From assembly GCA_002709075.1 (NCBI GenBank), contig PAPV01000004.1:230787-294786 (forward strand): 64,000 nt of DNA. The letters run 5' to 3'. Below the pieces are notes generated by a model. It was not told the origin of the DNA. It made no database searches and worked only from the letters and a program-made list of their open reading frames with translations. The translations under genes and the position numbers were made by a program. Positions 1 to 64,000 of the stretch are shown here, in pieces. Source of the stretch: Rhodospirillaceae bacterium (GTDB lineage: Bacteria; Pseudomonadota; Alphaproteobacteria; MPNO01; UBA2964). Every line of letters starts with the position of its first letter. The first letter of the stretch is position 1.

Positions 1-977
1 GCGATAATGGCATCATCGCGCACTGATCTTGCATCTTCCGGAGTTATTTCAGGGTTAGGGTTAGCTAGTGCAAAAATTATAGGCGCGTTGGCCATGGATT
101 GAATCATTTTTTTTGTGACCGCATTTCCTACAGATACACCGAAGAATATGTCTGCACCCATCATAGCCTCCTCCAAGGAGCGAGCTTTAGTAGTTGCTGC
201 ATATGCAGACTTCCACTGGTTCATCCCCTCTTCTCGACCTTGATAAACAACACCATTTGAGTCACACAAAATTATATTATCGCGTGGAAGTCCCATCGCC
301 AAAAAGAGATCAAGGGATGCAATTGCTGCTGCCCCGGCTCCATTCACTACAACTTTTGGCGTAGTGAGTTTTCGACCTGTTATTTCTAAGGCATTGATTA
401 ATCCAGCAGCAGCTATTACTGCAGTTCCATGCTGATCGTCATGAAAAATTGGGATGTCCATGAGCTCACGCAATCGTTCCTCTATTACGAAGCAGGCGGG
501 AGCTGCAATATCCTCGAGGTTTATGCCACCAAACCCGGGTCCGAGATAGCGAACGCAATTAACAAATTGATCGATGTTTGATGTGTCAACTTCTAAATCT
601 ACCGCATCGATATCGGCGAATCGTTTAAACAAGACACATTTGCCTTCCATCACAGGCTTTGCCCCTAAGGCTCCTAGATCACCTAGTCCTAATACTGCAG
701 TTCCGTTAGAGATCACTGCAACCATGTTGCCTTTGTTGGTATAATCAAATGCGCTGTCTTCATTTTTTGCAATTTTTAGGCAAGGGGCTGCTACCCCGGG
801 AGAATATGCGAGGGATAAATCCCGTTGAGTGGTTATGGATTTCAGTGGTTGGATTGATAATTTTCCGGGTGGTGGCCCGGCGTGAAGAGCTAAAGCTTCT
901 CGCTCGAGGTTCGATATCGAAGCTTTATTCGTAGTCAATTTTTCAGCCACTGGTGCTTTTTCTTTCTTTCTATCCAT
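1..977 (-). CDS. maeB: NADP-dependent malic enzyme, N-terminal part (cut by window edge)
   Basis: Oxidatively decarboxylates malate to pyruvate and makes NADPH in the cytoplasm. I translated the minus strand from the ATG at 977-975; about 325 codons run open to the left edge. Visible landmarks are the [12 protein letters not shown] segment, the [15 protein letters not shown] segment, [12 protein letters not shown], the [12 protein letters not shown] metal/substrate region and a NAD(P)-binding stretch with [11 protein letters not shown]. These are typical of the bacterial MaeB/TME type, which normally carries a C-terminal phosphotransacetylase-like domain; that part lies outside the window. 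The gene diverges from mutS across a spacer of 100-160 bases. Family assignment is secure; the NADP rather than NAD preference is inferred from the family. Confidence 0.93.
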
Positions 978-1044
978 GACGAGTTTTTCCTCTTCGACCT
1001 TTATAACTTGCACTGTGATGGTAATGCTGCTTCGGCGCAAGCGT

Positions 1045-1074
1045 TTGACTGACTGACTGCAGATGTCCCATTAT
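1045..1074 (+). promoter_or_regulatory. Candidate sigma-70 promoter for mutS
   Basis: TTGACT (1045-1050) is followed after 18 bases by CATTAT (1069-1074), five and four matches to the consensus hexamers. Transcription would start near 1081, after the upstream ATG at 1077. If the promoter is real, mutS must start at the second ATG, 1140. A short GACT tandem repeat lies in the spacer. This is inference from sequence only. Confidence 0.33.
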
Positions 1075-1139
1075 CAATGGGTCAAGGTAGCATCGGTAAA
1101 CATATCTCAGTAATTAATGAGGACAGATCTAAAAACAGA

Positions 1140-3821
1140 ATGAAAAAACACAAAAAAAATTCGAATAAAGATTTGGAACCAACACCAATGATGGCACAAT
1201 ATTTAACGATAAAAAGTGCCCACCCTGATAGTTTATTATTTTATCGCATGGGTGATTTCTACGAGCTTTTTTTCGATGATGCAGTTAATGCATCGATTGC
1301 ATTAGATATAACACTTACTAAGCGTGGAAAGCACAGAGGTGCCGATATACCAATGTGCGGTGTTCCCGTTCATACTGCTGAAACTTATCTTGCGCGTTTG
1401 ATTAGGAAAGGTTTTCGTGTTGCGGTTTGTGAACAAACCGAAAATCCGGATGAAGCTAAAAAGCGCGGCTCGAAGTCAGTAGTGCAAAGGGAAGTTGTTC
1501 GAATTGTTACGTCTGGAACTTTAACCGAAGAAGCTCTTTTAGAGTCAGGAAAACATAATTTTATTGCCGCTCTCGGGGAAGTGCAGAGTGTTTTTGGCCT
1601 CTCTTGGCTCGACATATCAACGGGTAGCTTCTTTGTACAGGAAGTAACAGCAGGTTCGTTAACATCTGTTATAGCAAGAATCGAACCGAATGAATTGCTG
1701 ATACCGGAAAATCTAGAAGCGAATTCGGTCTTATTAAAATCTCTAGAGGATGCCTGCGCTAGGGTGGTGCCGATATCCTCTGTACGATTTGATAGTCAGA
1801 ATGGGCGCCGCCAGCTAGAAGTAGCTTATAAGGTTGCCTCGTTGGAGGCTTTTGGTTTGTTTACCCGAGCAGAAATTTCGGCAGCAGGTGCTCTTCTGGA
1901 TTATATAAAACTCACCCAAAAAGGGCGATTGCCGAGGCTAAATCCTCTTCAGCAATTGCGTGCAGGCGAAGTCATGGAGGTTGATGCTGCAACAAGGCGT
2001 AATCTTGAAATTTCTCGAAGTTTATCAAATGAAAAAAGTGGCTCTTTGATAGATAACATTGATTTAACTGTCACTGGTGCAGGGAGAAGACTTTTTGCCA
2101 ATTGGTTAACGGCGCCTCTTACCAATTTAGAGGATATTGCTGCCAGGCATGATTCAGTAAGCTGGTTTTACGAAGATCCTGATTGCCGCAATGCTACACG
2201 TGCATACCTTAGGAAATTATCGGATTTGGAAAGAGCTTTGTCTCGCATAACCCTTGATAGGGCTGGGCCCCGTGACTTAGCCGGTATTCGAGATGGGCTT
2301 GATCTCAGTGTTTTAATTTTAAACCGATTAAGTGAAAATAACTGTGCTGTATCTCTTCCACATTTGTTATTAGAGAAGATTTCTAAGGTGTCAAATTTTT
2401 CACTTCTGCGCGAAAAGTTAGGGAAGGCACTGAAAAGTAGTTTGCCTATCAGTGCACGTGATGGTGACTTTATTGCCACAGGTTACTCAAATGAACTTGA
2501 TGAACTCTTGGTTCTTCGGGACTCAAGTCGTCAGTTGATAGCGGAGTTACAAGTTGAATACGTAAAGAAAACTAATATTACTTCTTTAAAAATTCGAAAT
2601 AATAATTTTTTGGGATACTTCGTAGAGGTTACTTCAGCAAATGTCGAAAAAGTTCCGACAGATGAGGGCGGTATTTTTATTCATAGACAGACCCTCGCAA
2701 ACACTACTCGCTTTACGACAGTAGAGCTCAATGATTTGGAAAGACAAATTGCTCGTGCCGCGGATCAAGCACTGCTCTTAGAAAATAAATTATTCGAAGA
2801 ATTGGTTTTTTTGATAAAGGGTATGAGTTATGAGATTGCTTTCGCTGCTCATGTACTTGCAATCATAGATGTAACTGCTGCCCTCGCAGAATTAGCAGTA
2901 AAAAGGAGTTTTGTATGCCCAATTATGGATAACAGTAATTCTTTTATTGTTGAGGGTGGCCGTCACCCGGTGGTGGAGGCTGCCCTACAATCCTCTGGAG
3001 AGAGGGAATTTGTTCCCAACGACTGTAATTTGGATCCGCAGACACGACTTTGGCTGTTAACAGGGCCTAACATGGCCGGAAAGAGCACGTTTCTCCGCCA
3101 AAACGCATTAATAGCCATTCTTGCCCAGGCGGGCTCATTTGTTCCGGCCTCAAGTGCAAAAATTGGGATTATAGACCGGCTTTTTAGTCGTGTTGGCGCT
3201 TCTGATGATCTTGCCCGTGGGCGATCTACTTTTATGGTTGAAATGGTTGAAACAGCGGCTATTCTAAATCAGGCGACTGAGAAATCACTTGTAATTCTTG
3301 ATGAAATTGGGCGTGGCACAGCAACTTTTGATGGGCTCTCGATAGCTTGGGCGGCACTTGAACATATTCATGATGTAAATATGTGCCGCTCAATATTTGC
3401 CACCCACTATCACGAACTGACCTCATTGGCAGTGCGCCTTTTGTCTCTCGAATGTCACTACATGCGGGTTAAAGAGTGGAAGGGTGACGTTGTATTTTTG
3501 CATGAAATTGCCAATGGTTCAGCAGATCGTTCTTATGGAATTCATGTTGGGCGGTTGGCTGGGTTGCCTCGAGCAGTAATCAACCGAGCCGAGGAAGTGT
3601 TGGCAGCGCTAGAGAAGGGAGAACAAGGAAGCGCGATTTCTCGGCTGGCGGACGACTTGCCGCTGTTTAAAACAAAATCATCTCTTAATTCCATTGAAAT
3701 AGAAAAAGAATCGCAGCTCCAAGAGGCATTGAAAGAAATTCAGATAGACTCAATGAGCCCACTTGAGGCGCTTGAATTTCTTTACAAACTGAAGAATATG
3801 TTAAATGAAGACAAATTCTAA
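1140..3821 (+). CDS. mutS: DNA mismatch repair protein MutS
   Basis: Recognises mispaired and looped bases and starts methyl-independent or MutL-dependent repair. With the start at 1140 the protein has 893 residues. The mismatch-reading GDFYE motif then lies at residues 38-42, close to Phe36/Glu38 of the E. coli enzyme. An in-frame ATG at 1077 would add 21 Lys/Asn-rich residues with no family counterpart; neither ATG has a strong Shine-Dalgarno. Order: mismatch-binding domain, connector, core/lever, clamp, then the ATPase with Walker [10 protein letters not shown] around residues 642-650 and Walker [12 protein letters not shown]. The DPLF-like C-terminal helix-turn-helix follows. It diverges from maeB and is followed by glnD after 96 bases. 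Confidence 0.97.
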
Positions 3822-3917
3822 CAAGCAGAACTTTAGAGTTCCATTTAACGTTTACATTATGATCGTGGTATAGATAAATTTAAATTTAGGATTCAACACT
3901 TGAAGGCGTAGGCAGTT

Positions 3918-6752
3918 ATGGCATCGGCCATTAAACGAGAGAAATTATTTGATTTGAAGGCAATCACAAAAGCGTATGAGTCAGATTGGTCTGAAGATAG
4001 ATCTACTGTAGAAAACAGAAGAAGACTTTTTGAATTTGCGAGACAGTCTTTAGTTTCAGGATCTGACTTAATCCGCCACAATTTTGAAAAAAACAATGCG
4101 AGTGGGGCAGATAACGTCCGCGCGACTTGTTTCTTAATCGATGAATTGCTCCGTTTTGCTCTGAACATAACAACTACTCGCATCTATCCAACTGCTGAGG
4201 TTACTTCAGCAGAAAGAATTTGCTTAGTCTGTACAGGCGGATATGGAAGAGGCGAATTGGCCCCATTTTCTGATTTAGATCTTATGTTTCTACTACCATA
4301 TCGACTAAATCCGCGGGTTGAACAAATAGTTGAGTCAATACTTTATATGCTTTGGGACCTCGGATTGAAAGTAGGACATGCAACACGAACAGTGGAAGAA
4401 GTGATACGTTTGTCTCGGAATGATATCACCATTCGGACTGCAATATTGGAGTCGCGTTTTTTATGGGGGAATCGGAAATTGTTTATGCATATGCGTAGGC
4501 AATTCCGAACGAAAATTATTTCTGAAACTGGTTCGGCATTCGCTCAAGCCAAACTTGCTGAGCGCGACCAACGCCATGAAAGAATGGGTAACTCACGTTA
4601 CGTACTGGAACCAAACCTTAAGGAAGGGAAAGGCGGATTGCGAGACCTCCATACTTTATTCTGGATCGGGAAATATCTCTATCAAGTAGATGCGGTTCAT
4701 GATTTGGTCAAAAAAGGTGTTATTACCATGGCGGAATCCAGGCGTTTTAGTAAAGCACAGAATTTTTTGTGGACTGTGCGTTCTCATTTACACTACCTCG
4801 CTATGCGCGGAGAGGATCGGCTTACATTTGATGTTCAGGAACAAATTGGTCGTCGAATGGGATACAGAGACCATTCCGGAACACTTGGTGTAGAAAGATT
4901 TATGAAACATTATTATTTAACTGTGAAAGAAGTTGGTGACTTGACTCGTATTTTTTGCGCCGCTCTCGAAGCAGAATTCCAAAGTTATAATGTTTTTAGT
5001 TTCAGGGCCCTAGATATATTCAGGCGTGATATTGAGGGCTTCAAATTAGAGAGTGGTAGATTAAGTGTTGAAATGGGGACAGAATTTCTTGCAGATCCTG
5101 TCAATATTTTTCGCTTGTTTAGAACGGCTCAGGTTCATAAAAGAGATATTCATCCTCGCGCATTGAAACTTATCACTCGGCACTTAAAATTGATTGACTC
5201 CATCCGCGATAATCCAGAAGCCAATGCACTTTTTTTACAAATACTTACAGACTCAAACAGAGCCGAAGTAACATTACGGCGGCTCAATGAGTCGGGAGTT
5301 TTCGGACGGTTTATTCCAGATTTTGGACGGGTTGTAGCTCAGATGCAACACGATATGTATCATGTTTATACCGTGGATGAGCATACAATCTTTGCAATTG
5401 GTATTCTCCATGGAATTGAACAAGGTAGGTTCAAGTCAGACATGCCAGTTGCTTCAGAAGTAATTCACAAATTATCATCAAAAAGAGCTCTTTATGTTGC
5501 TATTCTTCTGCACGATATAGCAAAAGGCCGAAATGGCGATCATTCAGTTTTGGGTGGTAATATTGCAAGAGAGTTATGTCCTCGACTAGGTTTAATATCT
5601 GAAGAAAGTGAAACTGTTGAATGGTTGGTTCGCCATCACTTGCTTATGAGCCATTTTGCATTCCACCGCGATTTATCTGATCCTAAGAGCATTGTTGATT
5701 TTGCTAAACAGGTTCAGTCCCTAGAGAGGCTCAGACTTTTGCTATGTTTAACAATTGCTGACATCCGGGCTGTGGGCCCAAATGTTTGGAATAATTGGAA
5801 GGCTTCGTTACTGCGTGAGCTTTATTATGCAACAGAGGACGAGCTTTCTGGAGGACATAATACTACAGGGCGTGAGACACGAGTGGAGAGTGCAAAGGTT
5901 TGTCTGTCAGCAGCTTTAATAAATGAGAATTGGTCTAAAAAGGACGTAGGAGAAATTTTAAGTCTTGGTTATCCGTCATATTGGTTGTCGTTCGATAAAG
6001 ACGCGCATCTCCGTCACGCCAAACTTATGCGTGAAGCACATAAAAATAATAATAATATTGCGTTCGATACACGTGAGGATAACAATCAGGCAATCACAGA
6101 ATTTATTATTTATACGCCAGACTATGCTGGTTTGTTCTCAACGATCGCAGGAGCTATAGCGATTTCCGGTTCAAATATCGTAGGTGCAAAAATTTTTACA
6201 ATGACAAATGGAATGGCATTAGATGTTTTCGCCGTCCAGGATTCGAATGGAAATATATTTGAAAGTAAGAATGATCTCGAGCGACTTGTTGCTCGAGTTG
6301 AGCAAGCATTGTGTGGAGAATGGAATCCGACTCAAGAGTTGAAGAAAAAAAATATTATACAGGGTCGTGATAATGTATTTTCAGTATTGCCACGAGTATT
6401 AATCAACAATAACGCAAGCTTGACGCATTCAGTAATTGAAATAAATGGGAGAGATAGAACTGGTTTTCTACATGATGTTACTTTGACATTGGCTGAATTG
6501 GGCTTGCAGGTATCCAGCGCTTTGGTTACCACCTACGGCGAGAGGGTTGTTGATGTTTTCTATGTAAAGGATGGCTTCGGAATGCAGATCACAAATGAGC
6601 GTAAACTATTACAAATCAAGAATGCACTTTTAAGCACATTGGGTGAAGTGATAGATGGTTATCCGAATAAACCTTTAAATATGGATCAAATATCAGGCGT
6701 TAAAGCTGATCAGCACCGATCCAGAAGCTTTTCAAAAAAATTAGCTGGCTAA
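3918..6752 (+). CDS. glnD: Bifunctional uridylyltransferase/uridylyl-removing enzyme GlnD
   Basis: Central nitrogen sensor. It uridylylates PII proteins when glutamine is low and removes UMP when glutamine is high. The 944-residue protein shows the whole architecture. The nucleotidyltransferase motif GGYGRGELAPFSDLD is at residues 107-121, with the catalytic Asp pair D119/D121. The HD phosphohydrolase domain has LLHDIAKGR with H532/D533. Two C-terminal ACT domains begin near residues 729 and 838 and would bind glutamine. The long length fits the family. mutS-glnD-murJ is a recurring alphaproteobacterial order. No PII gene (glnB/glnK) or glnA is in the window, so the target must be elsewhere. 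Confidence 0.96.
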   Translation: MASAIKREKLFDLKAITKAYESDWSEDRSTVENRRRLFEFARQSLVSGSDLIRHNFEKNNASGADNVRATCFLIDELLRFALNITTTRIYPTAEVTSAERICLVCTGGYGRGELAPFSDLDLMFLLPYRLNPRVEQIVESILYMLWDLGLKVGHATRTVEEVIRLSRNDITIRTAILESRFLWGNRKLFMHMRRQFRTKIISETGSAFAQAKLAERDQRHERMGNSRYVLEPNLKEGKGGLRDLHTLFWIGKYLYQVDAVHDLVKKGVITMAESRRFSKAQNFLWTVRSHLHYLAMRGEDRLTFDVQEQIGRRMGYRDHSGTLGVERFMKHYYLTVKEVGDLTRIFCAALEAEFQSYNVFSFRALDIFRRDIEGFKLESGRLSVEMGTEFLADPVNIFRLFRTAQVHKRDIHPRALKLITRHLKLIDSIRDNPEANALFLQILTDSNRAEVTLRRLNESGVFGRFIPDFGRVVAQMQHDMYHVYTVDEHTIFAIGILHGIEQGRFKSDMPVASEVIHKLSSKRALYVAILLHDIAKGRNGDHSVLGGNIARELCPRLGLISEESETVEWLVRHHLLMSHFAFHRDLSDPKSIVDFAKQVQSLERLRLLLCLTIADIRAVGPNVWNNWKASLLRELYYATEDELSGGHNTTGRETRVESAKVCLSAALINENWSKKDVGEILSLGYPSYWLSFDKDAHLRHAKLMREAHKNNNNIAFDTREDNNQAITEFIIYTPDYAGLFSTIAGAIAISGSNIVGAKIFTMTNGMALDVFAVQDSNGNIFESKNDLERLVARVEQALCGEWNPTQELKKKNIIQGRDNVFSVLPRVLINNNASLTHSVIEINGRDRTGFLHDVTLTLAELGLQVSSALVTTYGERVVDVFYVKDGFGMQITNERKLLQIKNALLSTLGEVIDGYPNKPLNMDQISGVKADQHRSRSFSKKLAG

Positions 6753-6801
6753 TTCTAATGCTTTGTATAGCAATTACATCGATAAAATTGTAGCAATTTA
6801 G

Positions 6802-8367
6802 ATGCTTCTTTTTAAAGCTATTTTTACTATTGGCGGCTATACTTTTGTTAGTCGCATATTGGGTTTCTTGCGAGACATTTTAATTGCTATATTTATGGGT
6901 GCAGGGCCAGTTGCAGATGCCTTTTTCGTTGCGTTTAAATTGCCAAATTTTTTCCGTCGGTTATTCGCCGAGGGTGCATTTAGTGCTGCTTTTGTTCCAA
7001 TGTTTTCAAGACGACTTTTGGTGGATGGGCAAGCTGCCGCGTTCAAATTTGCGACCTCAGTGCTTTCAATTCTAGTTGTAACTCTTTTTTTGCTCGTTGC
7101 CTTGGTTCAAGTGGCTATGCCAATTTTGATGTTGGGCTTCGCACCAGGTTTTTCTAATGATCCTATTCGTTTCAGTCTGGCCATTGAGTTGACACGAATA
7201 ACATTCCCATATCTCCTTTTTATTTCTCTTGTTTCTTTGTTGGGTGCAGTACTTAACTCTTTAAATAGGTTTGCCGCGGCGGCTGCAACACCGATTATCC
7301 TGAATGTTTGTCTTATTGTTGGGCTGCTAGCTGCAACGCCATATTTGCAAACTCCAGGTCACGGATTGGCTTGGGGTGTGGCTTTTGCTGGTGTGATGCA
7401 GTTTCTCTGGCTAATTTTTATTTGTAGGCGGGAGGGTTTTGATCTTCGATTGCCGAGGCCGCGCTTGAATACCGAGGTAAAGAATTTGCTGGGTCGGATT
7501 GCTCCGGGTGCTTTGGGAGCAGGTGTTGTGCAGCTAAATTTGCTAATTGATATTGCTATTGCTTCAACTCTTCCCACTGGAGCAGTGTCATTCCTTTACT
7601 ATGCAGATAGATTGAATCAGTTGCCGTTAGGGGTGATTGGGATTGCTATAGGTACGGCTCTGCTTCCCCTGCTGTCTCGACAACTTCGAAACGGCGACTA
7701 TTCTGCTGCGCGCGAAGCGATGAACCGTGCAGTTGAAATAGCGTTGCTTTTTTCCATTCCCGCGGCTGTTGCACTGATAGTTATCGCTGAGCCAACTATC
7801 AAAACACTTTTTGAATATGGTGCATTCGACGCAGCCACAACACGAGAAACATCCCTTGCACTTATTTGTTACGCTATTGGCCTTCCAGCCTATATAATTA
7901 TAAAAGTTTTAGCGCCTAGTTTTTTTGCACGAGAAGACACAAGTACACCAGTCAAAATTGGGATTTTGTGTATCTCAATAAATATTATTCTTAGTTTAAC
8001 TCTTATTAATATAATAGGGCATGCGGGTATTGCACTTGCCACTGCGATATCTGCTTGGATAAATGTTTTGTTTTTAGCCATCGTTGTGAAATACAAGAGG
8101 TATCATCGCTTTGACATAAGACTGGGGACTAGGGCTTTAAAAATTTGTTTTGCTTCTGCCGCGATGGGAGGTGTTCTTTGGCTTATGCGAATTCCCTTCG
8201 AGACTCATTTTTCGGTGTTGTTAGGTGACCGAATATTCGCCTTGATAACTGTCATTTTTGTGGGAACATTGTCTTATATAATATTTAGTCTTGTGATAGG
8301 CGCTGCTTCCCTGAAAGAAGTCAAAGCGGCATTTTATAAACAATCCCAGCTTGACCGGCATCAGTAA
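6802..8367 (+). CDS. murJ: Lipid II flippase MurJ (MviN family)
   Basis: Polytopic inner-membrane protein of the MOP exporter superfamily that flips lipid II to the periplasm for peptidoglycan synthesis. The 521 residues fit the family (about 510-530) and are almost entirely hydrophobic segments, consistent with 14 helices. The N-terminal GGYTFVSRILGFLRD and LPNFFRRLFAEGAFSAAFVP stretches are signature MurJ sequences, with the conserved Arg residues of the central cavity. It starts 49 bases after glnD. Downstream, a small GC-rich stem (8368-8383) and 24 more bases separate it from trpS. Confidence 0.96.
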   Translation: MLLFKAIFTIGGYTFVSRILGFLRDILIAIFMGAGPVADAFFVAFKLPNFFRRLFAEGAFSAAFVPMFSRRLLVDGQAAAFKFATSVLSILVVTLFLLVALVQVAMPILMLGFAPGFSNDPIRFSLAIELTRITFPYLLFISLVSLLGAVLNSLNRFAAAAATPIILNVCLIVGLLAATPYLQTPGHGLAWGVAFAGVMQFLWLIFICRREGFDLRLPRPRLNTEVKNLLGRIAPGALGAGVVQLNLLIDIAIASTLPTGAVSFLYYADRLNQLPLGVIGIAIGTALLPLLSRQLRNGDYSAAREAMNRAVEIALLFSIPAAVALIVIAEPTIKTLFEYGAFDAATTRETSLALICYAIGLPAYIIIKVLAPSFFAREDTSTPVKIGILCISINIILSLTLINIIGHAGIALATAISAWINVLFLAIVVKYKRYHRFDIRLGTRALKICFASAAMGGVLWLMRIPFETHFSVLLGDRIFALITVIFVGTLSYIIFSLVIGAASLKEVKAAFYKQSQLDRHQ

Positions 8368-8407
8368 TGGCGGGATAACGCCACTTGTGAGAAAAAAAGG
8401 ATAAAAG

Positions 8408-9415
8408 ATGGCGCGGATATTTTCCGGTGTTCAGCCTACGGGTAACCTACACCTAGGCAACTATTTGGGTGCAATACGTAATTTTGTTAATCTGCAGAAA
8501 GGAAATGAATGTATTTATTGTGTTGTAGACTTGCATGCCGTTACAGTTTGGCAAGAACCTAAAAACCTTATCTGTAACACACGTGAGGTGGCTGCCGCAT
8601 TTATTGCTGCGGGAGTGGATCCAAAAAAAAGTATCATTTTTAACCAAAGTGCGGTATCCGCACACACAACCCTTTCATGGGTATTAAATTGTGTTGTTAG
8701 GGTGGGTTGGTTAAACCGAATGACCCAGTTTAAAGAAAAGGCCGGAAAGAACCGTGAAAACGCAAGTGTCGGCCTTTACGTATATCCTGCATTAATGGCA
8801 GCAGATATTCTCGCATATTTTGCGACGCATGTCCCTGTAGGTGACGACCAAAAACAACATCTCGAACTAACACGAGATATCGCTCAAAAATTTAATAATG
8901 ACTATGATGTCGATTTCTTTCCAATAGTTGAACCTTTAATTTTAGAAGATGCTGCCCGGGTGATGAGCTTAAGAGATGGGCGTCAAAAAATGAGCAAATC
9001 CGATCCCTCTGATAATGCGCGGATTAATATAACTGATGATGCCGACACTATAGCAAAAAAGATCCGCCGCGCGAAAACAGACTCCGAGCCTGTACCAGAT
9101 GGGTCTCAATCGCTAGGCACTGTTGCAACTCGGCCAGAGGCTTTTAACCTAATTGATATATTTTGTGCCCTAACTGAATGTTCAAGAACCGAAATTATGA
9201 GTGAATTTGGCGGCAAACCCTTCTCGGAATTTAAGCCGGCTCTGGCTGATGCGGCAATAACGTCTCTGGGCCCAGTTGGGACTGAAATGCGTCATTTATT
9301 AAATGATCCAGCTGAAATCGACAGGGTGTTAGCGGATGGTGCAAATCGAGCCCGCTCCATTTCAGAGCCAATCATCAAAGAAGTTCACGGCATTATGGGG
9401 TTTTTAAATCCATAA
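8408..9415 (+). CDS. trpS: Tryptophanyl-tRNA synthetase
   Basis: Charges tRNA-Trp with tryptophan. It is a class Ic synthetase with the HIGH-type signature HLGN at residues 15-18 and the KMSKS loop at residues 194-198, both fully intact. The length of 335 residues is standard for bacterial TrpRS. The start ATG follows AAAAAAGG, an adequate ribosome binding site. It is probably co-transcribed with murJ (40-base gap). There is no sign of a trp leader peptide or T-box upstream, as expected for this phylum. Confidence 0.97.
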
Positions 9416-9518
9416 TTAATAATGCAAATTTTGATTATAGATTGTATCTTGCGAAAGTGCAGGATAGGGCGCACAACATGAGTGTTTTTTTCATTTTCCA
9501 CAATTCTGAACAGATCTT

Positions 9519-10436
9519 ATGGATATTTATTTTCCCATTGCAGAAATGTCCCTGAATGCACTCCTGCTATTTGGCATGGGTGTTGGTGTCGGTGTTTTGT
9601 CTGGGATGTTTGGTGTTGGAGGCGGCTTTTTGATGACGCCTTTGTTGATATTTGTTGGTATTCCACCGGCAGTAGCGGTAGCTACTGAAGCAAACCAGGT
9701 CGTTGCTGCGTCAGTGTCGGGTGCGCTTGCTCATTGGAGGCGGGGTAATGTTGATATTAAAATGGGCCTTGTACTTTTGTTGGGCGGTTTACTGGGTTCT
9801 ACAACAGGGGTTTTTATTTTTACTTGGCTTCGCCAATTAGGACACATTGATGTTGTTATCTCAATTTTTTTTGTAACGTTCTTAGGAATTATCGGTTCAC
9901 TTATGGTAACTGAGAGTGTTCGTGCTTGGATGAGGGCGCGCAATCCTTCTAAGCCGCGTGTAAAATTACATCGCCATATTTGGTTGCATGGTCTACCATT
10001 TAAGATGCGGTTCCGCCATTCCAAGCTTTACATAAGTGCTCTCCTTCCTTTTGGAATTGGAGTTTTTGTAGGTATCCTCTCGGCTATCATGGGCGTTGGT
10101 GGTGGGTTTGTAATGGTTCCAGCAATGATTTATTTGCTTGGCATGCCAACTTCCATTGTTATTGGCACATCGCTATTTCAGATTATTTTCGTGACGGCAA
10201 ATGTAACTTTTTTGCAGTCCGTAAATAATCAAACGGTTGATATAATGCTAGCATTGCTACTTATATTTGGCAGTGTGATTGGCGCACAACTTGGCACAAT
10301 TTTCGGAGCAAAGTTACGTGGAGAACAACTTCGGGTTCTTCTTGGTTTAATTGTATTGGCCGTGGGTTTTAAAGTTGCTTGGACCCTGGTTGTTACCCCA
10401 TTAGAGTTGTTTACCCTTGGGGCGGGTGGAAGCTGA
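9519..10436 (+). CDS. TauE/SafE family membrane permease
   Basis: A 305-residue integral membrane protein built from two related halves. Each carries a glycine-rich GVGGGF motif: SGMFGVGGGFLMTPL near residue 30 and SAIMGVGGGFVMVPA near residue 192. This internal duplication is the hallmark of TauE/SafE (DUF81) proteins, which are thought to export sulfite or sulfonates or to import related anions. The substrate is not known from sequence. The start at 9519 gives the N-terminus MDIYFPIAEMS that I recall from alphaproteobacterial relatives; ATG 9546 is an alternative. Its stop overlaps the next start (TGATG), so it is translationally coupled to the TIGR02186-type gene. Confidence 0.88.
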   Translation: MDIYFPIAEMSLNALLLFGMGVGVGVLSGMFGVGGGFLMTPLLIFVGIPPAVAVATEANQVVAASVSGALAHWRRGNVDIKMGLVLLLGGLLGSTTGVFIFTWLRQLGHIDVVISIFFVTFLGIIGSLMVTESVRAWMRARNPSKPRVKLHRHIWLHGLPFKMRFRHSKLYISALLPFGIGVFVGILSAIMGVGGGFVMVPAMIYLLGMPTSIVIGTSLFQIIFVTANVTFLQSVNNQTVDIMLALLLIFGSVIGAQLGTIFGAKLRGEQLRVLLGLIVLAVGFKVAWTLVVTPLELFTLGAGGS

Positions 10437-11152
10437 TGCTACAATTTTTGGTCTATTTGTTTTTTGTTTCTGGAGTACTTCACTCTAGTCAGATTAATGC
10501 TTCTCCATTAGTTGCTGATTTATCCGATACAAAAATTGATATAACCACAGATTTTTCCGGAACACGGTTACTTTTATTTGGGTCGATTAATGGGCCTGGT
10601 GATATTGTAGTGGTTGTGCGCGGTCCGGATATCAGAGAAGTTGTTAGGAAGAAACGGCGAGTAGGAGGAATTTGGGTCAACGGGCCAGCACGGATATTTG
10701 AAAATGCCCCTGGTTTTTATTATTTGGCGTCATCGCGCACGTTGAAGGATGTGGCTTCAGTCCAGACATTGCGAGATCATTTGATTGGATATGATTCTTT
10801 TGAACTTCTCCACTCAGGTGATTATAGAGACGCACTAATACGATTGCGAGAATCCCAAGCATTGTATGTCAATCAACAATCTGTTGTAAAATTAATTAAC
10901 GATCGTTTATTTCGGGTAGATTTGAGTTTCCCATCAAGCGTCCCGACCGGGCCCTACAGGGCAGTTGTTCATCTTTTCCGTGATGGTAATCACATCAGCT
11001 CTTATGCTAAACAATTGCATGTTACAAAGGTTGGCGTAGAAGCTGCAGTATTTAACTTTGCTCATACAAATTCAGTTGTTTACGGTATCATTGCTGTGGT
11101 AATTGCCCTTTTAGCTGGTTGGTTGGCCGGTGTTGTCTTCAGAAGGTCCTAA
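10436..11152 (+). CDS. TIGR02186-type conserved membrane-anchored protein
   Basis: Function unknown. The 238-residue protein has a signal peptide (about residues 1-20, LVYLFFVSGVLHSS then a small-residue cleavage zone). A roughly 190-residue extracytoplasmic beta-rich region follows. A C-terminal membrane helix near residues 212-234 (YGIIAVVIALLAGWLAGVVF) ends in RRS at the cytoplasmic side. This layout and the coupling to a TauE/SafE gene match the alphaproteobacterial family TIGR02186. An upstream in-frame ATG exists at 10379, but it lies deep in the permease gene; 10436 gives a clean signal peptide and a TGATG overlap. It could be a periplasmic partner or sensor for the permease; that is inference. 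Confidence 0.8.
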   Translation: MLQFLVYLFFVSGVLHSSQINASPLVADLSDTKIDITTDFSGTRLLLFGSINGPGDIVVVVRGPDIREVVRKKRRVGGIWVNGPARIFENAPGFYYLASSRTLKDVASVQTLRDHLIGYDSFELLHSGDYRDALIRLRESQALYVNQQSVVKLINDRLFRVDLSFPSSVPTGPYRAVVHLFRDGNHISSYAKQLHVTKVGVEAAVFNFAHTNSVVYGIIAVVIALLAGWLAGVVFRRS

Positions 11153-11157
11153 ATTAA

Positions 11158-11664
11158 ATGAACAAATTGGGTGTGGGTTCGATTTCAAAAACGGGTATTC
11201 CGGCCGAACGATTCTTTTTGGTTGTTGTGGATGATTCTGATGAGCTTCGTGTTGCTCTACGATTCGCTGCGCAACGGGCAAAAAAAACAGGGGGTCGGGT
11301 GGCATTACTCTCAGTTTTAGAGCCTGCAGATTTTCAACATTGGATAGCTGTAGAAGAAAAAATGCGAGAGGAGAGGAGAGAAGACGCTGAGCAGTTGCTC
11401 AAGAAATTAGGTGCTGAGGTTACGGGTATTACCGGTGACATGCCAACATTATATGTTCGGGAAGGAACCGTAAGCGATGAAATTATTGCGTTGATAATGG
11501 AAGAACCAAATATCTCCATTTTAGTGCTAGGTGCTGGAGTAGACAAAAAAGGCCCCGGTCCATTGGTTACTTCCCTTGTTGGGAAGCTTTCCGGTGAATT
11601 TCCTATTCCAATCACAGTTGTTCCTGGGACATTATCAGACCAGCAAATTGATGAACTTACATAA
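11158..11664 (+). CDS. Universal stress protein (UspA domain)
   Basis: A 168-residue cytoplasmic protein with one UspA alpha/beta fold. The first strand is FFLVVVDDSDE near residue 20. The C-terminal segment ILVLGAGVDKKGPGPLVTSLVGKL resembles the ATP-binding G-2x-G-9x-G(S/T) loop in altered form, and the final strand is FPIPITVVPG. It starts 5 bases after the TIGR02186-type gene and so belongs to the same operon. No partner kinase or transporter domain is fused. The role within the cassette is unknown; USPs often modulate adjoining transporters. Confidence 0.82.
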   Translation: MNKLGVGSISKTGIPAERFFLVVVDDSDELRVALRFAAQRAKKTGGRVALLSVLEPADFQHWIAVEEKMREERREDAEQLLKKLGAEVTGITGDMPTLYVREGTVSDEIIALIMEEPNISILVLGAGVDKKGPGPLVTSLVGKLSGEFPIPITVVPGTLSDQQIDELT

Positions 11665-11800
11665 AAAAATTATTTCAGAAGCGGAATATATGTATAACGC
11701 GTTATTAAGACTATTTTAAGATTTAAAAAATTTAACAAAGTATTATGTGTTTAAAATATTGAGGTGATTTTTTTATCTCTCTGATGCAGTTTTTCAATAA

Positions 11801-12850
11801 CTAATTCGGGGGGACAAAAAATTGTCTTCCGAACCAACGCCAGCGTCGACTGTTTTCTTGCATTGTACAATTTATTCGAGATCTCCCTACCGGAAATGGT
11901 TTTGTCATTCTGACCTCAAAACGGGTTTCTCCCAATCTTTCAATTCTCAATCTCCCTTCACTTGAAGCGTAGCAATTAAGTTTTTTCAGCTCTTTACTAT
12001 CGATGCCGTTTACAGTAAATCCAAACGCAGGTGGGTTTTTTCCAACCAGCAAATACGGGTCCGCTGGGGTTATGTCAGATGCTTTAAGAGGTAGAGCGCG
12101 TCCCGCTAATTTTAGACGTGACACCCCACCAAATGTTTCATTAAATGCAAACCTAGGTAGGTAAAAAAAATCAGATTTGTCGTGTATAATTCCCGAATGT
12201 TGACCGAAGCCTGCAACAAACCCAGCTTTTTTTGTCTGTGCGCCTACAGCCAAACTGTACTCTCCGTAGGGGTATGCAATCATTTTGGGACTGAATCCAA
12301 GTTCTACTTTAAAACGGTCATTGGATTTTCTAAGCTCTTTGGTAATTTTTTCCGCAGTCAATCTTGGCATATGTGGGTGTGACGCAGTTTGGCTGCCAAT
12401 AGTGACGCCGGCCCGGTGAAGTTCTCTAATCTGTTCCCAAGTCATATACCCTGGTAAATTACGATCAATAGGATCGGTTGCGACGAATAAAGTGAAAGGT
12501 AATTTTGTGTTGCGCAGTCGAGGCCAAGCGTTCTGGTAAACAGATAGGAATGCATCATCGATAGAGATTCCAATTGTCTTTTCGGGAAGTTTTTTTCCTT
12601 TGCCTAATTTCAATATAATTTCCTCAATCGGCTTTACCGTAAATTCCCCTCCCCGCAAAGTTTTTAAGTGGGCATCAAATTGATCAAGCCGAATATTGGT
12701 TGATGGATGCTCACTTTCACCAAATCTGTGATACATCAATATCGCTGCAGAGCTTACTGCCAATGCTTGTTCTGCCAAAAGAGCAAGTGTTATTATAAAG
12801 ACAAAAGTTCTTACGAGTGCGCGTTTCGATAGGATCATATTGATTACCAT
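11801..12850 (-). CDS. Secreted polysaccharide deacetylase-like protein (NodB fold)
   Basis: A 349-residue protein with an N-terminal signal peptide (residues 1-31, ending AEQALA) and a carbohydrate esterase 4 type domain. Motifs: AILMYHRFG at residues 36-44, the catalytic/metal pair D98-D99 in GISIDDAF, and IGSQTASHPHMP at residues 151-162, then IAYPYGEYS. In the usual motif (HxxxH) the first metal His would sit at residue 154, but here it is Gln; His158 is present, as is His160. The enzyme may therefore bind metal differently or be impaired. About 120 C-terminal residues beyond the domain have no recognised motif. A second ATG at 12838 is equally plausible. It runs opposite to the USP gene. 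Confidence 0.82.
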   Translation of the reverse strand: MVINMILSKRALVRTFVFIITLALLAEQALAVSSAAILMYHRFGESEHPSTNIRLDQFDAHLKTLRGGEFTVKPIEEIILKLGKGKKLPEKTIGISIDDAFLSVYQNAWPRLRNTKLPFTLFVATDPIDRNLPGYMTWEQIRELHRAGVTIGSQTASHPHMPRLTAEKITKELRKSNDRFKVELGFSPKMIAYPYGEYSLAVGAQTKKAGFVAGFGQHSGIIHDKSDFFYLPRFAFNETFGGVSRLKLAGRALPLKASDITPADPYLLVGKNPPAFGFTVNGIDSKELKKLNCYASSEGRLRIERLGETRFEVRMTKPFPVGRSRINCTMQENSRRWRWFGRQFFVPPN

Positions 12851-12948
12851 TAGCGTTTTTAAAAAACTTTAAATAAATTATCACGATAAATATTTTTGAT
12901 ACAAACTTCTGGCGTATTTAAAAACAAAATGCAACATAATCTGTTTCT

Positions 12949-13500
12949 TTACATCATTATACTCTGTGGAACATCTTCATCATTAATAAGTGGATACTTC
13001 CTGGATTCAAAAAGTTGATAATGCCACCATTCATTTTTATAAAAGTCCCAACCGGCAGAAGTCATAATTCCAAGCAATAGAAGACGGTTTTTTCTAGCTA
13101 TAATAGAGATCTCTTTGTTGCCGTGATGAGAAAGAGGGGTGAATGCATCAAACTCTGTCCCCATTTCGAGTTGGTTCCCATTCTGATCTAATAAGCTAAG
13201 GTCAATTGCTACCCCACGAGAATGTGGGGATCCCCGTTCTGGATTAGCAAGAAAATTGGGATCCGGTGTATGATTCCAAAGTTTCCACTGCGCCTCCGTC
13301 GGCCGTAATGCGTCAAAAATTACTAGCTTAAGGCCGATAGAAGAAGCCTCCTGGGAGGCTCTCAATAAAGCCTTAGCAGCATCTTCGTGGAGATAACAGA
13401 TTGGCCTTTTGTAAACCGGTATACCGGTGAAGTTTTCGTTGGTAGCATATATAAGGTTAATATCTACCTTATATTCAGACTCTTTAATTTCTATCAGCAT
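12949..13500 (-). CDS. ddpX: D-alanyl-D-alanine dipeptidase (VanX/DdpX, peptidase M15D)
   Basis: Zinc dipeptidase that cleaves D-Ala-D-Ala, in non-resistant bacteria probably for wall recycling or nutrient use. The 183-residue protein has the zinc ligands H93 and D100 in SPHSRGVAIDLS, the catalytic E157 and ligand H160 in NEWWHY, and the conserved R66 in FDALRP. No signal peptide is visible, so it is probably cytoplasmic. There are no vanH/vanA neighbours and no ddp dipeptide transporter, so a glycopeptide-resistance role is unlikely. It lies between the deacetylase-like gene and the divergent tsaB. Confidence 0.88.
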   Translation of the reverse strand: MLIEIKESEYKVDINLIYATNENFTGIPVYKRPICYLHEDAAKALLRASQEASSIGLKLVIFDALRPTEAQWKLWNHTPDPNFLANPERGSPHSRGVAIDLSLLDQNGNQLEMGTEFDAFTPLSHHGNKEISIIARKNRLLLLGIMTSAGWDFYKNEWWHYQLFESRKYPLINDEDVPQSIMM

Positions 13501-13567
13501 CAGTAAAATAAATTATATTTAAATGTAACTTGGTTAGGTGAGTGTAGCACACCAAATGAGAAATCGC

Positions 13568-14263
13568 ATGATCGTACTTGGAATTGATACTTCTGGTGCT
13601 GCGTGTTCTGTAGCACTCTGGGAAAATGGTATCGTTTTGGCAAAGATCCAGAAAAAAATGATGCGTGGACACGCTGAAGCACTAATGCCAACAATTCAAT
13701 TTCTTTTTAATAGAGCCAACATTGGTTACAATGACATCGGATTAATAAGTGTTACAACCGGCCCAGGTTCATTCACTGGGATACGAGTGGGTTTGGCTAC
13801 TGCCCAGGGCTTGTCACTGGGCCTCGGCATTCCAATTTGTGGTGTAACTGTATTTGAAGCGATTGGAATGGCTGCTGCTCGAAGGATTCACGTTAAAGGT
13901 ATAAATAAATTGACAGTAATATTGGAGACTCGTCGAACTGATTTTTTTCTACAAGAGTTTTGCATCAGAAATTCTGAAGTTATAGAGGCTGGTGACCCCA
14001 GGTCAGCTTCAATTGAGTCTCTCATAGCCAACATTGGAAAGGACATTTATATTGCTGGAGATGGTGTGGAAAGATTAAAAACCCACTTGCCCTCTCCTGA
14101 ACACGTTAAACTAGTGCCTTCATGTGAATTTCCGGATTCTGCCATCGTAGCAGAAATCGCAGCCAAAACCGATTCCAATGCTTATAAATCTGCCCACCCG
14201 TTTTACATTCATCCGCCTCTAGCAACACTACCGAAGAAAAAGGGTCGAGTTTTCAATGAGTAA
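13568..14263 (+). CDS. tsaB: tRNA threonylcarbamoyladenosine biosynthesis protein TsaB
   Basis: Partner of TsaD in making t6A37 of ANN-decoding tRNAs. It is an ASKHA-fold protein of 231 residues with the N-terminal strand IVLGIDTSGAACSVALW and the conserved TTGPGSFTGIRVGLATAQGL segment. ATGs at 13556 and a GTG at 13538 are in frame, but starting at 13568 places the family strand at residue 2, as usual. It overlaps rimI by 8 bases. tsaB-rimI is a very common pair. It diverges from ddpX with a 67-base spacer. Confidence 0.94.
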   Translation: MIVLGIDTSGAACSVALWENGIVLAKIQKKMMRGHAEALMPTIQFLFNRANIGYNDIGLISVTTGPGSFTGIRVGLATAQGLSLGLGIPICGVTVFEAIGMAAARRIHVKGINKLTVILETRRTDFFLQEFCIRNSEVIEAGDPRSASIESLIANIGKDIYIAGDGVERLKTHLPSPEHVKLVPSCEFPDSAIVAEIAAKTDSNAYKSAHPFYIHPPLATLPKKKGRVFNE

Positions 14264-14768
14264 GATAGAAAGGGAAAGGCGCGTATGGCATGACCATGAG
14301 ATCAACTCTGTCTCTTCTCAGGACCTAAATGTAATTGCCAACATCCACGCAAAATGTTTTTTTGATGCTTGGGACACTAAAATTTTGCAACAAATTCTCG
14401 ATATGCCCGGGTCATTCGGCATATCAGTTCGACGTCCGCGATTTGATTCCATGGCAGGCTTTGCATTAGCTCGAGTTGTGGCCGACGAGTGTGAGTTATT
14501 GTCACTTGGAGTGGCACCAGAATGTCGCGGTCGCGGTATTGCGAAAGCTCTTTTGAAAGGCTCTATGTCTCGTGCTTTTTCTAAAAAGGCGTGTTGGTTT
14601 TTTCTAGAAGTTGCTACTGATAACAATGCAGCAATGCGATTATATTTGGCACATGGACTTGTAAAAATAGGTAATAGGCCTGATTACTACGAAAATGAAG
14701 ATGGCAGTCGTACTGACGCATGTACAATGAGATGCGATTTAAAAGCGTTATTCAATAGACATAATTAA
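14256..14768 (+). CDS. rimI: Ribosomal protein S18-alanine N-acetyltransferase RimI
   Basis: GNAT-fold acetyltransferase; the family acetylates the N-terminus of ribosomal protein S18. It is 170 residues with the acetyl-CoA motif ECRGRGIAKALLKG and the C-terminal NNAAMRLYLAHGLVKIGNRPDYY pattern seen in RimI. The annotation rests on the fold plus coupling to tsaB; substrate specificity cannot be seen directly. Its stop codon overlaps the stop of the convergent tusA-like gene by 4 bases. Confidence 0.88.
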   Translation: MSKIERERRVWHDHEINSVSSQDLNVIANIHAKCFFDAWDTKILQQILDMPGSFGISVRRPRFDSMAGFALARVVADECELLSLGVAPECRGRGIAKALLKGSMSRAFSKKACWFFLEVATDNNAAMRLYLAHGLVKIGNRPDYYENEDGSRTDACTMRCDLKALFNRHN

Positions 14769-15025
14769 TATTTGTTTTTTTCCTTACGAATTCTCAACAG
14801 ATGTCTCCCAGTTGGTGGCTGACCTGTTTCTCGTTCTAGTGATAAAACTTTGTGCCCCAACTCTTTTATCGACTCAGGAACGTTTTTTAGCGGCTCTTCA
14901 CCCTGAAGTGTGATCTCTGCGATTTTTCCTATACTTAATTGCTCGATGAGGAGCCGAGTTTTAACAAATGTTAGAGGACAAAGATCTTTTGTAATGTCTA
15001 AACGATGTTTAGCTTGATTTTTCAT
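14765..15025 (-). CDS. TusA family sulfur carrier protein
   Basis: A small 86-residue protein with the SirA/TusA fold: LDITKDLCPLTFVKTRLLIEQL, with the sulfur-carrying Cys16 followed by Pro17. TusA-type proteins relay persulfide sulfur to tRNA thiolation, molybdopterin or other acceptors. No other tus genes are nearby, and TusA paralogues have diverse roles, so I give only the family. It is convergent with rimI (overlapping stops) and divergent from fur, with a 168-base AT-rich spacer holding both promoters. Confidence 0.87.
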   Translation of the reverse strand: MKNQAKHRLDITKDLCPLTFVKTRLLIEQLSIGKIAEITLQGEEPLKNVPESIKELGHKVLSLERETGQPPTGRHLLRIRKEKNKY

Positions 15026-15193
15026 TTGGGTGTTCAGCTTGATATTTCATTAAGGTAATGGGTAATTTAAACTTATAACATGGATATAACTATTTTTCTT
15101 TTTGTGGCCAAATAGTATGCGAAGAATTAAACTTTACAAGAATGTATTATCAATTTTATATGGTAAGGTTTTAAAAACAAGGCATAATGACTT

Positions 15194-15658
15194 ATGATGA
15201 TGCGATCTACCCAACCGAGTAAGGATAAAGAAAAGATATCGAAACTTGAACGCGCTTGCATAGAGAAGGGCATGAAAATGACCGAACAGCGCAGGGTGAT
15301 CGCGCGCGTTTTGTCAGAGTCAACAGACCATCCTGATGTTGAGGAGGTGTATCATAGAGCAACACAATATGACTCGGGTATCAGCATAGCTACCGTTTAT
15401 CGAACGCTTAGACTCTTTGATATAGCAAATATTATCGACCGCCACGAATTTGGAGACGGGCGAGCGCGGTACGAAATGTCAGACCAAGTTGGCCACCACC
15501 ACCATTTAATAGATATGAAAACTGGGCAAGTGGTAGAGTTTGAGGATGAAAAACTTGAGGATCTTAAGGCACGCATAGCAAATGACCTAGGTTATAAACT
15601 GATTGGTGATAGACTTGACCTTTACGGCGTATCCCTTGAGGACGAAGACTCAAAATAA
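15194..15658 (+). CDS. fur: Fur family metal-responsive repressor
   Basis: A 154-residue winged-helix repressor: N-terminal DNA-binding domain with MKMTEQRRVIARVL and SIATVYRTLRLF (recognition helix), then a metal/dimer domain with EFGDGRARYE and HHHHLID. It has one cysteine and no CxxC zinc site, the pattern seen in alphaproteobacterial Fur/Mur proteins. Some of these answer mainly to manganese rather than iron, so Mur is a real alternative. Three consecutive ATGs (15194, 15197, 15200) leave the exact start open. Position between rimI/tusA and the miaB operon is conserved in the class. Confidence 0.9.
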   Translation: MMMRSTQPSKDKEKISKLERACIEKGMKMTEQRRVIARVLSESTDHPDVEEVYHRATQYDSGISIATVYRTLRLFDIANIIDRHEFGDGRARYEMSDQVGHHHHLIDMKTGQVVEFEDEKLEDLKARIANDLGYKLIGDRLDLYGVSLEDEDSK

Positions 15659-15694
15659 TATGTTGCACAATCAAAAAAACAACTAAAAAGCCCA

Positions 15695-16564
15695 GTGGTT
15701 AAAATAGAAAAGTCAAATCTGATATTGAATTCATTGGGCCAGTTGGTAGAATCTCCGAATGGCATTACTATAAAGCCTGTTCGTGCCGGGAAATTAATTG
15801 CGCGGATGGCTACCAGCGCGGCAGACTTAGATGCTGCGCAAGCATTGCGATATAGGGTATTCTACGATGAAATGAATGCAAGACCGGACCTGGTCACTGC
15901 ACAAATGCAGCGGGATTTTGATTCTTTCGATAACGTTTCTGATCATCTTTTAGTTGTTGACGAGTCCAGAACAGATATACCTGGTGGGGTTGTTGGAACT
16001 TATCGATTGTTGTTGAAAAATGTAGCAGAGTCCAAGCTTGGTTTTTATTCTTCGACTGAATATGATATCAGAAGATTACTTGCATTCGATGGTCAGATTA
16101 TGGAGTTGGGGAGGTCATGTGTAGATTGCAAAAATCGTAATAAACCGACCATGCATCTGCTATGGCGAGCAATCGCACAATATGTATTTTCGAATGATGT
16201 AAAAGTGTTATTTGGTTGTGCAAGTCTACCTGGGTCTGATCCAACATCGCTTTCTACGGTGCTCTCATACCTTCATCATTTTCATCTTGCTCCAGAGGAA
16301 ATACGCCCGATTGCTGTAGCCAATAGATATGTGGAAATGAACTTAATGGACCCTAAAAATATAAATCAAAGGAAGGCGCTTGCTGAGGTTCCTCCACTGA
16401 TAAAAGGGTATTTGCGCCTTGGAGGATTTGTTGGAAACGGAGCGGTGGTGGACGAACAGTTTAATACCACTGATGTTTGTGTCGTTGTAATGACAGAGCG
16501 CGTTACAGAAAAGTACCTAAGGCATTATGAAAGAGCGGCACATACAAAAGTTGGAGATAAATAG
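15695..16564 (+). CDS. OlsB-like GNAT acyltransferase (ornithine-acyl[ACP] N-acyltransferase)
   Basis: A 289-residue protein of the hemolysin-like/OlsB family (autoinducer-synthase-type GNAT fold). Conserved stretches are AAQALRYRVFYDEM near residue 48, VGTYRLLL, and IMELGRSCVD. OlsB joins a 3-hydroxyacyl chain to ornithine, the first step of ornithine-lipid synthesis. The next gene is a PlsC/OlsA-type acyltransferase overlapping by 38 bases, exactly the pair needed for both steps. The start is GTG (15695), with a weak ribosome binding site. Substrate is inferred from family and context. Confidence 0.8.
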   Translation: MVKIEKSNLILNSLGQLVESPNGITIKPVRAGKLIARMATSAADLDAAQALRYRVFYDEMNARPDLVTAQMQRDFDSFDNVSDHLLVVDESRTDIPGGVVGTYRLLLKNVAESKLGFYSSTEYDIRRLLAFDGQIMELGRSCVDCKNRNKPTMHLLWRAIAQYVFSNDVKVLFGCASLPGSDPTSLSTVLSYLHHFHLAPEEIRPIAVANRYVEMNLMDPKNINQRKALAEVPPLIKGYLRLGGFVGNGAVVDEQFNTTDVCVVVMTERVTEKYLRHYERAAHTKVGDK

Positions 16565-17378
16565 AATTCAATTTTTTGCTAAATCACTTTGCAGAACTTT
16601 TGCGCTGGCGGGTGTTACCACATTTATTATTCCAGCCCAGTTAATTAGTGTATTATTTAAGTTACCCGTGGCGAATTCAATTCCAAGACTATGGCACAAA
16701 ATCACTGGAAGGATCATTGGTTTGCGTATCCTTACGTACGGGAAAGTGAGTGAAAATACTCGGACACTGTATGTCTCGAATCACGCGTCTTACCTTGATA
16801 TTGTTGCGCTGGGTGCAATTGATAATATAAATTTTATTGCAAAGAAAGAAGTTGCTGATTGGCCTGTTTTAGGTTTTTTGGCGCGTTTGCAGCGCACTAT
16901 TTTTGTCGAACGCCGACGTGTAAAAATTCGCGTACAACGGGAAGAAATACTGTCGCGCTTAGAACAAGGTGCAAAAGTAGTTCTTTTTGCTGAGGGCACC
17001 AGTAACGATGGTATTCATGTGCAACCTTTCAAAAGTGCACTCTTTTCACTTCTGCATGGGGTGGCTGACGAGAAAAGGATCACCTTGCAGCCAATTTCTA
17101 TCGCTTATACCAGGTTGGACGACATACCAATTGGACGGACATTTATGCCAAAATTGGCGTGGTATGGTGATATGAGCTTGTTGCCACATTTATTCCAGTT
17201 GCTTGGGTTTGGCTCCATTACAGTCGAGATTAAATTTCACGAACCAGTTGATCCTTCAGTTTTCAAAACTAGACACGATCTTGCCCATTACTGTCACCAA
17301 ATTGTAATGAAAGATACAATAGCATTGAATGCTGGTATTTATTGGCAACAAAGCACTTCGTCGGATCGAAATTCTTGA
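16527..17378 (+). CDS. PlsC/OlsA-type 1-acyl-glycerol-3-phosphate or lyso-ornithine-lipid acyltransferase
   Basis: A 283-residue membrane-associated acyltransferase. The catalytic NHxxxxD motif is N85-H86...D91 (SNHASYLDIV). The acceptor-binding motif FAEGTSNDG lies near residue 154, with a hydrophobic N-terminal segment (about residues 20-45). In alphaproteobacteria this locus, upstream of miaB, commonly carries olsA, which acylates lyso-ornithine lipid and often also lyso-phosphatidic acid. Overlap with the OlsB-like gene supports a joint role. A dedicated PlsC for phosphatidic acid may exist elsewhere. Confidence 0.85.
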   Translation: MKERHIQKLEINRIQFFAKSLCRTFALAGVTTFIIPAQLISVLFKLPVANSIPRLWHKITGRIIGLRILTYGKVSENTRTLYVSNHASYLDIVALGAIDNINFIAKKEVADWPVLGFLARLQRTIFVERRRVKIRVQREEILSRLEQGAKVVLFAEGTSNDGIHVQPFKSALFSLLHGVADEKRITLQPISIAYTRLDDIPIGRTFMPKLAWYGDMSLLPHLFQLLGFGSITVEIKFHEPVDPSVFKTRHDLAHYCHQIVMKDTIALNAGIYWQQSTSSDRNS

Positions 17379-17435
17379 CAGCGCATATTAAGTTGATAAC
17401 CTTGAAAGATTATGGTCGCACTTTTTTGAAAAAAG

Positions 17436-18806
17436 GTGGTCAGTTTATTATTTTCAAAAAACAATTCGGCGTACGACATCTTGGCTAAAAAAGTTTTTAT
17501 CAAAAGCTACGGTTGCCAGATGAATATGTATGATTCTGACAGAATGGCTGATATCCTGGCCACAGATGGATACTCGCGAACACATGAAGCGGAAAATGCT
17601 GATCTTGTTATTCTGAATACTTGTCATATACGCGAGAAAGCAGCGGAAAAGGTGTATTCAGAACTTGGCCGATTGCGAAAAATTGACGGGCCAACGGTCG
17701 CAGTTGCAGGTTGCGTTGCGCAGGCAGAAGGAGAGGAGGTTATGCGGCGATCCCCAAACGTGGATCTGGTGGTTGGACCGCAGACTTACCATCGCTTGCC
17801 GGAATTACTCCGTAATTTAAATCATAGTAAAAATTTAATTGACATTGATTTTCCAGTAGAAACAAAATTTAACAAACTACCCCCACCGGATAACATAGGG
17901 GTTTCAGCATTCCTGACTATACAGGAGGGTTGTGACAAATTTTGCGCGTTTTGTGTAGTGCCTTATACGCGTGGCGCGGAATATTCGCGCCCAATTGAAG
18001 AAATTATTTGTGAGGCAGAGTTCTTAGTTGAGGCGGGAGCAAAAGAAATTATTTTGCTTGGTCAAAATGTGAACGCTTATCATGGCTGTAGCGGCGGGCT
18101 TGCAGAGCTCATCAGAATTTTAGACTCGGTTAATGGGTTAGATAGGATTAGATACACGACCTCGCATCCAAATGATATGTCAGATGCTTTAATTGCCGCT
18201 CATGCCGAAGTACTTTCATTAATGCCATATCTCCATCTACCCGTGCAATCTGGCTCAAACAGAATTCTTGAAAGAATGAATCGACGGCATACTAAAAAAG
18301 ATTATGAGAACATAATCAGGCGTCTCCGCGCAGCAAGGCCAGATCTTGCGTTATCATCAGATTTTATTGTCGGACACCCTGGAGAGACAGAAGAAGACTT
18401 TGAGGAAACAATGTCTTTAATCGAAAGGGTGAATTTTGCGCAGGCATATTCATTTAAGTATAGCGCTCGGCCGGGCACGCCGGCAGCCAAGCTGACAGAT
18501 CAAGTTCCTGAAGCGGTAAAGATAGAAAGATTGAGTAGGCTTCAAGAATTGCTTGGTTTGCAGCAACTGGAATATAATAAAAATTTTGTAGGAAAATATA
18601 TAAATGTGTTATTGGATCGGATTGGCCGTAAAAAGGGGCAGCTTGCGGGCCGTACGCCATACAATCAGGCGGTTCATGTTAAAATTCCGGATAGTTTGAA
18701 CCAAAATGACTTCTTAGGTAAAACGGTGCCGGTTTATGTGGAGGCGGCCCGCCCAAGTTCTCTCGCAGCATGCATTGTTGAAGAAAAGAGTAGTGAGAGA
18801 GGATAA
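17436..18806 (+). CDS. miaB: tRNA-2-methylthio-N6-dimethylallyladenosine synthase MiaB
   Basis: Radical-SAM methylthiotransferase acting on i6A37 of tRNA. The 456-residue frame carries the N-terminal [4Fe-4S] site beginning with Cys27 in YGCQMN, the NTCHIR and AGCVAQAE cysteines, and the radical-SAM cluster C166-C170-C173 in CDKFCAFC. A C-terminal TRAM domain follows. The frame opens at GTG 17436; TTG 17481 would give the usual short N-terminus (LAKKVFIKSYG). Neither has a convincing ribosome binding site, so the start is uncertain. It is the first gene of the miaB-phoH-ybeY-corC-lnt run. Confidence 0.95.
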   Translation: MVSLLFSKNNSAYDILAKKVFIKSYGCQMNMYDSDRMADILATDGYSRTHEAENADLVILNTCHIREKAAEKVYSELGRLRKIDGPTVAVAGCVAQAEGEEVMRRSPNVDLVVGPQTYHRLPELLRNLNHSKNLIDIDFPVETKFNKLPPPDNIGVSAFLTIQEGCDKFCAFCVVPYTRGAEYSRPIEEIICEAEFLVEAGAKEIILLGQNVNAYHGCSGGLAELIRILDSVNGLDRIRYTTSHPNDMSDALIAAHAEVLSLMPYLHLPVQSGSNRILERMNRRHTKKDYENIIRRLRAARPDLALSSDFIVGHPGETEEDFEETMSLIERVNFAQAYSFKYSARPGTPAAKLTDQVPEAVKIERLSRLQELLGLQQLEYNKNFVGKYINVLLDRIGRKKGQLAGRTPYNQAVHVKIPDSLNQNDFLGKTVPVYVEAARPSSLAACIVEEKSSERG

Positions 18807-18809
18807 GTT

Positions 18810-19835
18810 GTGAGCAGCCGCTATAAAAAAAAACCGGAGTTGGCTCCTCTGATTATCAAATATGATGACAATAGACTTTTGCCAGTTCTGTTTGGCGAAT
18901 ACGATAGAAATCTTTTACGCATCGAAGAAACGCTTGATATCCGTATATCATCTCGAGGAAATCAAATTTTTCTCTACGGCGAAAGTCAGGCTTTAGAGGT
19001 TGGGCAACGGGCTTTAAACAAATTATATCAGCGATTAAAAGGAGGACTGCCGATTGACGCGGCAGAGGTCGATGCTGCACTGCGTCTATCCATTACGGAT
19101 GATGTAATGGGAATAAAGTCTGTAGAAAAAAGTCCAGATACTTCAAAAATAATCACACCGAAAAGGCATATAACCGCTCATTCCGTAGCTCAATCATCCT
19201 ATTTGAAAGCCTTAAAAAAATTTGAAATAGTTTTCGGTATAGGCCCCGCTGGAACTGGAAAAACGTATTTGGCGGTTGCAACAGCTGCCGCCCAACTTTT
19301 GTCGGGTGAAGTTGATCGGATTATTTTATCCCGTCCTGCTGTTGAAGCAGGAGAAAGACTTGGTTTTTTACCTGGTGACATGCGAGAAAAAATCGATCCG
19401 TATCTGGCGCCCCTGTATGATGCTCTTTATGATATGCTTCCTGCTGATCAGGTTGTTAGCCGTATCGGATCAGGAGAAATTGAAGTTGCCCCGCTGGCTT
19501 TTATGCGTGGCCGAACACTCAGTCATGCTTTTGTTATTTTAGATGAAGCTCAGAACGCCACTCGAGTTCAGATGAAAATGTTTCTTACTCGGCTTGGAGA
19601 GGGGTCTCGAATGGTTATAACTGGTGATCCAAGCCAAATTGATTTGCCTAGTGGAGCAGTGTCGGGTTTAACTAATGCTGTGGAAACATTGAATTATGTT
19701 AAAGGTATAAAGACAATAAGTTTTAGTGAAAAAGATATAGTGCGTCATGCCCTAGTTACAGAGGTTGTGAGTGCCTATGAAGCTGAAGATCGCCGCCGCA
19801 ATATAAATAAAATTAGAAAAAACGGTGGTGACTGA
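18810..19835 (+). CDS. phoH: PhoH-like ATPase
   Basis: A 341-residue P-loop protein: Walker A GPAGTGKT at residues 145-152 and Walker B/DExx-like ILDEAQNAT, plus an N-terminal region of KH-like character before the ATPase. The PhoH family (YbeZ in E. coli) is coupled to YbeY in most bacteria and implicated in RNA metabolism and ribosome maturation. It starts with GTG 3 bases after the miaB stop and overlaps ybeY by about 11 bases, so the genes are translationally linked. Confidence 0.93.
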   Translation: MSSRYKKKPELAPLIIKYDDNRLLPVLFGEYDRNLLRIEETLDIRISSRGNQIFLYGESQALEVGQRALNKLYQRLKGGLPIDAAEVDAALRLSITDDVMGIKSVEKSPDTSKIITPKRHITAHSVAQSSYLKALKKFEIVFGIGPAGTGKTYLAVATAAAQLLSGEVDRIILSRPAVEAGERLGFLPGDMREKIDPYLAPLYDALYDMLPADQVVSRIGSGEIEVAPLAFMRGRTLSHAFVILDEAQNATRVQMKMFLTRLGEGSRMVITGDPSQIDLPSGAVSGLTNAVETLNYVKGIKTISFSEKDIVRHALVTEVVSAYEAEDRRRNINKIRKNGGD

Positions 19836-20349
19836 TTTGCCGCGTGCCAGCGTTATCGTAAGCGTAAAAGAGAGTAAATGGCTCGAGGAGTTACCAGAAG
19901 CTGTTGCAGTATGCATCGAGGCGGCCCGTGAGGTGATTGAGGTTGAGAACGTGCCCCAAACGGGCTTGGAGGTAAGTATTGTCCTAGCGAGTGATGGTCT
20001 GGTAAAAAACTTAAATCGCGACTGGAGAGGTAAAAATACCGCAACAGATGTATTGTCCTTTAGCAATTGTGGCGAAAACTATATTCAAGGTCGTCCAATG
20101 CTTTTAGGGGATGTGATTGTGGCATTAGGGGTTGCTGTGAGGGACTCAGGCTTGCAAGGTGTTACTTTAAGGGATCATCTTTGCCATTTAATTGTTCATG
20201 GTGTTTATCACCTTTTAGGATATGACCATTTAGATACAAAAGCAGCTGAAATTATGGAAGCTTGTGAAACTAAAGTGTTGAACAGACTCGGAATAAGGGA
20301 TCCTTATGGCGACAAGATTTTAATAACTTCAATGGATGACTTTAATTGA
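19825..20349 (+). CDS. ybeY: Endoribonuclease YbeY
   Basis: Single-strand-specific, zinc-dependent RNase needed for 16S rRNA 3' end maturation and ribosome quality control. The zinc motif is HGVYHLLGYDH, with H125, H129 and H135, the canonical H3xH5xH pattern. The length is 174 residues. GTG codons at 19825 and 19828 are candidate starts. It is embedded between phoH and corC with overlaps on both sides. Confidence 0.94.
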   Translation: MVTDLPRASVIVSVKESKWLEELPEAVAVCIEAAREVIEVENVPQTGLEVSIVLASDGLVKNLNRDWRGKNTATDVLSFSNCGENYIQGRPMLLGDVIVALGVAVRDSGLQGVTLRDHLCHLIVHGVYHLLGYDHLDTKAAEIMEACETKVLNRLGIRDPYGDKILITSMDDFN

Positions 20350-21272
20350 TGGCAGGCCTTGGAACACCAAATTCGGAAGATGGTAATACATTAGAGCAGC
20401 GGGATCATGTTGGTTCCGTAAGTAGAGTAATAAAAGGATGGTGGAGAAAGTTTTTTTTTCGATCACTAAGTACTGGTGGTGATTTAAGGGACACTATTGA
20501 GGGGTTGATTGAAGAAAAAGAAGGGGCTGGAGAGTTACCTGCTTCAGCAGATGAACTTACTCTGCTAAAAAATATTCTAAATCTTCATGGCCTTACTGTT
20601 TATGATATAATGGTTCCGCGTGTTGACATTACTGCGGTAGACATAGGCGCCACACTCGCAGAATTGGTAGGCTTGATGAGCGATGAGGCCCATTCCCGAA
20701 TCCCTGTTTACAACGGAACCCTTGATGACATAGCTGGCATGATTCACATCAAGGATGTTTTAGAGAGCTGGACGCAAGATCGATCTGCAAATCTCGCCGG
20801 TCTGGTGAGGCCAGTTCTTTTTGTTGCGCCCTCAACTCCAATTTTGGAACTCTTACTACAAATGAGGTCGCGTCGGGTGCACATGGCATTGGTAGTTGAT
20901 GAATTTGGTGGAATTGACGGCTTAGCAACAATTGAGGATCTCGTAGAGGAAATTGTTGGGGAAATAGAAGATGAACACGATGAAAATGAGACACCGCATA
21001 TGGTGGAACACCAAAATGGCTCGGTCGAGGTAGATGCCCGCGTTCAAGTTTTAGACTTTGAAAAAAGAATGGGCGAATTTTTGAATGATAACGAAAGAGC
21101 TGAAGATATTGATACACTTGGTGGATTAGTATTTTTCTTGGCTGGGCGGGTTCCGGCAAAGGGCGAAATAATTAAGCATAGTTCGGGTCTTGAATTCGAA
21201 ATATTGGAGGCGGATCCAAGACGAATAAGAAGTATGCGGATCACTAATGCTTTACTAATGGAAGACAGCTAA
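20349..21272 (+). CDS. CorC/HlyC family CBS-domain protein
   Basis: A 307-residue cytoplasmic protein with an N-terminal linker, two CBS repeats (around residues 75-190; VYDIMVPRVDITAVD begins the pair) and a C-terminal CorC_HlyC transporter-associated domain from about residue 215. It lacks the membrane DUF21 domain, as does E. coli CorC, which modulates magnesium/cobalt efflux. It is historically called hemolysin TlyC. ATG 20349 overlaps the ybeY stop (TGATG); the TTG one codon earlier is less likely. Proximity to lnt is conserved. Confidence 0.9.
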   Translation: MAGLGTPNSEDGNTLEQRDHVGSVSRVIKGWWRKFFFRSLSTGGDLRDTIEGLIEEKEGAGELPASADELTLLKNILNLHGLTVYDIMVPRVDITAVDIGATLAELVGLMSDEAHSRIPVYNGTLDDIAGMIHIKDVLESWTQDRSANLAGLVRPVLFVAPSTPILELLLQMRSRRVHMALVVDEFGGIDGLATIEDLVEEIVGEIEDEHDENETPHMVEHQNGSVEVDARVQVLDFEKRMGEFLNDNERAEDIDTLGGLVFFLAGRVPAKGEIIKHSSGLEFEILEADPRRIRSMRITNALLMEDS

Positions 21273-21290
21273 GTAGTCGAATATAGTTAA

Positions 21291-22835
21291 ATGCGATTAA
21301 TCCCCGATCTGTCTCGGTTGCAATTCGCCGTTTCCTCTTTGCGTGGCAAACGTCGTTGCATCTTATTATTATCTCTGGGTCTGACGGCCGCCTGTGCCCT
21401 ACCCCCTTTTTATATTCTGCCATCTTTGTGGATCGCGCTGCCGTGTTTGTTTTGGTTAATAAATACTGCCCGCAATAGTCTGGCAGCTGGATTTGATGGT
21501 TGGTGGTTTGGACTTGGCTATTTTTTTGGTGGCGTTCACTGGATCAGTTTTGCATTATTTGTAGATGGTGAAAAGTTTTTGTGGATGCTGCCTCTCGCGC
21601 TTATTTTGATCCCCTCAGCACTAGCTTGTTTTATCGCTCTTGCAGCAGCAATTTCCCACATAGCACCAGCCGGGTACGCCCGTTTAGTTGCATTTTCAGC
21701 AAGTTGGTGCTTACTAGAATGGGCGAGGGCTTACTTGCTAACAGGTTTTCCATGGAATCCTATTGCGGTGATCTGGACAGTCGAACCTGCTCCGCTTCAG
21801 TGGCTGTCTTGGATTGGCACGTATGGATTAGGGTTTGTTACTTTGATAATTGCAACGTTGCCAGCATCGTTAGCCTTTTCCAAACCCATGGCCCGTGCAG
21901 CAGGACCTGTTTCAGCAATAGTACTGGTTGGTTTTATCTGGATAGCTGGTGAAATAAGACTTCCTAATGAACCGGCGGCAAAAATAGAAAACATTCGATT
22001 GAGGATTGTCCAGCCGAACATTCAGCAACATCTCAAATGGAAGTCAGAATTACGTGACAGACATTTAAACAATCTTTTGGAACTCTCCCGTAATTTCCAG
22101 TCTGATGGATTAACCCACATAATTTGGCCGGAAACTGCAGCACCGTTTATAATTTCCCAAGATAAATTAACTAGAAAAAAAATCTCTGTTGTTGTGCCAA
22201 GAAACGGTTTTTTATTTACGGGTTCTTTACGCACCACTCCACCAAGTAATGGCCCATTCCGTTTATGGAATAGTCTTCACGCACTGGATGCTAATGGTTC
22301 AATTGTGGCGACTTATGATAAGAATCATTTGGTGCCCTTTGGCGAGTATGTTCCATTTCGCAGCATTTTTGGCTTTTCAAAAATTACAAAGGGCAGAACT
22401 GATTTTACAGCTGGGTTGATGCCAAAGAATTTAACGCTACCCAAATTACCTTCGTTTTTGCCACTTATTTGTTATGAAATAATATTTCCCAACGTTTTGT
22501 TTTCTGTGCCACGTCCTGGTTGGATTATAAATATTACAAATGATGCATGGTTTGGTAATAGTACTGGCCCGAAACAACATTTTGCACTCTCAAAAATGCG
22601 AGCTGTGGAGTTCGGCCTGCCTGTTGCAAGGGCTGCGAACACAGGTGTATCGGCAATGATAGATCCTTGGGGTCGAGTTGTAGATAGTCTTGACATTGGT
22701 AAATCGGGTTATATTGATGTAGGTCTACCTCAAGCGTTGCCAACTACTGTATACACCGGCGTTGGAGAGCATCTAGTGGTGATAATTGTTTCTTGTATAT
22801 TAGGTTTAACCAGTATTACCAGGCTACGAAATTAA
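21291..22835 (+). CDS. lnt: Apolipoprotein N-acyltransferase Lnt
   Basis: Inner-membrane enzyme that adds the third acyl chain to lipoproteins before Lol sorting. The 514-residue protein has a hydrophobic N-terminal half with about six to seven helices, then a periplasmic nitrilase-fold domain. The catalytic triad is E281 (WPETAAP), K344 (YDKNHLVPFGEY) and C394 (ICYEIIFP), in the same order as E. coli Lnt. A final transmembrane segment ends the chain. It is the last gene of the miaB-lnt run; a 264-base AT-rich spacer follows. Confidence 0.96.
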   Translation: MRLIPDLSRLQFAVSSLRGKRRCILLLSLGLTAACALPPFYILPSLWIALPCLFWLINTARNSLAAGFDGWWFGLGYFFGGVHWISFALFVDGEKFLWMLPLALILIPSALACFIALAAAISHIAPAGYARLVAFSASWCLLEWARAYLLTGFPWNPIAVIWTVEPAPLQWLSWIGTYGLGFVTLIIATLPASLAFSKPMARAAGPVSAIVLVGFIWIAGEIRLPNEPAAKIENIRLRIVQPNIQQHLKWKSELRDRHLNNLLELSRNFQSDGLTHIIWPETAAPFIISQDKLTRKKISVVVPRNGFLFTGSLRTTPPSNGPFRLWNSLHALDANGSIVATYDKNHLVPFGEYVPFRSIFGFSKITKGRTDFTAGLMPKNLTLPKLPSFLPLICYEIIFPNVLFSVPRPGWIINITNDAWFGNSTGPKQHFALSKMRAVEFGLPVARAANTGVSAMIDPWGRVVDSLDIGKSGYIDVGLPQALPTTVYTGVGEHLVVIIVSCILGLTSITRLRN

Positions 22836-23099
22836 TATTATTTTTATTATTCTAAAATTTTTAACAAATGGCTCAAAATGATGAATTTTTAAAGCATGTT
22901 AAAACTTTAAACATTCTATTTTGATATTTTTACATGCCAAACCATTTAACAAATAAAAAATATCACTCTTGACGTACTAAACATTTTTATTGAATAAATT
23001 TGGATATAACGAAGAGCAGTGTTAAGTGTCCTAAATATTCTGATTTCACAATGCTCGTTTGATTGTTTAGAGGCGCCAACTAAGTAATGGAGATTTAAC
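22836..23099 (+). promoter_or_regulatory. metK leader/spacer with hairpin candidates
   Basis: An AT-rich stretch where many relatives encode an XRE-type regulator; I see no such gene here. A -35-like TTGACG lies at 22969-22974, but no good -10 follows at 17 bases. Near the gene, ACAAT and AUUGU (about 23047-23065) form a perfect 5-bp stem with a 9-base loop. UUUAG...CUAAG around GGCGCC forms a second. The loop CUC can pair only 3 bases with the TGGAG ribosome binding site. The layout recalls compact SAM-sensing leaders upstream of alphaproteobacterial metK, but I could not match a known consensus. Confidence 0.35.
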
Positions 23100-24266
23100 T
23101 TGCCAAAAGGTTCGTTTGTTTTTACTAGTGCGTCGGTTTCCGAAGGTCATCCTGATAAGGTTAGCGACCGCATTTCTGACTCCGTTCTTGATGCATTCCT
23201 GTTTGCTGACCCATATTCGCGTGTTGCTTGTGAAACTTTATGTACTACTAATAAGGTAGTGCTCGCTGGGGAAGTGCGGGGTCCTCAATCAGTGGATGCT
23301 TCGTTAATCGAGAACAAAACCCGTGAAGCAATAAAGGATATCGGGTATACTCAGGACGGTTTTCATTGGGATAAAGTAGTTGTAGATGTTTTGTTGCACC
23401 AGCAATCAGCCGACATTGCGCAGGGTGTTGATTCGCATGGTAACAAAGATGAGGGGGCAGGCGACCAAGGGCTTATGTTTGGTTACGCTTGCAAAGAGAC
23501 TGAAGCGCTGATGCCTGCTCCAATTCACTTCTCGCATGAAATTCTCAGATCATTAGCAGCGGCGCGTCATGCTGGGGATATTCCTGGAATTGAGCCAGAT
23601 TCAAAGAGTCAGGTAACACTGCGCTATGAAAACTATAAACCGGTGTGTGCTACATCAATCGTTGTATCTACGCAACACGAGGAAAAGTTGAGACAGTCAG
23701 ATATACGAGAAATTGTTCGGCCACACGTGGAAAAAGTTTTACCAGATGGTTGGATGTGTCCTGAAGAAGAATTTTATGTTAATCCTACTGGTCGTTTTGT
23801 GGTTGGCGGTCCGGATGGAGACTGTGGCTTGACGGGGCGTAAAATAATTGTTGACACTTACGGCGGAGCGGCTGCCCATGGAGGCGGAGCTTTCTCTGGA
23901 AAAGACCCAACCAAAGTGGATCGTTCCGCTGCTTACGCAGCTCGTTACCTTGCAAAAAATATAGTAGCAGCGGATCTAGCAGAGCGCTGTGTGATACAAC
24001 TGGCTTACGCAATTGGTGTTTCAAAGCCTTTGTCTCTTTATGTGGACACTCAAAATACTGGAAAAGTTGATGAAGATAAGTTGGCAAAAATTCTTCAGGA
24101 TGTTGTAGATCTTAGTCCGCGCGGAATTCGGGAGCATTTGAAACTTAACCGCCCAATCTACGCTCGAACTAGTGCCTACGGCCATTTTGGACGTGATGCT
24201 GATGTAGATGGTGGTTTTTCATGGGAACGGACAGATATTGCGCAAACTTTAAGGTCAGCTTTTTGA
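23100..24266 (+). CDS. metK: S-adenosylmethionine synthetase
   Basis: Makes S-adenosylmethionine from methionine and ATP. The 388 residues carry [27 protein letters not shown] and the P-loop-like [19 protein letters not shown]. The start is TTG 23100: an in-frame TAA at 23085-23087 rules out anything upstream, and the N-terminus [15 protein letters not shown] aligns exactly with the family. TGGAG sits 9 bases upstream as ribosome binding site. It is followed by trmB after 52 bases, the usual alphaproteobacterial order. Confidence 0.97.
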
Positions 24267-24318
24267 GGCGTTCCTGTAAAAGTTTAGCAAAGATAAGGCA
24301 AATTGGGCAGAAAAAATT

Positions 24319-24990
24319 ATGGATCGAAGACTTTTCGGTCGTAGAAAAGGCCGCCCGCTGCGCCCCCAGCGTCAGAATCTTCTCGATACACTTCTGCATG
24401 AATTAACAATCGATGTAGAAGAAATTGGTCTATGTAAAAATCTAGGTCGTGAGTTATGCATAGAAATTGGGTTTGGTTCTGGGGAGCATCTAATTTGGCA
24501 AGCTCAAAACAACTCCAAAAACTTTTTTATTGGCAGTGAGGTTTATATAAACGGCATAAGCCGTTTGCTATTAGATATTAATGAGAAATCACTAAAAAAT
24601 ATTCGTTTGTGGATCGACGATGGGAGACTATTACTAGAGGCATTGCCTAATGAATCCGTAGATGTCATATATATTTTGTTCCCGGACCCATGGCCCAAAA
24701 CACGACATCACAAACGGCGTATTATTGGAACGTCCACCGTATACGAACTTGCGAGAGTTTTAAAACCTGGTGGGATTTTGAGAACAGCAACAGATGTTTC
24801 TGAATACAAGACCTGGATGTTACAACATATTCTCAATTGTGGCGAATTCAGCTGGGAGGCTCGAAGGCCAATTGACTGGCTCGAGCGGCCGATCGACTGG
24901 CCTGTAACCAGATATGAGATCAAAGCATTGGGTTCTAACCGGAATTGCGCGTACTTTTCATTTAAAAGAAACACTTTGAAAATTTACTAA
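24319..24990 (+). CDS. trmB: tRNA (guanine-N7-)-methyltransferase TrmB
   Basis: Class I SAM-dependent methyltransferase making m7G46 in tRNA. It is 223 residues: N-terminal FGRRKGRPLRPQRQ segment, SAM-binding motif CIEIGFGSGEHL near residue 48, the FPDPWPKTRHHKRR catalytic/tRNA-binding stretch, and the C-terminal PIDWPVTRYE motif. It lies directly downstream of the gene that makes its methyl donor. No terminator-like structure follows within the 114 bases before rimP other than the attenuator candidate. Confidence 0.95.
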   Translation: MDRRLFGRRKGRPLRPQRQNLLDTLLHELTIDVEEIGLCKNLGRELCIEIGFGSGEHLIWQAQNNSKNFFIGSEVYINGISRLLLDINEKSLKNIRLWIDDGRLLLEALPNESVDVIYILFPDPWPKTRHHKRRIIGTSTVYELARVLKPGGILRTATDVSEYKTWMLQHILNCGEFSWEARRPIDWLERPIDWPVTRYEIKALGSNRNCAYFSFKRNTLKIY

Positions 24991-25039
24991 ACACCTTGCG
25001 GAGTTAATCTTTCTCGAGTTATAAAGACTAGATATCTTA

Positions 25040-25045
25040 TATAAT
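25040..25045 (+). promoter_or_regulatory. Candidate -10 element of the rimP-nusA operon
   Basis: A perfect TATAAT, with only weak -35 candidates at 16-18 bases upstream. A second possibility is TTGCGG (24996-25001), 18 bases, TATAAA (25020-25025). Either would give a leader of roughly 50-75 bases that contains the terminator-like hairpin before rimP. Confidence 0.35.
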
Positions 25046-25078
25046 TCCTGCTAAAAATTTAACGCAGTATTTTACAGA

Positions 25079-25103
25079 GGTGGGCCAACTGGTCCGCCTT
25101 TTT
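25079..25103 (+). terminator. Terminator-like hairpin abutting rimP (attenuator candidate)
   Basis: GGTGGGCC (25079-25086), loop AACT, and GGTCCGCC (25091-25098) form an 8-bp stem with two G-U pairs, directly followed by five T (25099-25103) and, one base later, the rimP ATG (25105). This is an intrinsic terminator shape placed at the head of the nusA operon rather than after a gene, so premature termination in the leader is the natural reading. A rimP-leader attenuator family is, as I recall, described from terminator surveys; I could not align to it. Confidence 0.65.
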
Positions 25104-25104
25104 C

Positions 25105-25656
25105 ATGAAAACGCAACGCAAGGGTCATGTTAAGCTAGTGAAGGTTGGGTATCGCGAACGTAAAGTTGTTGAACTTGTTTCTCATCAAATTGAAGAAATG
25201 GGATTTAATTTGGTGCGAGTTTTTTTTGTTGATGATGGACAAAAAAAACTTCAGATCATGATAGAGCGTGCAAATGGTTTTTTGATTACGGTTGATGATT
25301 GTGCTGATGTCAGCAAAATGATCTCGGCATTATTAGATGTAGAAAATCCGATTGCAGGAGCCTATGTTCTAGAAGTCAGTTCTCCTGGGATTGATAGACC
25401 TTTGATGTGTGAGGAGGATTTTGATCGGTATTCTGGATTTCTGGTAAACATAGAGTTGGATACCGAAATTTTTGGTCAACGGCGATATATTGGCAAACTT
25501 GTCGGCGTTGAATGCGGAGATATAAAAATGGTGTGCAATGATGAGGATGTAAGATTACCTTTTTCCTCAGTATGGAGTGCATCTTTAGTTTTGACGGATG
25601 AATTAATTGAAGCTACGCAGAGCGCATGGAAGGCGGCTGCGGAAAATGAGGGCTAG
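25105..25656 (+). CDS. rimP: Ribosome maturation factor RimP
   Basis: Assists 30S subunit assembly. The 183-residue frame has the N-terminal alpha/beta domain (VVELVSHQIEEMGFNLVRVFF) and the YVLEVSSPGIDRPL motif near residue 90 that marks the family, then the C-terminal SH3-like domain. The ATG at 25105 lies one base after a terminator U-tract and has no ribosome binding site of its own. GTG 25138, preceded by AAGGG 11 bases upstream, would give a more typical N-terminus and is a serious alternative start. It is the first gene of the nusA-infB operon. Confidence 0.93.
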   Translation: MKTQRKGHVKLVKVGYRERKVVELVSHQIEEMGFNLVRVFFVDDGQKKLQIMIERANGFLITVDDCADVSKMISALLDVENPIAGAYVLEVSSPGIDRPLMCEEDFDRYSGFLVNIELDTEIFGQRRYIGKLVGVECGDIKMVCNDEDVRLPFSSVWSASLVLTDELIEATQSAWKAAAENEG

Positions 25657-27268
25657 GGACGTGAAAAGCGATTTTGAGGAAGATACAGTAACTGGCGTAG
25701 GGTATGATCGTTTAGAACTCCTTCAGGTGGCGGAGGCGGTTGCCCGCGATAAGGGTATAGAAAAAGCAGAAGTTATAGACGCCATGGAACAAGCCATTCA
25801 AAAGGCTGCAAGAACGCGTTACGGATTGGAAAATGACGTGCGAGCTGAGATTGATAGCAAAAATGGGGAAATCAAGCTTGCGAGATATCTGGAGGTCGCA
25901 GATCCTGTAGAGAATGAAGCAACTCAGATTTCATTGTCAGAAGCGCGTGAGTTAAACCCTGATGCGGATGTGGGAGATTATTTAACAGAACCCCTACCGC
26001 CGATAGACTTTGGACGTATCGCCGCTCAGACGGCAAAACAAGTGATAGTCCAAAAAGTCCGAGAGGCTGAAAGAACGAGACAGTATAATGAATACAAAGA
26101 TCGTGTTGGCGAGATTGTTAATGGTATTGTTAAGCGAATAGAATTCGGCAATGTTACAGTTGATCTGGGCCGCGCTGAAGCAACTTTGCGAAGAGATGAA
26201 GTTATTCCTCGCGAGAGTTACAGACCGGGAGATCGGGTGCGTGCTTACGTCTGTGATGTAAGAGAAGAGACACGTGGGCCCCAAATATTTTTGTCTCGTA
26301 CACATCCACAATTTATGGCAGGACTATTTGCACAAGAAGTTCCAGAAATCTATGACTCTATCATCGAGTTGCGAGCAGTCGCTCGTGACCCTGGTAGCCG
26401 TGCAAAAATCGCTGTTATTTCAAATGATTCTAGCATCGATCCCGTGGGAGCATGCGTGGGTATGCGCGGTAGTCGTGTGCAAGCGGTTGTTGGTGAGCTG
26501 CAGGGTGAAAAAATCGATATTATTCAGTGGTCAGATGAACCAGCAACCTTTGTAGTAAATGGTTTAGCACCAGCAGAAGTCTCCCGAGTTGTTTTAGATG
26601 AGGAAGCAGGGCGTATTGAGGTTGTTGTGCCTGATGATCAATTGTCTTTAGCTATTGGACGGCGCGGTCAAAATGTGAGACTAGCATCTCAGCTCACCGG
26701 TTGGGATATCGTGATCCTCACTGAAGAGGAGGAGTCTGAACGTCGTCAGGAGGAATTCAAGAATAGGACTAAATTGTTTATGGATACGCTCGGCGTTGAT
26801 GATGTTCTTTCACATTTGCTAGTAGCTGAAGGGTTTACCTCTATTGAAGAAATTGCTTTTGTTCCAATTGAAGATTTGCTGGGTGTAGAGGGCTTAGATG
26901 AAGAGTTGGTGGCAGAGTTACGTGACCGTGCAGTGCAATATTTAAGCGAGCGCGACTCTGAGGCAGAAACCGTTAGAAAAGAACTTGGAGTATCAGATGA
27001 GGTGGCACAAATCGCAGGCTTAACCGCTCCGATGTTGGCTTCTCTCGGGGAGTCAGGAATTAAAACGCTTGATGATTTGGGTGACTTATCTGGCGATGAA
27101 TTGGTATCGTCTGAAGATGGTCTATTAAAGGAATTCGATCTTTCAGAAAAAGAAGCAAATGATATAATTATGGCTGCTAGAGCACATTGGTTTGAAGATG
27201 AGTTGCCCACCCAAGAAAAGGGCAATGATCCAGATACTGATGAGGAAAAAGAGAAGCCGATCGTTTAA
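25646..27268 (+). CDS. nusA: Transcription termination/antitermination factor NusA
   Basis: Binds RNA polymerase and nascent RNA to control pausing, termination and antitermination. From ATG 25646 it has 540 residues; GTG 25661, 5 bases after the rimP stop and preceded by AGGG, is an alternative giving 535. Order: N-terminal polymerase-binding domain (LLQVAEAVARDKGIEKAEVIDAM), S1 domain (GEIVNGIVKRIEFGNVTVDLG), two KH domains (including DPVGACVGMRGSRV and LSLAIGRRGQNVRLA) and two C-terminal acidic helix-hairpin repeats. The coding frame also extends upstream to 25607, which I reject because it overlaps rimP. Confidence 0.97.
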   Translation: MRARDVKSDFEEDTVTGVGYDRLELLQVAEAVARDKGIEKAEVIDAMEQAIQKAARTRYGLENDVRAEIDSKNGEIKLARYLEVADPVENEATQISLSEARELNPDADVGDYLTEPLPPIDFGRIAAQTAKQVIVQKVREAERTRQYNEYKDRVGEIVNGIVKRIEFGNVTVDLGRAEATLRRDEVIPRESYRPGDRVRAYVCDVREETRGPQIFLSRTHPQFMAGLFAQEVPEIYDSIIELRAVARDPGSRAKIAVISNDSSIDPVGACVGMRGSRVQAVVGELQGEKIDIIQWSDEPATFVVNGLAPAEVSRVVLDEEAGRIEVVVPDDQLSLAIGRRGQNVRLASQLTGWDIVILTEEEESERRQEEFKNRTKLFMDTLGVDDVLSHLLVAEGFTSIEEIAFVPIEDLLGVEGLDEELVAELRDRAVQYLSERDSEAETVRKELGVSDEVAQIAGLTAPMLASLGESGIKTLDDLGDLSGDELVSSEDGLLKEFDLSEKEANDIIMAARAHWFEDELPTQEKGNDPDTDEEKEKPIV

Positions 27269-27299
27269 ATTTTCTTATTCTATGAAAGGATCTAGGATA

Positions 27300-27935
27300 A
27301 TGTTTAGTGACTCGAAAGCTTCTGAGCGGTGGTTAACTAACATCAAGAGCAAGAACAAATTGCGCAAAAAGCGATGTATTGTCACTCGCAAATTATATTC
27401 AACAGAAATGCTAATACGATTTGTGCTTAGCCCCGAGAAAACGATTGTTCCAGATCCTTGGGAACGCTTGCCCGGCCGTGGATTGTGGTTGGAGGCGAGG
27501 CGAGATATAGTTGAAACGGCATGTGATATTAAGGCTTTCGATAGGGTTATGAAGCAAGAAGTAAGCGTTTCATCTGCTCTTGCTGATATGGTGGAGCAAT
27601 TATTATTGCGTCGATGTATTGAATTAATAGGATTAGCTCGTCGTGCCGGTAATGCCGTAGCAGGCTTTGAGAAGACACGGACGTCTATAGTCAATGGTAA
27701 AGCTGTTTTGGCTATAGTAGCTATAGATGGAGCAAAAGGAAGTAAGAAAAAATTATTATCTGGCCGATTAAATTTTCCGGTAATAGATGTTTTTCTTCGA
27801 CGTGAATTAGGATGTGTATTTGATCGAGACAATGTTGTATTTGTTGCGCTTTCGAATTTAGGATTAGCAATGAAGTTGCAAATCGAAACTTATAAACTTG
27901 CTGGTTTTAGGACTACTTTTCCGGCTGTGGAATAA
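27300..27935 (+). CDS. ylxR: YlxR-type RNA-binding protein fused to an L7Ae-like domain
   Basis: A 211-residue protein with an N-terminal DUF448/YlxR domain (RKKRCIVTRKL... LPGRGLWLEARRD) and a C-terminal ribosomal L7Ae-like domain (IELIGLARRAGNAVAGFE ... VLAIVAIDGAKGSKKKL). The fusion is typical of alphaproteobacteria, whereas Firmicutes encode the two halves as separate ylxR and ylxQ genes. Function is RNA binding in the nusA-infB operon; the exact role is unclear. The frame is open from 27192 inside nusA, but ATG 27300 with a GGAT/AGGAT Shine-Dalgarno fits the domain start. Confidence 0.9.
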   Translation: MFSDSKASERWLTNIKSKNKLRKKRCIVTRKLYSTEMLIRFVLSPEKTIVPDPWERLPGRGLWLEARRDIVETACDIKAFDRVMKQEVSVSSALADMVEQLLLRRCIELIGLARRAGNAVAGFEKTRTSIVNGKAVLAIVAIDGAKGSKKKLLSGRLNFPVIDVFLRRELGCVFDRDNVVFVALSNLGLAMKLQIETYKLAGFRTTFPAVE

Positions 27936-27963
27936 AAAGCAATAGGTGTAAAGGCTATATAGG

Positions 27964-30552
27964 ATGACTAAGCAAGATTCGGACTCAGAGGAAACACCCA
28001 AGAGGGTATTACGAGCTCGTCCACGCCTCGAGCTAAAAAAAACAGTAGATGCAGGGCAAGTGAAGCAGAGTTTTTCTCACGGCCGCACCAAATCGGTCTC
28101 CGTAGAGGTTCGCAAAAAACGCACTTTGGGTAAGGTTACAAAGACCGAAAATGAAAAGTCTTTAAAGGATGATAGCTTTAAGACTTCTAAATCTGCCTCT
28201 GCTTTTAAAAACAAGGTTACTACTTCCCGCAAGCCTGCAGTCTTAAAAACATTGACGGAGGAGGAAGCAGCAGCCCGACGGCGGGCCCTAGAGAGTGCAC
28301 AGCAGAGTGGAGCAGTTAATGGAGTGTTAGAGCAGACGTCTGCTGCGGCTGAGGCCCGACGTCAGGCCGCAAAAGATGAAAATGCTGCACGCCGGCGTGA
28401 GGATGAAGACCGTCAGCGCCGTGAAGAAGAAGATAAAAAGCGTCGGGAGGATGAGGAGAACCGCAAAAGGCAAGAAGAAGAGGCGGCAAAACGTGCCGCA
28501 GAGCAGGCTGCAAAGTTACAGGCTAGAGAGGAACAAGGTTTACAGGTTAAACCGGAAGTAAATCCGGCACGAAGGTCCGGTGATAACTCCGACAAGAGGC
28601 AACTGAGAAACGAGAGGCAAGAAACAAGGCGTCCTAGTGCAAGAAGAGGTGAGCCAAGGCGAAGGTCCCGGGGGAAACTGACTGTTAATCAGGCTCTAAA
28701 CGAGGAAGAACGAACTCGTAGTTTGGCTTCTGTTCGCCGTCAAAGAGAAAGAGTTCGTCGAAACCAGCAGTCCCAGCCAATTGAAACCAAGAAGATTAGC
28801 CACGAGGTTATCCTACCTGAAACGATTATGGTGCAGGAGCTTGCAAATCGAATGGCAGAACGTGGTGTAGATGTTATTCGTTGTTTAATGAAGCTTGGGG
28901 TTATGGCCACACTACAACAAACAATTGATGCTGATACAGCTGAGCTTGTAATAGGGGAATTCGAGCATACCGCTAAGCGGGTCAGTGAATCGGATGTTGA
29001 AATAGGTCTAAAGGGAGACGTTGATCCCGACCATTTATTGCGCCCCCGTTCCCCTATAGTTACGGTGATGGGGCATGTAGACCATGGGAAGACATCATTG
29101 CTAGATGCACTGCGTAAAACAAATGTTGCAGAGCGTGAAAAAGGCGGCATTACTCAACATATCGGAGCCTATCAGATTACAAATGATGAGGGGAATAAAA
29201 TAACTTTCATTGATACGCCGGGACACGCAGCGTTTACCGCAATGCGTGCTCGCGGAGCAAATGTAACCGATATAATCATATTAGTTGTAGCTGCTGATGA
29301 TGGTATCATGCCTCAGACGGTGGAGGCTATTGATCATGCTAAGGCAGCGGAAGTCCCAATAATTGTAGCAATTAATAAGATTGACAGGCCTAATTCTGAC
29401 CCACAAAAAGTTCGAAATGAATTGCTGCAACATGAGATTATCTTGGAGGACGTAGGTGGAGACGTTTTGTCCGCAGAGGTCTCGGCTACCGAAGGAACAA
29501 ATATTGAAAAATTGACAGAAGTCATTCAACTACAAGCCGAAGTGTTGGAACTTCGAGCAAATCCTAATCGTGCTGCCGAAGGTGTTGTTATTGAGTCAAA
29601 TTTGGAAACTGGCCGAGGGGCTGTTGCTACTGCGTTGATACAGCGGGGGACTTTAAACATTGGGGACATTGTAGTTGCTGGACCTGAATGGGGTCGTGTG
29701 CGAGCAATGACTGATGACACACGTGCAAGGGTAAGGACTGCAGTTCCATCTCAACCAGTCGAGATAATGGGTTTATCTGGAGCGCCCGCTGCAGGTGATG
29801 AATTTGCAGTTGTAGAAAGTGAGACCCGCGCCAGAGAAATTACTGAGTTTCGACAACGGCAGGCTCGCCTTCAGAAAACAGCGGTAGCACCTAAAGGTTC
29901 TTTAGAACAGTTATTTAGTCAAATTGAATCAGGGAAAGTTAAAATTCTTCCATTGCTTATAAAAGCAGACACGCATGGATCGGTTGAAGCAATAATCAGT
30001 AGCCTCCAAAAAATTAGTACAGATGAGGTTAAAGTGCAGGTTTTGCATTCTGGTGCTGGCGGAATTAATGAATCAGATGTTGGCTTGGCTCAAGCTTCCA
30101 ACGGTTTTATCGTTGGTTTTAATGTGCGAGCCAATTCTCAAGCGCGTGAATTAGCGCAGCGCGAAAAGCTTGATATTCGTTACTATTCGATAATCTATGA
30201 TCTTATCGACGATATTAAGGGACTGCTAAGTGGGATGCTGGCACCTGAAAAACGCGAGACTTTTCTTGGCTATGCTGAAATCTTAGAAGTATTTAATATT
30301 AGTAAGATGGGTCGAATAGCAGGTTGCAAGGTTACAGATGGAATGGTCAAACACGGCTCTGGAGTGCGACTGCTCCGCGATGATGTTGTAATACACGAGG
30401 GGTCTCTCTCAACTTTGAAACGGTTCAAAGATGATGTACGAGAGGTTCGGGAGGGTATGGAATGTGGTATGTCTTTTGAGAATTACCAAGATATCAAGCA
30501 GGGTGATCGTGTAGAATGTTTTGACGTCGAGGAGATTGTTCGTTCACTGTAA
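27964..30552 (+). CDS. infB: Translation initiation factor IF-2
   Basis: GTPase that brings initiator fMet-tRNA to the 30S subunit. It has 862 residues. A long charged N-terminal region (about residues 100-260) is very rich in Arg, Glu, Lys and Ala and likely a helical linker. The IF2_N domain follows near residue 290 ([20 protein letters not shown]). The G domain has G1 GHVDHGKT at 370-377, G3 DTPGH from 417 and G4 NKID at 471-474. Domains II, III and the fMet-tRNA-binding C2 domain complete it. All motifs are intact. Confidence 0.97.
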
Positions 30553-30593
30553 TTTGTTTCTGAAGTATGCTAGATGTTCTCGGATAAAGTTTA

Positions 30594-31010
30594 ATGAAGC
30601 GTAAAACCAGATCGAGTTTGCGTGTAACAGAAAGAAGCCAGCGACAGCTTAGAGTAGGTGAAATAATCCGGCATGCTTTAGTCGAAACTTTCATTCGCGG
30701 TGAATTGCATGATCCCATCTTAACAGACGTGTCGTTGACAGTTGCAGAGGTAAGAGTGAGTGCCGACCTTAAAAGGGCCATGGCCTTTGTTATGCCCCTT
30801 GGGGGAAATAATGCTGAAGAAATAACTCAAGCTCTCAATCATGCATCGCCCTTTTTGCGTCGTAAATTAGCGAAGATAGTAACCCTACGTTATCTGCCGA
30901 GCTTATTTTTCGCAGTCGATGATTCCTTTGATCGCGGGCAAAAAATTGAGAACATTCTAAAAACTGAACGAGAGTCCCGTGATTTTGTTGAGTTTTCCAA
31001 TAAGAAATGA
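30594..31010 (+). CDS. rbfA: 30S ribosome-binding factor RbfA
   Basis: Late 30S assembly factor with a KH-like fold binding the 16S 5' helix. It is 138 residues with RVGEIIRHALVETFIRGELHDP, the VRVSADLKRAMAFVMPLGG strand and the C-terminal LPSLFFAVDDSFDRGQKIENIL motif. It overlaps truB by 4 bases (ATGA), consistent with translational coupling within the infB operon. Confidence 0.95.
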   Translation: MKRKTRSSLRVTERSQRQLRVGEIIRHALVETFIRGELHDPILTDVSLTVAEVRVSADLKRAMAFVMPLGGNNAEEITQALNHASPFLRRKLAKIVTLRYLPSLFFAVDDSFDRGQKIENILKTERESRDFVEFSNKK

Positions 31011-31948
31011 GTCAAAGACGCAGCGGCAAAGCCATCAATGGATGGGCAGTTGTTGATAAGACAATTGGAATTAGTTCAACTCAAGCGGTTTCGATGGTTC
31101 GGCGTGCGTTCGACGCTAGAAAGGCTGGTCACGCCGGCACCTTGGACCCATTAGCGAGTGGTTTACTGCCAATTGCACTGGGAGAAGCAACAAAATTGAT
31201 ACCTTTTCTCCAGGACAGAAAAAAAGAATATAGTTTCACTATAAATTGGGGTGAGGAGCGGAATACTGATGATTCAGTTGGTGAAATAATGAAAACTAGC
31301 AGCATTCGGCCCTCATTTGAACAAATTGAAAAAGTTCTACCTGATTTTGTTGGTCAAACCGATCAGACACCACCAGTGTTTTCTGCAATAAAGATAAACG
31401 GGCGAAGAGCTTATAGCCTAGCTCGCGCTGGTGCAGAAATAATTATGAAACCTCGTCAGGTGCAAATATTTTCTCTAAAACTTCTTCAAGTGGTTGATAA
31501 GGACAAAGCGAAATTCTCTGTTTGCTGTGGCAAGGGAACATATGTGCGAAGTTTAGGCCGTGATATTGCGCGGCGTTTGGATACATTCGGTTATATTTCC
31601 GCTCTTCGCAGAACGGTAAATGGTCCCTTTAGCGAAAAAAATGCAATTCCTCTGGATAATTATGACTCTGTAGTGCATATTGCTTTTCCTCCTAGCTTTT
31701 TGCTCCCGCTTGAGGCCGTGCTGGACGACATCCCGGCAGTGTTTCTCAATCCGGAGCAAGTGGATCATATTCGTCACGGCCGCGCTGTGTCACTTGTTGA
31801 TCTAGAGGAGGTTGATAACCCCGAAACACTTAGAGTGCGGCTGGGGAACAACACTGTGTGTGCGATGGCTGATGGGCAGCTTATTGCACTTGCGCGGTTA
31901 GAGGGTGGAAGGTTGTATCCGAAACGCGTACTTAACCGAAACAATTAG
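31007..31948 (+). CDS. truB: tRNA pseudouridine(55) synthase TruB
   Basis: Isomerises U55 in the T loop of tRNAs. It is 313 residues; the catalytic Asp47 lies in AGHAGTLDPLASGLLP, and GKGTYVRSLGRDIARRL is the second family motif. The C-terminal PUA-like region is recognisable by GRAVSL and VCAMADGQLIALARLEGG. It sits between rbfA (4-base overlap) and rpsO (9-base gap), as in most proteobacteria. Confidence 0.96.
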   Translation: MSQRRSGKAINGWAVVDKTIGISSTQAVSMVRRAFDARKAGHAGTLDPLASGLLPIALGEATKLIPFLQDRKKEYSFTINWGEERNTDDSVGEIMKTSSIRPSFEQIEKVLPDFVGQTDQTPPVFSAIKINGRRAYSLARAGAEIIMKPRQVQIFSLKLLQVVDKDKAKFSVCCGKGTYVRSLGRDIARRLDTFGYISALRRTVNGPFSEKNAIPLDNYDSVVHIAFPPSFLLPLEAVLDDIPAVFLNPEQVDHIRHGRAVSLVDLEEVDNPETLRVRLGNNTVCAMADGQLIALARLEGGRLYPKRVLNRNN

Positions 31949-31957
31949 GAGTTGATG

Positions 31958-32227
31958 ATGTCGATAACACAGGAAAAGAAATCCGAATTAATAAAGCAAT
32001 ATGGGCGGGCAGACGGCGATACCGGCTCACCTGAAGTTCAGGTATCGATTCTTACTGAGCGCATTAAAAATTTGACCGAGCATCTTAAAGAGCACAACAA
32101 AGATTTTCACTCGCGACGTGGTTTGCTCGTCATGGTTGGTCAAAGGCGTCGTTTGTTAGATTATTTAAAAAGCAAAGATGATAAGCGATACCAAGATTTA
32201 ATCAAAAATCTTGGTATACGTCGTTAG
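31958..32227 (+). CDS. rpsO: 30S ribosomal protein S15
   Basis: Primary binder of the central domain of 16S rRNA. Starting at the second of two adjacent ATGs (31958) gives 89 residues, the standard S15 length, with AGGAG 6 bases upstream; ATG 31955 is too close to the ribosome binding site. The conserved [22 protein letters not shown] and [19 protein letters not shown] segments are complete. It is the gene preceding pnp, as in E. coli. Confidence 0.97.
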
Positions 32228-32292
32228 TGCCAGGAAGTTTTTGTAGGTGAAGCCCGTCTATTGTCCGGCTAAGACGAGTTGCATTTCTATAA

Positions 32293-32410
32293 CAGCACCG
32301 CGGATAAGGTGTTGTATTGCTACAAGGGCGTCAAGGTTTTGATATTTTTACACACAGCGCGACAGGGTTGTCAGAGCTGATTGACCGGAGCACATAGGGT
32401 GCTTGTGGTC
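32293..32410 (+). promoter_or_regulatory. Structured rpsO-pnp spacer: three consecutive hairpins
   Basis: The 203-base gap folds on paper into three stems. First, 32293-32314: CAGCACC with GGTGTTG, 7 pairs, 8-base loop. Second, 32355-32379: CAGC/GCTG closing over GACA/TGTC. Third, 32383-32410: GACC/GGTC over AGCAC/GTGCT with a 5-base loop. The third ends just before the GGAAGGAAG ribosome binding site of pnp. In E. coli the equivalent leader is cut by RNase III and used by PNPase to limit its own synthesis; the same role here is inference. Confidence 0.55.
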
Positions 32411-32430
32411 GGGAAGGAAGAACTAGAGAA

Positions 32431-34584
32431 ATGTTCAACGTTTATCGCAAGGAAATCGAATGGGGCGGAAAAACGCTCGTAATGGAAACAGGTAAAATTG
32501 CACGTCAGGCTGATGGTGCTGTTTTAGTGACATATGGAGATACAGTGGTGCTTGCCACGGCTGTGGCGCAGAAGGCCCCGAAGCCTGGCATAGATTTTTT
32601 TCCATTGACTGTAAATTATCAAGAAAAAACATTTGCTGCAGGTAAAATACCTGGTGGATTCTTCAAACGTGAAGGAAGACCAAATGAAAAAGAAACTTTG
32701 GTGTCGAGGCTTATTGATCGACCCATCCGTCCTCTTTTTGCAAAGGGTTTTCAAAATGAAACCCAAGTAATTTGTACTGTTTTAAGTCATGATCTAGAAA
32801 ATGACCCGGATGTAGTTGCAATGGTTGGCGCGTCGGCAGCTTTGACTGTTTCCGGGATACCATTTCTTGGTCCGATTGGCGCAGCACGTGTTGGTTATCT
32901 AGATGGTAATTTTATTCTTAATCCAGTACCCCAGGAAATGGAGACATCTCAACTTGATATGGTGGTAGCCGGCACAAACGATGCAGTACTGATGGTCGAG
33001 TCTGAAGCCAAACAGCTTTCTGAAGAAATTATGCTTGGTGCCGTTATGTTTGCACAAAAAGAATTTCAGCCTGTAATTCAGGCGATAATTGAATTAGCTG
33101 AGCAATGTGCAAAAGATCCATGGGCGGTTCCAGAGCCTCTTGAGGAAAAAGAAACTTTGAGGCCCCGGATCAGAGACTTGGCTGAAGACAAGTTGCGTGC
33201 AGCATACTCTGAAACCGTTAAGCAAACACGCGTTGAAATGATAACCGCAGCTAAAGAAAATGCATTGGCAACGCTCACTGAGGAAGAACCAGAAATTGAT
33301 ACCCAGATTGCGTCTGGTCTTTTAAAGGATTTAGAGAAAGAAATTGTGCGTGGTACCATATTGGAAACTGGTAAACGAATTGACGGTCGCGACACTAAGA
33401 CCGTTCGGCATATTGATGTAGAGGTAGGAATTTTGCCACGAGCTCATGGAAGTGCACTTTTCACGCGTGGGGAGACACAATCATTGTGTGTTGCAACGCT
33501 GGGGACTGGACAGGATGAGCAGGTTATTGATGCGCTTGAGGGTGAGTACCGGGAGCGGTTTATGCTGCATTATAATTTTCCGCCGTATTCGGTTGGCGAG
33601 GCCGGGTTTTTAAAATCTCCTGGTAGGCGAGAAATTGGACATGGAAAACTTGCTTGGCGTGCAGTCCGTGCAGTCTTGCCAAGTGCAGAAGAGTTCCCGT
33701 ACACGCTTCGTGTTGTCTCGGAGATTACCGAGTCCAATGGTTCGTCTTCGATGGCAACTGTGTGTGGTTCATCGTTGTCCTTGATGGACGCGGGTGTTCC
33801 TATTAAAGAGCCGGTGGCTGGCATAGCTATGGGTTTGATTAAAGAGGATAGTGGTTACGCAGTATTATCAGATATTCTTGGAGATGAAGACCACCTTGGC
33901 GATATGGACTTCAAGGTTGCAGGCACTAAAACCGGTATAACGTCACTTCAAATGGACATTAAAATTACAGGTATTACCGAGGAGATAATGGAAACTGCGT
34001 TGAGTCAGGCAAAGGATGGAAGGATACACATTCTTGGTGAAATGGCGAAAGGAATGTCAGGGGCGAGGGAGGATGTAAGCTTGTTTGCTCCGCGTATAAC
34101 TACTTTATCCATACCAAAGGATAAAATACGCGATGTTATAGGAACTGGTGGTAAGGTTATAAGGGACATCTGTGAAACTACCGGGGCTAAGATTGATATC
34201 GATGACGAGGGAGTAGTGAAAATAGCGGCTGTTGACGGAGAAGCTGGGAAGAACGCTTTCGATTGGATAAAGGGCATTGTAGCTGAGCCCGAAGTGGGCG
34301 TTATATATGACGGAAAGGTGGTTAAGGTAGTTGATTTTGGGGCTTTTGTAAATTTTTTAGGCCCTAAAGATGGATTAGTGCATATAAGTGAATTGGAGCC
34401 ACGGCGTGTTAATAAGGTAACCGATGTGGTTAATGAAGGTGATGAAGTAAAAGTTAAGGTTTTAGCAATTGATGATCGAGGAAAAGTTAAATTGTCGATG
34501 AAAGTTGTTGATCAAGAAACCGGGGCTGAAATTAATTCAGACACAAAAGTTGCGGAAACAGATCAAAAGGGTGCCGACAATTGA
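32431..34584 (+). CDS. pnp: Polyribonucleotide nucleotidyltransferase (PNPase)
   Basis: 3'-5' phosphorolytic exoribonuclease and degradosome partner. It is 717 residues: first RNase PH domain, helical domain, second RNase PH domain ([51 protein letters not shown]), then KH ([17 protein letters not shown]) and S1 ([28 protein letters not shown]) RNA-binding domains. All parts are in order and complete. The C-terminal tail is acidic and short. Confidence 0.98.
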
Positions 34585-34922
34585 GATGGATTAGTTTTTA
34601 TTATTTAGTTAGTAGGTGGAGTTAATCTGGAATTGCATTTGCATGCTTTAAAGCGCCCACTGGTTTCACTATACAGAAAACTTAAATGGTCAATCAAAAC
34701 CACACAAATGATGGGATTTTTCTAAAGTAAATAAGCATTTATCACATGAAAAACATTGTATTATTCGCGTGTGCATAATTTTGACTTCAAAAAACTGTTA
34801 AAAAGGACTGTTCTTTCAAAATTTCTTTCATATAACACAGTAAGAAACTAATTGTGAAGATAGTAGCACTTTGAAAATAATTAGTGCTAATAAATGATAG
34901 CTGATTATAGAGGCGCAAATAA
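34585..34922. other. AT-rich spacer between pnp and fabA
   Basis: 338 bases with no convincing open reading frame or intrinsic terminator for pnp. It carries a near-operator inverted repeat (entered separately) and, just before fabA, TAGAGGCGC. That short motif also precedes metK. In rhizobia an irr gene often lies upstream of fabA; there is none here. Confidence 0.6.
34864..34889. promoter_or_regulatory. Inverted repeat upstream of fabA (operator or hairpin candidate)
   Basis: TAGCACT (34864-34870) and AGTGCTA (34883-34889) are exact reverse complements with a 12-base AT-rich spacer. They lie 34 bases before the fabA start, ahead of its AGAGG ribosome binding site. The position suits a repressor site for the fab operon or a leader hairpin. 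No regulator is known to match. Confidence 0.3.
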
Positions 34923-35459
34923 ATGGGGACTGAACACGCAATGAGCGTGAAAAACAAGAATGAGTTTTCCTATGATGACCTGCTTAAATGTGGACATGGG
35001 AAATTATTTGGGCCAGGTAATGCACAGTTGCCCCTACCGCCAATGCTTATGTTTGATCGCATTACGTCCATTTCTGAAAGTGGTGGTAGTTATGATCGAG
35101 GAAAAATCGTTGCAGAGATGGATGTTAAATCCTCTCACTGGTTTTTTAGTTGTCATTTTGAGGGGGATCCAGTAATGCCCGGATGCCTTGGACTTGATGC
35201 GCTTTGGCAATTGACAGGATTTTTTCTCGGTTGGACTGGTGACCCGGGGAAGGGAAGAGCGCTTGGTCTCGGTAATTTGAAATTTAATAACCAAGTGACG
35301 CCCGAAGCAAAGCTGATAACTTATCAAATTGATATCAAAAGGATTGTGCGCCGAGGATTCTCTATTGCCATAGCTGATGGAACTCTAATTGTGGATCAGA
35401 ATGTTGCTTATGAAGCGAAAGATCTACGTGTTGGGCTTTTCATTGATTCAAAGGATTGA
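34923..35459 (+). CDS. fabA: 3-hydroxydecanoyl-ACP dehydratase/isomerase FabA
   Basis: Dehydrates beta-hydroxyacyl-ACP and isomerises trans-2- to cis-3-decenoyl-ACP, the branch to unsaturated fatty acids. It is 178 residues; the catalytic pair H78 ([11 protein letters not shown]) and D92 (LGLDALWQ) is spaced 14 residues, as H70/D84 in E. coli. ATG 34923 has AGAGG 10 bases upstream; ATG 34941 is in frame but less well placed. It is first in the fabA-fabB-fabI operon; the next gene begins 10 bases later. Confidence 0.96.
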
Positions 35460-35469
35460 CGAGGTTGTA

Positions 35470-36693
35470 ATGAAAAGAGTGGTTGTAACCGGCATAGGTA
35501 TTGTAAGCAGTATAGGTAATGATAAAAGCGAGGTTTCTCAATCATTATTGACAGGAAAGTCTGGAATTTCATTCTGTGAAGAGTACCGAAAGCGTGGTTT
35601 TCGAAGTCATGTGCATGGATTACCTTCGATAGACATTGAAGGAAAAATGGATAGAAAGTTGCGGCGTTTCATGGGTGATGGCGCAGCTTATAATTATATT
35701 GCAATGCAAGAGGCCGTAACTGACTCAGGGCTCTCTGACCAAGAGATTTCAAATCCACGCACTGGCTTAATTATGGGATCCGGCGGACCATCAACAAGAA
35801 ATTTGCTAAGCGCTTTTGATACTGCGCGCGAAAAAGGAGCAAAAAAAGTTGGGCCATTTATGGTGCCACGGACAATGTCAAGTACTAATTCTGCAACACT
35901 TGCAACGGCTTTTGGCATCAAAGGTGTTAATTATTCAATTAGTTCTGCTTGTGCAACGTCTGCGCATTGTATCGGCAATGGAATGGAGTTAATACAACTA
36001 GGTAAACAAGACATTGTTTTTTCGGGAGGCGGTGAGGAACTCGATTGGACCATGACTGTACTATTCGATGCAATGGGTGCTTTAACAAGTAAGTATAACG
36101 ATCAACCGGAATGCGCCTCCCGCCCATTTGATGCGAAACGAGATGGGTTTGTAATTGCGGGAGGTGGTGGAGTGGTTGTTCTAGAAGAATTGGAGCATGC
36201 ACTGGCTCGGGGTGCAAAAATATATGCCGAGTGTGTCGGTTATGGAGCTACTTCTGACGGGTTTGACATGGTTCAACCCTCCGGAGAGGGCGCAGTGCGC
36301 TGTATGAAAATGGCTTTGGAGAATGTAGAAGATCCAATAGATTATATCAACACGCATGGTACGAGTACGCCAGTAGGTGATGTTAAAGAGTTAGCGGCAT
36401 TGAGAGAGGTTTTTGCAGACAAAAATAAAATACCACCGTTTGCGTCAACGAAATCATTGACCGGGCACTCCTTAGGTGCCGCTGGCGTGCAAGAAGCAAT
36501 CTATTCCTTGTTAATGATGGAAGGAAAATTTATTTCTGCTTCTGCAAATGTATTCGAAGCGGATGATGGCGTAGGTGATATGCCATTAGTAACCGAAATG
36601 TGTAAAAACACAGAATTAAATTGTGTATTGTCAAATAGTTTTGGTTTTGGTGGTACGAATGCGTCTCTTATATTTAAATCGGTGGCTGAGTGA
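35470..36693 (+). CDS. fabB: 3-oxoacyl-ACP synthase I FabB
   Basis: Condensing enzyme that elongates the cis-3-decenoyl-ACP made by FabA. The frame is open from 35389 within fabA, but [10 protein letters not shown] at 35470 is the family N-terminus, giving 407 residues. The catalytic triad is C161 ([10 protein letters not shown]), H296 (NTHGTSTP) and H333 (TGHSLGAAG), at almost the same positions as C163-H298-H333 in E. coli FabB. The fabA pairing supports FabB over FabF. It overlaps fabI by 4 bases. Confidence 0.96.
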
Positions 36694-37484
36694 GTCTTCT
36701 TTCTGGAAAAAAAGGATTAATTCTTGGAGTGGCAAATGATCATTCCATTGCGTGGGGTATAGCGAATGCGGCTTCTAATGCAGGAGCACAGCTTGCGTTC
36801 ACCTATCAATCAGAATCTTTTGAGAAGCGAGTGAAACCGTTGGCTAAGGCTGCGGGGTCACAAATTGTTTTACCCTGCGATGTGACAGATGATAATAGTA
36901 TAGGCGCTGTATTCTCGGCATTAGAGGAAGAATGGGGCAGACTAGATTTTGTAGTCCACTCTGTAGCTTATTCCAATAAAAATGAGCTAAACGGGGGATA
37001 TACAGAAACAACACGAGAAAACTTTCTTCGCACACTCGATATTTCGTGTTTTTCTTTCACTGCGTTGGCGAAACGTTCCGCACCCTTGATGGCCAAAGGT
37101 GGCAGTTTAATTACACTTACCTATTCTGGCGCTGAACGAGTAATGCCCAACTATAATGTAATGGGGGTCGCTAAGGCGGCCCTCGAGGCTAGTGTAAAAT
37201 ATCTTGCTGCTGATCTTGGCCCAAGAGCTATACGAGTTAATGCAATATCTGCTGGGCCAATGAGGACGCTTGCAGGAAGTGCAATTGGTGGCGCACGAGA
37301 AGTTTACAATTGGAACAAAGAATTCTCCCCACTAAGACGTAATACAGTTTTAGATGATGTGGGAGGTGCAGGCCTTTACCTTCTGAGCGATTTAGCAGCT
37401 GGTGTGTCCGGTGAAGTTATGCACGTGGACTCAGGATTTAATGTAGTTGGTGTGCCAGATTTATTAAGATACAGAGATGATTGA
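36690..37484 (+). CDS. fabI: Enoyl-ACP reductase FabI (NADH)
   Basis: Last step of the elongation cycle. It is a short-chain dehydrogenase-type protein of 264 residues with the nucleotide loop [13 protein letters not shown] and the YxxxxxxK catalytic pair Y155/K162 in [24 protein letters not shown] is the substrate-binding loop shared with triclosan-sensitive FabI enzymes. GTG 36690 overlaps the fabB stop. It is followed by a convergent gene; the 125-base spacer holds a T7-G7 run (37572-37585) but no clear terminator. Confidence 0.95.
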
Positions 37485-37609
37485 GCGGTTATTCCGATAT
37501 TAAAAAGGATACGTTTCAAAGTACAATAAACTAAATTAGAAATCTATTTGCTATAAATGATCATTACATTATTTTTTTGGGGGGGAATTTCTATAATAAG
37601 AGAAGGCCA

Positions 37610-38116
37610 CTAAGGGCTCTCATTAAGGTAGATTCCCCAAATATTTGATCGCTTAGTCCAGCCAGTATACTTTGAAAATGTAATTCTGCACCAAGGTCCT
37701 CGACAGGTTTTCAAACGTCCGAGACTTTTCTTAGATATTTTTGCTACCACGGCAGCATCAGGACGTGGGTCAGCACGAAGAAGAATCTGATGATGGTGCA
37801 CAATCACCCAGCGCCTTCCGGACAACAGTGATTGATGAACCCAACCAATTGATCCTTGCCAATCACGAACCTTTCTCCAAACTTTGAATTCACTAATAAT
37901 TTCAACTGGCATATTTTGATATACCAGAACCCAATCAATTGGGTACCGTCTGCCAGGACCTGTTCTGAGATTTACCTTGTTTGAGCGAAGCGAGACGAAT
38001 CTTGGAATTTCAAGCCCCGTGCTCACACCAGTTTTTTGAGCGTTTAGGGGGTTATGTGGTATTACCCCTGAAAATAAAAATCCAGTGAAAGTTAATATTA
38101 GTAATTGTTTTTTCAT
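37610..38116 (-). CDS. Secreted bacterial SH3-domain protein
   Basis: A 168-residue protein with a signal peptide (MKKQLLILTFTGFLFSGVIP from 38116). It carries two SH3b-like repeats: SLRSNKVNLRTGPGRRYPIDWVL near residue 43, with GSIGWVHQSLLSGRR, and a second around ILLRADPRPDAAVVAKI to YTGWTKRSNIWGIY. It matches the SH3_4/DUF1058 group of periplasmic proteins found across alphaproteobacteria, whose ligand (wall or protein) is not established. The frame is open to 38182, but only 38116 gives a signal peptide. It is convergent with fabI and divergent from the hydroxyacid dehydrogenase. Confidence 0.8.
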   Translation of the reverse strand: MKKQLLILTFTGFLFSGVIPHNPLNAQKTGVSTGLEIPRFVSLRSNKVNLRTGPGRRYPIDWVLVYQNMPVEIISEFKVWRKVRDWQGSIGWVHQSLLSGRRWVIVHHHQILLRADPRPDAAVVAKISKKSLGRLKTCRGPWCRITFSKYTGWTKRSNIWGIYLNESP

Positions 38117-38273
38117 AATTTTAAACAAGAAATCTCTCAATATGATAATACTTTTTAACATATTTATATAATACGATGACATACTAGACTGTTCCAGTTC
38201 TGATGGGCATGATGTTAATTAATTTAAATTTTGGACTTAGGAATATTGTTTGAAATACCGTGAATGGCATGAG

Positions 38274-39257
38274 ATGAAAAAACCAATTGTTGTTGTGACA
38301 CATAAACTACCCGCTGTTATTGAAACGCGGATGAAGGAATTGTTTGATGCAAACCTGAATGCAACAGGTATGCAAATGTCTAGGGACCAAATTATTTCTA
38401 TTTGTGATGGCGCTGATGTTCTTGTACCAAGTGTTACGGATAAAATTGATGCTGCTCTGATCGAACGATTTCCCGGTAGCGTTAAATTAATAGCAAACTT
38501 TGGGGTTGGTGTTAATCACATTGATTGCAATGCTGCTGCTGCACGCGGAATCATTGTAACAAACACACCAGGAGTTTTGACGGAAGATACGGCAGATTTA
38601 ACAATAGCACTTCTAATTTCAGTCCCTAGAAGACTTGTGGAAGGAGCGAGATTGGCAAGAACTGGTAAATGGACAGGGTGGAGGCCAACCTTCATGCTGG
38701 GTTATAGGGTCAATGGGAAGCGTTTAGGAATTATTGGGATGGGAAGAATTGGTCAGGCTGTTGCGAGACGCGCTCAAGGTTTTGGTATTCAAGTTCATTA
38801 TCACAACCGAAATCGTGTCCATCAGGAGATCGAAGGTGAACTAGAAGCTACTTGGTGGGAAAGCCTTGACGAGATGTTAGAACATATTGATCTACTCTCG
38901 ATACATTGTCCTTTGACTCAAGAAACACAGCAACTTCTGAATTCGGAGCGATTGGATTGTTTGCCGAAGCACTCTGTTATCATTAACACTGCACGGGGTG
39001 GCATAATAGATGAGGCTGCATTAGCTGAAAGACTAGCATCAGGTAGGTTAGCTGGTGCTGGACTTGATGTATATGCTAATGAACCGCAAATTCATCCCGC
39101 ATTATTAGAACTTGATAATGTGGTTGCAATCCCGCACCTTGGGTCGGCCACGCATGAGGGTAGAATAGCAATGGGTGAAAAAGTTGTAATGAATATAAGG
39201 GCTTTTGCAGATGGTCATACTATACCTGATCGAATATTGATTGGTGTCGACATTTGA
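38274..39257 (+). CDS. D-isomer-specific 2-hydroxyacid dehydrogenase (glyoxylate/hydroxypyruvate reductase type)
   Basis: NAD(P)H-dependent reductase of glyoxylate or hydroxypyruvate, or D-glycerate dehydrogenase. From ATG 38274 it is 327 residues; a TTG at 38250 is also in frame. It has the substrate-binding ANFGVGVNHID, the dinucleotide motif GMGRIGQAVARR, the catalytic Arg in NTARGGIIDE, the Glu in YANEPQIHP and the His in IPHLGSAT. The GKWTGWRPTFMLGYRVNGKR stretch is typical of the GyaR/GhrB branch. The SH3 gene plus this dehydrogenase recurs in alphaproteobacteria, without a known functional link. Confidence 0.87.
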   Translation: MKKPIVVVTHKLPAVIETRMKELFDANLNATGMQMSRDQIISICDGADVLVPSVTDKIDAALIERFPGSVKLIANFGVGVNHIDCNAAAARGIIVTNTPGVLTEDTADLTIALLISVPRRLVEGARLARTGKWTGWRPTFMLGYRVNGKRLGIIGMGRIGQAVARRAQGFGIQVHYHNRNRVHQEIEGELEATWWESLDEMLEHIDLLSIHCPLTQETQQLLNSERLDCLPKHSVIINTARGGIIDEAALAERLASGRLAGAGLDVYANEPQIHPALLELDNVVAIPHLGSATHEGRIAMGEKVVMNIRAFADGHTIPDRILIGVDI

Positions 39258-39388
39258 ATACTGTCTCTACACTGTATCCGATATATAGGAGGTTTTTAGT
39301 ATACACTAGCACTTGTTCTAAATAGAAATCCTTGAAATATTTTTATATATTATGAAAATTAAAATTCTAAATATTCAAAGATAGTTTT

Positions 39389-39793
39389 CTACACGAAAAG
39401 TATTTGTGCCATTTCATTTTCGGCTTCGATCAAGAAGCTTGTGATTCCATCTGGCTCCAAGCACACATCAGTTCTCAAATCTTTCATGCCTAAGCCTTCG
39501 GATATAAGCCCAAGTTCACATATTTTAAAAGAAACTGCTAATTCTGTGCAAGCATTAATCATTTCGGATAGTTTTGCCATGCCTGTTTTTGAAAAGGCTA
39601 TGTCCATTTTTGTTGCCCAATCTGGAGTAAGCGCCCTTACTGCAGATTTTGTAAACAGCAGTGTTACCGGCCTATTGATTGCAGCGGCAGTTGCGGCAAT
39701 TACAAATGCGTAATGAATGCGATCGTAGTCTCCTGAATGCAGTATAACGGATAATCGTTTCCTCTTAGTGTTTTTAAGCATGGTCTTTGGCAT
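39389..39793 (-). CDS. DsrE-like small protein
   Basis: 134 residues with a DsrE/F-like alpha/beta layout: LSVILHSGDYDRIHYAFVIAATAAAINRPVTLLFT, then a mobile loop and a Cys-containing C-terminal half (INACTELAVSFKICELG, DVCLEPDGITSFL). DsrE-fold proteins often move persulfide sulfur; here the functional Cys is not certain. Its ATG directly abuts the stop of the upstream MoeB-like gene, so the two are surely co-transcribed. A role in sulfur relay with that E1-like enzyme is inference. Confidence 0.75.
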   Translation of the reverse strand: MPKTMLKNTKRKRLSVILHSGDYDRIHYAFVIAATAAAINRPVTLLFTKSAVRALTPDWATKMDIAFSKTGMAKLSEMINACTELAVSFKICELGLISEGLGMKDLRTDVCLEPDGITSFLIEAENEMAQILFV

Positions 39794-40573
39794 TTAAATA
39801 TCGACGATAGATGCATTTAATCCGCAGAGCTTGCAATCTGGATCACGGTTCAGTTTAACTTTCCTAAAGGTTGACTCAAGGGCATCATACAACAGTAATT
39901 TTCCGGCAAGAGTCTCACCAAATCCCAATACCTCTTTTATAATTTCTATCGCTTGTACAGAACCAAGAACTCCCGCGAGTGCGCCGAGTACACCTCCATC
40001 CACACAATTTGGAACCATCTCCTCGGGTGGTGCCTCATTGTACAAACAACGATAGCAAGGAAATCCAGAGCCTTTGTGTGATTTGAAAGTAGAAATTTGT
40101 CCTTCGAAACGAGAGATTGCTGCGGAAACTAGCGTGCGCCCAAATAAATGGGCGGCATCTGCTAGAAGGAATCGGGTACCAAAATTATCTGATCCGTCGG
40201 CAATTATTTCGTAGTCATTTAAAATAGCTTTAATGTTTTCCTTTCTTAATCTCATTGGATGCTGAATGACGCACACATCTGGGTTGAGTTCGTTTATAGC
40301 TAAGGCAGAACTCTCTACCTTTGCCATATCTATCCGAGATGAGCCGTGTATTATTTGTCTCTGCAAATTACTTAATTCGACTAAATCATCATCAATTATA
40401 CCAATAGTGCCGACGCCTGCAGCAGCCAGATAAAGAAGTACTGGCGCTCCGAGCCCGCCTGCGCCAACTACAAGAACTTTAGAGTTCAACAGTTTTTTTT
40501 GTCCTTCACCGCCAACTTCGGGAAGTATTATATTTCGGGCATAGCGATGAAGTTGTTCTTCGGAAAAATTCAT
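39794..40573 (-). CDS. moeB: MoeB/ThiF family E1-like adenylyltransferase
   Basis: Adenylates the C-terminal Gly-Gly of MoaD- or ThiS-like sulfur carriers. It is 259 residues with the nucleotide motif VLVVGAGGLGAPVLLYLAAAGVG, LSNLQRQIIH, and two zinc CxxC pairs (CYRCLYNE and CKLCGLN). A candidate active-site Cys lies in VPNCVDGGVLGALAG. There is no rhodanese domain, so it is MoeB/ThiF-like rather than MOCS3-like. ATG 40573 gives the family start MNFSEEQLHRYARNIILPEVGG; the frame is open to 40621, overlapping dut. No moaD or thiS is in the window, so the partner is unknown. Confidence 0.88.
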   Translation of the reverse strand: MNFSEEQLHRYARNIILPEVGGEGQKKLLNSKVLVVGAGGLGAPVLLYLAAAGVGTIGIIDDDLVELSNLQRQIIHGSSRIDMAKVESSALAINELNPDVCVIQHPMRLRKENIKAILNDYEIIADGSDNFGTRFLLADAAHLFGRTLVSAAISRFEGQISTFKSHKGSGFPCYRCLYNEAPPEEMVPNCVDGGVLGALAGVLGSVQAIEIIKEVLGFGETLAGKLLLYDALESTFRKVKLNRDPDCKLCGLNASIVDI

Positions 40574-40586
40574 CAAATTTCTGATC

Positions 40587-41036
40587 TTATCGTCCGGTGG
40601 AGCCAAAACCACCAGAACCACGTTCCGTAAAACTTAATGTATCGACCTCGTCGACTTCCACTTGAGTTGTTGGAGCAATGATTAATTGTGCAATACGCAT
40701 TCCACGGCTGACTATAAAATTAGATTTTCCATGATTAATCAAAATAACTTGGATTTCCCCTCTATAATCTTCATCAATGGTTCCAGGCGAGTTTAATACG
40801 GTGACCGAGTCCCGCGCTGCCAGTCCGGACCGTGGTCTTACTTGCGCTTCATATCCTGCAGGAAGTGCAATTGATATACCGGTTGGTACCAGCGCCGTTT
40901 CTCCTGTTTTTATAACTACCTCCTCTTTAACTGCAGCGGGTAAATCCATTCCTGCTGCTGAGGTAGTTTCGTATTTCGGTAGTGGTAAATCATCATTATT
41001 TTCAAGTCGTTTTATTAAAAGTCTTGGCTTAACCAT
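40587..41036 (-). CDS. dut: dUTP diphosphatase
   Basis: Hydrolyses dUTP to dUMP, keeping uracil out of DNA and feeding thymidylate synthesis. It is a trimeric dUTPase of 149 residues with all five motifs: AAGMDLPAA (1), [12 protein letters not shown] (2), [15 protein letters not shown] (3, catalytic Asp), [10 protein letters not shown] (4) and the flexible C-terminal [11 protein letters not shown] (5). It overlaps the end of coaBC by 8 bases; coaBC-dut is a conserved pair. Confidence 0.97.
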
Positions 41037-42240
41037 TTTTCAGTTCTTCCTTAAACTGTTTAGCAATCCGCTCGGCGAGAAGGTTGCCGACGTTAATCTT
41101 TGTCATCTCTGGCCATGCTTCGACTAAATCACCATTTATAAAGTATATGGTATTCTGATCTCCACCAAATGTTTTAGTCCCTCTAGAAACATCATTTGCA
41201 AGAATCCAATCACATCCTTTATCTTCAAGCTTAGGAATGGCCTTCTTTACAACATCACCGGTTTCAGCGGCAAATCCAATCACAAGATGTGGACGGTTGT
41301 TACAGTCTTTTGCAAGCTCTCTCAAAATATCGGGGTTTTTTGTTAACTGTACAGCAGGAGCTTTACCATTTTTCTTAATTTTCTGTTCACACGGTTCAGA
41401 AGGACACCAATCTGTAACAGCAGCAGCGCAGACTGCAATATCTACGGGCAATGATTCTCGACAGGCATCTAGCATTTCTCTCGCACTCTCGACCCGTTTT
41501 ACTTTAACTCCCGGAGGATCTGGTTCATTAGTTGGACCTGTAACAAGAACTGTTTCTGCGCCAAATTGATTAAGTGCTGCTGCGATAGCATGGCCCTGTT
41601 TCCCCGAAGATCTGTTTGATATATAGCGGACCGGATCAATTGGTTCATGTGTGGGGCCGCTAGTCACCAGTGCCTTTTTCCCTTCCAGAGGATTGTTACT
41701 ATCAAAATGTTTATATATCGCACCCACTAGCTCTAAGGGCTCAGTCATTCGTCCAGGCCCATATTCTCCGCAAGCCATATCGCCGGTCTCTGGACCAACA
41801 AATACAATGCCTCGATCGCGAAGTTTTTTAGTGTTGGAAATCATGGCCATATGTTTCCACATACGAACATTCATGGATGGTGCAACCATAACTGGTTTAT
41901 TGGTGGCCATCAGCACTGTGGTTGCAAGGTCGTCGCAGATACCACTAGCCATCTTTGCTAAAATATTTGCAGTTGCTGGTGCAACTAATATCAAATCGGA
42001 TTGCCGGGATAGTTCAATATGCCCCATCTCGTTTTCATCGGTTAGGGAAAAAAGATCGCTGTACGCTTTTTGTCCGGACAGAGACGTAATTGAAAGTGGT
42101 GTAATAAATTTACAAGCTGCTTCAGTCAGCACGCACGAAATTACTGCACCATGTTCCCGTAAACGACGTATGAGATCGAGGGATTTATACGCAGCTATGC
42201 CCCCTGATACAATTAGTAGTATTTTTTTGCCATGCAGCAT
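41029..42240 (-). CDS. coaBC: Bifunctional phosphopantothenoylcysteine decarboxylase/phosphopantothenate-cysteine ligase
   Basis: Two successive steps of coenzyme A synthesis. It is 403 residues. The N-terminal flavoprotein CoaC domain has [21 protein letters not shown], the catalytic His in [26 protein letters not shown] and PSMNVRMW. The C-terminal CoaB domain has [29 protein letters not shown] and KKNPDIL-type motifs ([14 protein letters not shown]). ATG 42240 is chosen over GTG 42249 because AGAGTGG lies at proper distance. A 213-base AT-rich gap with no feature I recognise separates it from ubiB. Confidence 0.96.
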
Positions 42241-42462
42241 AGTTGCCACTCTAAAAAATTTCAGGAATTAAAATTAAAATCTAAAGCGGAAGCTCATATT
42301 CGTCCAGAAAAATGCTTTAGCTTAAAACAAAATAATGAGTTTTTTCTCATAATCTGATGTAAGTCATATCAACGAAAACAATAGTTTTAATTTTTCCGTT
42401 CCCATTTTGTAAAAATATTTCGGTAGTGCAAGAAAAAAATACACACTAATTTTTGAGTTGAA

Positions 42463-44022
42463 TTAGGAGCGTAAAAAAATTAAGTAAACTAGTCCTATTA
42501 CTATAGTGAATGTCCATAACATCCATTTAGATTTCGACTTGCGCTGGTAATTAAAAGGTTGCACGTCACCGGGATTAATTTTGATCCCGTCTCGACGAAA
42601 TGACTCAATATTTTTTCCTATTTCAGAAATCAAAAACGGAAGTCGCTCAATAGCAAGTTTAGCTTCTTCTGCTACCTCTGAGATACGATTTTCCACCGAC
42701 ATTTGATTTTTCACCCAGTCCTCGATAAGAGGCCGCGCAAGCTCCCACATATTAGTTTCTGGATGCAGTTGTCTTCCTACGCCTTCTGCAACAAGCATTG
42801 TTTTCTGTAATAAAAGCAGCTGAGGTTGGGTTTCCATCTTAAAACGTTTTGTTACATCAAATAGCTGTGCTAATAGTCGAGCAAGTGAAATTTGATTGAG
42901 TGGGAGCCCTAAAATTGGTTCACCAATTGCGCGAACTGCTTGGGCAAAGGCCTTTTCCGATTGATTTGCAGGCACATAACCAGCCTGAAAGTGAATTTTT
43001 GCTACACGATCGTAGTCGGAATTCAAAAACCCAACTAGCATTTCGGCCAGATAGAAGCGGGTTTGACGATCGATCCGACCCATTATGCCAAAATCAATAG
43101 GTTGTAGAGTGCCGTCTTCACTGATCATCATATTTCCCGGGTGCATGTCTGCATGAAAAAAACCATCCCGGAACACTTGTAAAAAAAATAAACGAGCCAT
43201 ATTTGCCACTAAATATTCTGTATTTTGACCAGTTGCTTTAATAGCCTCGACTTCATCGGCAGGAAAGCCCTCAATTCGTTCTAACGTAAGGACCCTTTTA
43301 CTGGTGCGTTTCCAGTCCATGCGTGGCACGTGAAAAATTGGATCGTTTGCGAAATTCTCTCGCAATTCGTCACCCGCAGCGGCTTCTAAGCGAAAATCCA
43401 TTTCGTCGGACACTGTTTCTGCAAGAACTGCTATGACATCCGGAATGCGTAATCTTTTAGAGTTTGGAATGTAACGGTCTATTGTCTTTCCAAGCCAAAA
43501 CAGCAAATCAAGTTCTTGAGAAAAGATATTTTCAATTCCAGGTCTTAGAATCTTAATTGCCACCTTCTCTCCTTCTGAAGTGACACCAAAATGAACCTGA
43601 GCAATTGAGGCCGCTGCGACGGGAGTTTCGTTAAATTCCAAAAATAGTTCCTTAATCGATCGTCCAAACTCTTTTTCAATTACCTGAATGGCTTCAATTG
43701 CTGGAAAAGGCTCAAGTTCATCCTGTAATGAACAGAGATCCTCTGCAACTTCATCTCCAACGAGATCACGTCTTACTGATAGCGCCTGACCCAACTTAAT
43801 AAATATTGGACCTAACTCCCTAAATGCTAATGACAATCGCTCGCCTGGCCGTTTATTGCTCAATCCAAAAGGGCTTTTTTGCCCAATAATTATTAAACGG
43901 CGAGCGCGCTGCAATGAGTTTGAAAACACTCCAGCACGCTCTAACAAAAAAAAAGTGTTGTATTTCGCAAGGATGCGGACAATTACTAGTAGTCGTTTAA
44001 TGTTTTTCAGGGTTTTGATCAT
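42463..44022 (-). CDS. ubiB: UbiB-family protein kinase-like protein for ubiquinone biosynthesis
   Basis: Atypical kinase/ATPase of the ABC1/ADCK family required for ubiquinone synthesis. It is 519 residues from ATG 44022, with the family KxGQ motif (FIKLGQALSVRRDLVG), VAAASIAQVHFG, an ATP-binding VAIKILRPG, the catalytic HADMHPGNMMI and DFGIMGRID. A hydrophobic C-terminal segment (WMLWTFTIVIGLVYLIFL) anchors it to the membrane. The frame is open to 44103 into ubiE; 44022 starts 5 bases beyond the ubiE stop. Transcribed after ubiE. Confidence 0.94.
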   Translation of the reverse strand: MIKTLKNIKRLLVIVRILAKYNTFFLLERAGVFSNSLQRARRLIIIGQKSPFGLSNKRPGERLSLAFRELGPIFIKLGQALSVRRDLVGDEVAEDLCSLQDELEPFPAIEAIQVIEKEFGRSIKELFLEFNETPVAAASIAQVHFGVTSEGEKVAIKILRPGIENIFSQELDLLFWLGKTIDRYIPNSKRLRIPDVIAVLAETVSDEMDFRLEAAAGDELRENFANDPIFHVPRMDWKRTSKRVLTLERIEGFPADEVEAIKATGQNTEYLVANMARLFFLQVFRDGFFHADMHPGNMMISEDGTLQPIDFGIMGRIDRQTRFYLAEMLVGFLNSDYDRVAKIHFQAGYVPANQSEKAFAQAVRAIGEPILGLPLNQISLARLLAQLFDVTKRFKMETQPQLLLLQKTMLVAEGVGRQLHPETNMWELARPLIEDWVKNQMSVENRISEVAEEAKLAIERLPFLISEIGKNIESFRRDGIKINPGDVQPFNYQRKSKSKWMLWTFTIVIGLVYLIFLRS

Positions 44023-44026
44023 CGAA

Positions 44027-44809
44027 TTAGATGCGCCAAGCAGAGTGAATTGCAACAATTCCGCCATTGATTGATTGAGAACGTATATTACTGAATCCCG
44101 CATCGCTTAATTCCGCGGCGAGATCTTCGGGGCAAGGGAATTCTCTTATGCTCTCAGCCAAATATCTGTATGCACCTGGGTCATCCGCAATGTATTTGCC
44201 CATTACTGGAATGAATTTTAGGGAGTACGCGTCGTAAAAAGGTTTTAATATTGGCAGCACAACTGGAGAAAATTCAAGGCAAAGAAAATGCCCACCAAAA
44301 TCCATTATTCTATGGAACTCCTTCATCGCTGATCTTCTATCTGTTATATTACGCATACCAAAAGAAATGGTTATGGCGTCAAAGGAATGGTTCCGAAAAG
44401 GGAGCGCTTCAGCTGAGGTCGCAACAAAATTCAAATCACAGAGATGGCCAAGGTCAATCGCACGATTGTTTGCTATCTTTAACATTTCAGTTGACGGGTC
44501 ACACATCGTTATTGGTTGGTGAAATTCTTGATTTCTAGTGTTTTTGAGCCAATCTTTTAATAAAAAAGCAATGTCGCCCGTGCCAGTAGCTATATCAATG
44601 ATCCGCATATCCGCTTTTGGATTTAGCTGACTTACTAGACGCCTTTTCCATAACCGATGCAGCCCGAAGCTCATAAGATCATTCATTTTATCGTATCGGC
44701 TAGCGACTGACTCAAAAACACTTCTTACTCTATTTTTGTGTTCATTAAAGTCGACTTCTTCAAAGCCAAAATTTTTGCGCTGCTTGGTAGAATTTTTTAT
44801 TACGTTCAT
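44027..44809 (-). CDS. ubiE: Demethylmenaquinone/2-methoxy-6-polyprenyl-benzoquinol methyltransferase UbiE
   Basis: SAM-dependent C-methyltransferase in ubiquinone (and menaquinone) synthesis. It is 260 residues: VASRYDKMNDLMSFGLHRLWKR, SAM motif DIATGTGDIAFLL, AEALPFRNHSFDAITISFGMRNITDR and the C-terminal YRYLAESIREFP pattern. These features are diagnostic. It is divergent from mutM, with only about 100 bases between start codons and thus closely spaced promoters. ubiE-ubiB is an alphaproteobacterial operon usually followed by coaBC-dut, exactly as here. Confidence 0.96.
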   Translation of the reverse strand: MNVIKNSTKQRKNFGFEEVDFNEHKNRVRSVFESVASRYDKMNDLMSFGLHRLWKRRLVSQLNPKADMRIIDIATGTGDIAFLLKDWLKNTRNQEFHQPITMCDPSTEMLKIANNRAIDLGHLCDLNFVATSAEALPFRNHSFDAITISFGMRNITDRRSAMKEFHRIMDFGGHFLCLEFSPVVLPILKPFYDAYSLKFIPVMGKYIADDPGAYRYLAESIREFPCPEDLAAELSDAGFSNIRSQSINGGIVAIHSAWRI

Positions 44810-44910
44810 TTACTTATATTAGCCTAATGTCAAATTTTAGGCTACTTTTACATGTATCACATTTTTTAAAGTGCCCCTACTTTCTAAAAGATAGAGAGCG
44901 AAAGAAGGCA

Positions 44911-45741
44911 ATGCCTGAACTACCTGAAGTTGAGACTGTCCGCAGGTCACTCGCTAAGGCAATGGAGGGAAAACCAATATCACAAGTTTCCGTTTGGCGA
45001 GATGATTTACGCATACCCGTTCCACAGGATTTTTCTGATTCGGTAAAAGGTCTGTTCGTCCACCGGGTTGGCAGACGAGCCAAATATTTGCAGATTTTCC
45101 TAGATAAAGAAAAAGTCATATTAATTCATCTCGGCATGTCAGGAAAAATGTTAATTGATATTGATTCGAATGGTTCCAATAAGAAATTGAAACACGAACA
45201 CGTTACATTTTTAATAGGTGACAGGGTTGCGATTCGGTTTGTCGACCCCAGAAGATTCGGTCTTATTGACCTTTGCACTCGCGATAAATTAAGCTCCCAT
45301 CCACTTCTTGTTCATCTTGGTTTAGAGCCTCTTACTGAGGAGTTTAGCGATGCTTATTTAAAAAAAGCGTTCAAAAATAAGAAGATTTGTATTAAAGCTG
45401 CACTTTTAAATCAACACATGGTTGCTGGGCTTGGAAACATTTATGCGTGCGAAGCTCTTTGGTATTCCTGCCTCTCACCTAGGAGGAATGCTCTCACGAT
45501 CACGGGCAAAAGAGCCGAGCGTTTGGCTCAATCTATAAAACAAGTTCTCACTGAAGCGATTTCGCGGGGGGGATCAACTTTGCGTGATCATGTTTCTCCT
45601 GATGGAGAAATGGGATATTTTCAAAATTCATTTAAAGTCTATGGAAGAGCAGGAGCACCCTGTTTTTCCTGCAATAAGCCAGTGCAGAAGATGATTCAGT
45701 TAGGGCGATCTACATTTTTTTGTCCCAATTGTCAGCGGTAA
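44911..45741 (+). CDS. mutM: Formamidopyrimidine-DNA glycosylase MutM
   Basis: Removes 8-oxoguanine and formamidopyrimidines through an N-terminal proline nucleophile. ATG 44911 gives MPELPEVETVRRSL, placing Pro2 and Glu3 correctly; the frame is open to 44827, but an earlier start would bury the proline. AAGAAGG lies 6 bases upstream. It is 276 residues with LIHLGMSGKM, the H2TH region around VAGLGNIYACEALWYS, and the C-terminal zinc finger with CxxC at both ends (CFSC...CPNC). Complete and intact. Confidence 0.97.
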   Translation: MPELPEVETVRRSLAKAMEGKPISQVSVWRDDLRIPVPQDFSDSVKGLFVHRVGRRAKYLQIFLDKEKVILIHLGMSGKMLIDIDSNGSNKKLKHEHVTFLIGDRVAIRFVDPRRFGLIDLCTRDKLSSHPLLVHLGLEPLTEEFSDAYLKKAFKNKKICIKAALLNQHMVAGLGNIYACEALWYSCLSPRRNALTITGKRAERLAQSIKQVLTEAISRGGSTLRDHVSPDGEMGYFQNSFKVYGRAGAPCFSCNKPVQKMIQLGRSTFFCPNCQR

Positions 45742-45806
45742 AAGTTAGTCTTGTTTTTTAGTGGAAACTATTTCGTTCCCTCTAGAAATATTTTAACATA
45801 ATCTGC

Positions 45807-46232
45807 ATGAAAATCATCAGTGTCAAAATAGTGTTTTTTTGTTTCGTGGTATCTCTTGCGTCACCTCTCCATGGTGAGAGTAGTTTTTTGACAGTCATCG
45901 ATGACATGCCATTGGCCAATGATTTAACGGAGGAATCTAACTCCACTATAATGTTCGAAACTTCCCAGGGGCGAATTGCTTACGCAACTGCCATTGGGAC
46001 AACAACTTTTGGGACCGTAAAGAGATTTTATTCTCTAAGTCTTCCTCAGCTTGGCTGGAAATCTGACGCTATACAAAAAGGCTGGCATTACTCTTCTCTC
46101 AAGTGGGTCGCCACTTGGCACCGTGGTGCAGAAAAATTGACCATTGAATTAGAAAACATAAATGATGTTATGCACGTGAATTTTATACTTATACCTCGCC
46201 ATAACACCACACAACACAGGAGAAATAAATGA
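45807..46232 (+). CDS. Conserved secreted protein of unknown function
   Basis: 141 residues with a clear signal peptide (MKIISVKIVFFCFVVSLASPLHG). The mature part has a DMPLANDLTEE... start, a strand pair TIMFETSQGRIAYATAIG, and VKRFYSLSLPQLGWKSD, then short beta strands. The FYxxxLPQLGW segment recalls an alphaproteobacterial protein family that often sits between mutM and an enoyl-CoA hydratase; no function is known to me. Its stop overlaps the enoyl-CoA hydratase start (ATGA), so it is coupled to that gene. It may be a periplasmic protein of about 12 kDa. Confidence 0.75.
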   Translation: MKIISVKIVFFCFVVSLASPLHGESSFLTVIDDMPLANDLTEESNSTIMFETSQGRIAYATAIGTTTFGTVKRFYSLSLPQLGWKSDAIQKGWHYSSLKWVATWHRGAEKLTIELENINDVMHVNFILIPRHNTTQHRRNK

Positions 46233-47008
46233 TTTTTGACACCATTCTCGTTCAGGTTCATGGCAATGTAGGACTGGTGACACTGAATCGCCCGGAAGCA
46301 CTTAACGCTCTGTCGAAACAGCTTATTAGCGATTTAGTAAAGGCGCTGGATAAATTAGAGTCTGACGACTCCATAGGTTGCATAGTGCTGACTGGATCAG
46401 AGAAAGCTTTTGCTGCCGGAGCAGACATCAAAGAAATGCAAAGTCAAAGTTATCCGGAGACATTTGTGCACGATTTCATTACTGATGGGTGGGAGAGGGT
46501 TGCGCATTGCCGGAAACCGACCATCGCTGCAGTTGCAGGGTTCGCGGTAGGAGGAGGTTGTGAAATAGCTATGATGTGTGATTTTATTTTGGCGGCCGAT
46601 TCTGCCAAGTTTGGTCAACCAGAAATAAAAATAGGGGTCACTCCAGGAGCTGGCGGTAGTCAGAGACTCACCCGAGCAATTGGAAAGGCAAAAGCAATGG
46701 AGATGTGTTTGACTGGAAGGATGATGGCCGCAGAGGAAGCGGAACAGGCGGGATTAGTGTCGAGAGTCATAGCTGCAGAAAATTTGGTAGAAGAAGCTCT
46801 GAAGACCGGGCAGTCGATTGCGGAAATGCCGCGGCCTGCTGCGATGTTCGTCAAAGAGCAGATTAATCGTGCCTTTGAGACAAGTTTGGGTGAGGGCATA
46901 CTTTATGAACGAAGAATTTTTCAATCACTTTTTGGTTCACCTGACCAGATAGAGGGCATGAGGGCATTTGTTGAGAAACGTAAACCTGACTTTCAATTCA
47001 AAAAATGA
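46229..47008 (+). CDS. Enoyl-CoA hydratase
   Basis: Crotonase-fold hydratase of 259 residues for fatty-acid beta-oxidation or related acyl-CoA metabolism. The oxyanion-hole segments AFAAGADIKEM and AGFAVGGGCEIAMMCDF are present, as are the two catalytic glutamates expected in GGGCE and QPEIKIGVTPGAGGSQRLTR. CLTGRMMAAEEAEQAGLVSRV completes the pattern. AGGAG lies 8 bases before the ATG. The same gene is found upstream of rpsT-dnaA in many alphaproteobacteria. The exact substrate chain length cannot be told. Confidence 0.92.
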   Translation: MIFDTILVQVHGNVGLVTLNRPEALNALSKQLISDLVKALDKLESDDSIGCIVLTGSEKAFAAGADIKEMQSQSYPETFVHDFITDGWERVAHCRKPTIAAVAGFAVGGGCEIAMMCDFILAADSAKFGQPEIKIGVTPGAGGSQRLTRAIGKAKAMEMCLTGRMMAAEEAEQAGLVSRVIAAENLVEEALKTGQSIAEMPRPAAMFVKEQINRAFETSLGEGILYERRIFQSLFGSPDQIEGMRAFVEKRKPDFQFKK

Positions 47009-47036
47009 GAAATCGTTGCTGGTTAAGTTGATATAC

Positions 47037-47065
47037 TTGACGTGCCGCATTTCGCACTTTAAACA
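47037..47065 (+). promoter_or_regulatory. Candidate promoter of rpsT
   Basis: TTGACG (47037-47042), 17-base spacer, TAAACA (47060-47065). The -35 matches five of six consensus bases with ideal spacing; the -10 is weak. It lies 30 bases before the rpsT start, in the right place for a short leader. Confidence 0.42.
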
Positions 47066-47094
47066 ATCCCTGCATTTAATGCGAGGAAAAGAGA

Positions 47095-47358
47095 ATGCCT
47101 AATATACAATCTGCAAAAAAACGAGTACGTCAGACCGCCAGAAAAACTGAAGTTAACAGGGCACGTCGCAGCCGAATAAGAACTTTCATTAAAAAAGTTG
47201 ATAATGCTATTCAGGAGGGGCAAAAATCCGTTGCTCACACTGCATTAATGGCTGCGCAGTCGGAAATTATGCGTGGTGTTGCGCGCGGTGTAATTAAAAA
47301 GAATACCGCGGCGCGTAAAATATCCCGCCTTTCCATGTCAGTTCGAAATTTGGGTTAA
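47095..47358 (+). CDS. rpsT: 30S ribosomal protein S20
   Basis: Small, strongly basic helical protein of 87 residues binding the 16S 5' domain. MPNIQSAKKRVRQTARKTEVN and the C-terminal GVIKKNTAARKISRLSMSV are diagnostic. GCGAGGAAAAGAGA precedes the ATG as ribosome binding site. It is a single-gene unit: its own candidate promoter upstream and a strong terminator directly downstream. The rpsT-dnaA neighbourhood is the classical alphaproteobacterial origin-side arrangement. Confidence 0.98.
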   Translation: MPNIQSAKKRVRQTARKTEVNRARRSRIRTFIKKVDNAIQEGQKSVAHTALMAAQSEIMRGVARGVIKKNTAARKISRLSMSVRNLG

Positions 47359-47379
47359 ATTTGTTAGAAAGTAGTGAAG

Positions 47380-47406
47380 ACCCGCTTTTTTATGCGGGTT
47401 TTTTTT
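47380..47406 (+). terminator. Rho-independent terminator of rpsT
   Basis: ACCCGC (47380-47385), an 8-base T-rich loop, GCGGGT (47394-47399) and a run of eight T (47399-47406). It is a textbook intrinsic terminator, 21 bases after the rpsT stop. It is the clearest terminator in the window. Confidence 0.92.
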
Positions 47407-47408
47407 AT

Positions 47409-47856
47409 GGTACTTGAAACAATAGTAGTTTAGAGGCTTCCTATACTATTCGAATTCAGGTTATCCCGCCAAGCATCTGAAGAAAAATAACAATTTAGAC
47501 TTCACAGTTTTGTCAATAAAAATATTTACATTTTTTCCATGGGAAAACATTGCGGGGTGCGGGTCTCCACTATAAGTTGCTTGTGATAGCTTTCGAGCAT
47601 GGGGGGAAAGAATAGTTTTTAGAGTTTTTAATTTAACAGTATTAAATTTTTCCATATAAACACAATTCTCATTTGTTTTTTGTCATCATTTATATCTGTT
47701 TAAGATAAAACGCTTTTGGAGGGGTTTGTATATTTAAAACTTTTCCTAATCTATTCTTCCAAAGTTTTGTTAGCTGCCAAGGAAACATAGCTTCGGATTA
47801 TTTTGGATAGTCAGAAGTTAGGACACTCTAACAGTGCGCATTAAGGGTTTGGAAAA
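47409..47856. other. AT-rich rpsT-dnaA spacer (origin candidate)
   Basis: About 450 bases without a convincing gene; the 64-codon minus-strand frame at 47461-47655 has no ribosome binding site or family features. It holds several 7-of-9 matches to the DnaA box: TTATCCCGC at 47461, TTTTCCATA near 47648, and TTTGGATAG near 47802. There is also an AT-rich inverted repeat, AATTTAA/TTAAATT (47630-47648), in a region that could unwind. None of the boxes is perfect. Placement before dnaA suits oriC or dnaA control; evidence is weak. Confidence 0.35.
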
Positions 47857-49254
47857 ATGGCCGATCAGAACGTCGATCCAGCAGTAACTCAAAGATGGGC
47901 GAAAGTCCGGGGAATGCTCCGATCAGAAGTTGGTGATGCCTCATACCGCAGTTGGTTAAAACCACTAACATTAGTTTCCGTAGAAAATGGGAAGGTAAGG
48001 ATTTCTGTTCCCACACAGTTTATGCGTGATTGGGTAATTAGCCATTATGGTGACAGATTGAGAGAGCTCTGGGTAAACGAAAACCCGGATGTAGATATGG
48101 TTGATGTCTTTGTGCAACCTCCTACGCCCAAGAAATTTGTTCGTCCCGTCGGGCAAGCTCGTCATTCTGGCCCTTCAGGAATAAATACGTCTGTTTCGGT
48201 CTCGCCTAAGGAGGGTGTAGATACAAATAGAATCAATGCGCCATTAGATACGCGCTTCAACTTTAAAAACTTCATTGTTGGAAAACCAAATGAACTAGCT
48301 TACGCTGCAGCGCGACGCGTAGCAGACTCTGAAGTTGCACCGTTTAATCCTTTGTTTCTTTATGGAGGGGTTGGGCTCGGCAAGACCCATTTGATTCATG
48401 CCATTGCACTTCATACAAAGAAGAGATTTCCCAAAAAGAAAGTGGTTTATCTCTCCGCAGAAAAGTTCATGTACCATTTCGTTCGTGCATTACGATACAA
48501 AGATACAGTTTCTTTCAAAGACCAGTTTAGATCCGTCGATTTGCTTATGATTGATGATGTTCAATTTATAAATGGCAAAGAATCGACCCAAGAGGAATTC
48601 TTCCACACTTTTAACGAATTAGTTGATAATCAAAGACAGGTTGTAGTCTCAGCGGATAAGCCGCCATCAGATTTGGAAGGAATGGAGGAACGTTTGCGTT
48701 CACGGCTTGGTTGGGGTCTGGTTGCTGATATCCAATCTACTACCTTAGATCTCCGACTGGAAATTATTGAGGCAAAAGTTGCAAAGCTAGGTGTTGAGAT
48801 ACCAAGTAGTGTTATTGACTTTTTATCCCATCGAATCACCTCTAACGTCCGTGAACTTGAGGGTGCATTAAATCGTGTAGTTGCTCATGCGACCCTCGTA
48901 GGGCGTGATATAACATTAGAAACCTGCCAAGAAGTTCTTCATGATATACTTCGCGCCAATGATCGACGGGTTACTATAGAAGAAATTCAAAAAAGAGTAG
49001 CAGCGCACTTCAACATACGTCTAGCTGATATGCACTCTGCACGCCGCGCGCGTGCGGTGGCTAGACCTCGGCAAGTTGCAATGTACCTCTCTAAGCAACT
49101 GACAGCACGATCTTTACCGGAAATAGGACGTAAGTTCGGAGGCCGTGATCACACAACCGTTATGCATGCAGTAAAAAAGGTAGAGGAATTGCGTCAGAGT
49201 GACACCGGTTTTGCTGAAGACGTCGACTTGCTGAGGCGTTTACTTGAAGGTTAA
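47857..49254 (+). CDS. dnaA: Chromosomal replication initiator DnaA
   Basis: AAA+ initiator that melts oriC and loads the helicase. It is 465 residues in four domains: N-terminal domain (WAKVRGMLRSEVGDASYRSWL), variable linker, AAA+ core with Walker A GGVGLGKT at residues 170-177 and Walker B LLMIDDVQFI, and the DNA-binding domain IV with RPRQVAMYLSKQLT and GGRDHTTVMHAVKKV. All motifs are intact. It is followed by dnaN-recF-gyrB on the same strand. Confidence 0.98.
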   Translation: MADQNVDPAVTQRWAKVRGMLRSEVGDASYRSWLKPLTLVSVENGKVRISVPTQFMRDWVISHYGDRLRELWVNENPDVDMVDVFVQPPTPKKFVRPVGQARHSGPSGINTSVSVSPKEGVDTNRINAPLDTRFNFKNFIVGKPNELAYAAARRVADSEVAPFNPLFLYGGVGLGKTHLIHAIALHTKKRFPKKKVVYLSAEKFMYHFVRALRYKDTVSFKDQFRSVDLLMIDDVQFINGKESTQEEFFHTFNELVDNQRQVVVSADKPPSDLEGMEERLRSRLGWGLVADIQSTTLDLRLEIIEAKVAKLGVEIPSSVIDFLSHRITSNVRELEGALNRVVAHATLVGRDITLETCQEVLHDILRANDRRVTIEEIQKRVAAHFNIRLADMHSARRARAVARPRQVAMYLSKQLTARSLPEIGRKFGGRDHTTVMHAVKKVEELRQSDTGFAEDVDLLRRLLEG

Positions 49255-49310
49255 TATGTAGTGTTGAGGAATTAACTATCAAGATTTCTTTACCAAATGC
49301 ATACTCCGTT

Positions 49311-49330
49311 TCTTCCACAGTTGTGCATTA
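49311..49330. promoter_or_regulatory. Pair of opposed DnaA-box-like sites in the dnaA-dnaN spacer
   Basis: TCTTCCACA (49311-49319) matches TTATCCACA at 7 of 9 positions. TGTGCATTA (49322-49330) matches the reverse consensus TGTGNATAA at 8 of 9. They face each other with 2 bases between. The 191-base spacer also has a TATGAT (49407-49412) suitable as the -10 of dnaN. DnaA control of dnaN or an origin element is possible. Confidence 0.35.
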
Positions 49331-49445
49331 CAAAATTAGCTTTTTTAAAGAAAAAAATACGATTATATTTAATGAAATTAATTTAGTTCTCGTCAGATTT
49401 TTTTGTTATGATATATTCATCAGAGGTTAGACAATTGGTATAGCC

Positions 49446-50567
49446 ATGAATTTTAGTATTGATCGCGGTGCACTTCTTAAGTCGTTAACTCATGCTCAAA
49501 GTGTAGTTGAACGCCGCAACACTATTCCAATTCTAGCAAATATTTTATTAAAAGCGGATGAGAGTGGGTCAGTTGAACTAACCGCTACCGATATGGATCT
49601 TGCAATTGTCGAGAAAGTTCCTGCATCAGTATCACAATCAGGCTCGACAACAGTGCCGGCTCATACACTGTTCGATATCGTCCGCAAATTAGAAGATGGC
49701 TCTCAGGTACAAATTGGTGGCACATCGAAAGAGGGACAAATAGCTCTAAGATCCGGACGGTCTACTTTGAAGTTGGCCACGCTTCCAAGTGAAGATTTCC
49801 CATCTTTGTCAAATGATGATATGCCGTCTGAATTTGTACTTGATTCTAGCGTTTTACGATCATTAATCGATCGAACCCGTTTTGCGATTTCGACGGAGGA
49901 GACGCGTTATTATCTGAATGGAATTTATTTCCATGCGGCTGAAGGAGACAAAGGAAAGATTTTGCGTGCTGTGGCAACCGATGGTCATCGCTTGGCCCTT
50001 ATGGAGGCTCCGTTGCCTGACGGTGCGGAAAACATGCCCGGTGTAATTATTCCGCGTAAGACAGTAAATGAATTGAGGAAATTAGTTGATAATATTGATG
50101 AAGAGATTTCAGTAAAATTATCTGAAACTCGAATTCTTTTTGCTATTAATGGTATTGATCTTTCGTCCAAATTGATAGACGGCACATTCCCCGAATATGA
50201 TCGTGTTATTCCTGAAGGGAACGATAAAATCATGGAGGTTGATTGTAAGCGCTTTGAACGAGCAGTTGACCTCGTTTCAACCATTTCGACTGAGAAATCA
50301 AAAGCAATAAAGCTCAGTCTTTCAGAAAATACGGTATTGCTATCTGCAACTAGTCCTGACGCTGGAAGTGCAACAGAGGAATTGGAAGTAGCTTACGCTT
50401 GCGATCAATTAGAGATTGGGTTTAACTCGCGATATCTTATAGATATTACCCAACAGATTGAGGGGGATGTTGCCCGATTTGCTTTGTCTGATTCGGCGTC
50501 GCCTACAGTGATACGTGAAAAAGATGGTTCGGGCGCTCTTTATGTTTTGATGCCGATGCGCGTTTGA
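49446..50567 (+). CDS. dnaN: DNA polymerase III beta subunit (sliding clamp)
   Basis: Ring-shaped processivity clamp of the replisome. It is 373 residues, three homologous domains. MNFSIDRGALLKSLTHAQSVVERRNTIPIL at the start, GIYFHAAEGDKGKILRAVATDGHRLAL in the middle domain and the C-terminal YVLMPMRV end are standard. It continues into recF after a 58-base gap. Confidence 0.97.
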   Translation: MNFSIDRGALLKSLTHAQSVVERRNTIPILANILLKADESGSVELTATDMDLAIVEKVPASVSQSGSTTVPAHTLFDIVRKLEDGSQVQIGGTSKEGQIALRSGRSTLKLATLPSEDFPSLSNDDMPSEFVLDSSVLRSLIDRTRFAISTEETRYYLNGIYFHAAEGDKGKILRAVATDGHRLALMEAPLPDGAENMPGVIIPRKTVNELRKLVDNIDEEISVKLSETRILFAINGIDLSSKLIDGTFPEYDRVIPEGNDKIMEVDCKRFERAVDLVSTISTEKSKAIKLSLSENTVLLSATSPDAGSATEELEVAYACDQLEIGFNSRYLIDITQQIEGDVARFALSDSASPTVIREKDGSGALYVLMPMRV

Positions 50568-50625
50568 CGCTAGGGGATAGAAACTGGACACCCTGACAAA
50601 CCCTAGACCGGATTCCAAAGCACAA

Positions 50626-51789
50626 ATGTGTCGCATTGCAGTAATTCGGCTCAAATTATTGAATTTTCGTTGTTACAAGCAACTTTCTCTTGATACTCGC
50701 GGCAGAATGGTGGTGCTTTCGGGACCTAATGGGGCGGGCAAGACAAACTTGCTGGAAGCTGTGTCGTTTTTAGTTCCAGGACGTGGTATGCGAAGAGCAC
50801 GTCTTAGTGAGCCGGTGAGAGGCAAAATGGATAATTTCTCTGAAAATGATCTTGGTTATTGGAGTGTCTCGGCGACAATAGAAGATAGGGACGGCCACTT
50901 TGATGTTGGTACGGGAGTAAAGCCTAGCACAAATAAAGATTATAAACGGATCGTACACATTGATGGCGATCAGAAACAAAGTCAATCTTCTTTGGCTGAG
51001 CGTATTTCTATGCTCTGGCTTACCCCTGACATGCAAAGACTGTTCACAGATGGTGCTTCTGGTAGGCGACGTTTCTTAGATCGGATGGTTTTTTCTAATG
51101 ATCCGGCGCATGCGATTAGAATACAGGAATATGAAAAAGCATTACGCAACCGATCTAGAGTCTTGTCTGATGCACGACGTGAACACCGTCTACCGGATAG
51201 TGGTTGGCTTGATGCACTAGAGACAAATATGGTAAAATATGGAGTGGCAATCGCTGCGGCACGCGCAAACTTAGTGCGCAGATTGAATCCAGCCTGTATG
51301 ATGGGGATTGGTCCATTTCCAGCGGCAGGTTTAAATTTGTCTGGTTCAATAGATTGTTGGCTGTCAGAAATGCCAGCCGTTGAGGTAGAAGAAAACTTTA
51401 ATGCTGAATTGCGCCGAAGAAGAGAGGAAGACTCAATTTTACGTGGTGCTAGCCAAGGCCCACATAAAACTGATCTAAAAGTACAACATTTAGACCATAA
51501 TGCGCCGGCTAAGCAGTGTTCTACCGGCGAGCAGAAAGCGTTGTTACTTAGTATTGTTCTCGCCAATGCGCGTTTACAGAGACTTGATACAGGATTTGTA
51601 CCAATATTACTTTTGGATGATGTGGCTGCTCATCTAGATGAAATTCATCGTGAAGCACTTTTTGAGGAACTAATCGAGCTTGATGTACAAGCATGGATGA
51701 CAGGAACTGATCCATTATTATTTTCATCGGTTGATAAATTTGCAAGACACTTCACCGTCGCTAACGCCGCTGTAAGTCAATTAAATTAA
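50626..51789 (+). CDS. recF: DNA replication and repair protein RecF
   Basis: SMC-like ABC-type ATPase that loads RecA at single-strand gaps with RecO and RecR. It is 387 residues: Walker A GPNGAGKTNLLEAVSFL near residue 33, a signature-like STGEQKALLLSIVLANA, and Walker B ILLLDDVAAHLDE. Complete. It lies between dnaN and gyrB, as in many bacteria. Confidence 0.96.
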   Translation: MCRIAVIRLKLLNFRCYKQLSLDTRGRMVVLSGPNGAGKTNLLEAVSFLVPGRGMRRARLSEPVRGKMDNFSENDLGYWSVSATIEDRDGHFDVGTGVKPSTNKDYKRIVHIDGDQKQSQSSLAERISMLWLTPDMQRLFTDGASGRRRFLDRMVFSNDPAHAIRIQEYEKALRNRSRVLSDARREHRLPDSGWLDALETNMVKYGVAIAAARANLVRRLNPACMMGIGPFPAAGLNLSGSIDCWLSEMPAVEVEENFNAELRRRREEDSILRGASQGPHKTDLKVQHLDHNAPAKQCSTGEQKALLLSIVLANARLQRLDTGFVPILLLDDVAAHLDEIHREALFEELIELDVQAWMTGTDPLLFSSVDKFARHFTVANAAVSQLN

Positions 51790-51803
51790 AGAGGAAATGG
51801 TAG

Positions 51804-54263
<2,460 letters not shown>

Positions 54264-54325
54264 TTGAATTGAGTTTTCTTTGTTGTATAAAATATATGCT
54301 TCCTTGAAATCATCTGCAGTTTCAA

Positions 54326-54344
54326 TTTCATTTTGAAAATGAAA
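54326..54344. repeat. Perfect AT-rich palindrome downstream of gyrB
   Basis: TTTCATTTT and AAAATGAAA are exact reverse complements around a single G. The site lies 62 bases after the gyrB stop, in the spacer before the convergent GNAT gene. There is no T-run after it, so it is not an obvious terminator. It could be a protein-binding site or chance in AT-rich DNA. Confidence 0.35.
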
Positions 54345-54401
54345 AATAGGAAGGAAGTTGAGGGTTTAAGTTTCGTAAAAAACAGTGAGTCCTGTGATAA
54401 G

Positions 54402-54923
54402 TTATTTGCATTGGTAGCTTAGAGCCAATTTTTCAAAATTATCATGTGAGGTCGCACACATGATAACATTATTCAGTTCTGGGGCGATTTTTTGATAGAA
54501 CTTTCGGGCGTTTTTATTATGTTTTTGAACCGACCAGAACATCCATTGGCCTCCATTTTTGTAACTGCTTAAAGCCACGGCTTGCATCAACGCTTTACCG
54601 GCACCTTTCCTTCTAAACTTTTGTTCAACATATAAATCCGACAGGTAAACACCGTGTGAAGCTTTATTTGTGTCGTACCCTAACCAATAAAGAGCGTAGC
54701 CAGCCGGTACATTAGAAATTTCTGCCAATAAGATATGGAACGCTGGATTTGGACCAAAAGCGTCTTTCAGGAGTATTTTACATGTCATATTCGATCTTTT
54801 TATTTTGTTAAGAGAATTTAGCGAGTGAATGAAGTTCACTAGTATTTCAGCGTCATTGGAGGTAGCTTCCCTTATGATGACTAATTCATTAATAGAAGGG
54901 TGTTTTTTTTTAAATACATTCAC
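54402..54923 (-). CDS. GNAT family N-acetyltransferase
   Basis: A 173-residue single-domain acetyltransferase with the acetyl-CoA loop FRRKGAGKALMQAVALSS after the strand YLSDLYVE, and a NKNARKFYQKIAPELNNV C-terminal motif. The general layout resembles diamine/spermidine N-acetyltransferases, but the substrate cannot be read from sequence. It is convergent with gyrB and divergent from the penicillin-binding protein gene; the 180-base gap to that gene is AT-rich with no recognised site. Confidence 0.84.
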   Translation of the reverse strand: MNVFKKKHPSINELVIIREATSNDAEILVNFIHSLNSLNKIKRSNMTCKILLKDAFGPNPAFHILLAEISNVPAGYALYWLGYDTNKASHGVYLSDLYVEQKFRRKGAGKALMQAVALSSYKNGGQWMFWSVQKHNKNARKFYQKIAPELNNVIMCATSHDNFEKLALSYQCK

Positions 54924-55103
54924 AACTAATCATAGACTTTCTTTGATAAAATAGGATTTGGAATACAAAATTTCTTTATGAGTCAGTACACCATTCAAAA
55001 TATAAATTCCAAAATAACATATCTTTAAATTTGCAAAATGCCATAATTCCAAAACAACAATCAAAATGTTACTTCTATTATATCCTCCAGTTGTAAAAAT
55101 CTA

Positions 55104-56843
55104 ATGACAAGAATTCTGCGTTATATAATTCTCATAACAATTTGGGCCACATTACTATTTGGCGGCATCTTGTCTTGGTATGCTTGGTCACTTCCAAATC
55201 CTGAGGAATTAACCACTTCTTTAAGAAGACCTAGTGTTACTGTGATTGGTGCAGATGGATCTGTTCTAGCGGCTTATGGTGACCTTTATGGTGATAAAGT
55301 AGACTACAAGGACATTCCACCGTTCTTAATTCAAGCTGTAATCGCAACTGAAGATAGACGTTTTTTCAATCATTATGGTATTGACGCCTTTGGGATTTTT
55401 CGTGCGTTTTTTACCAATATACGTGTTGGGTACATTCGGGAGGGTGGAAGCACAATAACCCAGCAGTTGGCTAAGAATCTGTTTCTTACGCCAGAAAAGT
55501 CAATAAAGCGAAAGGTTCAGGAAGCAATGCTCTCGTTTTGGCTTGAAGCCAAATTTACCAAGAAACAGATTTTAACCATTTATCTGAATCGTGCTTATCT
55601 GGGTGCAGGAACACATGGTATATCTGCTGCGACACGGCGGTATTTTGCTAAGTCAGTAATGGAGATAAATCTCCGGCAAGCATCAATTCTTGCTGGTTTA
55701 TTGAAAGCACCAAGCCGTTACTCACCAAGAAGTAATCGAATTGCAGCTGTTCGACGAGGTGACCAAGTATTGCTCAACATGGTATCTGCTAATTTTTTGT
55801 CAGCCAAAATGGCAGCAAAGATAAAACAGCAATCAATTGGGCTAGCGCCACACCTTGGTAATCAGGTGCTCTATTTTACAGACTGGGTGCTGGACAGGGC
55901 AATTGGTTTCGTTGGACAACCCAATAGTGATTTGATTGTGAGGACCACATTGCAGCCGAAAGTTCAAAAAATTGCTAATAGTATAATTGACACTACATTA
56001 AATAAACAAATCCAATCCCGGGGAGGCACACAAGCCGCATTAGTAGCACTTGGGAGAGGTGGCTCTATCAGGGCTATGATAGGTGGTCGTCGCTATAAGT
56101 CCTCTCAATTTAATCGCGTAACTCAGGCCCAAAGGCAGCCAGGGTCAGCATTTAAACTTTTTGTTTATTTAGCAGCATTGGAAGCAGGAATGAAGCCAAG
56201 CGATCAGGTTTCGGACCATGTAATATCAATTGATGGATGGTCTCCAAGAAATTATGATAGAAGATCACGGGGTGAGATATCACTCACTCATGCTTTGGCA
56301 AAATCGTTGAACATGGCAGCTGTCCGATTATCAGAAAAAAATGGTCGGCATCGTACTGTAGCGATGGCTGAAAGATTAGGCATTACAACTCTGCTTAGAT
56401 CACATCCGAGTATTGCTCTTGGATCTAGCGAGGTGACTTTGCTTGATTTAACCTCAACTTATGCAGTGCTTGCTAATGGAGGTTTTTCTTCTTGGCCGTA
56501 TGGTATCGTAGACATTCGCGACACCGCTGGTAACCTTCTATATCGACGGTCAAAAGAATCAAATCGTTTGTTGGATCCTTCCGTGGTTAATGATATGACC
56601 CGTATGCTGGAAAGCGCAGTAAACGAGGGAACTGGACAGGTGGCGCGATTGCCAGTCAGATCTTCCGGAAAGACCGGAACAAGTCAAAGATTTCGAGATG
56701 CTTGGTTTGTAGGTTTCGCAGACGGAATTACTACTGGGGTTTGGGTTGGAAATGATAGAGCGCGACCCATGAAGAACATTACTGGTGGTTCAATTCCAGC
56801 AAGGATTTGGCGTGACTATATGATTCATGAGTTAATCAAATAG
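55104..56843 (+). CDS. Short class A penicillin-binding protein (GT51 + transpeptidase)
   Basis: Bifunctional peptidoglycan synthase anchored by one N-terminal helix (IILITIWATLLFGGILSWYAW). Glycosyltransferase motifs: E83 in EDRRFF, GGSTITQQLAKNLFL, and KKQILTIYLNRAYLG. Transpeptidase motifs: S348xxK351 in GSAFK, SLN, and K523-T524-G525. All catalytic residues are present. The length of 579 residues is well below PBP1A of E. coli (850), so the OB/linker insert is absent; this shorter form is common in alphaproteobacteria. It could be PBP1A-, 1C- or 2D-like, so I give no gene symbol. Confidence 0.92.
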   Translation: MTRILRYIILITIWATLLFGGILSWYAWSLPNPEELTTSLRRPSVTVIGADGSVLAAYGDLYGDKVDYKDIPPFLIQAVIATEDRRFFNHYGIDAFGIFRAFFTNIRVGYIREGGSTITQQLAKNLFLTPEKSIKRKVQEAMLSFWLEAKFTKKQILTIYLNRAYLGAGTHGISAATRRYFAKSVMEINLRQASILAGLLKAPSRYSPRSNRIAAVRRGDQVLLNMVSANFLSAKMAAKIKQQSIGLAPHLGNQVLYFTDWVLDRAIGFVGQPNSDLIVRTTLQPKVQKIANSIIDTTLNKQIQSRGGTQAALVALGRGGSIRAMIGGRRYKSSQFNRVTQAQRQPGSAFKLFVYLAALEAGMKPSDQVSDHVISIDGWSPRNYDRRSRGEISLTHALAKSLNMAAVRLSEKNGRHRTVAMAERLGITTLLRSHPSIALGSSEVTLLDLTSTYAVLANGGFSSWPYGIVDIRDTAGNLLYRRSKESNRLLDPSVVNDMTRMLESAVNEGTGQVARLPVRSSGKTGTSQRFRDAWFVGFADGITTGVWVGNDRARPMKNITGGSIPARIWRDYMIHELIK

Positions 56844-57055
56844 CGCTTTTAATCTCGCTAAATAGAACATGGTTTAGGTTTCGTAAACCTCTGCTGATTG
56901 ACACCGGAAATGCAAAAAAGGTATTGGGCTCACATTTTTCCCCGTTTGTTTATCGGCGCAATTTGCACAATTGTCACATAAGCAACGCTTTCTGTCGGAA
57001 TTTCATTTAAATATTTAATTCGCCAAAAAATATATTTAAATTGTTGGTAATACGA

Positions 57056-57667
57056 CTAAAGGAGGGTTTCAAGTTTTGCGGCTATTTGTGATGGTAGTGA
57101 TGTATGAGAAAAATGAGTGAGATATTTCCCCTTTTTGTCCATAAGGAAAATAATAGAGGAATGATCGATCATATAATCAGCGGATCCCTCATGATTTCTA
57201 GGTTCAGCTTTTCGAAAATAAACACGATATTTTTGTGCAGCCTGTTTGATTTGTTCCGGTTTTCCCGTTAATCCTACAAAATTTGGGTGAAAGTTAGAAA
57301 TATAATTTTTTAAATGATTTTTTGTGTCTCGTTCGGGATCAACTGTAATAAAAATTGGTTGAACCAGATTGGCTTTTTTACCGATTTTTGTAAGTGCAAC
57401 AGTCATTATTTGTAAGGCTGTTGGGCAAACATCGGGACAAAATGTGAAACCAAAATAGACTAATAAAAATTTCCCTTTGTAATCCCGTTCTGTTCGAGAA
57501 ACTCCGTTATGGTCCATAAGAGTAAATGGGCCGCCGATCTTTGCAATTCCCCTGCTTGTTGGCGTTGAACCTTCTGGTGATAGGAAACCATATTGCCAGG
57601 CAAATAGGAAACCAATAATAATAATGGATAAAATAATAGCAAAAATCCGAAGTAATTTTTTATTCAT
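57056..57667 (-). CDS. SCO1/SenC copper chaperone-like protein
   Basis: Membrane-anchored thioredoxin-fold protein delivering copper to the CuA site of cytochrome oxidase. It is 203 residues: N-terminal helix (IFAIILSIIIIGFLFAW), the CPDVC motif C77/C81 in GFTFCPDVCPTA and the distant ligand H169 in MIDHSS. All three copper ligands are present. It is convergent with the penicillin-binding protein; the 212-base gap holds a weak hairpin (56876-56890) and a 10-bp inverted repeat (57005-57014 with 57032-57041). A cytochrome oxidase operon is not in the window. In Rhodobacter senC lies within the regB-regA locus; here regBA is 2.5 kb away. Confidence 0.92.
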   Translation of the reverse strand: MNKKLLRIFAIILSIIIIGFLFAWQYGFLSPEGSTPTSRGIAKIGGPFTLMDHNGVSRTERDYKGKFLLVYFGFTFCPDVCPTALQIMTVALTKIGKKANLVQPIFITVDPERDTKNHLKNYISNFHPNFVGLTGKPEQIKQAAQKYRVYFRKAEPRNHEGSADYMIDHSSIIFLMDKKGKYLTHFSHTSLPSQIAAKLETLL

Positions 57668-57824
57668 TCAATTTTACCTTTGTTGGTGAATGCTTTAACC
57701 ATCTTAACTATTGATGTAATGTAGTTAACACTATCGTTTTATGTAAAACAAAGTGTGTATTTGTTTTCACAGTGTTAAACTGGTTCGAATTATTTTTAAT
57801 AAATCCAAACTTTGGACAATTGAC

Positions 57825-58391
57825 ATGCGCTTAAAAGTAATTTTTTTGCAGACTATTGTTTTGGTGGGTGTGATAAAAATCCTTTCAGCAACATACGTTC
57901 ATGCAGATATTGATCTCCTCGAAGGGCATCCATTATTCGTTGCGATAGACAAACAAGATACAGAGAAAATTAATTTGTTACTACATCACGGTGTCTCTCC
58001 TGATATTCAGAATCGTAAGGGAAAGACTGGTTTGGTTCTCGGAGCGGAGCGAGGAAACCCGTCAATAGTACGGATTTTTATCAAACATAAAGCCTCTTTA
58101 AATGTGCGTGATTATCTTGGAAATACCTCTATGTTCTATGCTGCTCGAGATGGTAATTTGGATATTTTATGGTTGTTAAAAAAAGCTAGTGCAAATTTTA
58201 ACATTGAAAATCGTCAGGGCACAACGCCATTAATCGCTGCATCGTCCAATGGTCGTTTGGAGTCGGTTCGTTTCTTAGTTGAGAATAATGTTGATGCAAC
58301 AGTATCCGATTTCACCGGCCGAACGGCGCTAATGTGGGCAGAGAGGAACAATCATCTGCAGGTAGTAAGATTTTTGCGTGCCAAACCGTGA
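57825..58391 (+). CDS. Secreted ankyrin-repeat protein
   Basis: 188 residues from ATG 57825, with a signal peptide (MRLKVIFLQTIVLVGVIKIL then ATYVHA). About four ankyrin repeats follow: HPLFVAIDKQDTEKINLLLHHG, KTGLVLGAERGNPSIVRIFIKHK, NTSMFYAARDGNLDILWLLKKA, TTPLIAASSNGRLESVRFLVEN and a final TALMWAERNNHLQVVRFL. The frame is open to 57753, but only 57825 gives a signal peptide. Ankyrin repeats are protein-binding scaffolds; no enzyme domain is present. The partner is unknown. It diverges from the SCO gene and converges on the ABC permease. Confidence 0.86.
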   Translation: MRLKVIFLQTIVLVGVIKILSATYVHADIDLLEGHPLFVAIDKQDTEKINLLLHHGVSPDIQNRKGKTGLVLGAERGNPSIVRIFIKHKASLNVRDYLGNTSMFYAARDGNLDILWLLKKASANFNIENRQGTTPLIAASSNGRLESVRFLVENNVDATVSDFTGRTALMWAERNNHLQVVRFLRAKP

Positions 58392-58444
58392 GAAAATTTA
58401 TTATGGATGCAACAGAAACGTTTAGTTTGAAATTTTATGATTTT

Positions 58445-59293
58445 TTACTCTCCGATCTGCATTAATAATCCATGCTTTTTTGCAACTCGAAAGGTCAGGA
58501 GAAAAATAGAAAAACCTGCAGTTAGGTAAAGGATGTTAAGTGCAACGGCATTACGTAGTAGGTCTAGCCGAAAATTTTGTTGAGCTAACACATCACGCAT
58601 ACCCTCAAAAACGTGGGAAGAAGGAAGCGCATTTGCAATATATTGAAGCCACTCCGGTAAAATTGTTATAGGATAATAAATGCCACTTATTGGAGCTATA
58701 AGGAATATACCGACCCACGCCAAACTCTCTGCCCCTAAACCATAGCGCAAGACTAGAGCAGATACTGCAAGTCCAATTGCAGCGCCAAATATCATTAGGT
58801 TCAAAAAGAATACAATTAGTGGCAGGCCCATTTCGAAAATAGAAAATTGATAAAGTGGGATTGCTAATAGTGCGGCGGGAACAACGCCTATTAGCGTTCG
58901 CACGAAACTTACAAGAAGAAGAGACAAGGCCCATTCGTATGGTCGTAGCGGGCTGCAGAATAGTTGAGCCAGGTTCCGTGACCACATTTCCTCCAAGAAA
59001 GAAACTGCAACACCGATATTACTTCTAAACATAACATCCCATAGTAATACCGCCGCTATCAACACTCCGCCCGCTTGAAGAATCTTTGAGGAAGCACTGA
59101 GAAGAAACTCAGTCATAAAACCCCAAAGAATCATTTGCATGGTTGGCCAATAAGCAAGTTCGATGATTCTTATCCATCCACTGAGTATAAGATAAATGTA
59201 CCTCCTTACCATTGCGGCGATGCGGCGAATAGAAAATGCAGTATCAACATGCTGTTCAATTTTGGGTTTAGAAATTTTAGGCTTCGCTGTCAT
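58445..59293 (-). CDS. ABC-2 type transporter permease
   Basis: A 282-residue membrane protein with about six hydrophobic helices, including MQMILWGFMTEFLL, LPLIVFFLNLMIFGAAIGLAVSALVL, and GIFLIAPISGIYYPITILPEWLQYIANALPSSHVFEGMRDVL. The last is the ABC-2 signature region. It starts with the sequence right after the ATPase gene stop, so the pair forms one exporter. The cargo (lipid, polysaccharide or drug) is not evident. Resembles NodJ-like exporters in layout. Confidence 0.86.
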   Translation of the reverse strand: MTAKPKISKPKIEQHVDTAFSIRRIAAMVRRYIYLILSGWIRIIELAYWPTMQMILWGFMTEFLLSASSKILQAGGVLIAAVLLWDVMFRSNIGVAVSFLEEMWSRNLAQLFCSPLRPYEWALSLLLVSFVRTLIGVVPAALLAIPLYQFSIFEMGLPLIVFFLNLMIFGAAIGLAVSALVLRYGLGAESLAWVGIFLIAPISGIYYPITILPEWLQYIANALPSSHVFEGMRDVLAQQNFRLDLLRNAVALNILYLTAGFSIFLLTFRVAKKHGLLMQIGE

Positions 59294-60049
59294 TTAACTA
59301 TCTTTGTGAAAGCAAAGGTCTATTGATGAACGAGAAATCTCTATGAAAACTTCTTCAAGAGTCTTTTTTTTATGTTTAATGAGTAGATTTTCAGGACTTC
59401 CTCGTTCAACGATCCTTCCATTTTTCATAATCAGTATGGAGCTACACATCCGTTCTACCTCCGACATGTTGTGTGATGCTAATAGAATAGTAGCTCCAGT
59501 TATTTTATTATAATTTTCAAGGTAGCAGCGCACCCAGTCTGCAGTGTCCGGATCAAGAGAGGCCGTTGGCTCATCTAAGAGTAAGATCGATGGAGCATTA
59601 ATTAGTGCTTTTGCAAGGGCCACTCGAGTTGCTTGACCCGATGAGAGGTTGCCTGTTGGACCGTCAATAAATTTTTCCAGCCCAAGTTCGTTGCAGAGCT
59701 GATCTATACGACGCTCTGGTTCTCTAAGCCCGTAAAGTCTTGCGAAAACATTTAGATTTTGCCTAACAGATAATCTTTTAGGTAAGTCGACATAAGGCGA
59801 CCCGAAATTCATGCGGGGTAATACGCGCGATCTTCCCTTCGGCATTTCTTTTCCCATTAAAATTATTTTTCCACTTGTTGGTGTCAATAAGCCAAGCAAC
59901 AAGGAGATGGTAGTAGTTTTTCCGGCACCATTTCCACCAAGCAGGGCCGTAATTGAACCTTGAGTTACATGGAATGATACATCGGTTAAAGCTGGAGTAT
60001 GCCCATAAATTTTTGTTAATCCGGAAACGTGTACAGCAATTGATGTCAT
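59294..60049 (-). CDS. ABC transporter ATP-binding protein
   Basis: 251 residues with a complete ATPase: Walker A LLGGNGAGKTTT near residue 35, Q-loop region, signature LSSGQATRVALAKAL, Walker B ILLLDEPTASLDPD and the H-loop in LLASHNMSE. The signature LSSGQ is a minor variant of LSGGQ. It sits upstream of the ABC-2 permease on the same strand; a homodimer of this protein with the permease dimer would make an exporter. It is divergent from regB, with 84 bases between starts. Confidence 0.93.
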   Translation of the reverse strand: MTSIAVHVSGLTKIYGHTPALTDVSFHVTQGSITALLGGNGAGKTTTISLLLGLLTPTSGKIILMGKEMPKGRSRVLPRMNFGSPYVDLPKRLSVRQNLNVFARLYGLREPERRIDQLCNELGLEKFIDGPTGNLSSGQATRVALAKALINAPSILLLDEPTASLDPDTADWVRCYLENYNKITGATILLASHNMSEVERMCSSILIMKNGRIVERGSPENLLIKHKKKTLEEVFIEISRSSIDLCFHKDS

Positions 60050-60133
60050 GATTTCAGTATTGCTTAATAATGAAGAATGAGCAAAGTATAAACTCTATTA
60101 ATTAATAAGAGTGTAACTTCTTTTTTTTTATGA

Positions 60134-61456
60134 GTGTCTATGATTAATTCTGGAAAAATTATGACTGGGTTCGACCCTGAGACCATGATCGGAGGATTGG
60201 GGCGTGCACAGTCTCGGACGTTAGCACTTATTCGCTGGGTTGCAATTGCAGGGCAGACAGCGACTCTTGTGGTCGTTCATTATGGTTTTGGTTTTAAAGT
60301 TGTCATCGGCCCAGCACTTTTAGTGGTTGCGGCCTCCGCACTTGCAAACTCTCTTTTTATATCGCGAACTAGTCGGAGTGGTGCAGGAGAGCCTACCGTG
60401 GCTGGATTTTTTGCATTTGATCTTATTCAGCTTTCTGCATTACTTTATCTCACCGGCGGCTTGGAAAATCCATTCGCTTTTTTACTTTTAGCACCAGTTG
60501 TAGTTTCAGCAGCAATTCTGTCATTTGTAAGCGTTATCTTGATAGGAGGGCTAGCTACGGTTGCCATTACACTTATAGCTATATGGCATGAACCCCTGCC
60601 CTGGAACAATCATTTTCCGCCATTTCCTCCAACTTATATTCTCGGTGTCTGGGTTTCTTTAGCCATTGGTGTTCTTTTTTTTGCATTTTATACTTTCCGC
60701 GTCGCTGAAGAAGCACGTCAGCTCTCTGAAGCTCTGTATGCCACACAGATGGCGCTTGCACGAGAGCAACAACTGTCAGCAATGGGCATGCTTGCGGCAG
60801 CGGCAGCACATGAGTTGGGAAGTCCTTTAGGTACTATTGCAGTTGCAGCAGGCGAAATTTCACGTGAATTACCCGAAGGTAGTCCACTGGCGGAGGATAT
60901 AGGGCTTCTGGTTAGTGAAACTCATCGGTGCCGAGATATTTTAGCAGCGTTGGCGCAGAGACCAGAAGGAGACGCTGTTGCTTTTTCGCAAGTTCCTCTA
61001 AGTGCTGTAGTGGAGCACTCTGCTAGTATGCATAAAACTGATGATGTTAAAATTGTGTTTAATTTACATCCCTATAACAACAAGGAGAATATAGAACCAA
61101 AAATCCGTTCGGCGCCAGAAATCATTCATGGATTTGGAAATTTGACCCATAATGCGGTCCAATTTGCAGTGAAGGAAGTAAATATCGAAACTCGGTGGGA
61201 TGAAAACGTTGCGTCTGTAACAATACGCGACGACGGACCAGGTTTTTCGCAGATAGTGCTTGATCGAATTGGTGAACCTTATATATCAGACGGACGCAAA
61301 GGAACAGGGCATATGGGACTTGGAATTTTTATTGCGAAAACATTACTAGAAAGAACCGGAGCGCGACTTATTTTCGGCAACTGTGATAACGGCGGTGCTG
61401 AAGTCTCTGTAGTCTGGCCACTTCAGGCGTTTCGAAACCTGGGATCCGAAATATGA
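60134..61456 (+). CDS. regB: Redox-sensing histidine kinase RegB/PrrB/ActS
   Basis: Global redox/oxygen sensor controlling respiration, carbon and nitrogen genes with RegA. It is 440 residues with six transmembrane helices and the quinone-binding motif GGLENPF (G108-F114) in the loop of the second pair. The H-box has H226 (AHELGSPLG) and the redox-active Cys is conserved as C266 (HRCRDIL), matching H225 and C265 of Rhodobacter RegB. The GHKL domain has GNLTHNAVQF, RDDGPGF and GHMGLGIFIAKTLLE. The GTG 60134 is followed closely by ATG 60140 and ATG 60161, so the exact start is uncertain. It overlaps regA by 4 bases. Confidence 0.94.
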   Translation: MSMINSGKIMTGFDPETMIGGLGRAQSRTLALIRWVAIAGQTATLVVVHYGFGFKVVIGPALLVVAASALANSLFISRTSRSGAGEPTVAGFFAFDLIQLSALLYLTGGLENPFAFLLLAPVVVSAAILSFVSVILIGGLATVAITLIAIWHEPLPWNNHFPPFPPTYILGVWVSLAIGVLFFAFYTFRVAEEARQLSEALYATQMALAREQQLSAMGMLAAAAAHELGSPLGTIAVAAGEISRELPEGSPLAEDIGLLVSETHRCRDILAALAQRPEGDAVAFSQVPLSAVVEHSASMHKTDDVKIVFNLHPYNNKENIEPKIRSAPEIIHGFGNLTHNAVQFAVKEVNIETRWDENVASVTIRDDGPGFSQIVLDRIGEPYISDGRKGTGHMGLGIFIAKTLLERTGARLIFGNCDNGGAEVSVVWPLQAFRNLGSEI

Positions 61457-62031
61457 TTGCGTTAGAGGGTTTGAAACGAGAAAATAGAAAGGGGTTAAAC
61501 GGATCACTTTTGATTGTAGATGACGATGCACCATTCCGAGATCGGTTGGCAAAAGCCATGACACAAAGAGGGTTCGAAGTGGAAACCGCTGCGTCTTTTG
61601 AAGCGGGGAGAGCTAAAATTATGGCTATCAAGCCAGCCTATGCTGTGTTGGATTTACGCTTGCAGGATGGAAGTGGGCTTGATTTGGTACCAGACATTCG
61701 TGCTAATCAAACAGACGCTCAGGTTATAATACTTACAGGATATGGTAATATTGCAACTGCGGTAGCAGCAGTAAAAGCCGGTGCTATCGATTATTTGGCG
61801 AAACCAACCGATGCTGATCAGATAGAAGCGGCTTTGTTAACTCAAAGTTCCACATTACCACCCCCACCTGAGAATCCGATGTCGGCGGATAGGGTCAGGT
61901 GGGAACATATTCAGCGTGTTTATGAGCAGTGTGATCGAAATGTTTCTGAGACTGCTCGGCGTTTAAATATGCATCGAAGAACTCTCCAGCGTATCTTGGC
62001 GAAGCGAGCGCCACGTGAAGTAAATATATAA
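61453..62031 (+). CDS. regA: Response regulator RegA/PrrA/ActR
   Basis: 192 residues: N-terminal receiver (LLIVDDDAPFRDRL, phosphoacceptor D67 in VLDLRLQDGSG, ILTGYGN and LAKPTDADQ), a linker with four prolines (PPPPENP), and a Fis-type helix-turn-helix, RNVSETARRLNMHRRTLQRIL. This short receiver-plus-Fis layout is the RegA family; the HTH sequence is exceptionally conserved among alphaproteobacteria. ATGA overlap with regB. A further gene starts 23 bases downstream. Confidence 0.96.
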   Translation: MIALEGLKRENRKGLNGSLLIVDDDAPFRDRLAKAMTQRGFEVETAASFEAGRAKIMAIKPAYAVLDLRLQDGSGLDLVPDIRANQTDAQVIILTGYGNIATAVAAVKAGAIDYLAKPTDADQIEAALLTQSSTLPPPPENPMSADRVRWEHIQRVYEQCDRNVSETARRLNMHRRTLQRILAKRAPREVNI

Positions 62032-62054
62032 TGTAATTGAGATTAAAATATCTG

Positions 62055-62951
62055 ATGTTTGAACACAAAAATGTCCGGGTCTCCGAAAGAAAAAGTTTTT
62101 GGGCTTTTGGCCCCAAAGAATGTGAGGTGATAGTTTGTAATGTTGAATATTTGTTACCTTATTTGCCAATATTTTTAGGTGGGTGGACATTCCGCCATTT
62201 AGATACTGAGCATGATATTGAACCTGATATTTTGATCACGGAAAATTCGGATGGGAATATTTATGTGTCTAAACTTTCTAATGCACTTGTGTTTGAAAAA
62301 TTTGAATCTGAGTTTGTTGCTGGCAGATACCTTGCAGATAAGTTGGTGGCAATATTTACTGCCCGGAACACTGATAAAGTTTGTATTAATGCCTCGAGTG
62401 TTTTGGTGAATGATAGACTTATAGTTTTTTTAGGCGCGACTGATGTCGAAAGAAATACTTTAGCATTACACTTAACAGCAACAGGACATCGTTTCTTTGG
62501 AAATAAAAATTTATTAGTTCGGAGCATAAATAATGGTGTCATTAATGGTATTTCTCTAAATATCCCACCAAAGGTTCAGTTCCCGCTTCCCGATACTGTT
62601 AATTTGAAATATCGAGAATTCATTGATGCATTTACAGAGATAACCATATGTAATACAGCTTATCTCAAACTATGGGATGGTGAAGCTGCTTCATTTATGG
62701 AGGAAAAACCACTTAGAGCATTTTTTATTTTAAATGCAAATAAAACCAAATCTTGCGAGGTATTACCAGCTACTAACACAAAGTTGTTTGAAACATTATT
62801 AGAAAGCGCGCAGCTAAGCGATTTCGATAAAAGTTATTTTATTCAGCACACGCGATTTGCTTCCAATGAAATTTCTGGGTACCAGTTGTCCTATTCCAAA
62901 TATGCAGATGCTGCTAAGGTTATAGTTGAAACACTCTGTACCAGTTTGTGA
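62055..62951 (+). CDS. HprK-like protein with decayed P-loop, function unknown
   Basis: 298 residues from ATG 62055, 23 bases after regA and on the same strand, thus likely co-transcribed. The middle resembles the HPr-kinase/serine kinase C-terminal fold. INASSVLVNDRLIVFLGATDV sits where the usual alphas have a Lys-containing Walker A (GxxGxGKST). Here the loop is G127-A-T-D-V-E-R133-N-T135, without the invariant Lys. HRFFGNKNLLVRS and NGISLNIPPKVQFPLP follow. A conventional kinase activity therefore looks doubtful. Fold assignment is by my pattern recognition only; an unrelated protein is possible. The next gene belongs to nucleotide-sugar metabolism. Confidence 0.5.
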   Translation: MFEHKNVRVSERKSFWAFGPKECEVIVCNVEYLLPYLPIFLGGWTFRHLDTEHDIEPDILITENSDGNIYVSKLSNALVFEKFESEFVAGRYLADKLVAIFTARNTDKVCINASSVLVNDRLIVFLGATDVERNTLALHLTATGHRFFGNKNLLVRSINNGVINGISLNIPPKVQFPLPDTVNLKYREFIDAFTEITICNTAYLKLWDGEAASFMEEKPLRAFFILNANKTKSCEVLPATNTKLFETLLESAQLSDFDKSYFIQHTRFASNEISGYQLSYSKYADAAKVIVETLCTSL

Positions 62952-63260
62952 CTTTTACACTTTTGTATCGTTCTAAATGGATGAAGTGCGGGATATAGAA
63001 AAAATACTTCCGTTTATTGCGTTGAATATGTGTTTTGATCTGTCATTAATAACATAGATATACACCTGACCGGAAAAAAACCGTAAATATTTTTTTAGAA
63101 CATTTGCTATGAAATGATTACTGTAAAAATTATTATGTCTTGTGGCCATTAAGAAAAATTTTGATACTGATAGCAGTGTTAAGAATTTAAGTATTCCAAA
63201 AGTGAATTGGAAGTGTCATTAAAAAATTTATCCCCGACTCAAAAATTGGGAAAGTTGGTT
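62952..63260. other. AT-rich spacer before UDP-glucuronate decarboxylase
   Basis: 309 bases with no open reading frame above about 30 codons and no terminator that I can identify. Short in-frame codons from GTG 63213 lead into the next gene but without a good ribosome binding site, so I do not extend it. Confidence 0.55.
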
Positions 63261-64000
63261 ATGATTTCAAAGAAAAAAGTACTTGTAACTGGTGGTGCAG
63301 GTTTCATTGGATCACATCTATGTGAAAGGCTGGTAAATGGTAACTATGATGTATTATGTGTTGATAATTATCGTACCGGAAATAAGGATAATGTCTCACA
63401 TTTATTAAATTCCCCACGATTTGAAATAATGCGGCATGATGTAACATTTCCTCTTTTTGTAGAGGTTGATCAAATATTTAATCTCGCATGCCCTGCTTCA
63501 CCGGTTCATTATCAATATGATCCTGTTCAGACGACCAAGACCAACGTTCATGGTGCTATAAATATGTTGGGACTTGCTAAGCGTTTAGGAACGCCAATAT
63601 TTCAGGCATCAACAAGCGAAGTATATGGCGATCCAAAAGTTCACCCCCAGCCGGAGAACTATTGGGGTCACACAAATCCGATTGGGCTAAGGTCATGCTA
63701 TGATGAGGGTAAACGGTGTGCAGAAACCCTGTTTTTTGACTATCATCGTCAGCACGGTCTTGCTATCAAGGTTGCGCGTATTTTTAATACTTATGGGCCA
63801 CGTATGCATCCAAACGATGGACGAGTGGTCTCTAATTTCATTGTACAGGCCCTTAAGAATAATCCGGTAACAATATATGGAGATGGTTCACAGACCCGGT
63901 CTTTTTGTTATGTCGATGATCTAGTTGACGCATTTATTCTTTTTATGGAGACCGATGATGATGTTACTGGGCCGATGAATTTGGGCAATCCGGGAGAATT
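63261..64000 (+). CDS. UDP-glucuronate decarboxylase-like SDR (cut by window edge)
   Basis: Extended short-chain dehydrogenase that turns UDP-glucuronate into UDP-xylose; about 246 codons are inside the window. N-terminal [14 protein letters not shown] nucleotide motif, [25 protein letters not shown], the catalytic YDEGKR Lys with [32 protein letters not shown], and [16 protein letters not shown] are all characteristic of the UXS subfamily. I translated it from ATG 63261. The C-terminus is missing. UDP-xylose commonly feeds surface polysaccharide synthesis, so a glycan locus may follow outside the window. Confidence 0.9.

Follow-up and report, generated by a model that had tools for sequence, protein, structure and literature searches.

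A putative premature terminator with its own predicted promoter in the rimP-nusA-infB leader of Alphaproteobacteria

The window analysed here is a stretch of 64,000 nucleotides from a 2.52 Mb alphaproteobacterial genome (G000), in which reading of the translations gave the gene order lnt, metK, trmB, rimP, nusA, a ylxR-like gene, infB, rbfA, truB and rpsO, and a hairpin followed by a run of T lies between trmB and rimP (Table 1). The hairpin arms, GGTGGGCC (25079-25086) and GGTCCGCC (25091-25098), enclose the loop AACT (25087-25090), A-U pairs lengthen the stem to 25076-25101, and a single base, C25104, separates the T run from an ATG at 25105. RNA folding of positions 25040-25110 gave -21.1 kcal/mol compared to -11.9 kcal/mol for shuffled sequences (z -3.3, with 1 of 200 shuffles folding equally well), and a search of all 2.52 Mb for the strict pattern GTGGGCC-N3..6-GGYCCRCC-TTTT found a single copy, against none in a reversed control. 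The original prediction of a hairpin and five T ending one base before ATG 25105 is borne out. A generic terminator scan of the window did not list this hairpin, apparently because the A-U extension of the stem takes in part of the T run. With two wobble pairs in its stem and only five T, the window carries a weaker copy than most. In the neighbouring trmB gene, a short in-frame repeat near the C terminus of the protein (RRPIDWLERPIDWP) suggests a small internal duplication.

Table 1. Features of the trmB-rimP-nusA region, in positions of the window
Feature	Position	Strand	Basis or remark
trmB	24319..24990	+	neighbour upstream of the leader element and outside it; stop at 24990
-35 element TTGCGG, predicted	24996..25001	+	CTTG..-N16/18-TATA promoter pattern in leaders
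-10 element TATAAA, predicted	25020..25025	+	18 nt spacer from TTGCGG; leader comparison
leader RNA, predicted	25032..25103	+	start near A25032 to end of T run; inference
weak 5' hairpin P1, CTGC/GCAG, 12-nt loop	25048..25067	+	folding; class-wide structure excess in the segment
terminator hairpin core GGTGGGCC(AACT)GGTCCGCC	25079..25098	+	sequence, folding, relatives, covariation
T run of terminator, five T	25099..25103	+	sequence
rimP	25138..25656	+	favoured start GTG 25138; alternative ATG 25105
nusA	25661..27268	+	second in the operon; start probably GTG 25661

The original prediction took ATG 25105 as the first ATG of the operon and asked whether rimP starts there or at GTG 25138. The former is the first in-frame ATG, but it is probably not the start, having no ribosome-binding site besides the terminator arm itself, while GTG 25138 lies 37 nt past the stem and 34 nt past the T run. 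In a same-genus relative (locus L053, genome G001) a stop codon bars any start before +29 from the stem and no common start codon comes before +38, in most alignments RimP homology in relatives begins after residue 12 of the long form, and in most relatives rimP begins well past the T run; GTG 25138 is the favoured start. Although labelled as the same genus, G001 encodes a RimP with only about 33% identity to that of the window, which is closer to RimP proteins from many other families in the class, and the leader terminator of G001 is conserved despite this low identity.

The regions upstream of rimP were gathered from two sources, 53 genomes with that of the window among them and 80 alphaproteobacterial contigs located via NusA, the latter including those of Azospirillum, Methylocystis, Roseomonas, Gluconobacter, Parvibaculum, Bosea and Sneathiella. 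Nearly all of them had, at the same place, a hairpin resembling a terminator (GTGGGCC..GGCCCGC with a T run). Comparison of orthologous rimP leaders had been proposed as a check on the original prediction, and it came out in its favour, since most of the 132 alphaproteobacterial relatives keep the stem in position (13 had no hairpin call and seven more had a call without the motif). When 52 distinct hairpins were aligned, standard pairs made up 97.2% of the cells and four pairs had changed on both sides; none of 500 shuffles had as high a covariation score. A covariance model built for the element (R1) gave 91 matches in 144 whole alphaproteobacterial genomes, of which 59, including all of the best 30, were directly upstream of rimP (median distance to the beginning of RimP homology, 69 nt); 26 of these top 30 came from genomes outside the model-building set. 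With strict filters at E <= 0.001 a match was found in 71 of the 144 genomes, showing that R1 is specific rather than sensitive, and the window itself scored 30.1 bits, among the weaker matches. A phylum-wide scan also gave many matches, counted wherever they were located relative to rimP. Same-strand trmB was found upstream in 67 of 113 leaders and not detected in the other 46 (a count that includes a few short contigs), and the presence of the element in those 46 argues that it is tied to rimP rather than to trmB. Interpretation of the hairpin as a putative premature terminator in the rimP-nusA-infB leader is well supported.

R1 had a second match in the window's genome, at L144 1488-1525 (G000:C18:72653-72682), where a hairpin GGCGGGC(AAAT)GCCCGCC lies between two genes and scores as well as the rimP leader. 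It was considered as a second leader and rejected, since it is almost symmetrical and is matched by R1 on both strands, and is probably an ordinary bidirectional 3' terminator. At the position of the leader's retained U-G pair this hairpin has C-G instead, so the wobble may be what limits the leader terminator to one direction.

The two arms of the terminator are not conserved in the same way. At base 2 of the 5' arm hexamer, U was present in 106 of 112 stems. Its partner was G 76 times and A 34 times, and the U-G wobble was retained in 70 of the 112; the fifth pair was G-C in 87, C-G in 14 and G-U in 11, and the 3' arm read GCCCGC in 40 and GCCCAC in 29. In the 5' arm it is thus the sequence itself that is kept, whereas the 3' arm is conserved chiefly as the pairing partner. 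This asymmetry fits, without proving, a mechanism in which the nascent 5' arm, or the transcription complex passing over it, is recognised.

Ahead of the hairpin, a promoter pattern of the form CTTG..-N16/18-TATA was found in 94.6% of 111 leaders compared to 11% of shuffles, with a median of 41 nt from the -10 to the terminator stem, and this was replicated in 50 leaders from other genomes (94% compared to 10.7% of shuffles). The predicted TTGCGG/TATAAA promoter of the window sits between trmB and the hairpin, about 20 nt upstream of a TATAAT at 25040-25045 which the original prediction had taken for the promoter of the leader. That assignment is not supported: the hexamer exists, 33 bases ahead of the stem, but no -35-like hexamer lies 16-18 nt ahead of it and it is not conserved as a -10-like sequence in relatives, family members having AATTACATTCCT-type sequence at this position. 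The true -10 is more likely to be TATAAA at 25020-25025, with TTGCGG. Across the leaders there is an excess of A at 7-8 nt past the -10, which places the predicted transcription start near A25032, and the leader would then be about 70 nt long with the terminator as its last third. Upstream of the terminator, the sequence of the leader is not conserved across the class. One motif, ATTCCT, close to the leader start (25044-25049 in the window, and also in L002-L008, L012, L016 and L021) is common to family relatives (ACATTCCTKTGG in genus g4) and to a few AT-rich families elsewhere. It was discarded as a class-wide element because, although striking in family f1, it was found in 6 of 77 dereplicated leaders against 1.0 expected.

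The segment from the predicted start to the terminator is more strongly folded than shuffled versions of it (mean z -1.12, n = 78), compared to control values of 0.02 5' of the promoter, -0.09 past the T run and -0.30 within rimP. After removal of similar leaders from this first set the mean z was -1.23 (n = 51) against -0.09 and 0.00, and in 50 further genomes it was -1.43 (n = 41) against -0.31. In the window this segment contains a weak hairpin, P1, of 4 pairs (-3.3 kcal/mol) which ends 14 nt before U25081. The 3' end of P1 was enriched 11-15 nt ahead of the invariant U of GUGGG (47% compared to 19%), and 10-14 nt before it when dereplicated leaders were examined in a 35 nt window (49% compared to 24%). 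This spacing was noticed after looking at the data, and with a fixed window of 35 or 45 nt the number of hairpins was not above that of shuffles, unlike in the promoter-aware test, with only the spacing enriched; the claim for P1 thus depends on correct promoter calls, and we treat its spacing as a lead. P1 is absent from the leaders of about 20 nt found in some families. Many alphaproteobacterial rimP leaders thus appear to have an additional 5' hairpin, whose end often falls 10-14 nt ahead of the invariant U. Such spacing resembles that of hairpin-stabilised pauses prolonged by NusA, and the G-U-G of the 5' arm resembles the G-Y-G of pause sites.

Naville & Gautheret (2010) defined a rimP-leader and called it the most ubiquitous of transcription attenuators; it has a GGGc(...)gCCC stem without any larger element or antiterminator, and NusA was named as its best candidate regulator (PMC2965389, Figure 2b). 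Like that leader, the window element is a terminator in the 5' leader of rimP-nusA-infB with a G-rich 5' arm, a C-rich 3' arm and a U-tract directly after the stem (the five T), and NusA is again the candidate. It lies 34 nt ahead of GTG 25138 (1 nt if ATG 25105 is used), compared to the described 4-130 nt ahead of the gene. Its inner motif, GGGCC(AACT)GGUCC, has the described stem with one C replaced by U, giving one G-U pair. No antiterminator is visible here either: leader sequence upstream of the stem pairs with the 5' arm no better than shuffles do (duplex energy, mean z -0.04, 78 leaders), which makes an RNA switch unlikely. The alphaproteobacterial form differs from the general one in its extended GUGGGC arm and retained U-G wobble, and many of its members add the 5' hairpin, whereas no larger conserved element was reported in PMC2965389. 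Judged on these sequence features, the window element is a class-specific form of the described rimP-leader attenuator; the arm asymmetry with its G-U drift, the attached promoter and the extra 5' hairpin P1 are new in the present analysis.

The gammaproteobacterial rimP leader in Rfam (RF01770) belongs to the same operon, and the E. coli leader, like the window, has a GGGC(TTTA)GGCCC-type hairpin, there followed by T7 (GGGCTTTAGGCCCTTTTTTT). RF01770 is, however, a model of 102 positions built on gammaproteobacteria, and at its gathering cut-off of 47 bits it matched neither the window nor nine alphaproteobacterial loci, while the E. coli positive control scored 102 bits. The search with the Rfam rimP leader model by which the original prediction was to be checked therefore returned no match. 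Across the 64-kb window no Rfam family reached its gathering score, tRNA included, with none upstream of metK, and candidates admitted up to E 10 were dismissed as chance matches (for example L20_leader, E 0.87). The alphaproteobacterial version was thus detected by no Rfam family in the present searches. In B. subtilis, according to a review (PMC12288461) that cites Mondal et al. 2016, NusA is autoregulated via NusA-stimulated termination in the leader of its operon; that leader shares with the window a terminator upstream of the NusA-encoding operon, and NusA-stimulated termination, which was tested there, would apply to the window by analogy. For rimP-nusA of S. agalactiae a short terminated RNA and a long mRNA arise from one start site, and NusA feedback has been proposed (PMC4448216); the short RNA terminates 31 nt from its start, compared to the predicted leader of about 70 nt in the window.

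The observed anatomy, promoter-like sequence, conservation, covariation and location of the element can be joined in a single model. Transcription would initiate near 25032 from the promoter TTGCGG-18-TATAAA between trmB and rimP, giving a leader of about 70 nt; the terminator at 25079-25103 would release part of the transcripts, and the remainder would read through into rimP-nusA-ylxR-infB. NusA is a general transcription factor, and by stimulating pausing and termination it would limit its own operon. The near-invariant 5' arm (GUGGGC), together with the lack of a detectable RNA antiterminator, fits a protein acting on the polymerase or on nascent RNA. We infer that termination is partial and regulated, and hold this explanation as a whole, with its own promoter, leader terminator, partial read-through and control most likely by NusA, to be probable; that NusA is the regulator in the alphaproteobacterial host is, by analogy, favoured with rather less assurance. 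Attenuation of rimP-nusA-infB, as originally predicted, is well supported by the class-wide conservation, the covariation, the upstream promoter and the persistence of the element next to a different upstream gene.

A strong constitutive terminator would give an identical sequence picture. Such a terminator would set a fixed fraction of read-through or insulate the operon, unregulated by NusA or any other factor, which would agree with neither a sensor domain nor an antiterminator having been found; this is unlikely, as the conservation of one arm beyond pairing exceeds what a plain terminator needs and NusA feedback on the rimP-nusA operon has been reported in other bacteria (PMC2965389, PMC12288461). 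It is quite improbable that the hairpin is a plain 3' terminator of a metK-trmB transcript, with rimP expressed from a downstream promoter or by read-through: same-strand trmB does lie upstream here and in the majority of leaders, but the conserved promoter lies on the trmB side of the hairpin rather than downstream of it, the spacing of promoter and hairpin is fixed around its median, and the element persists where no same-strand trmB was found.

The leader could also be a stable small RNA acting in trans, with termination merely making its 3' end, and the rimP leader is indeed among the ProQ-associated sRNAs derived from attenuators (PMC5391140); the region 5' of the terminator nevertheless lacks the class-wide conservation expected of a conserved base-pairing RNA, making this role very unlikely. 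Least probable of all is a hairpin that mainly blocks translation by covering ATG 25105, a reading to which the T run ending one base ahead of that codon would lend itself, but ATG 25105, which has no ribosome-binding site, is probably not the start, L053 cannot start until well beyond the stem, and the gene start in most relatives lies well past the T run.

Regulated attenuation of the rimP operon thus remains our preferred reading, and the analysis delineates an alphaproteobacterial rimP leader, with its own predicted promoter, that the present Rfam model misses. A covariance model of this alphaproteobacterial form would let rimP leaders be annotated throughout the class. We also suggest, as a speculation that we consider doubtful, that this leader may be a two-hairpin device in which P1, variable in sequence though its end commonly falls 10-14 nt ahead of the invariant G-U-G of the terminator arm, acts as a NusA-stabilised pause signal. 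It would hold the polymerase where the terminator begins, and the concentration of NusA would thereby be read twice, by pausing and by termination. If this is true, a pause hairpin combined with a fixed G-U-G would provide a testable reason why one arm of the terminator is conserved in sequence.
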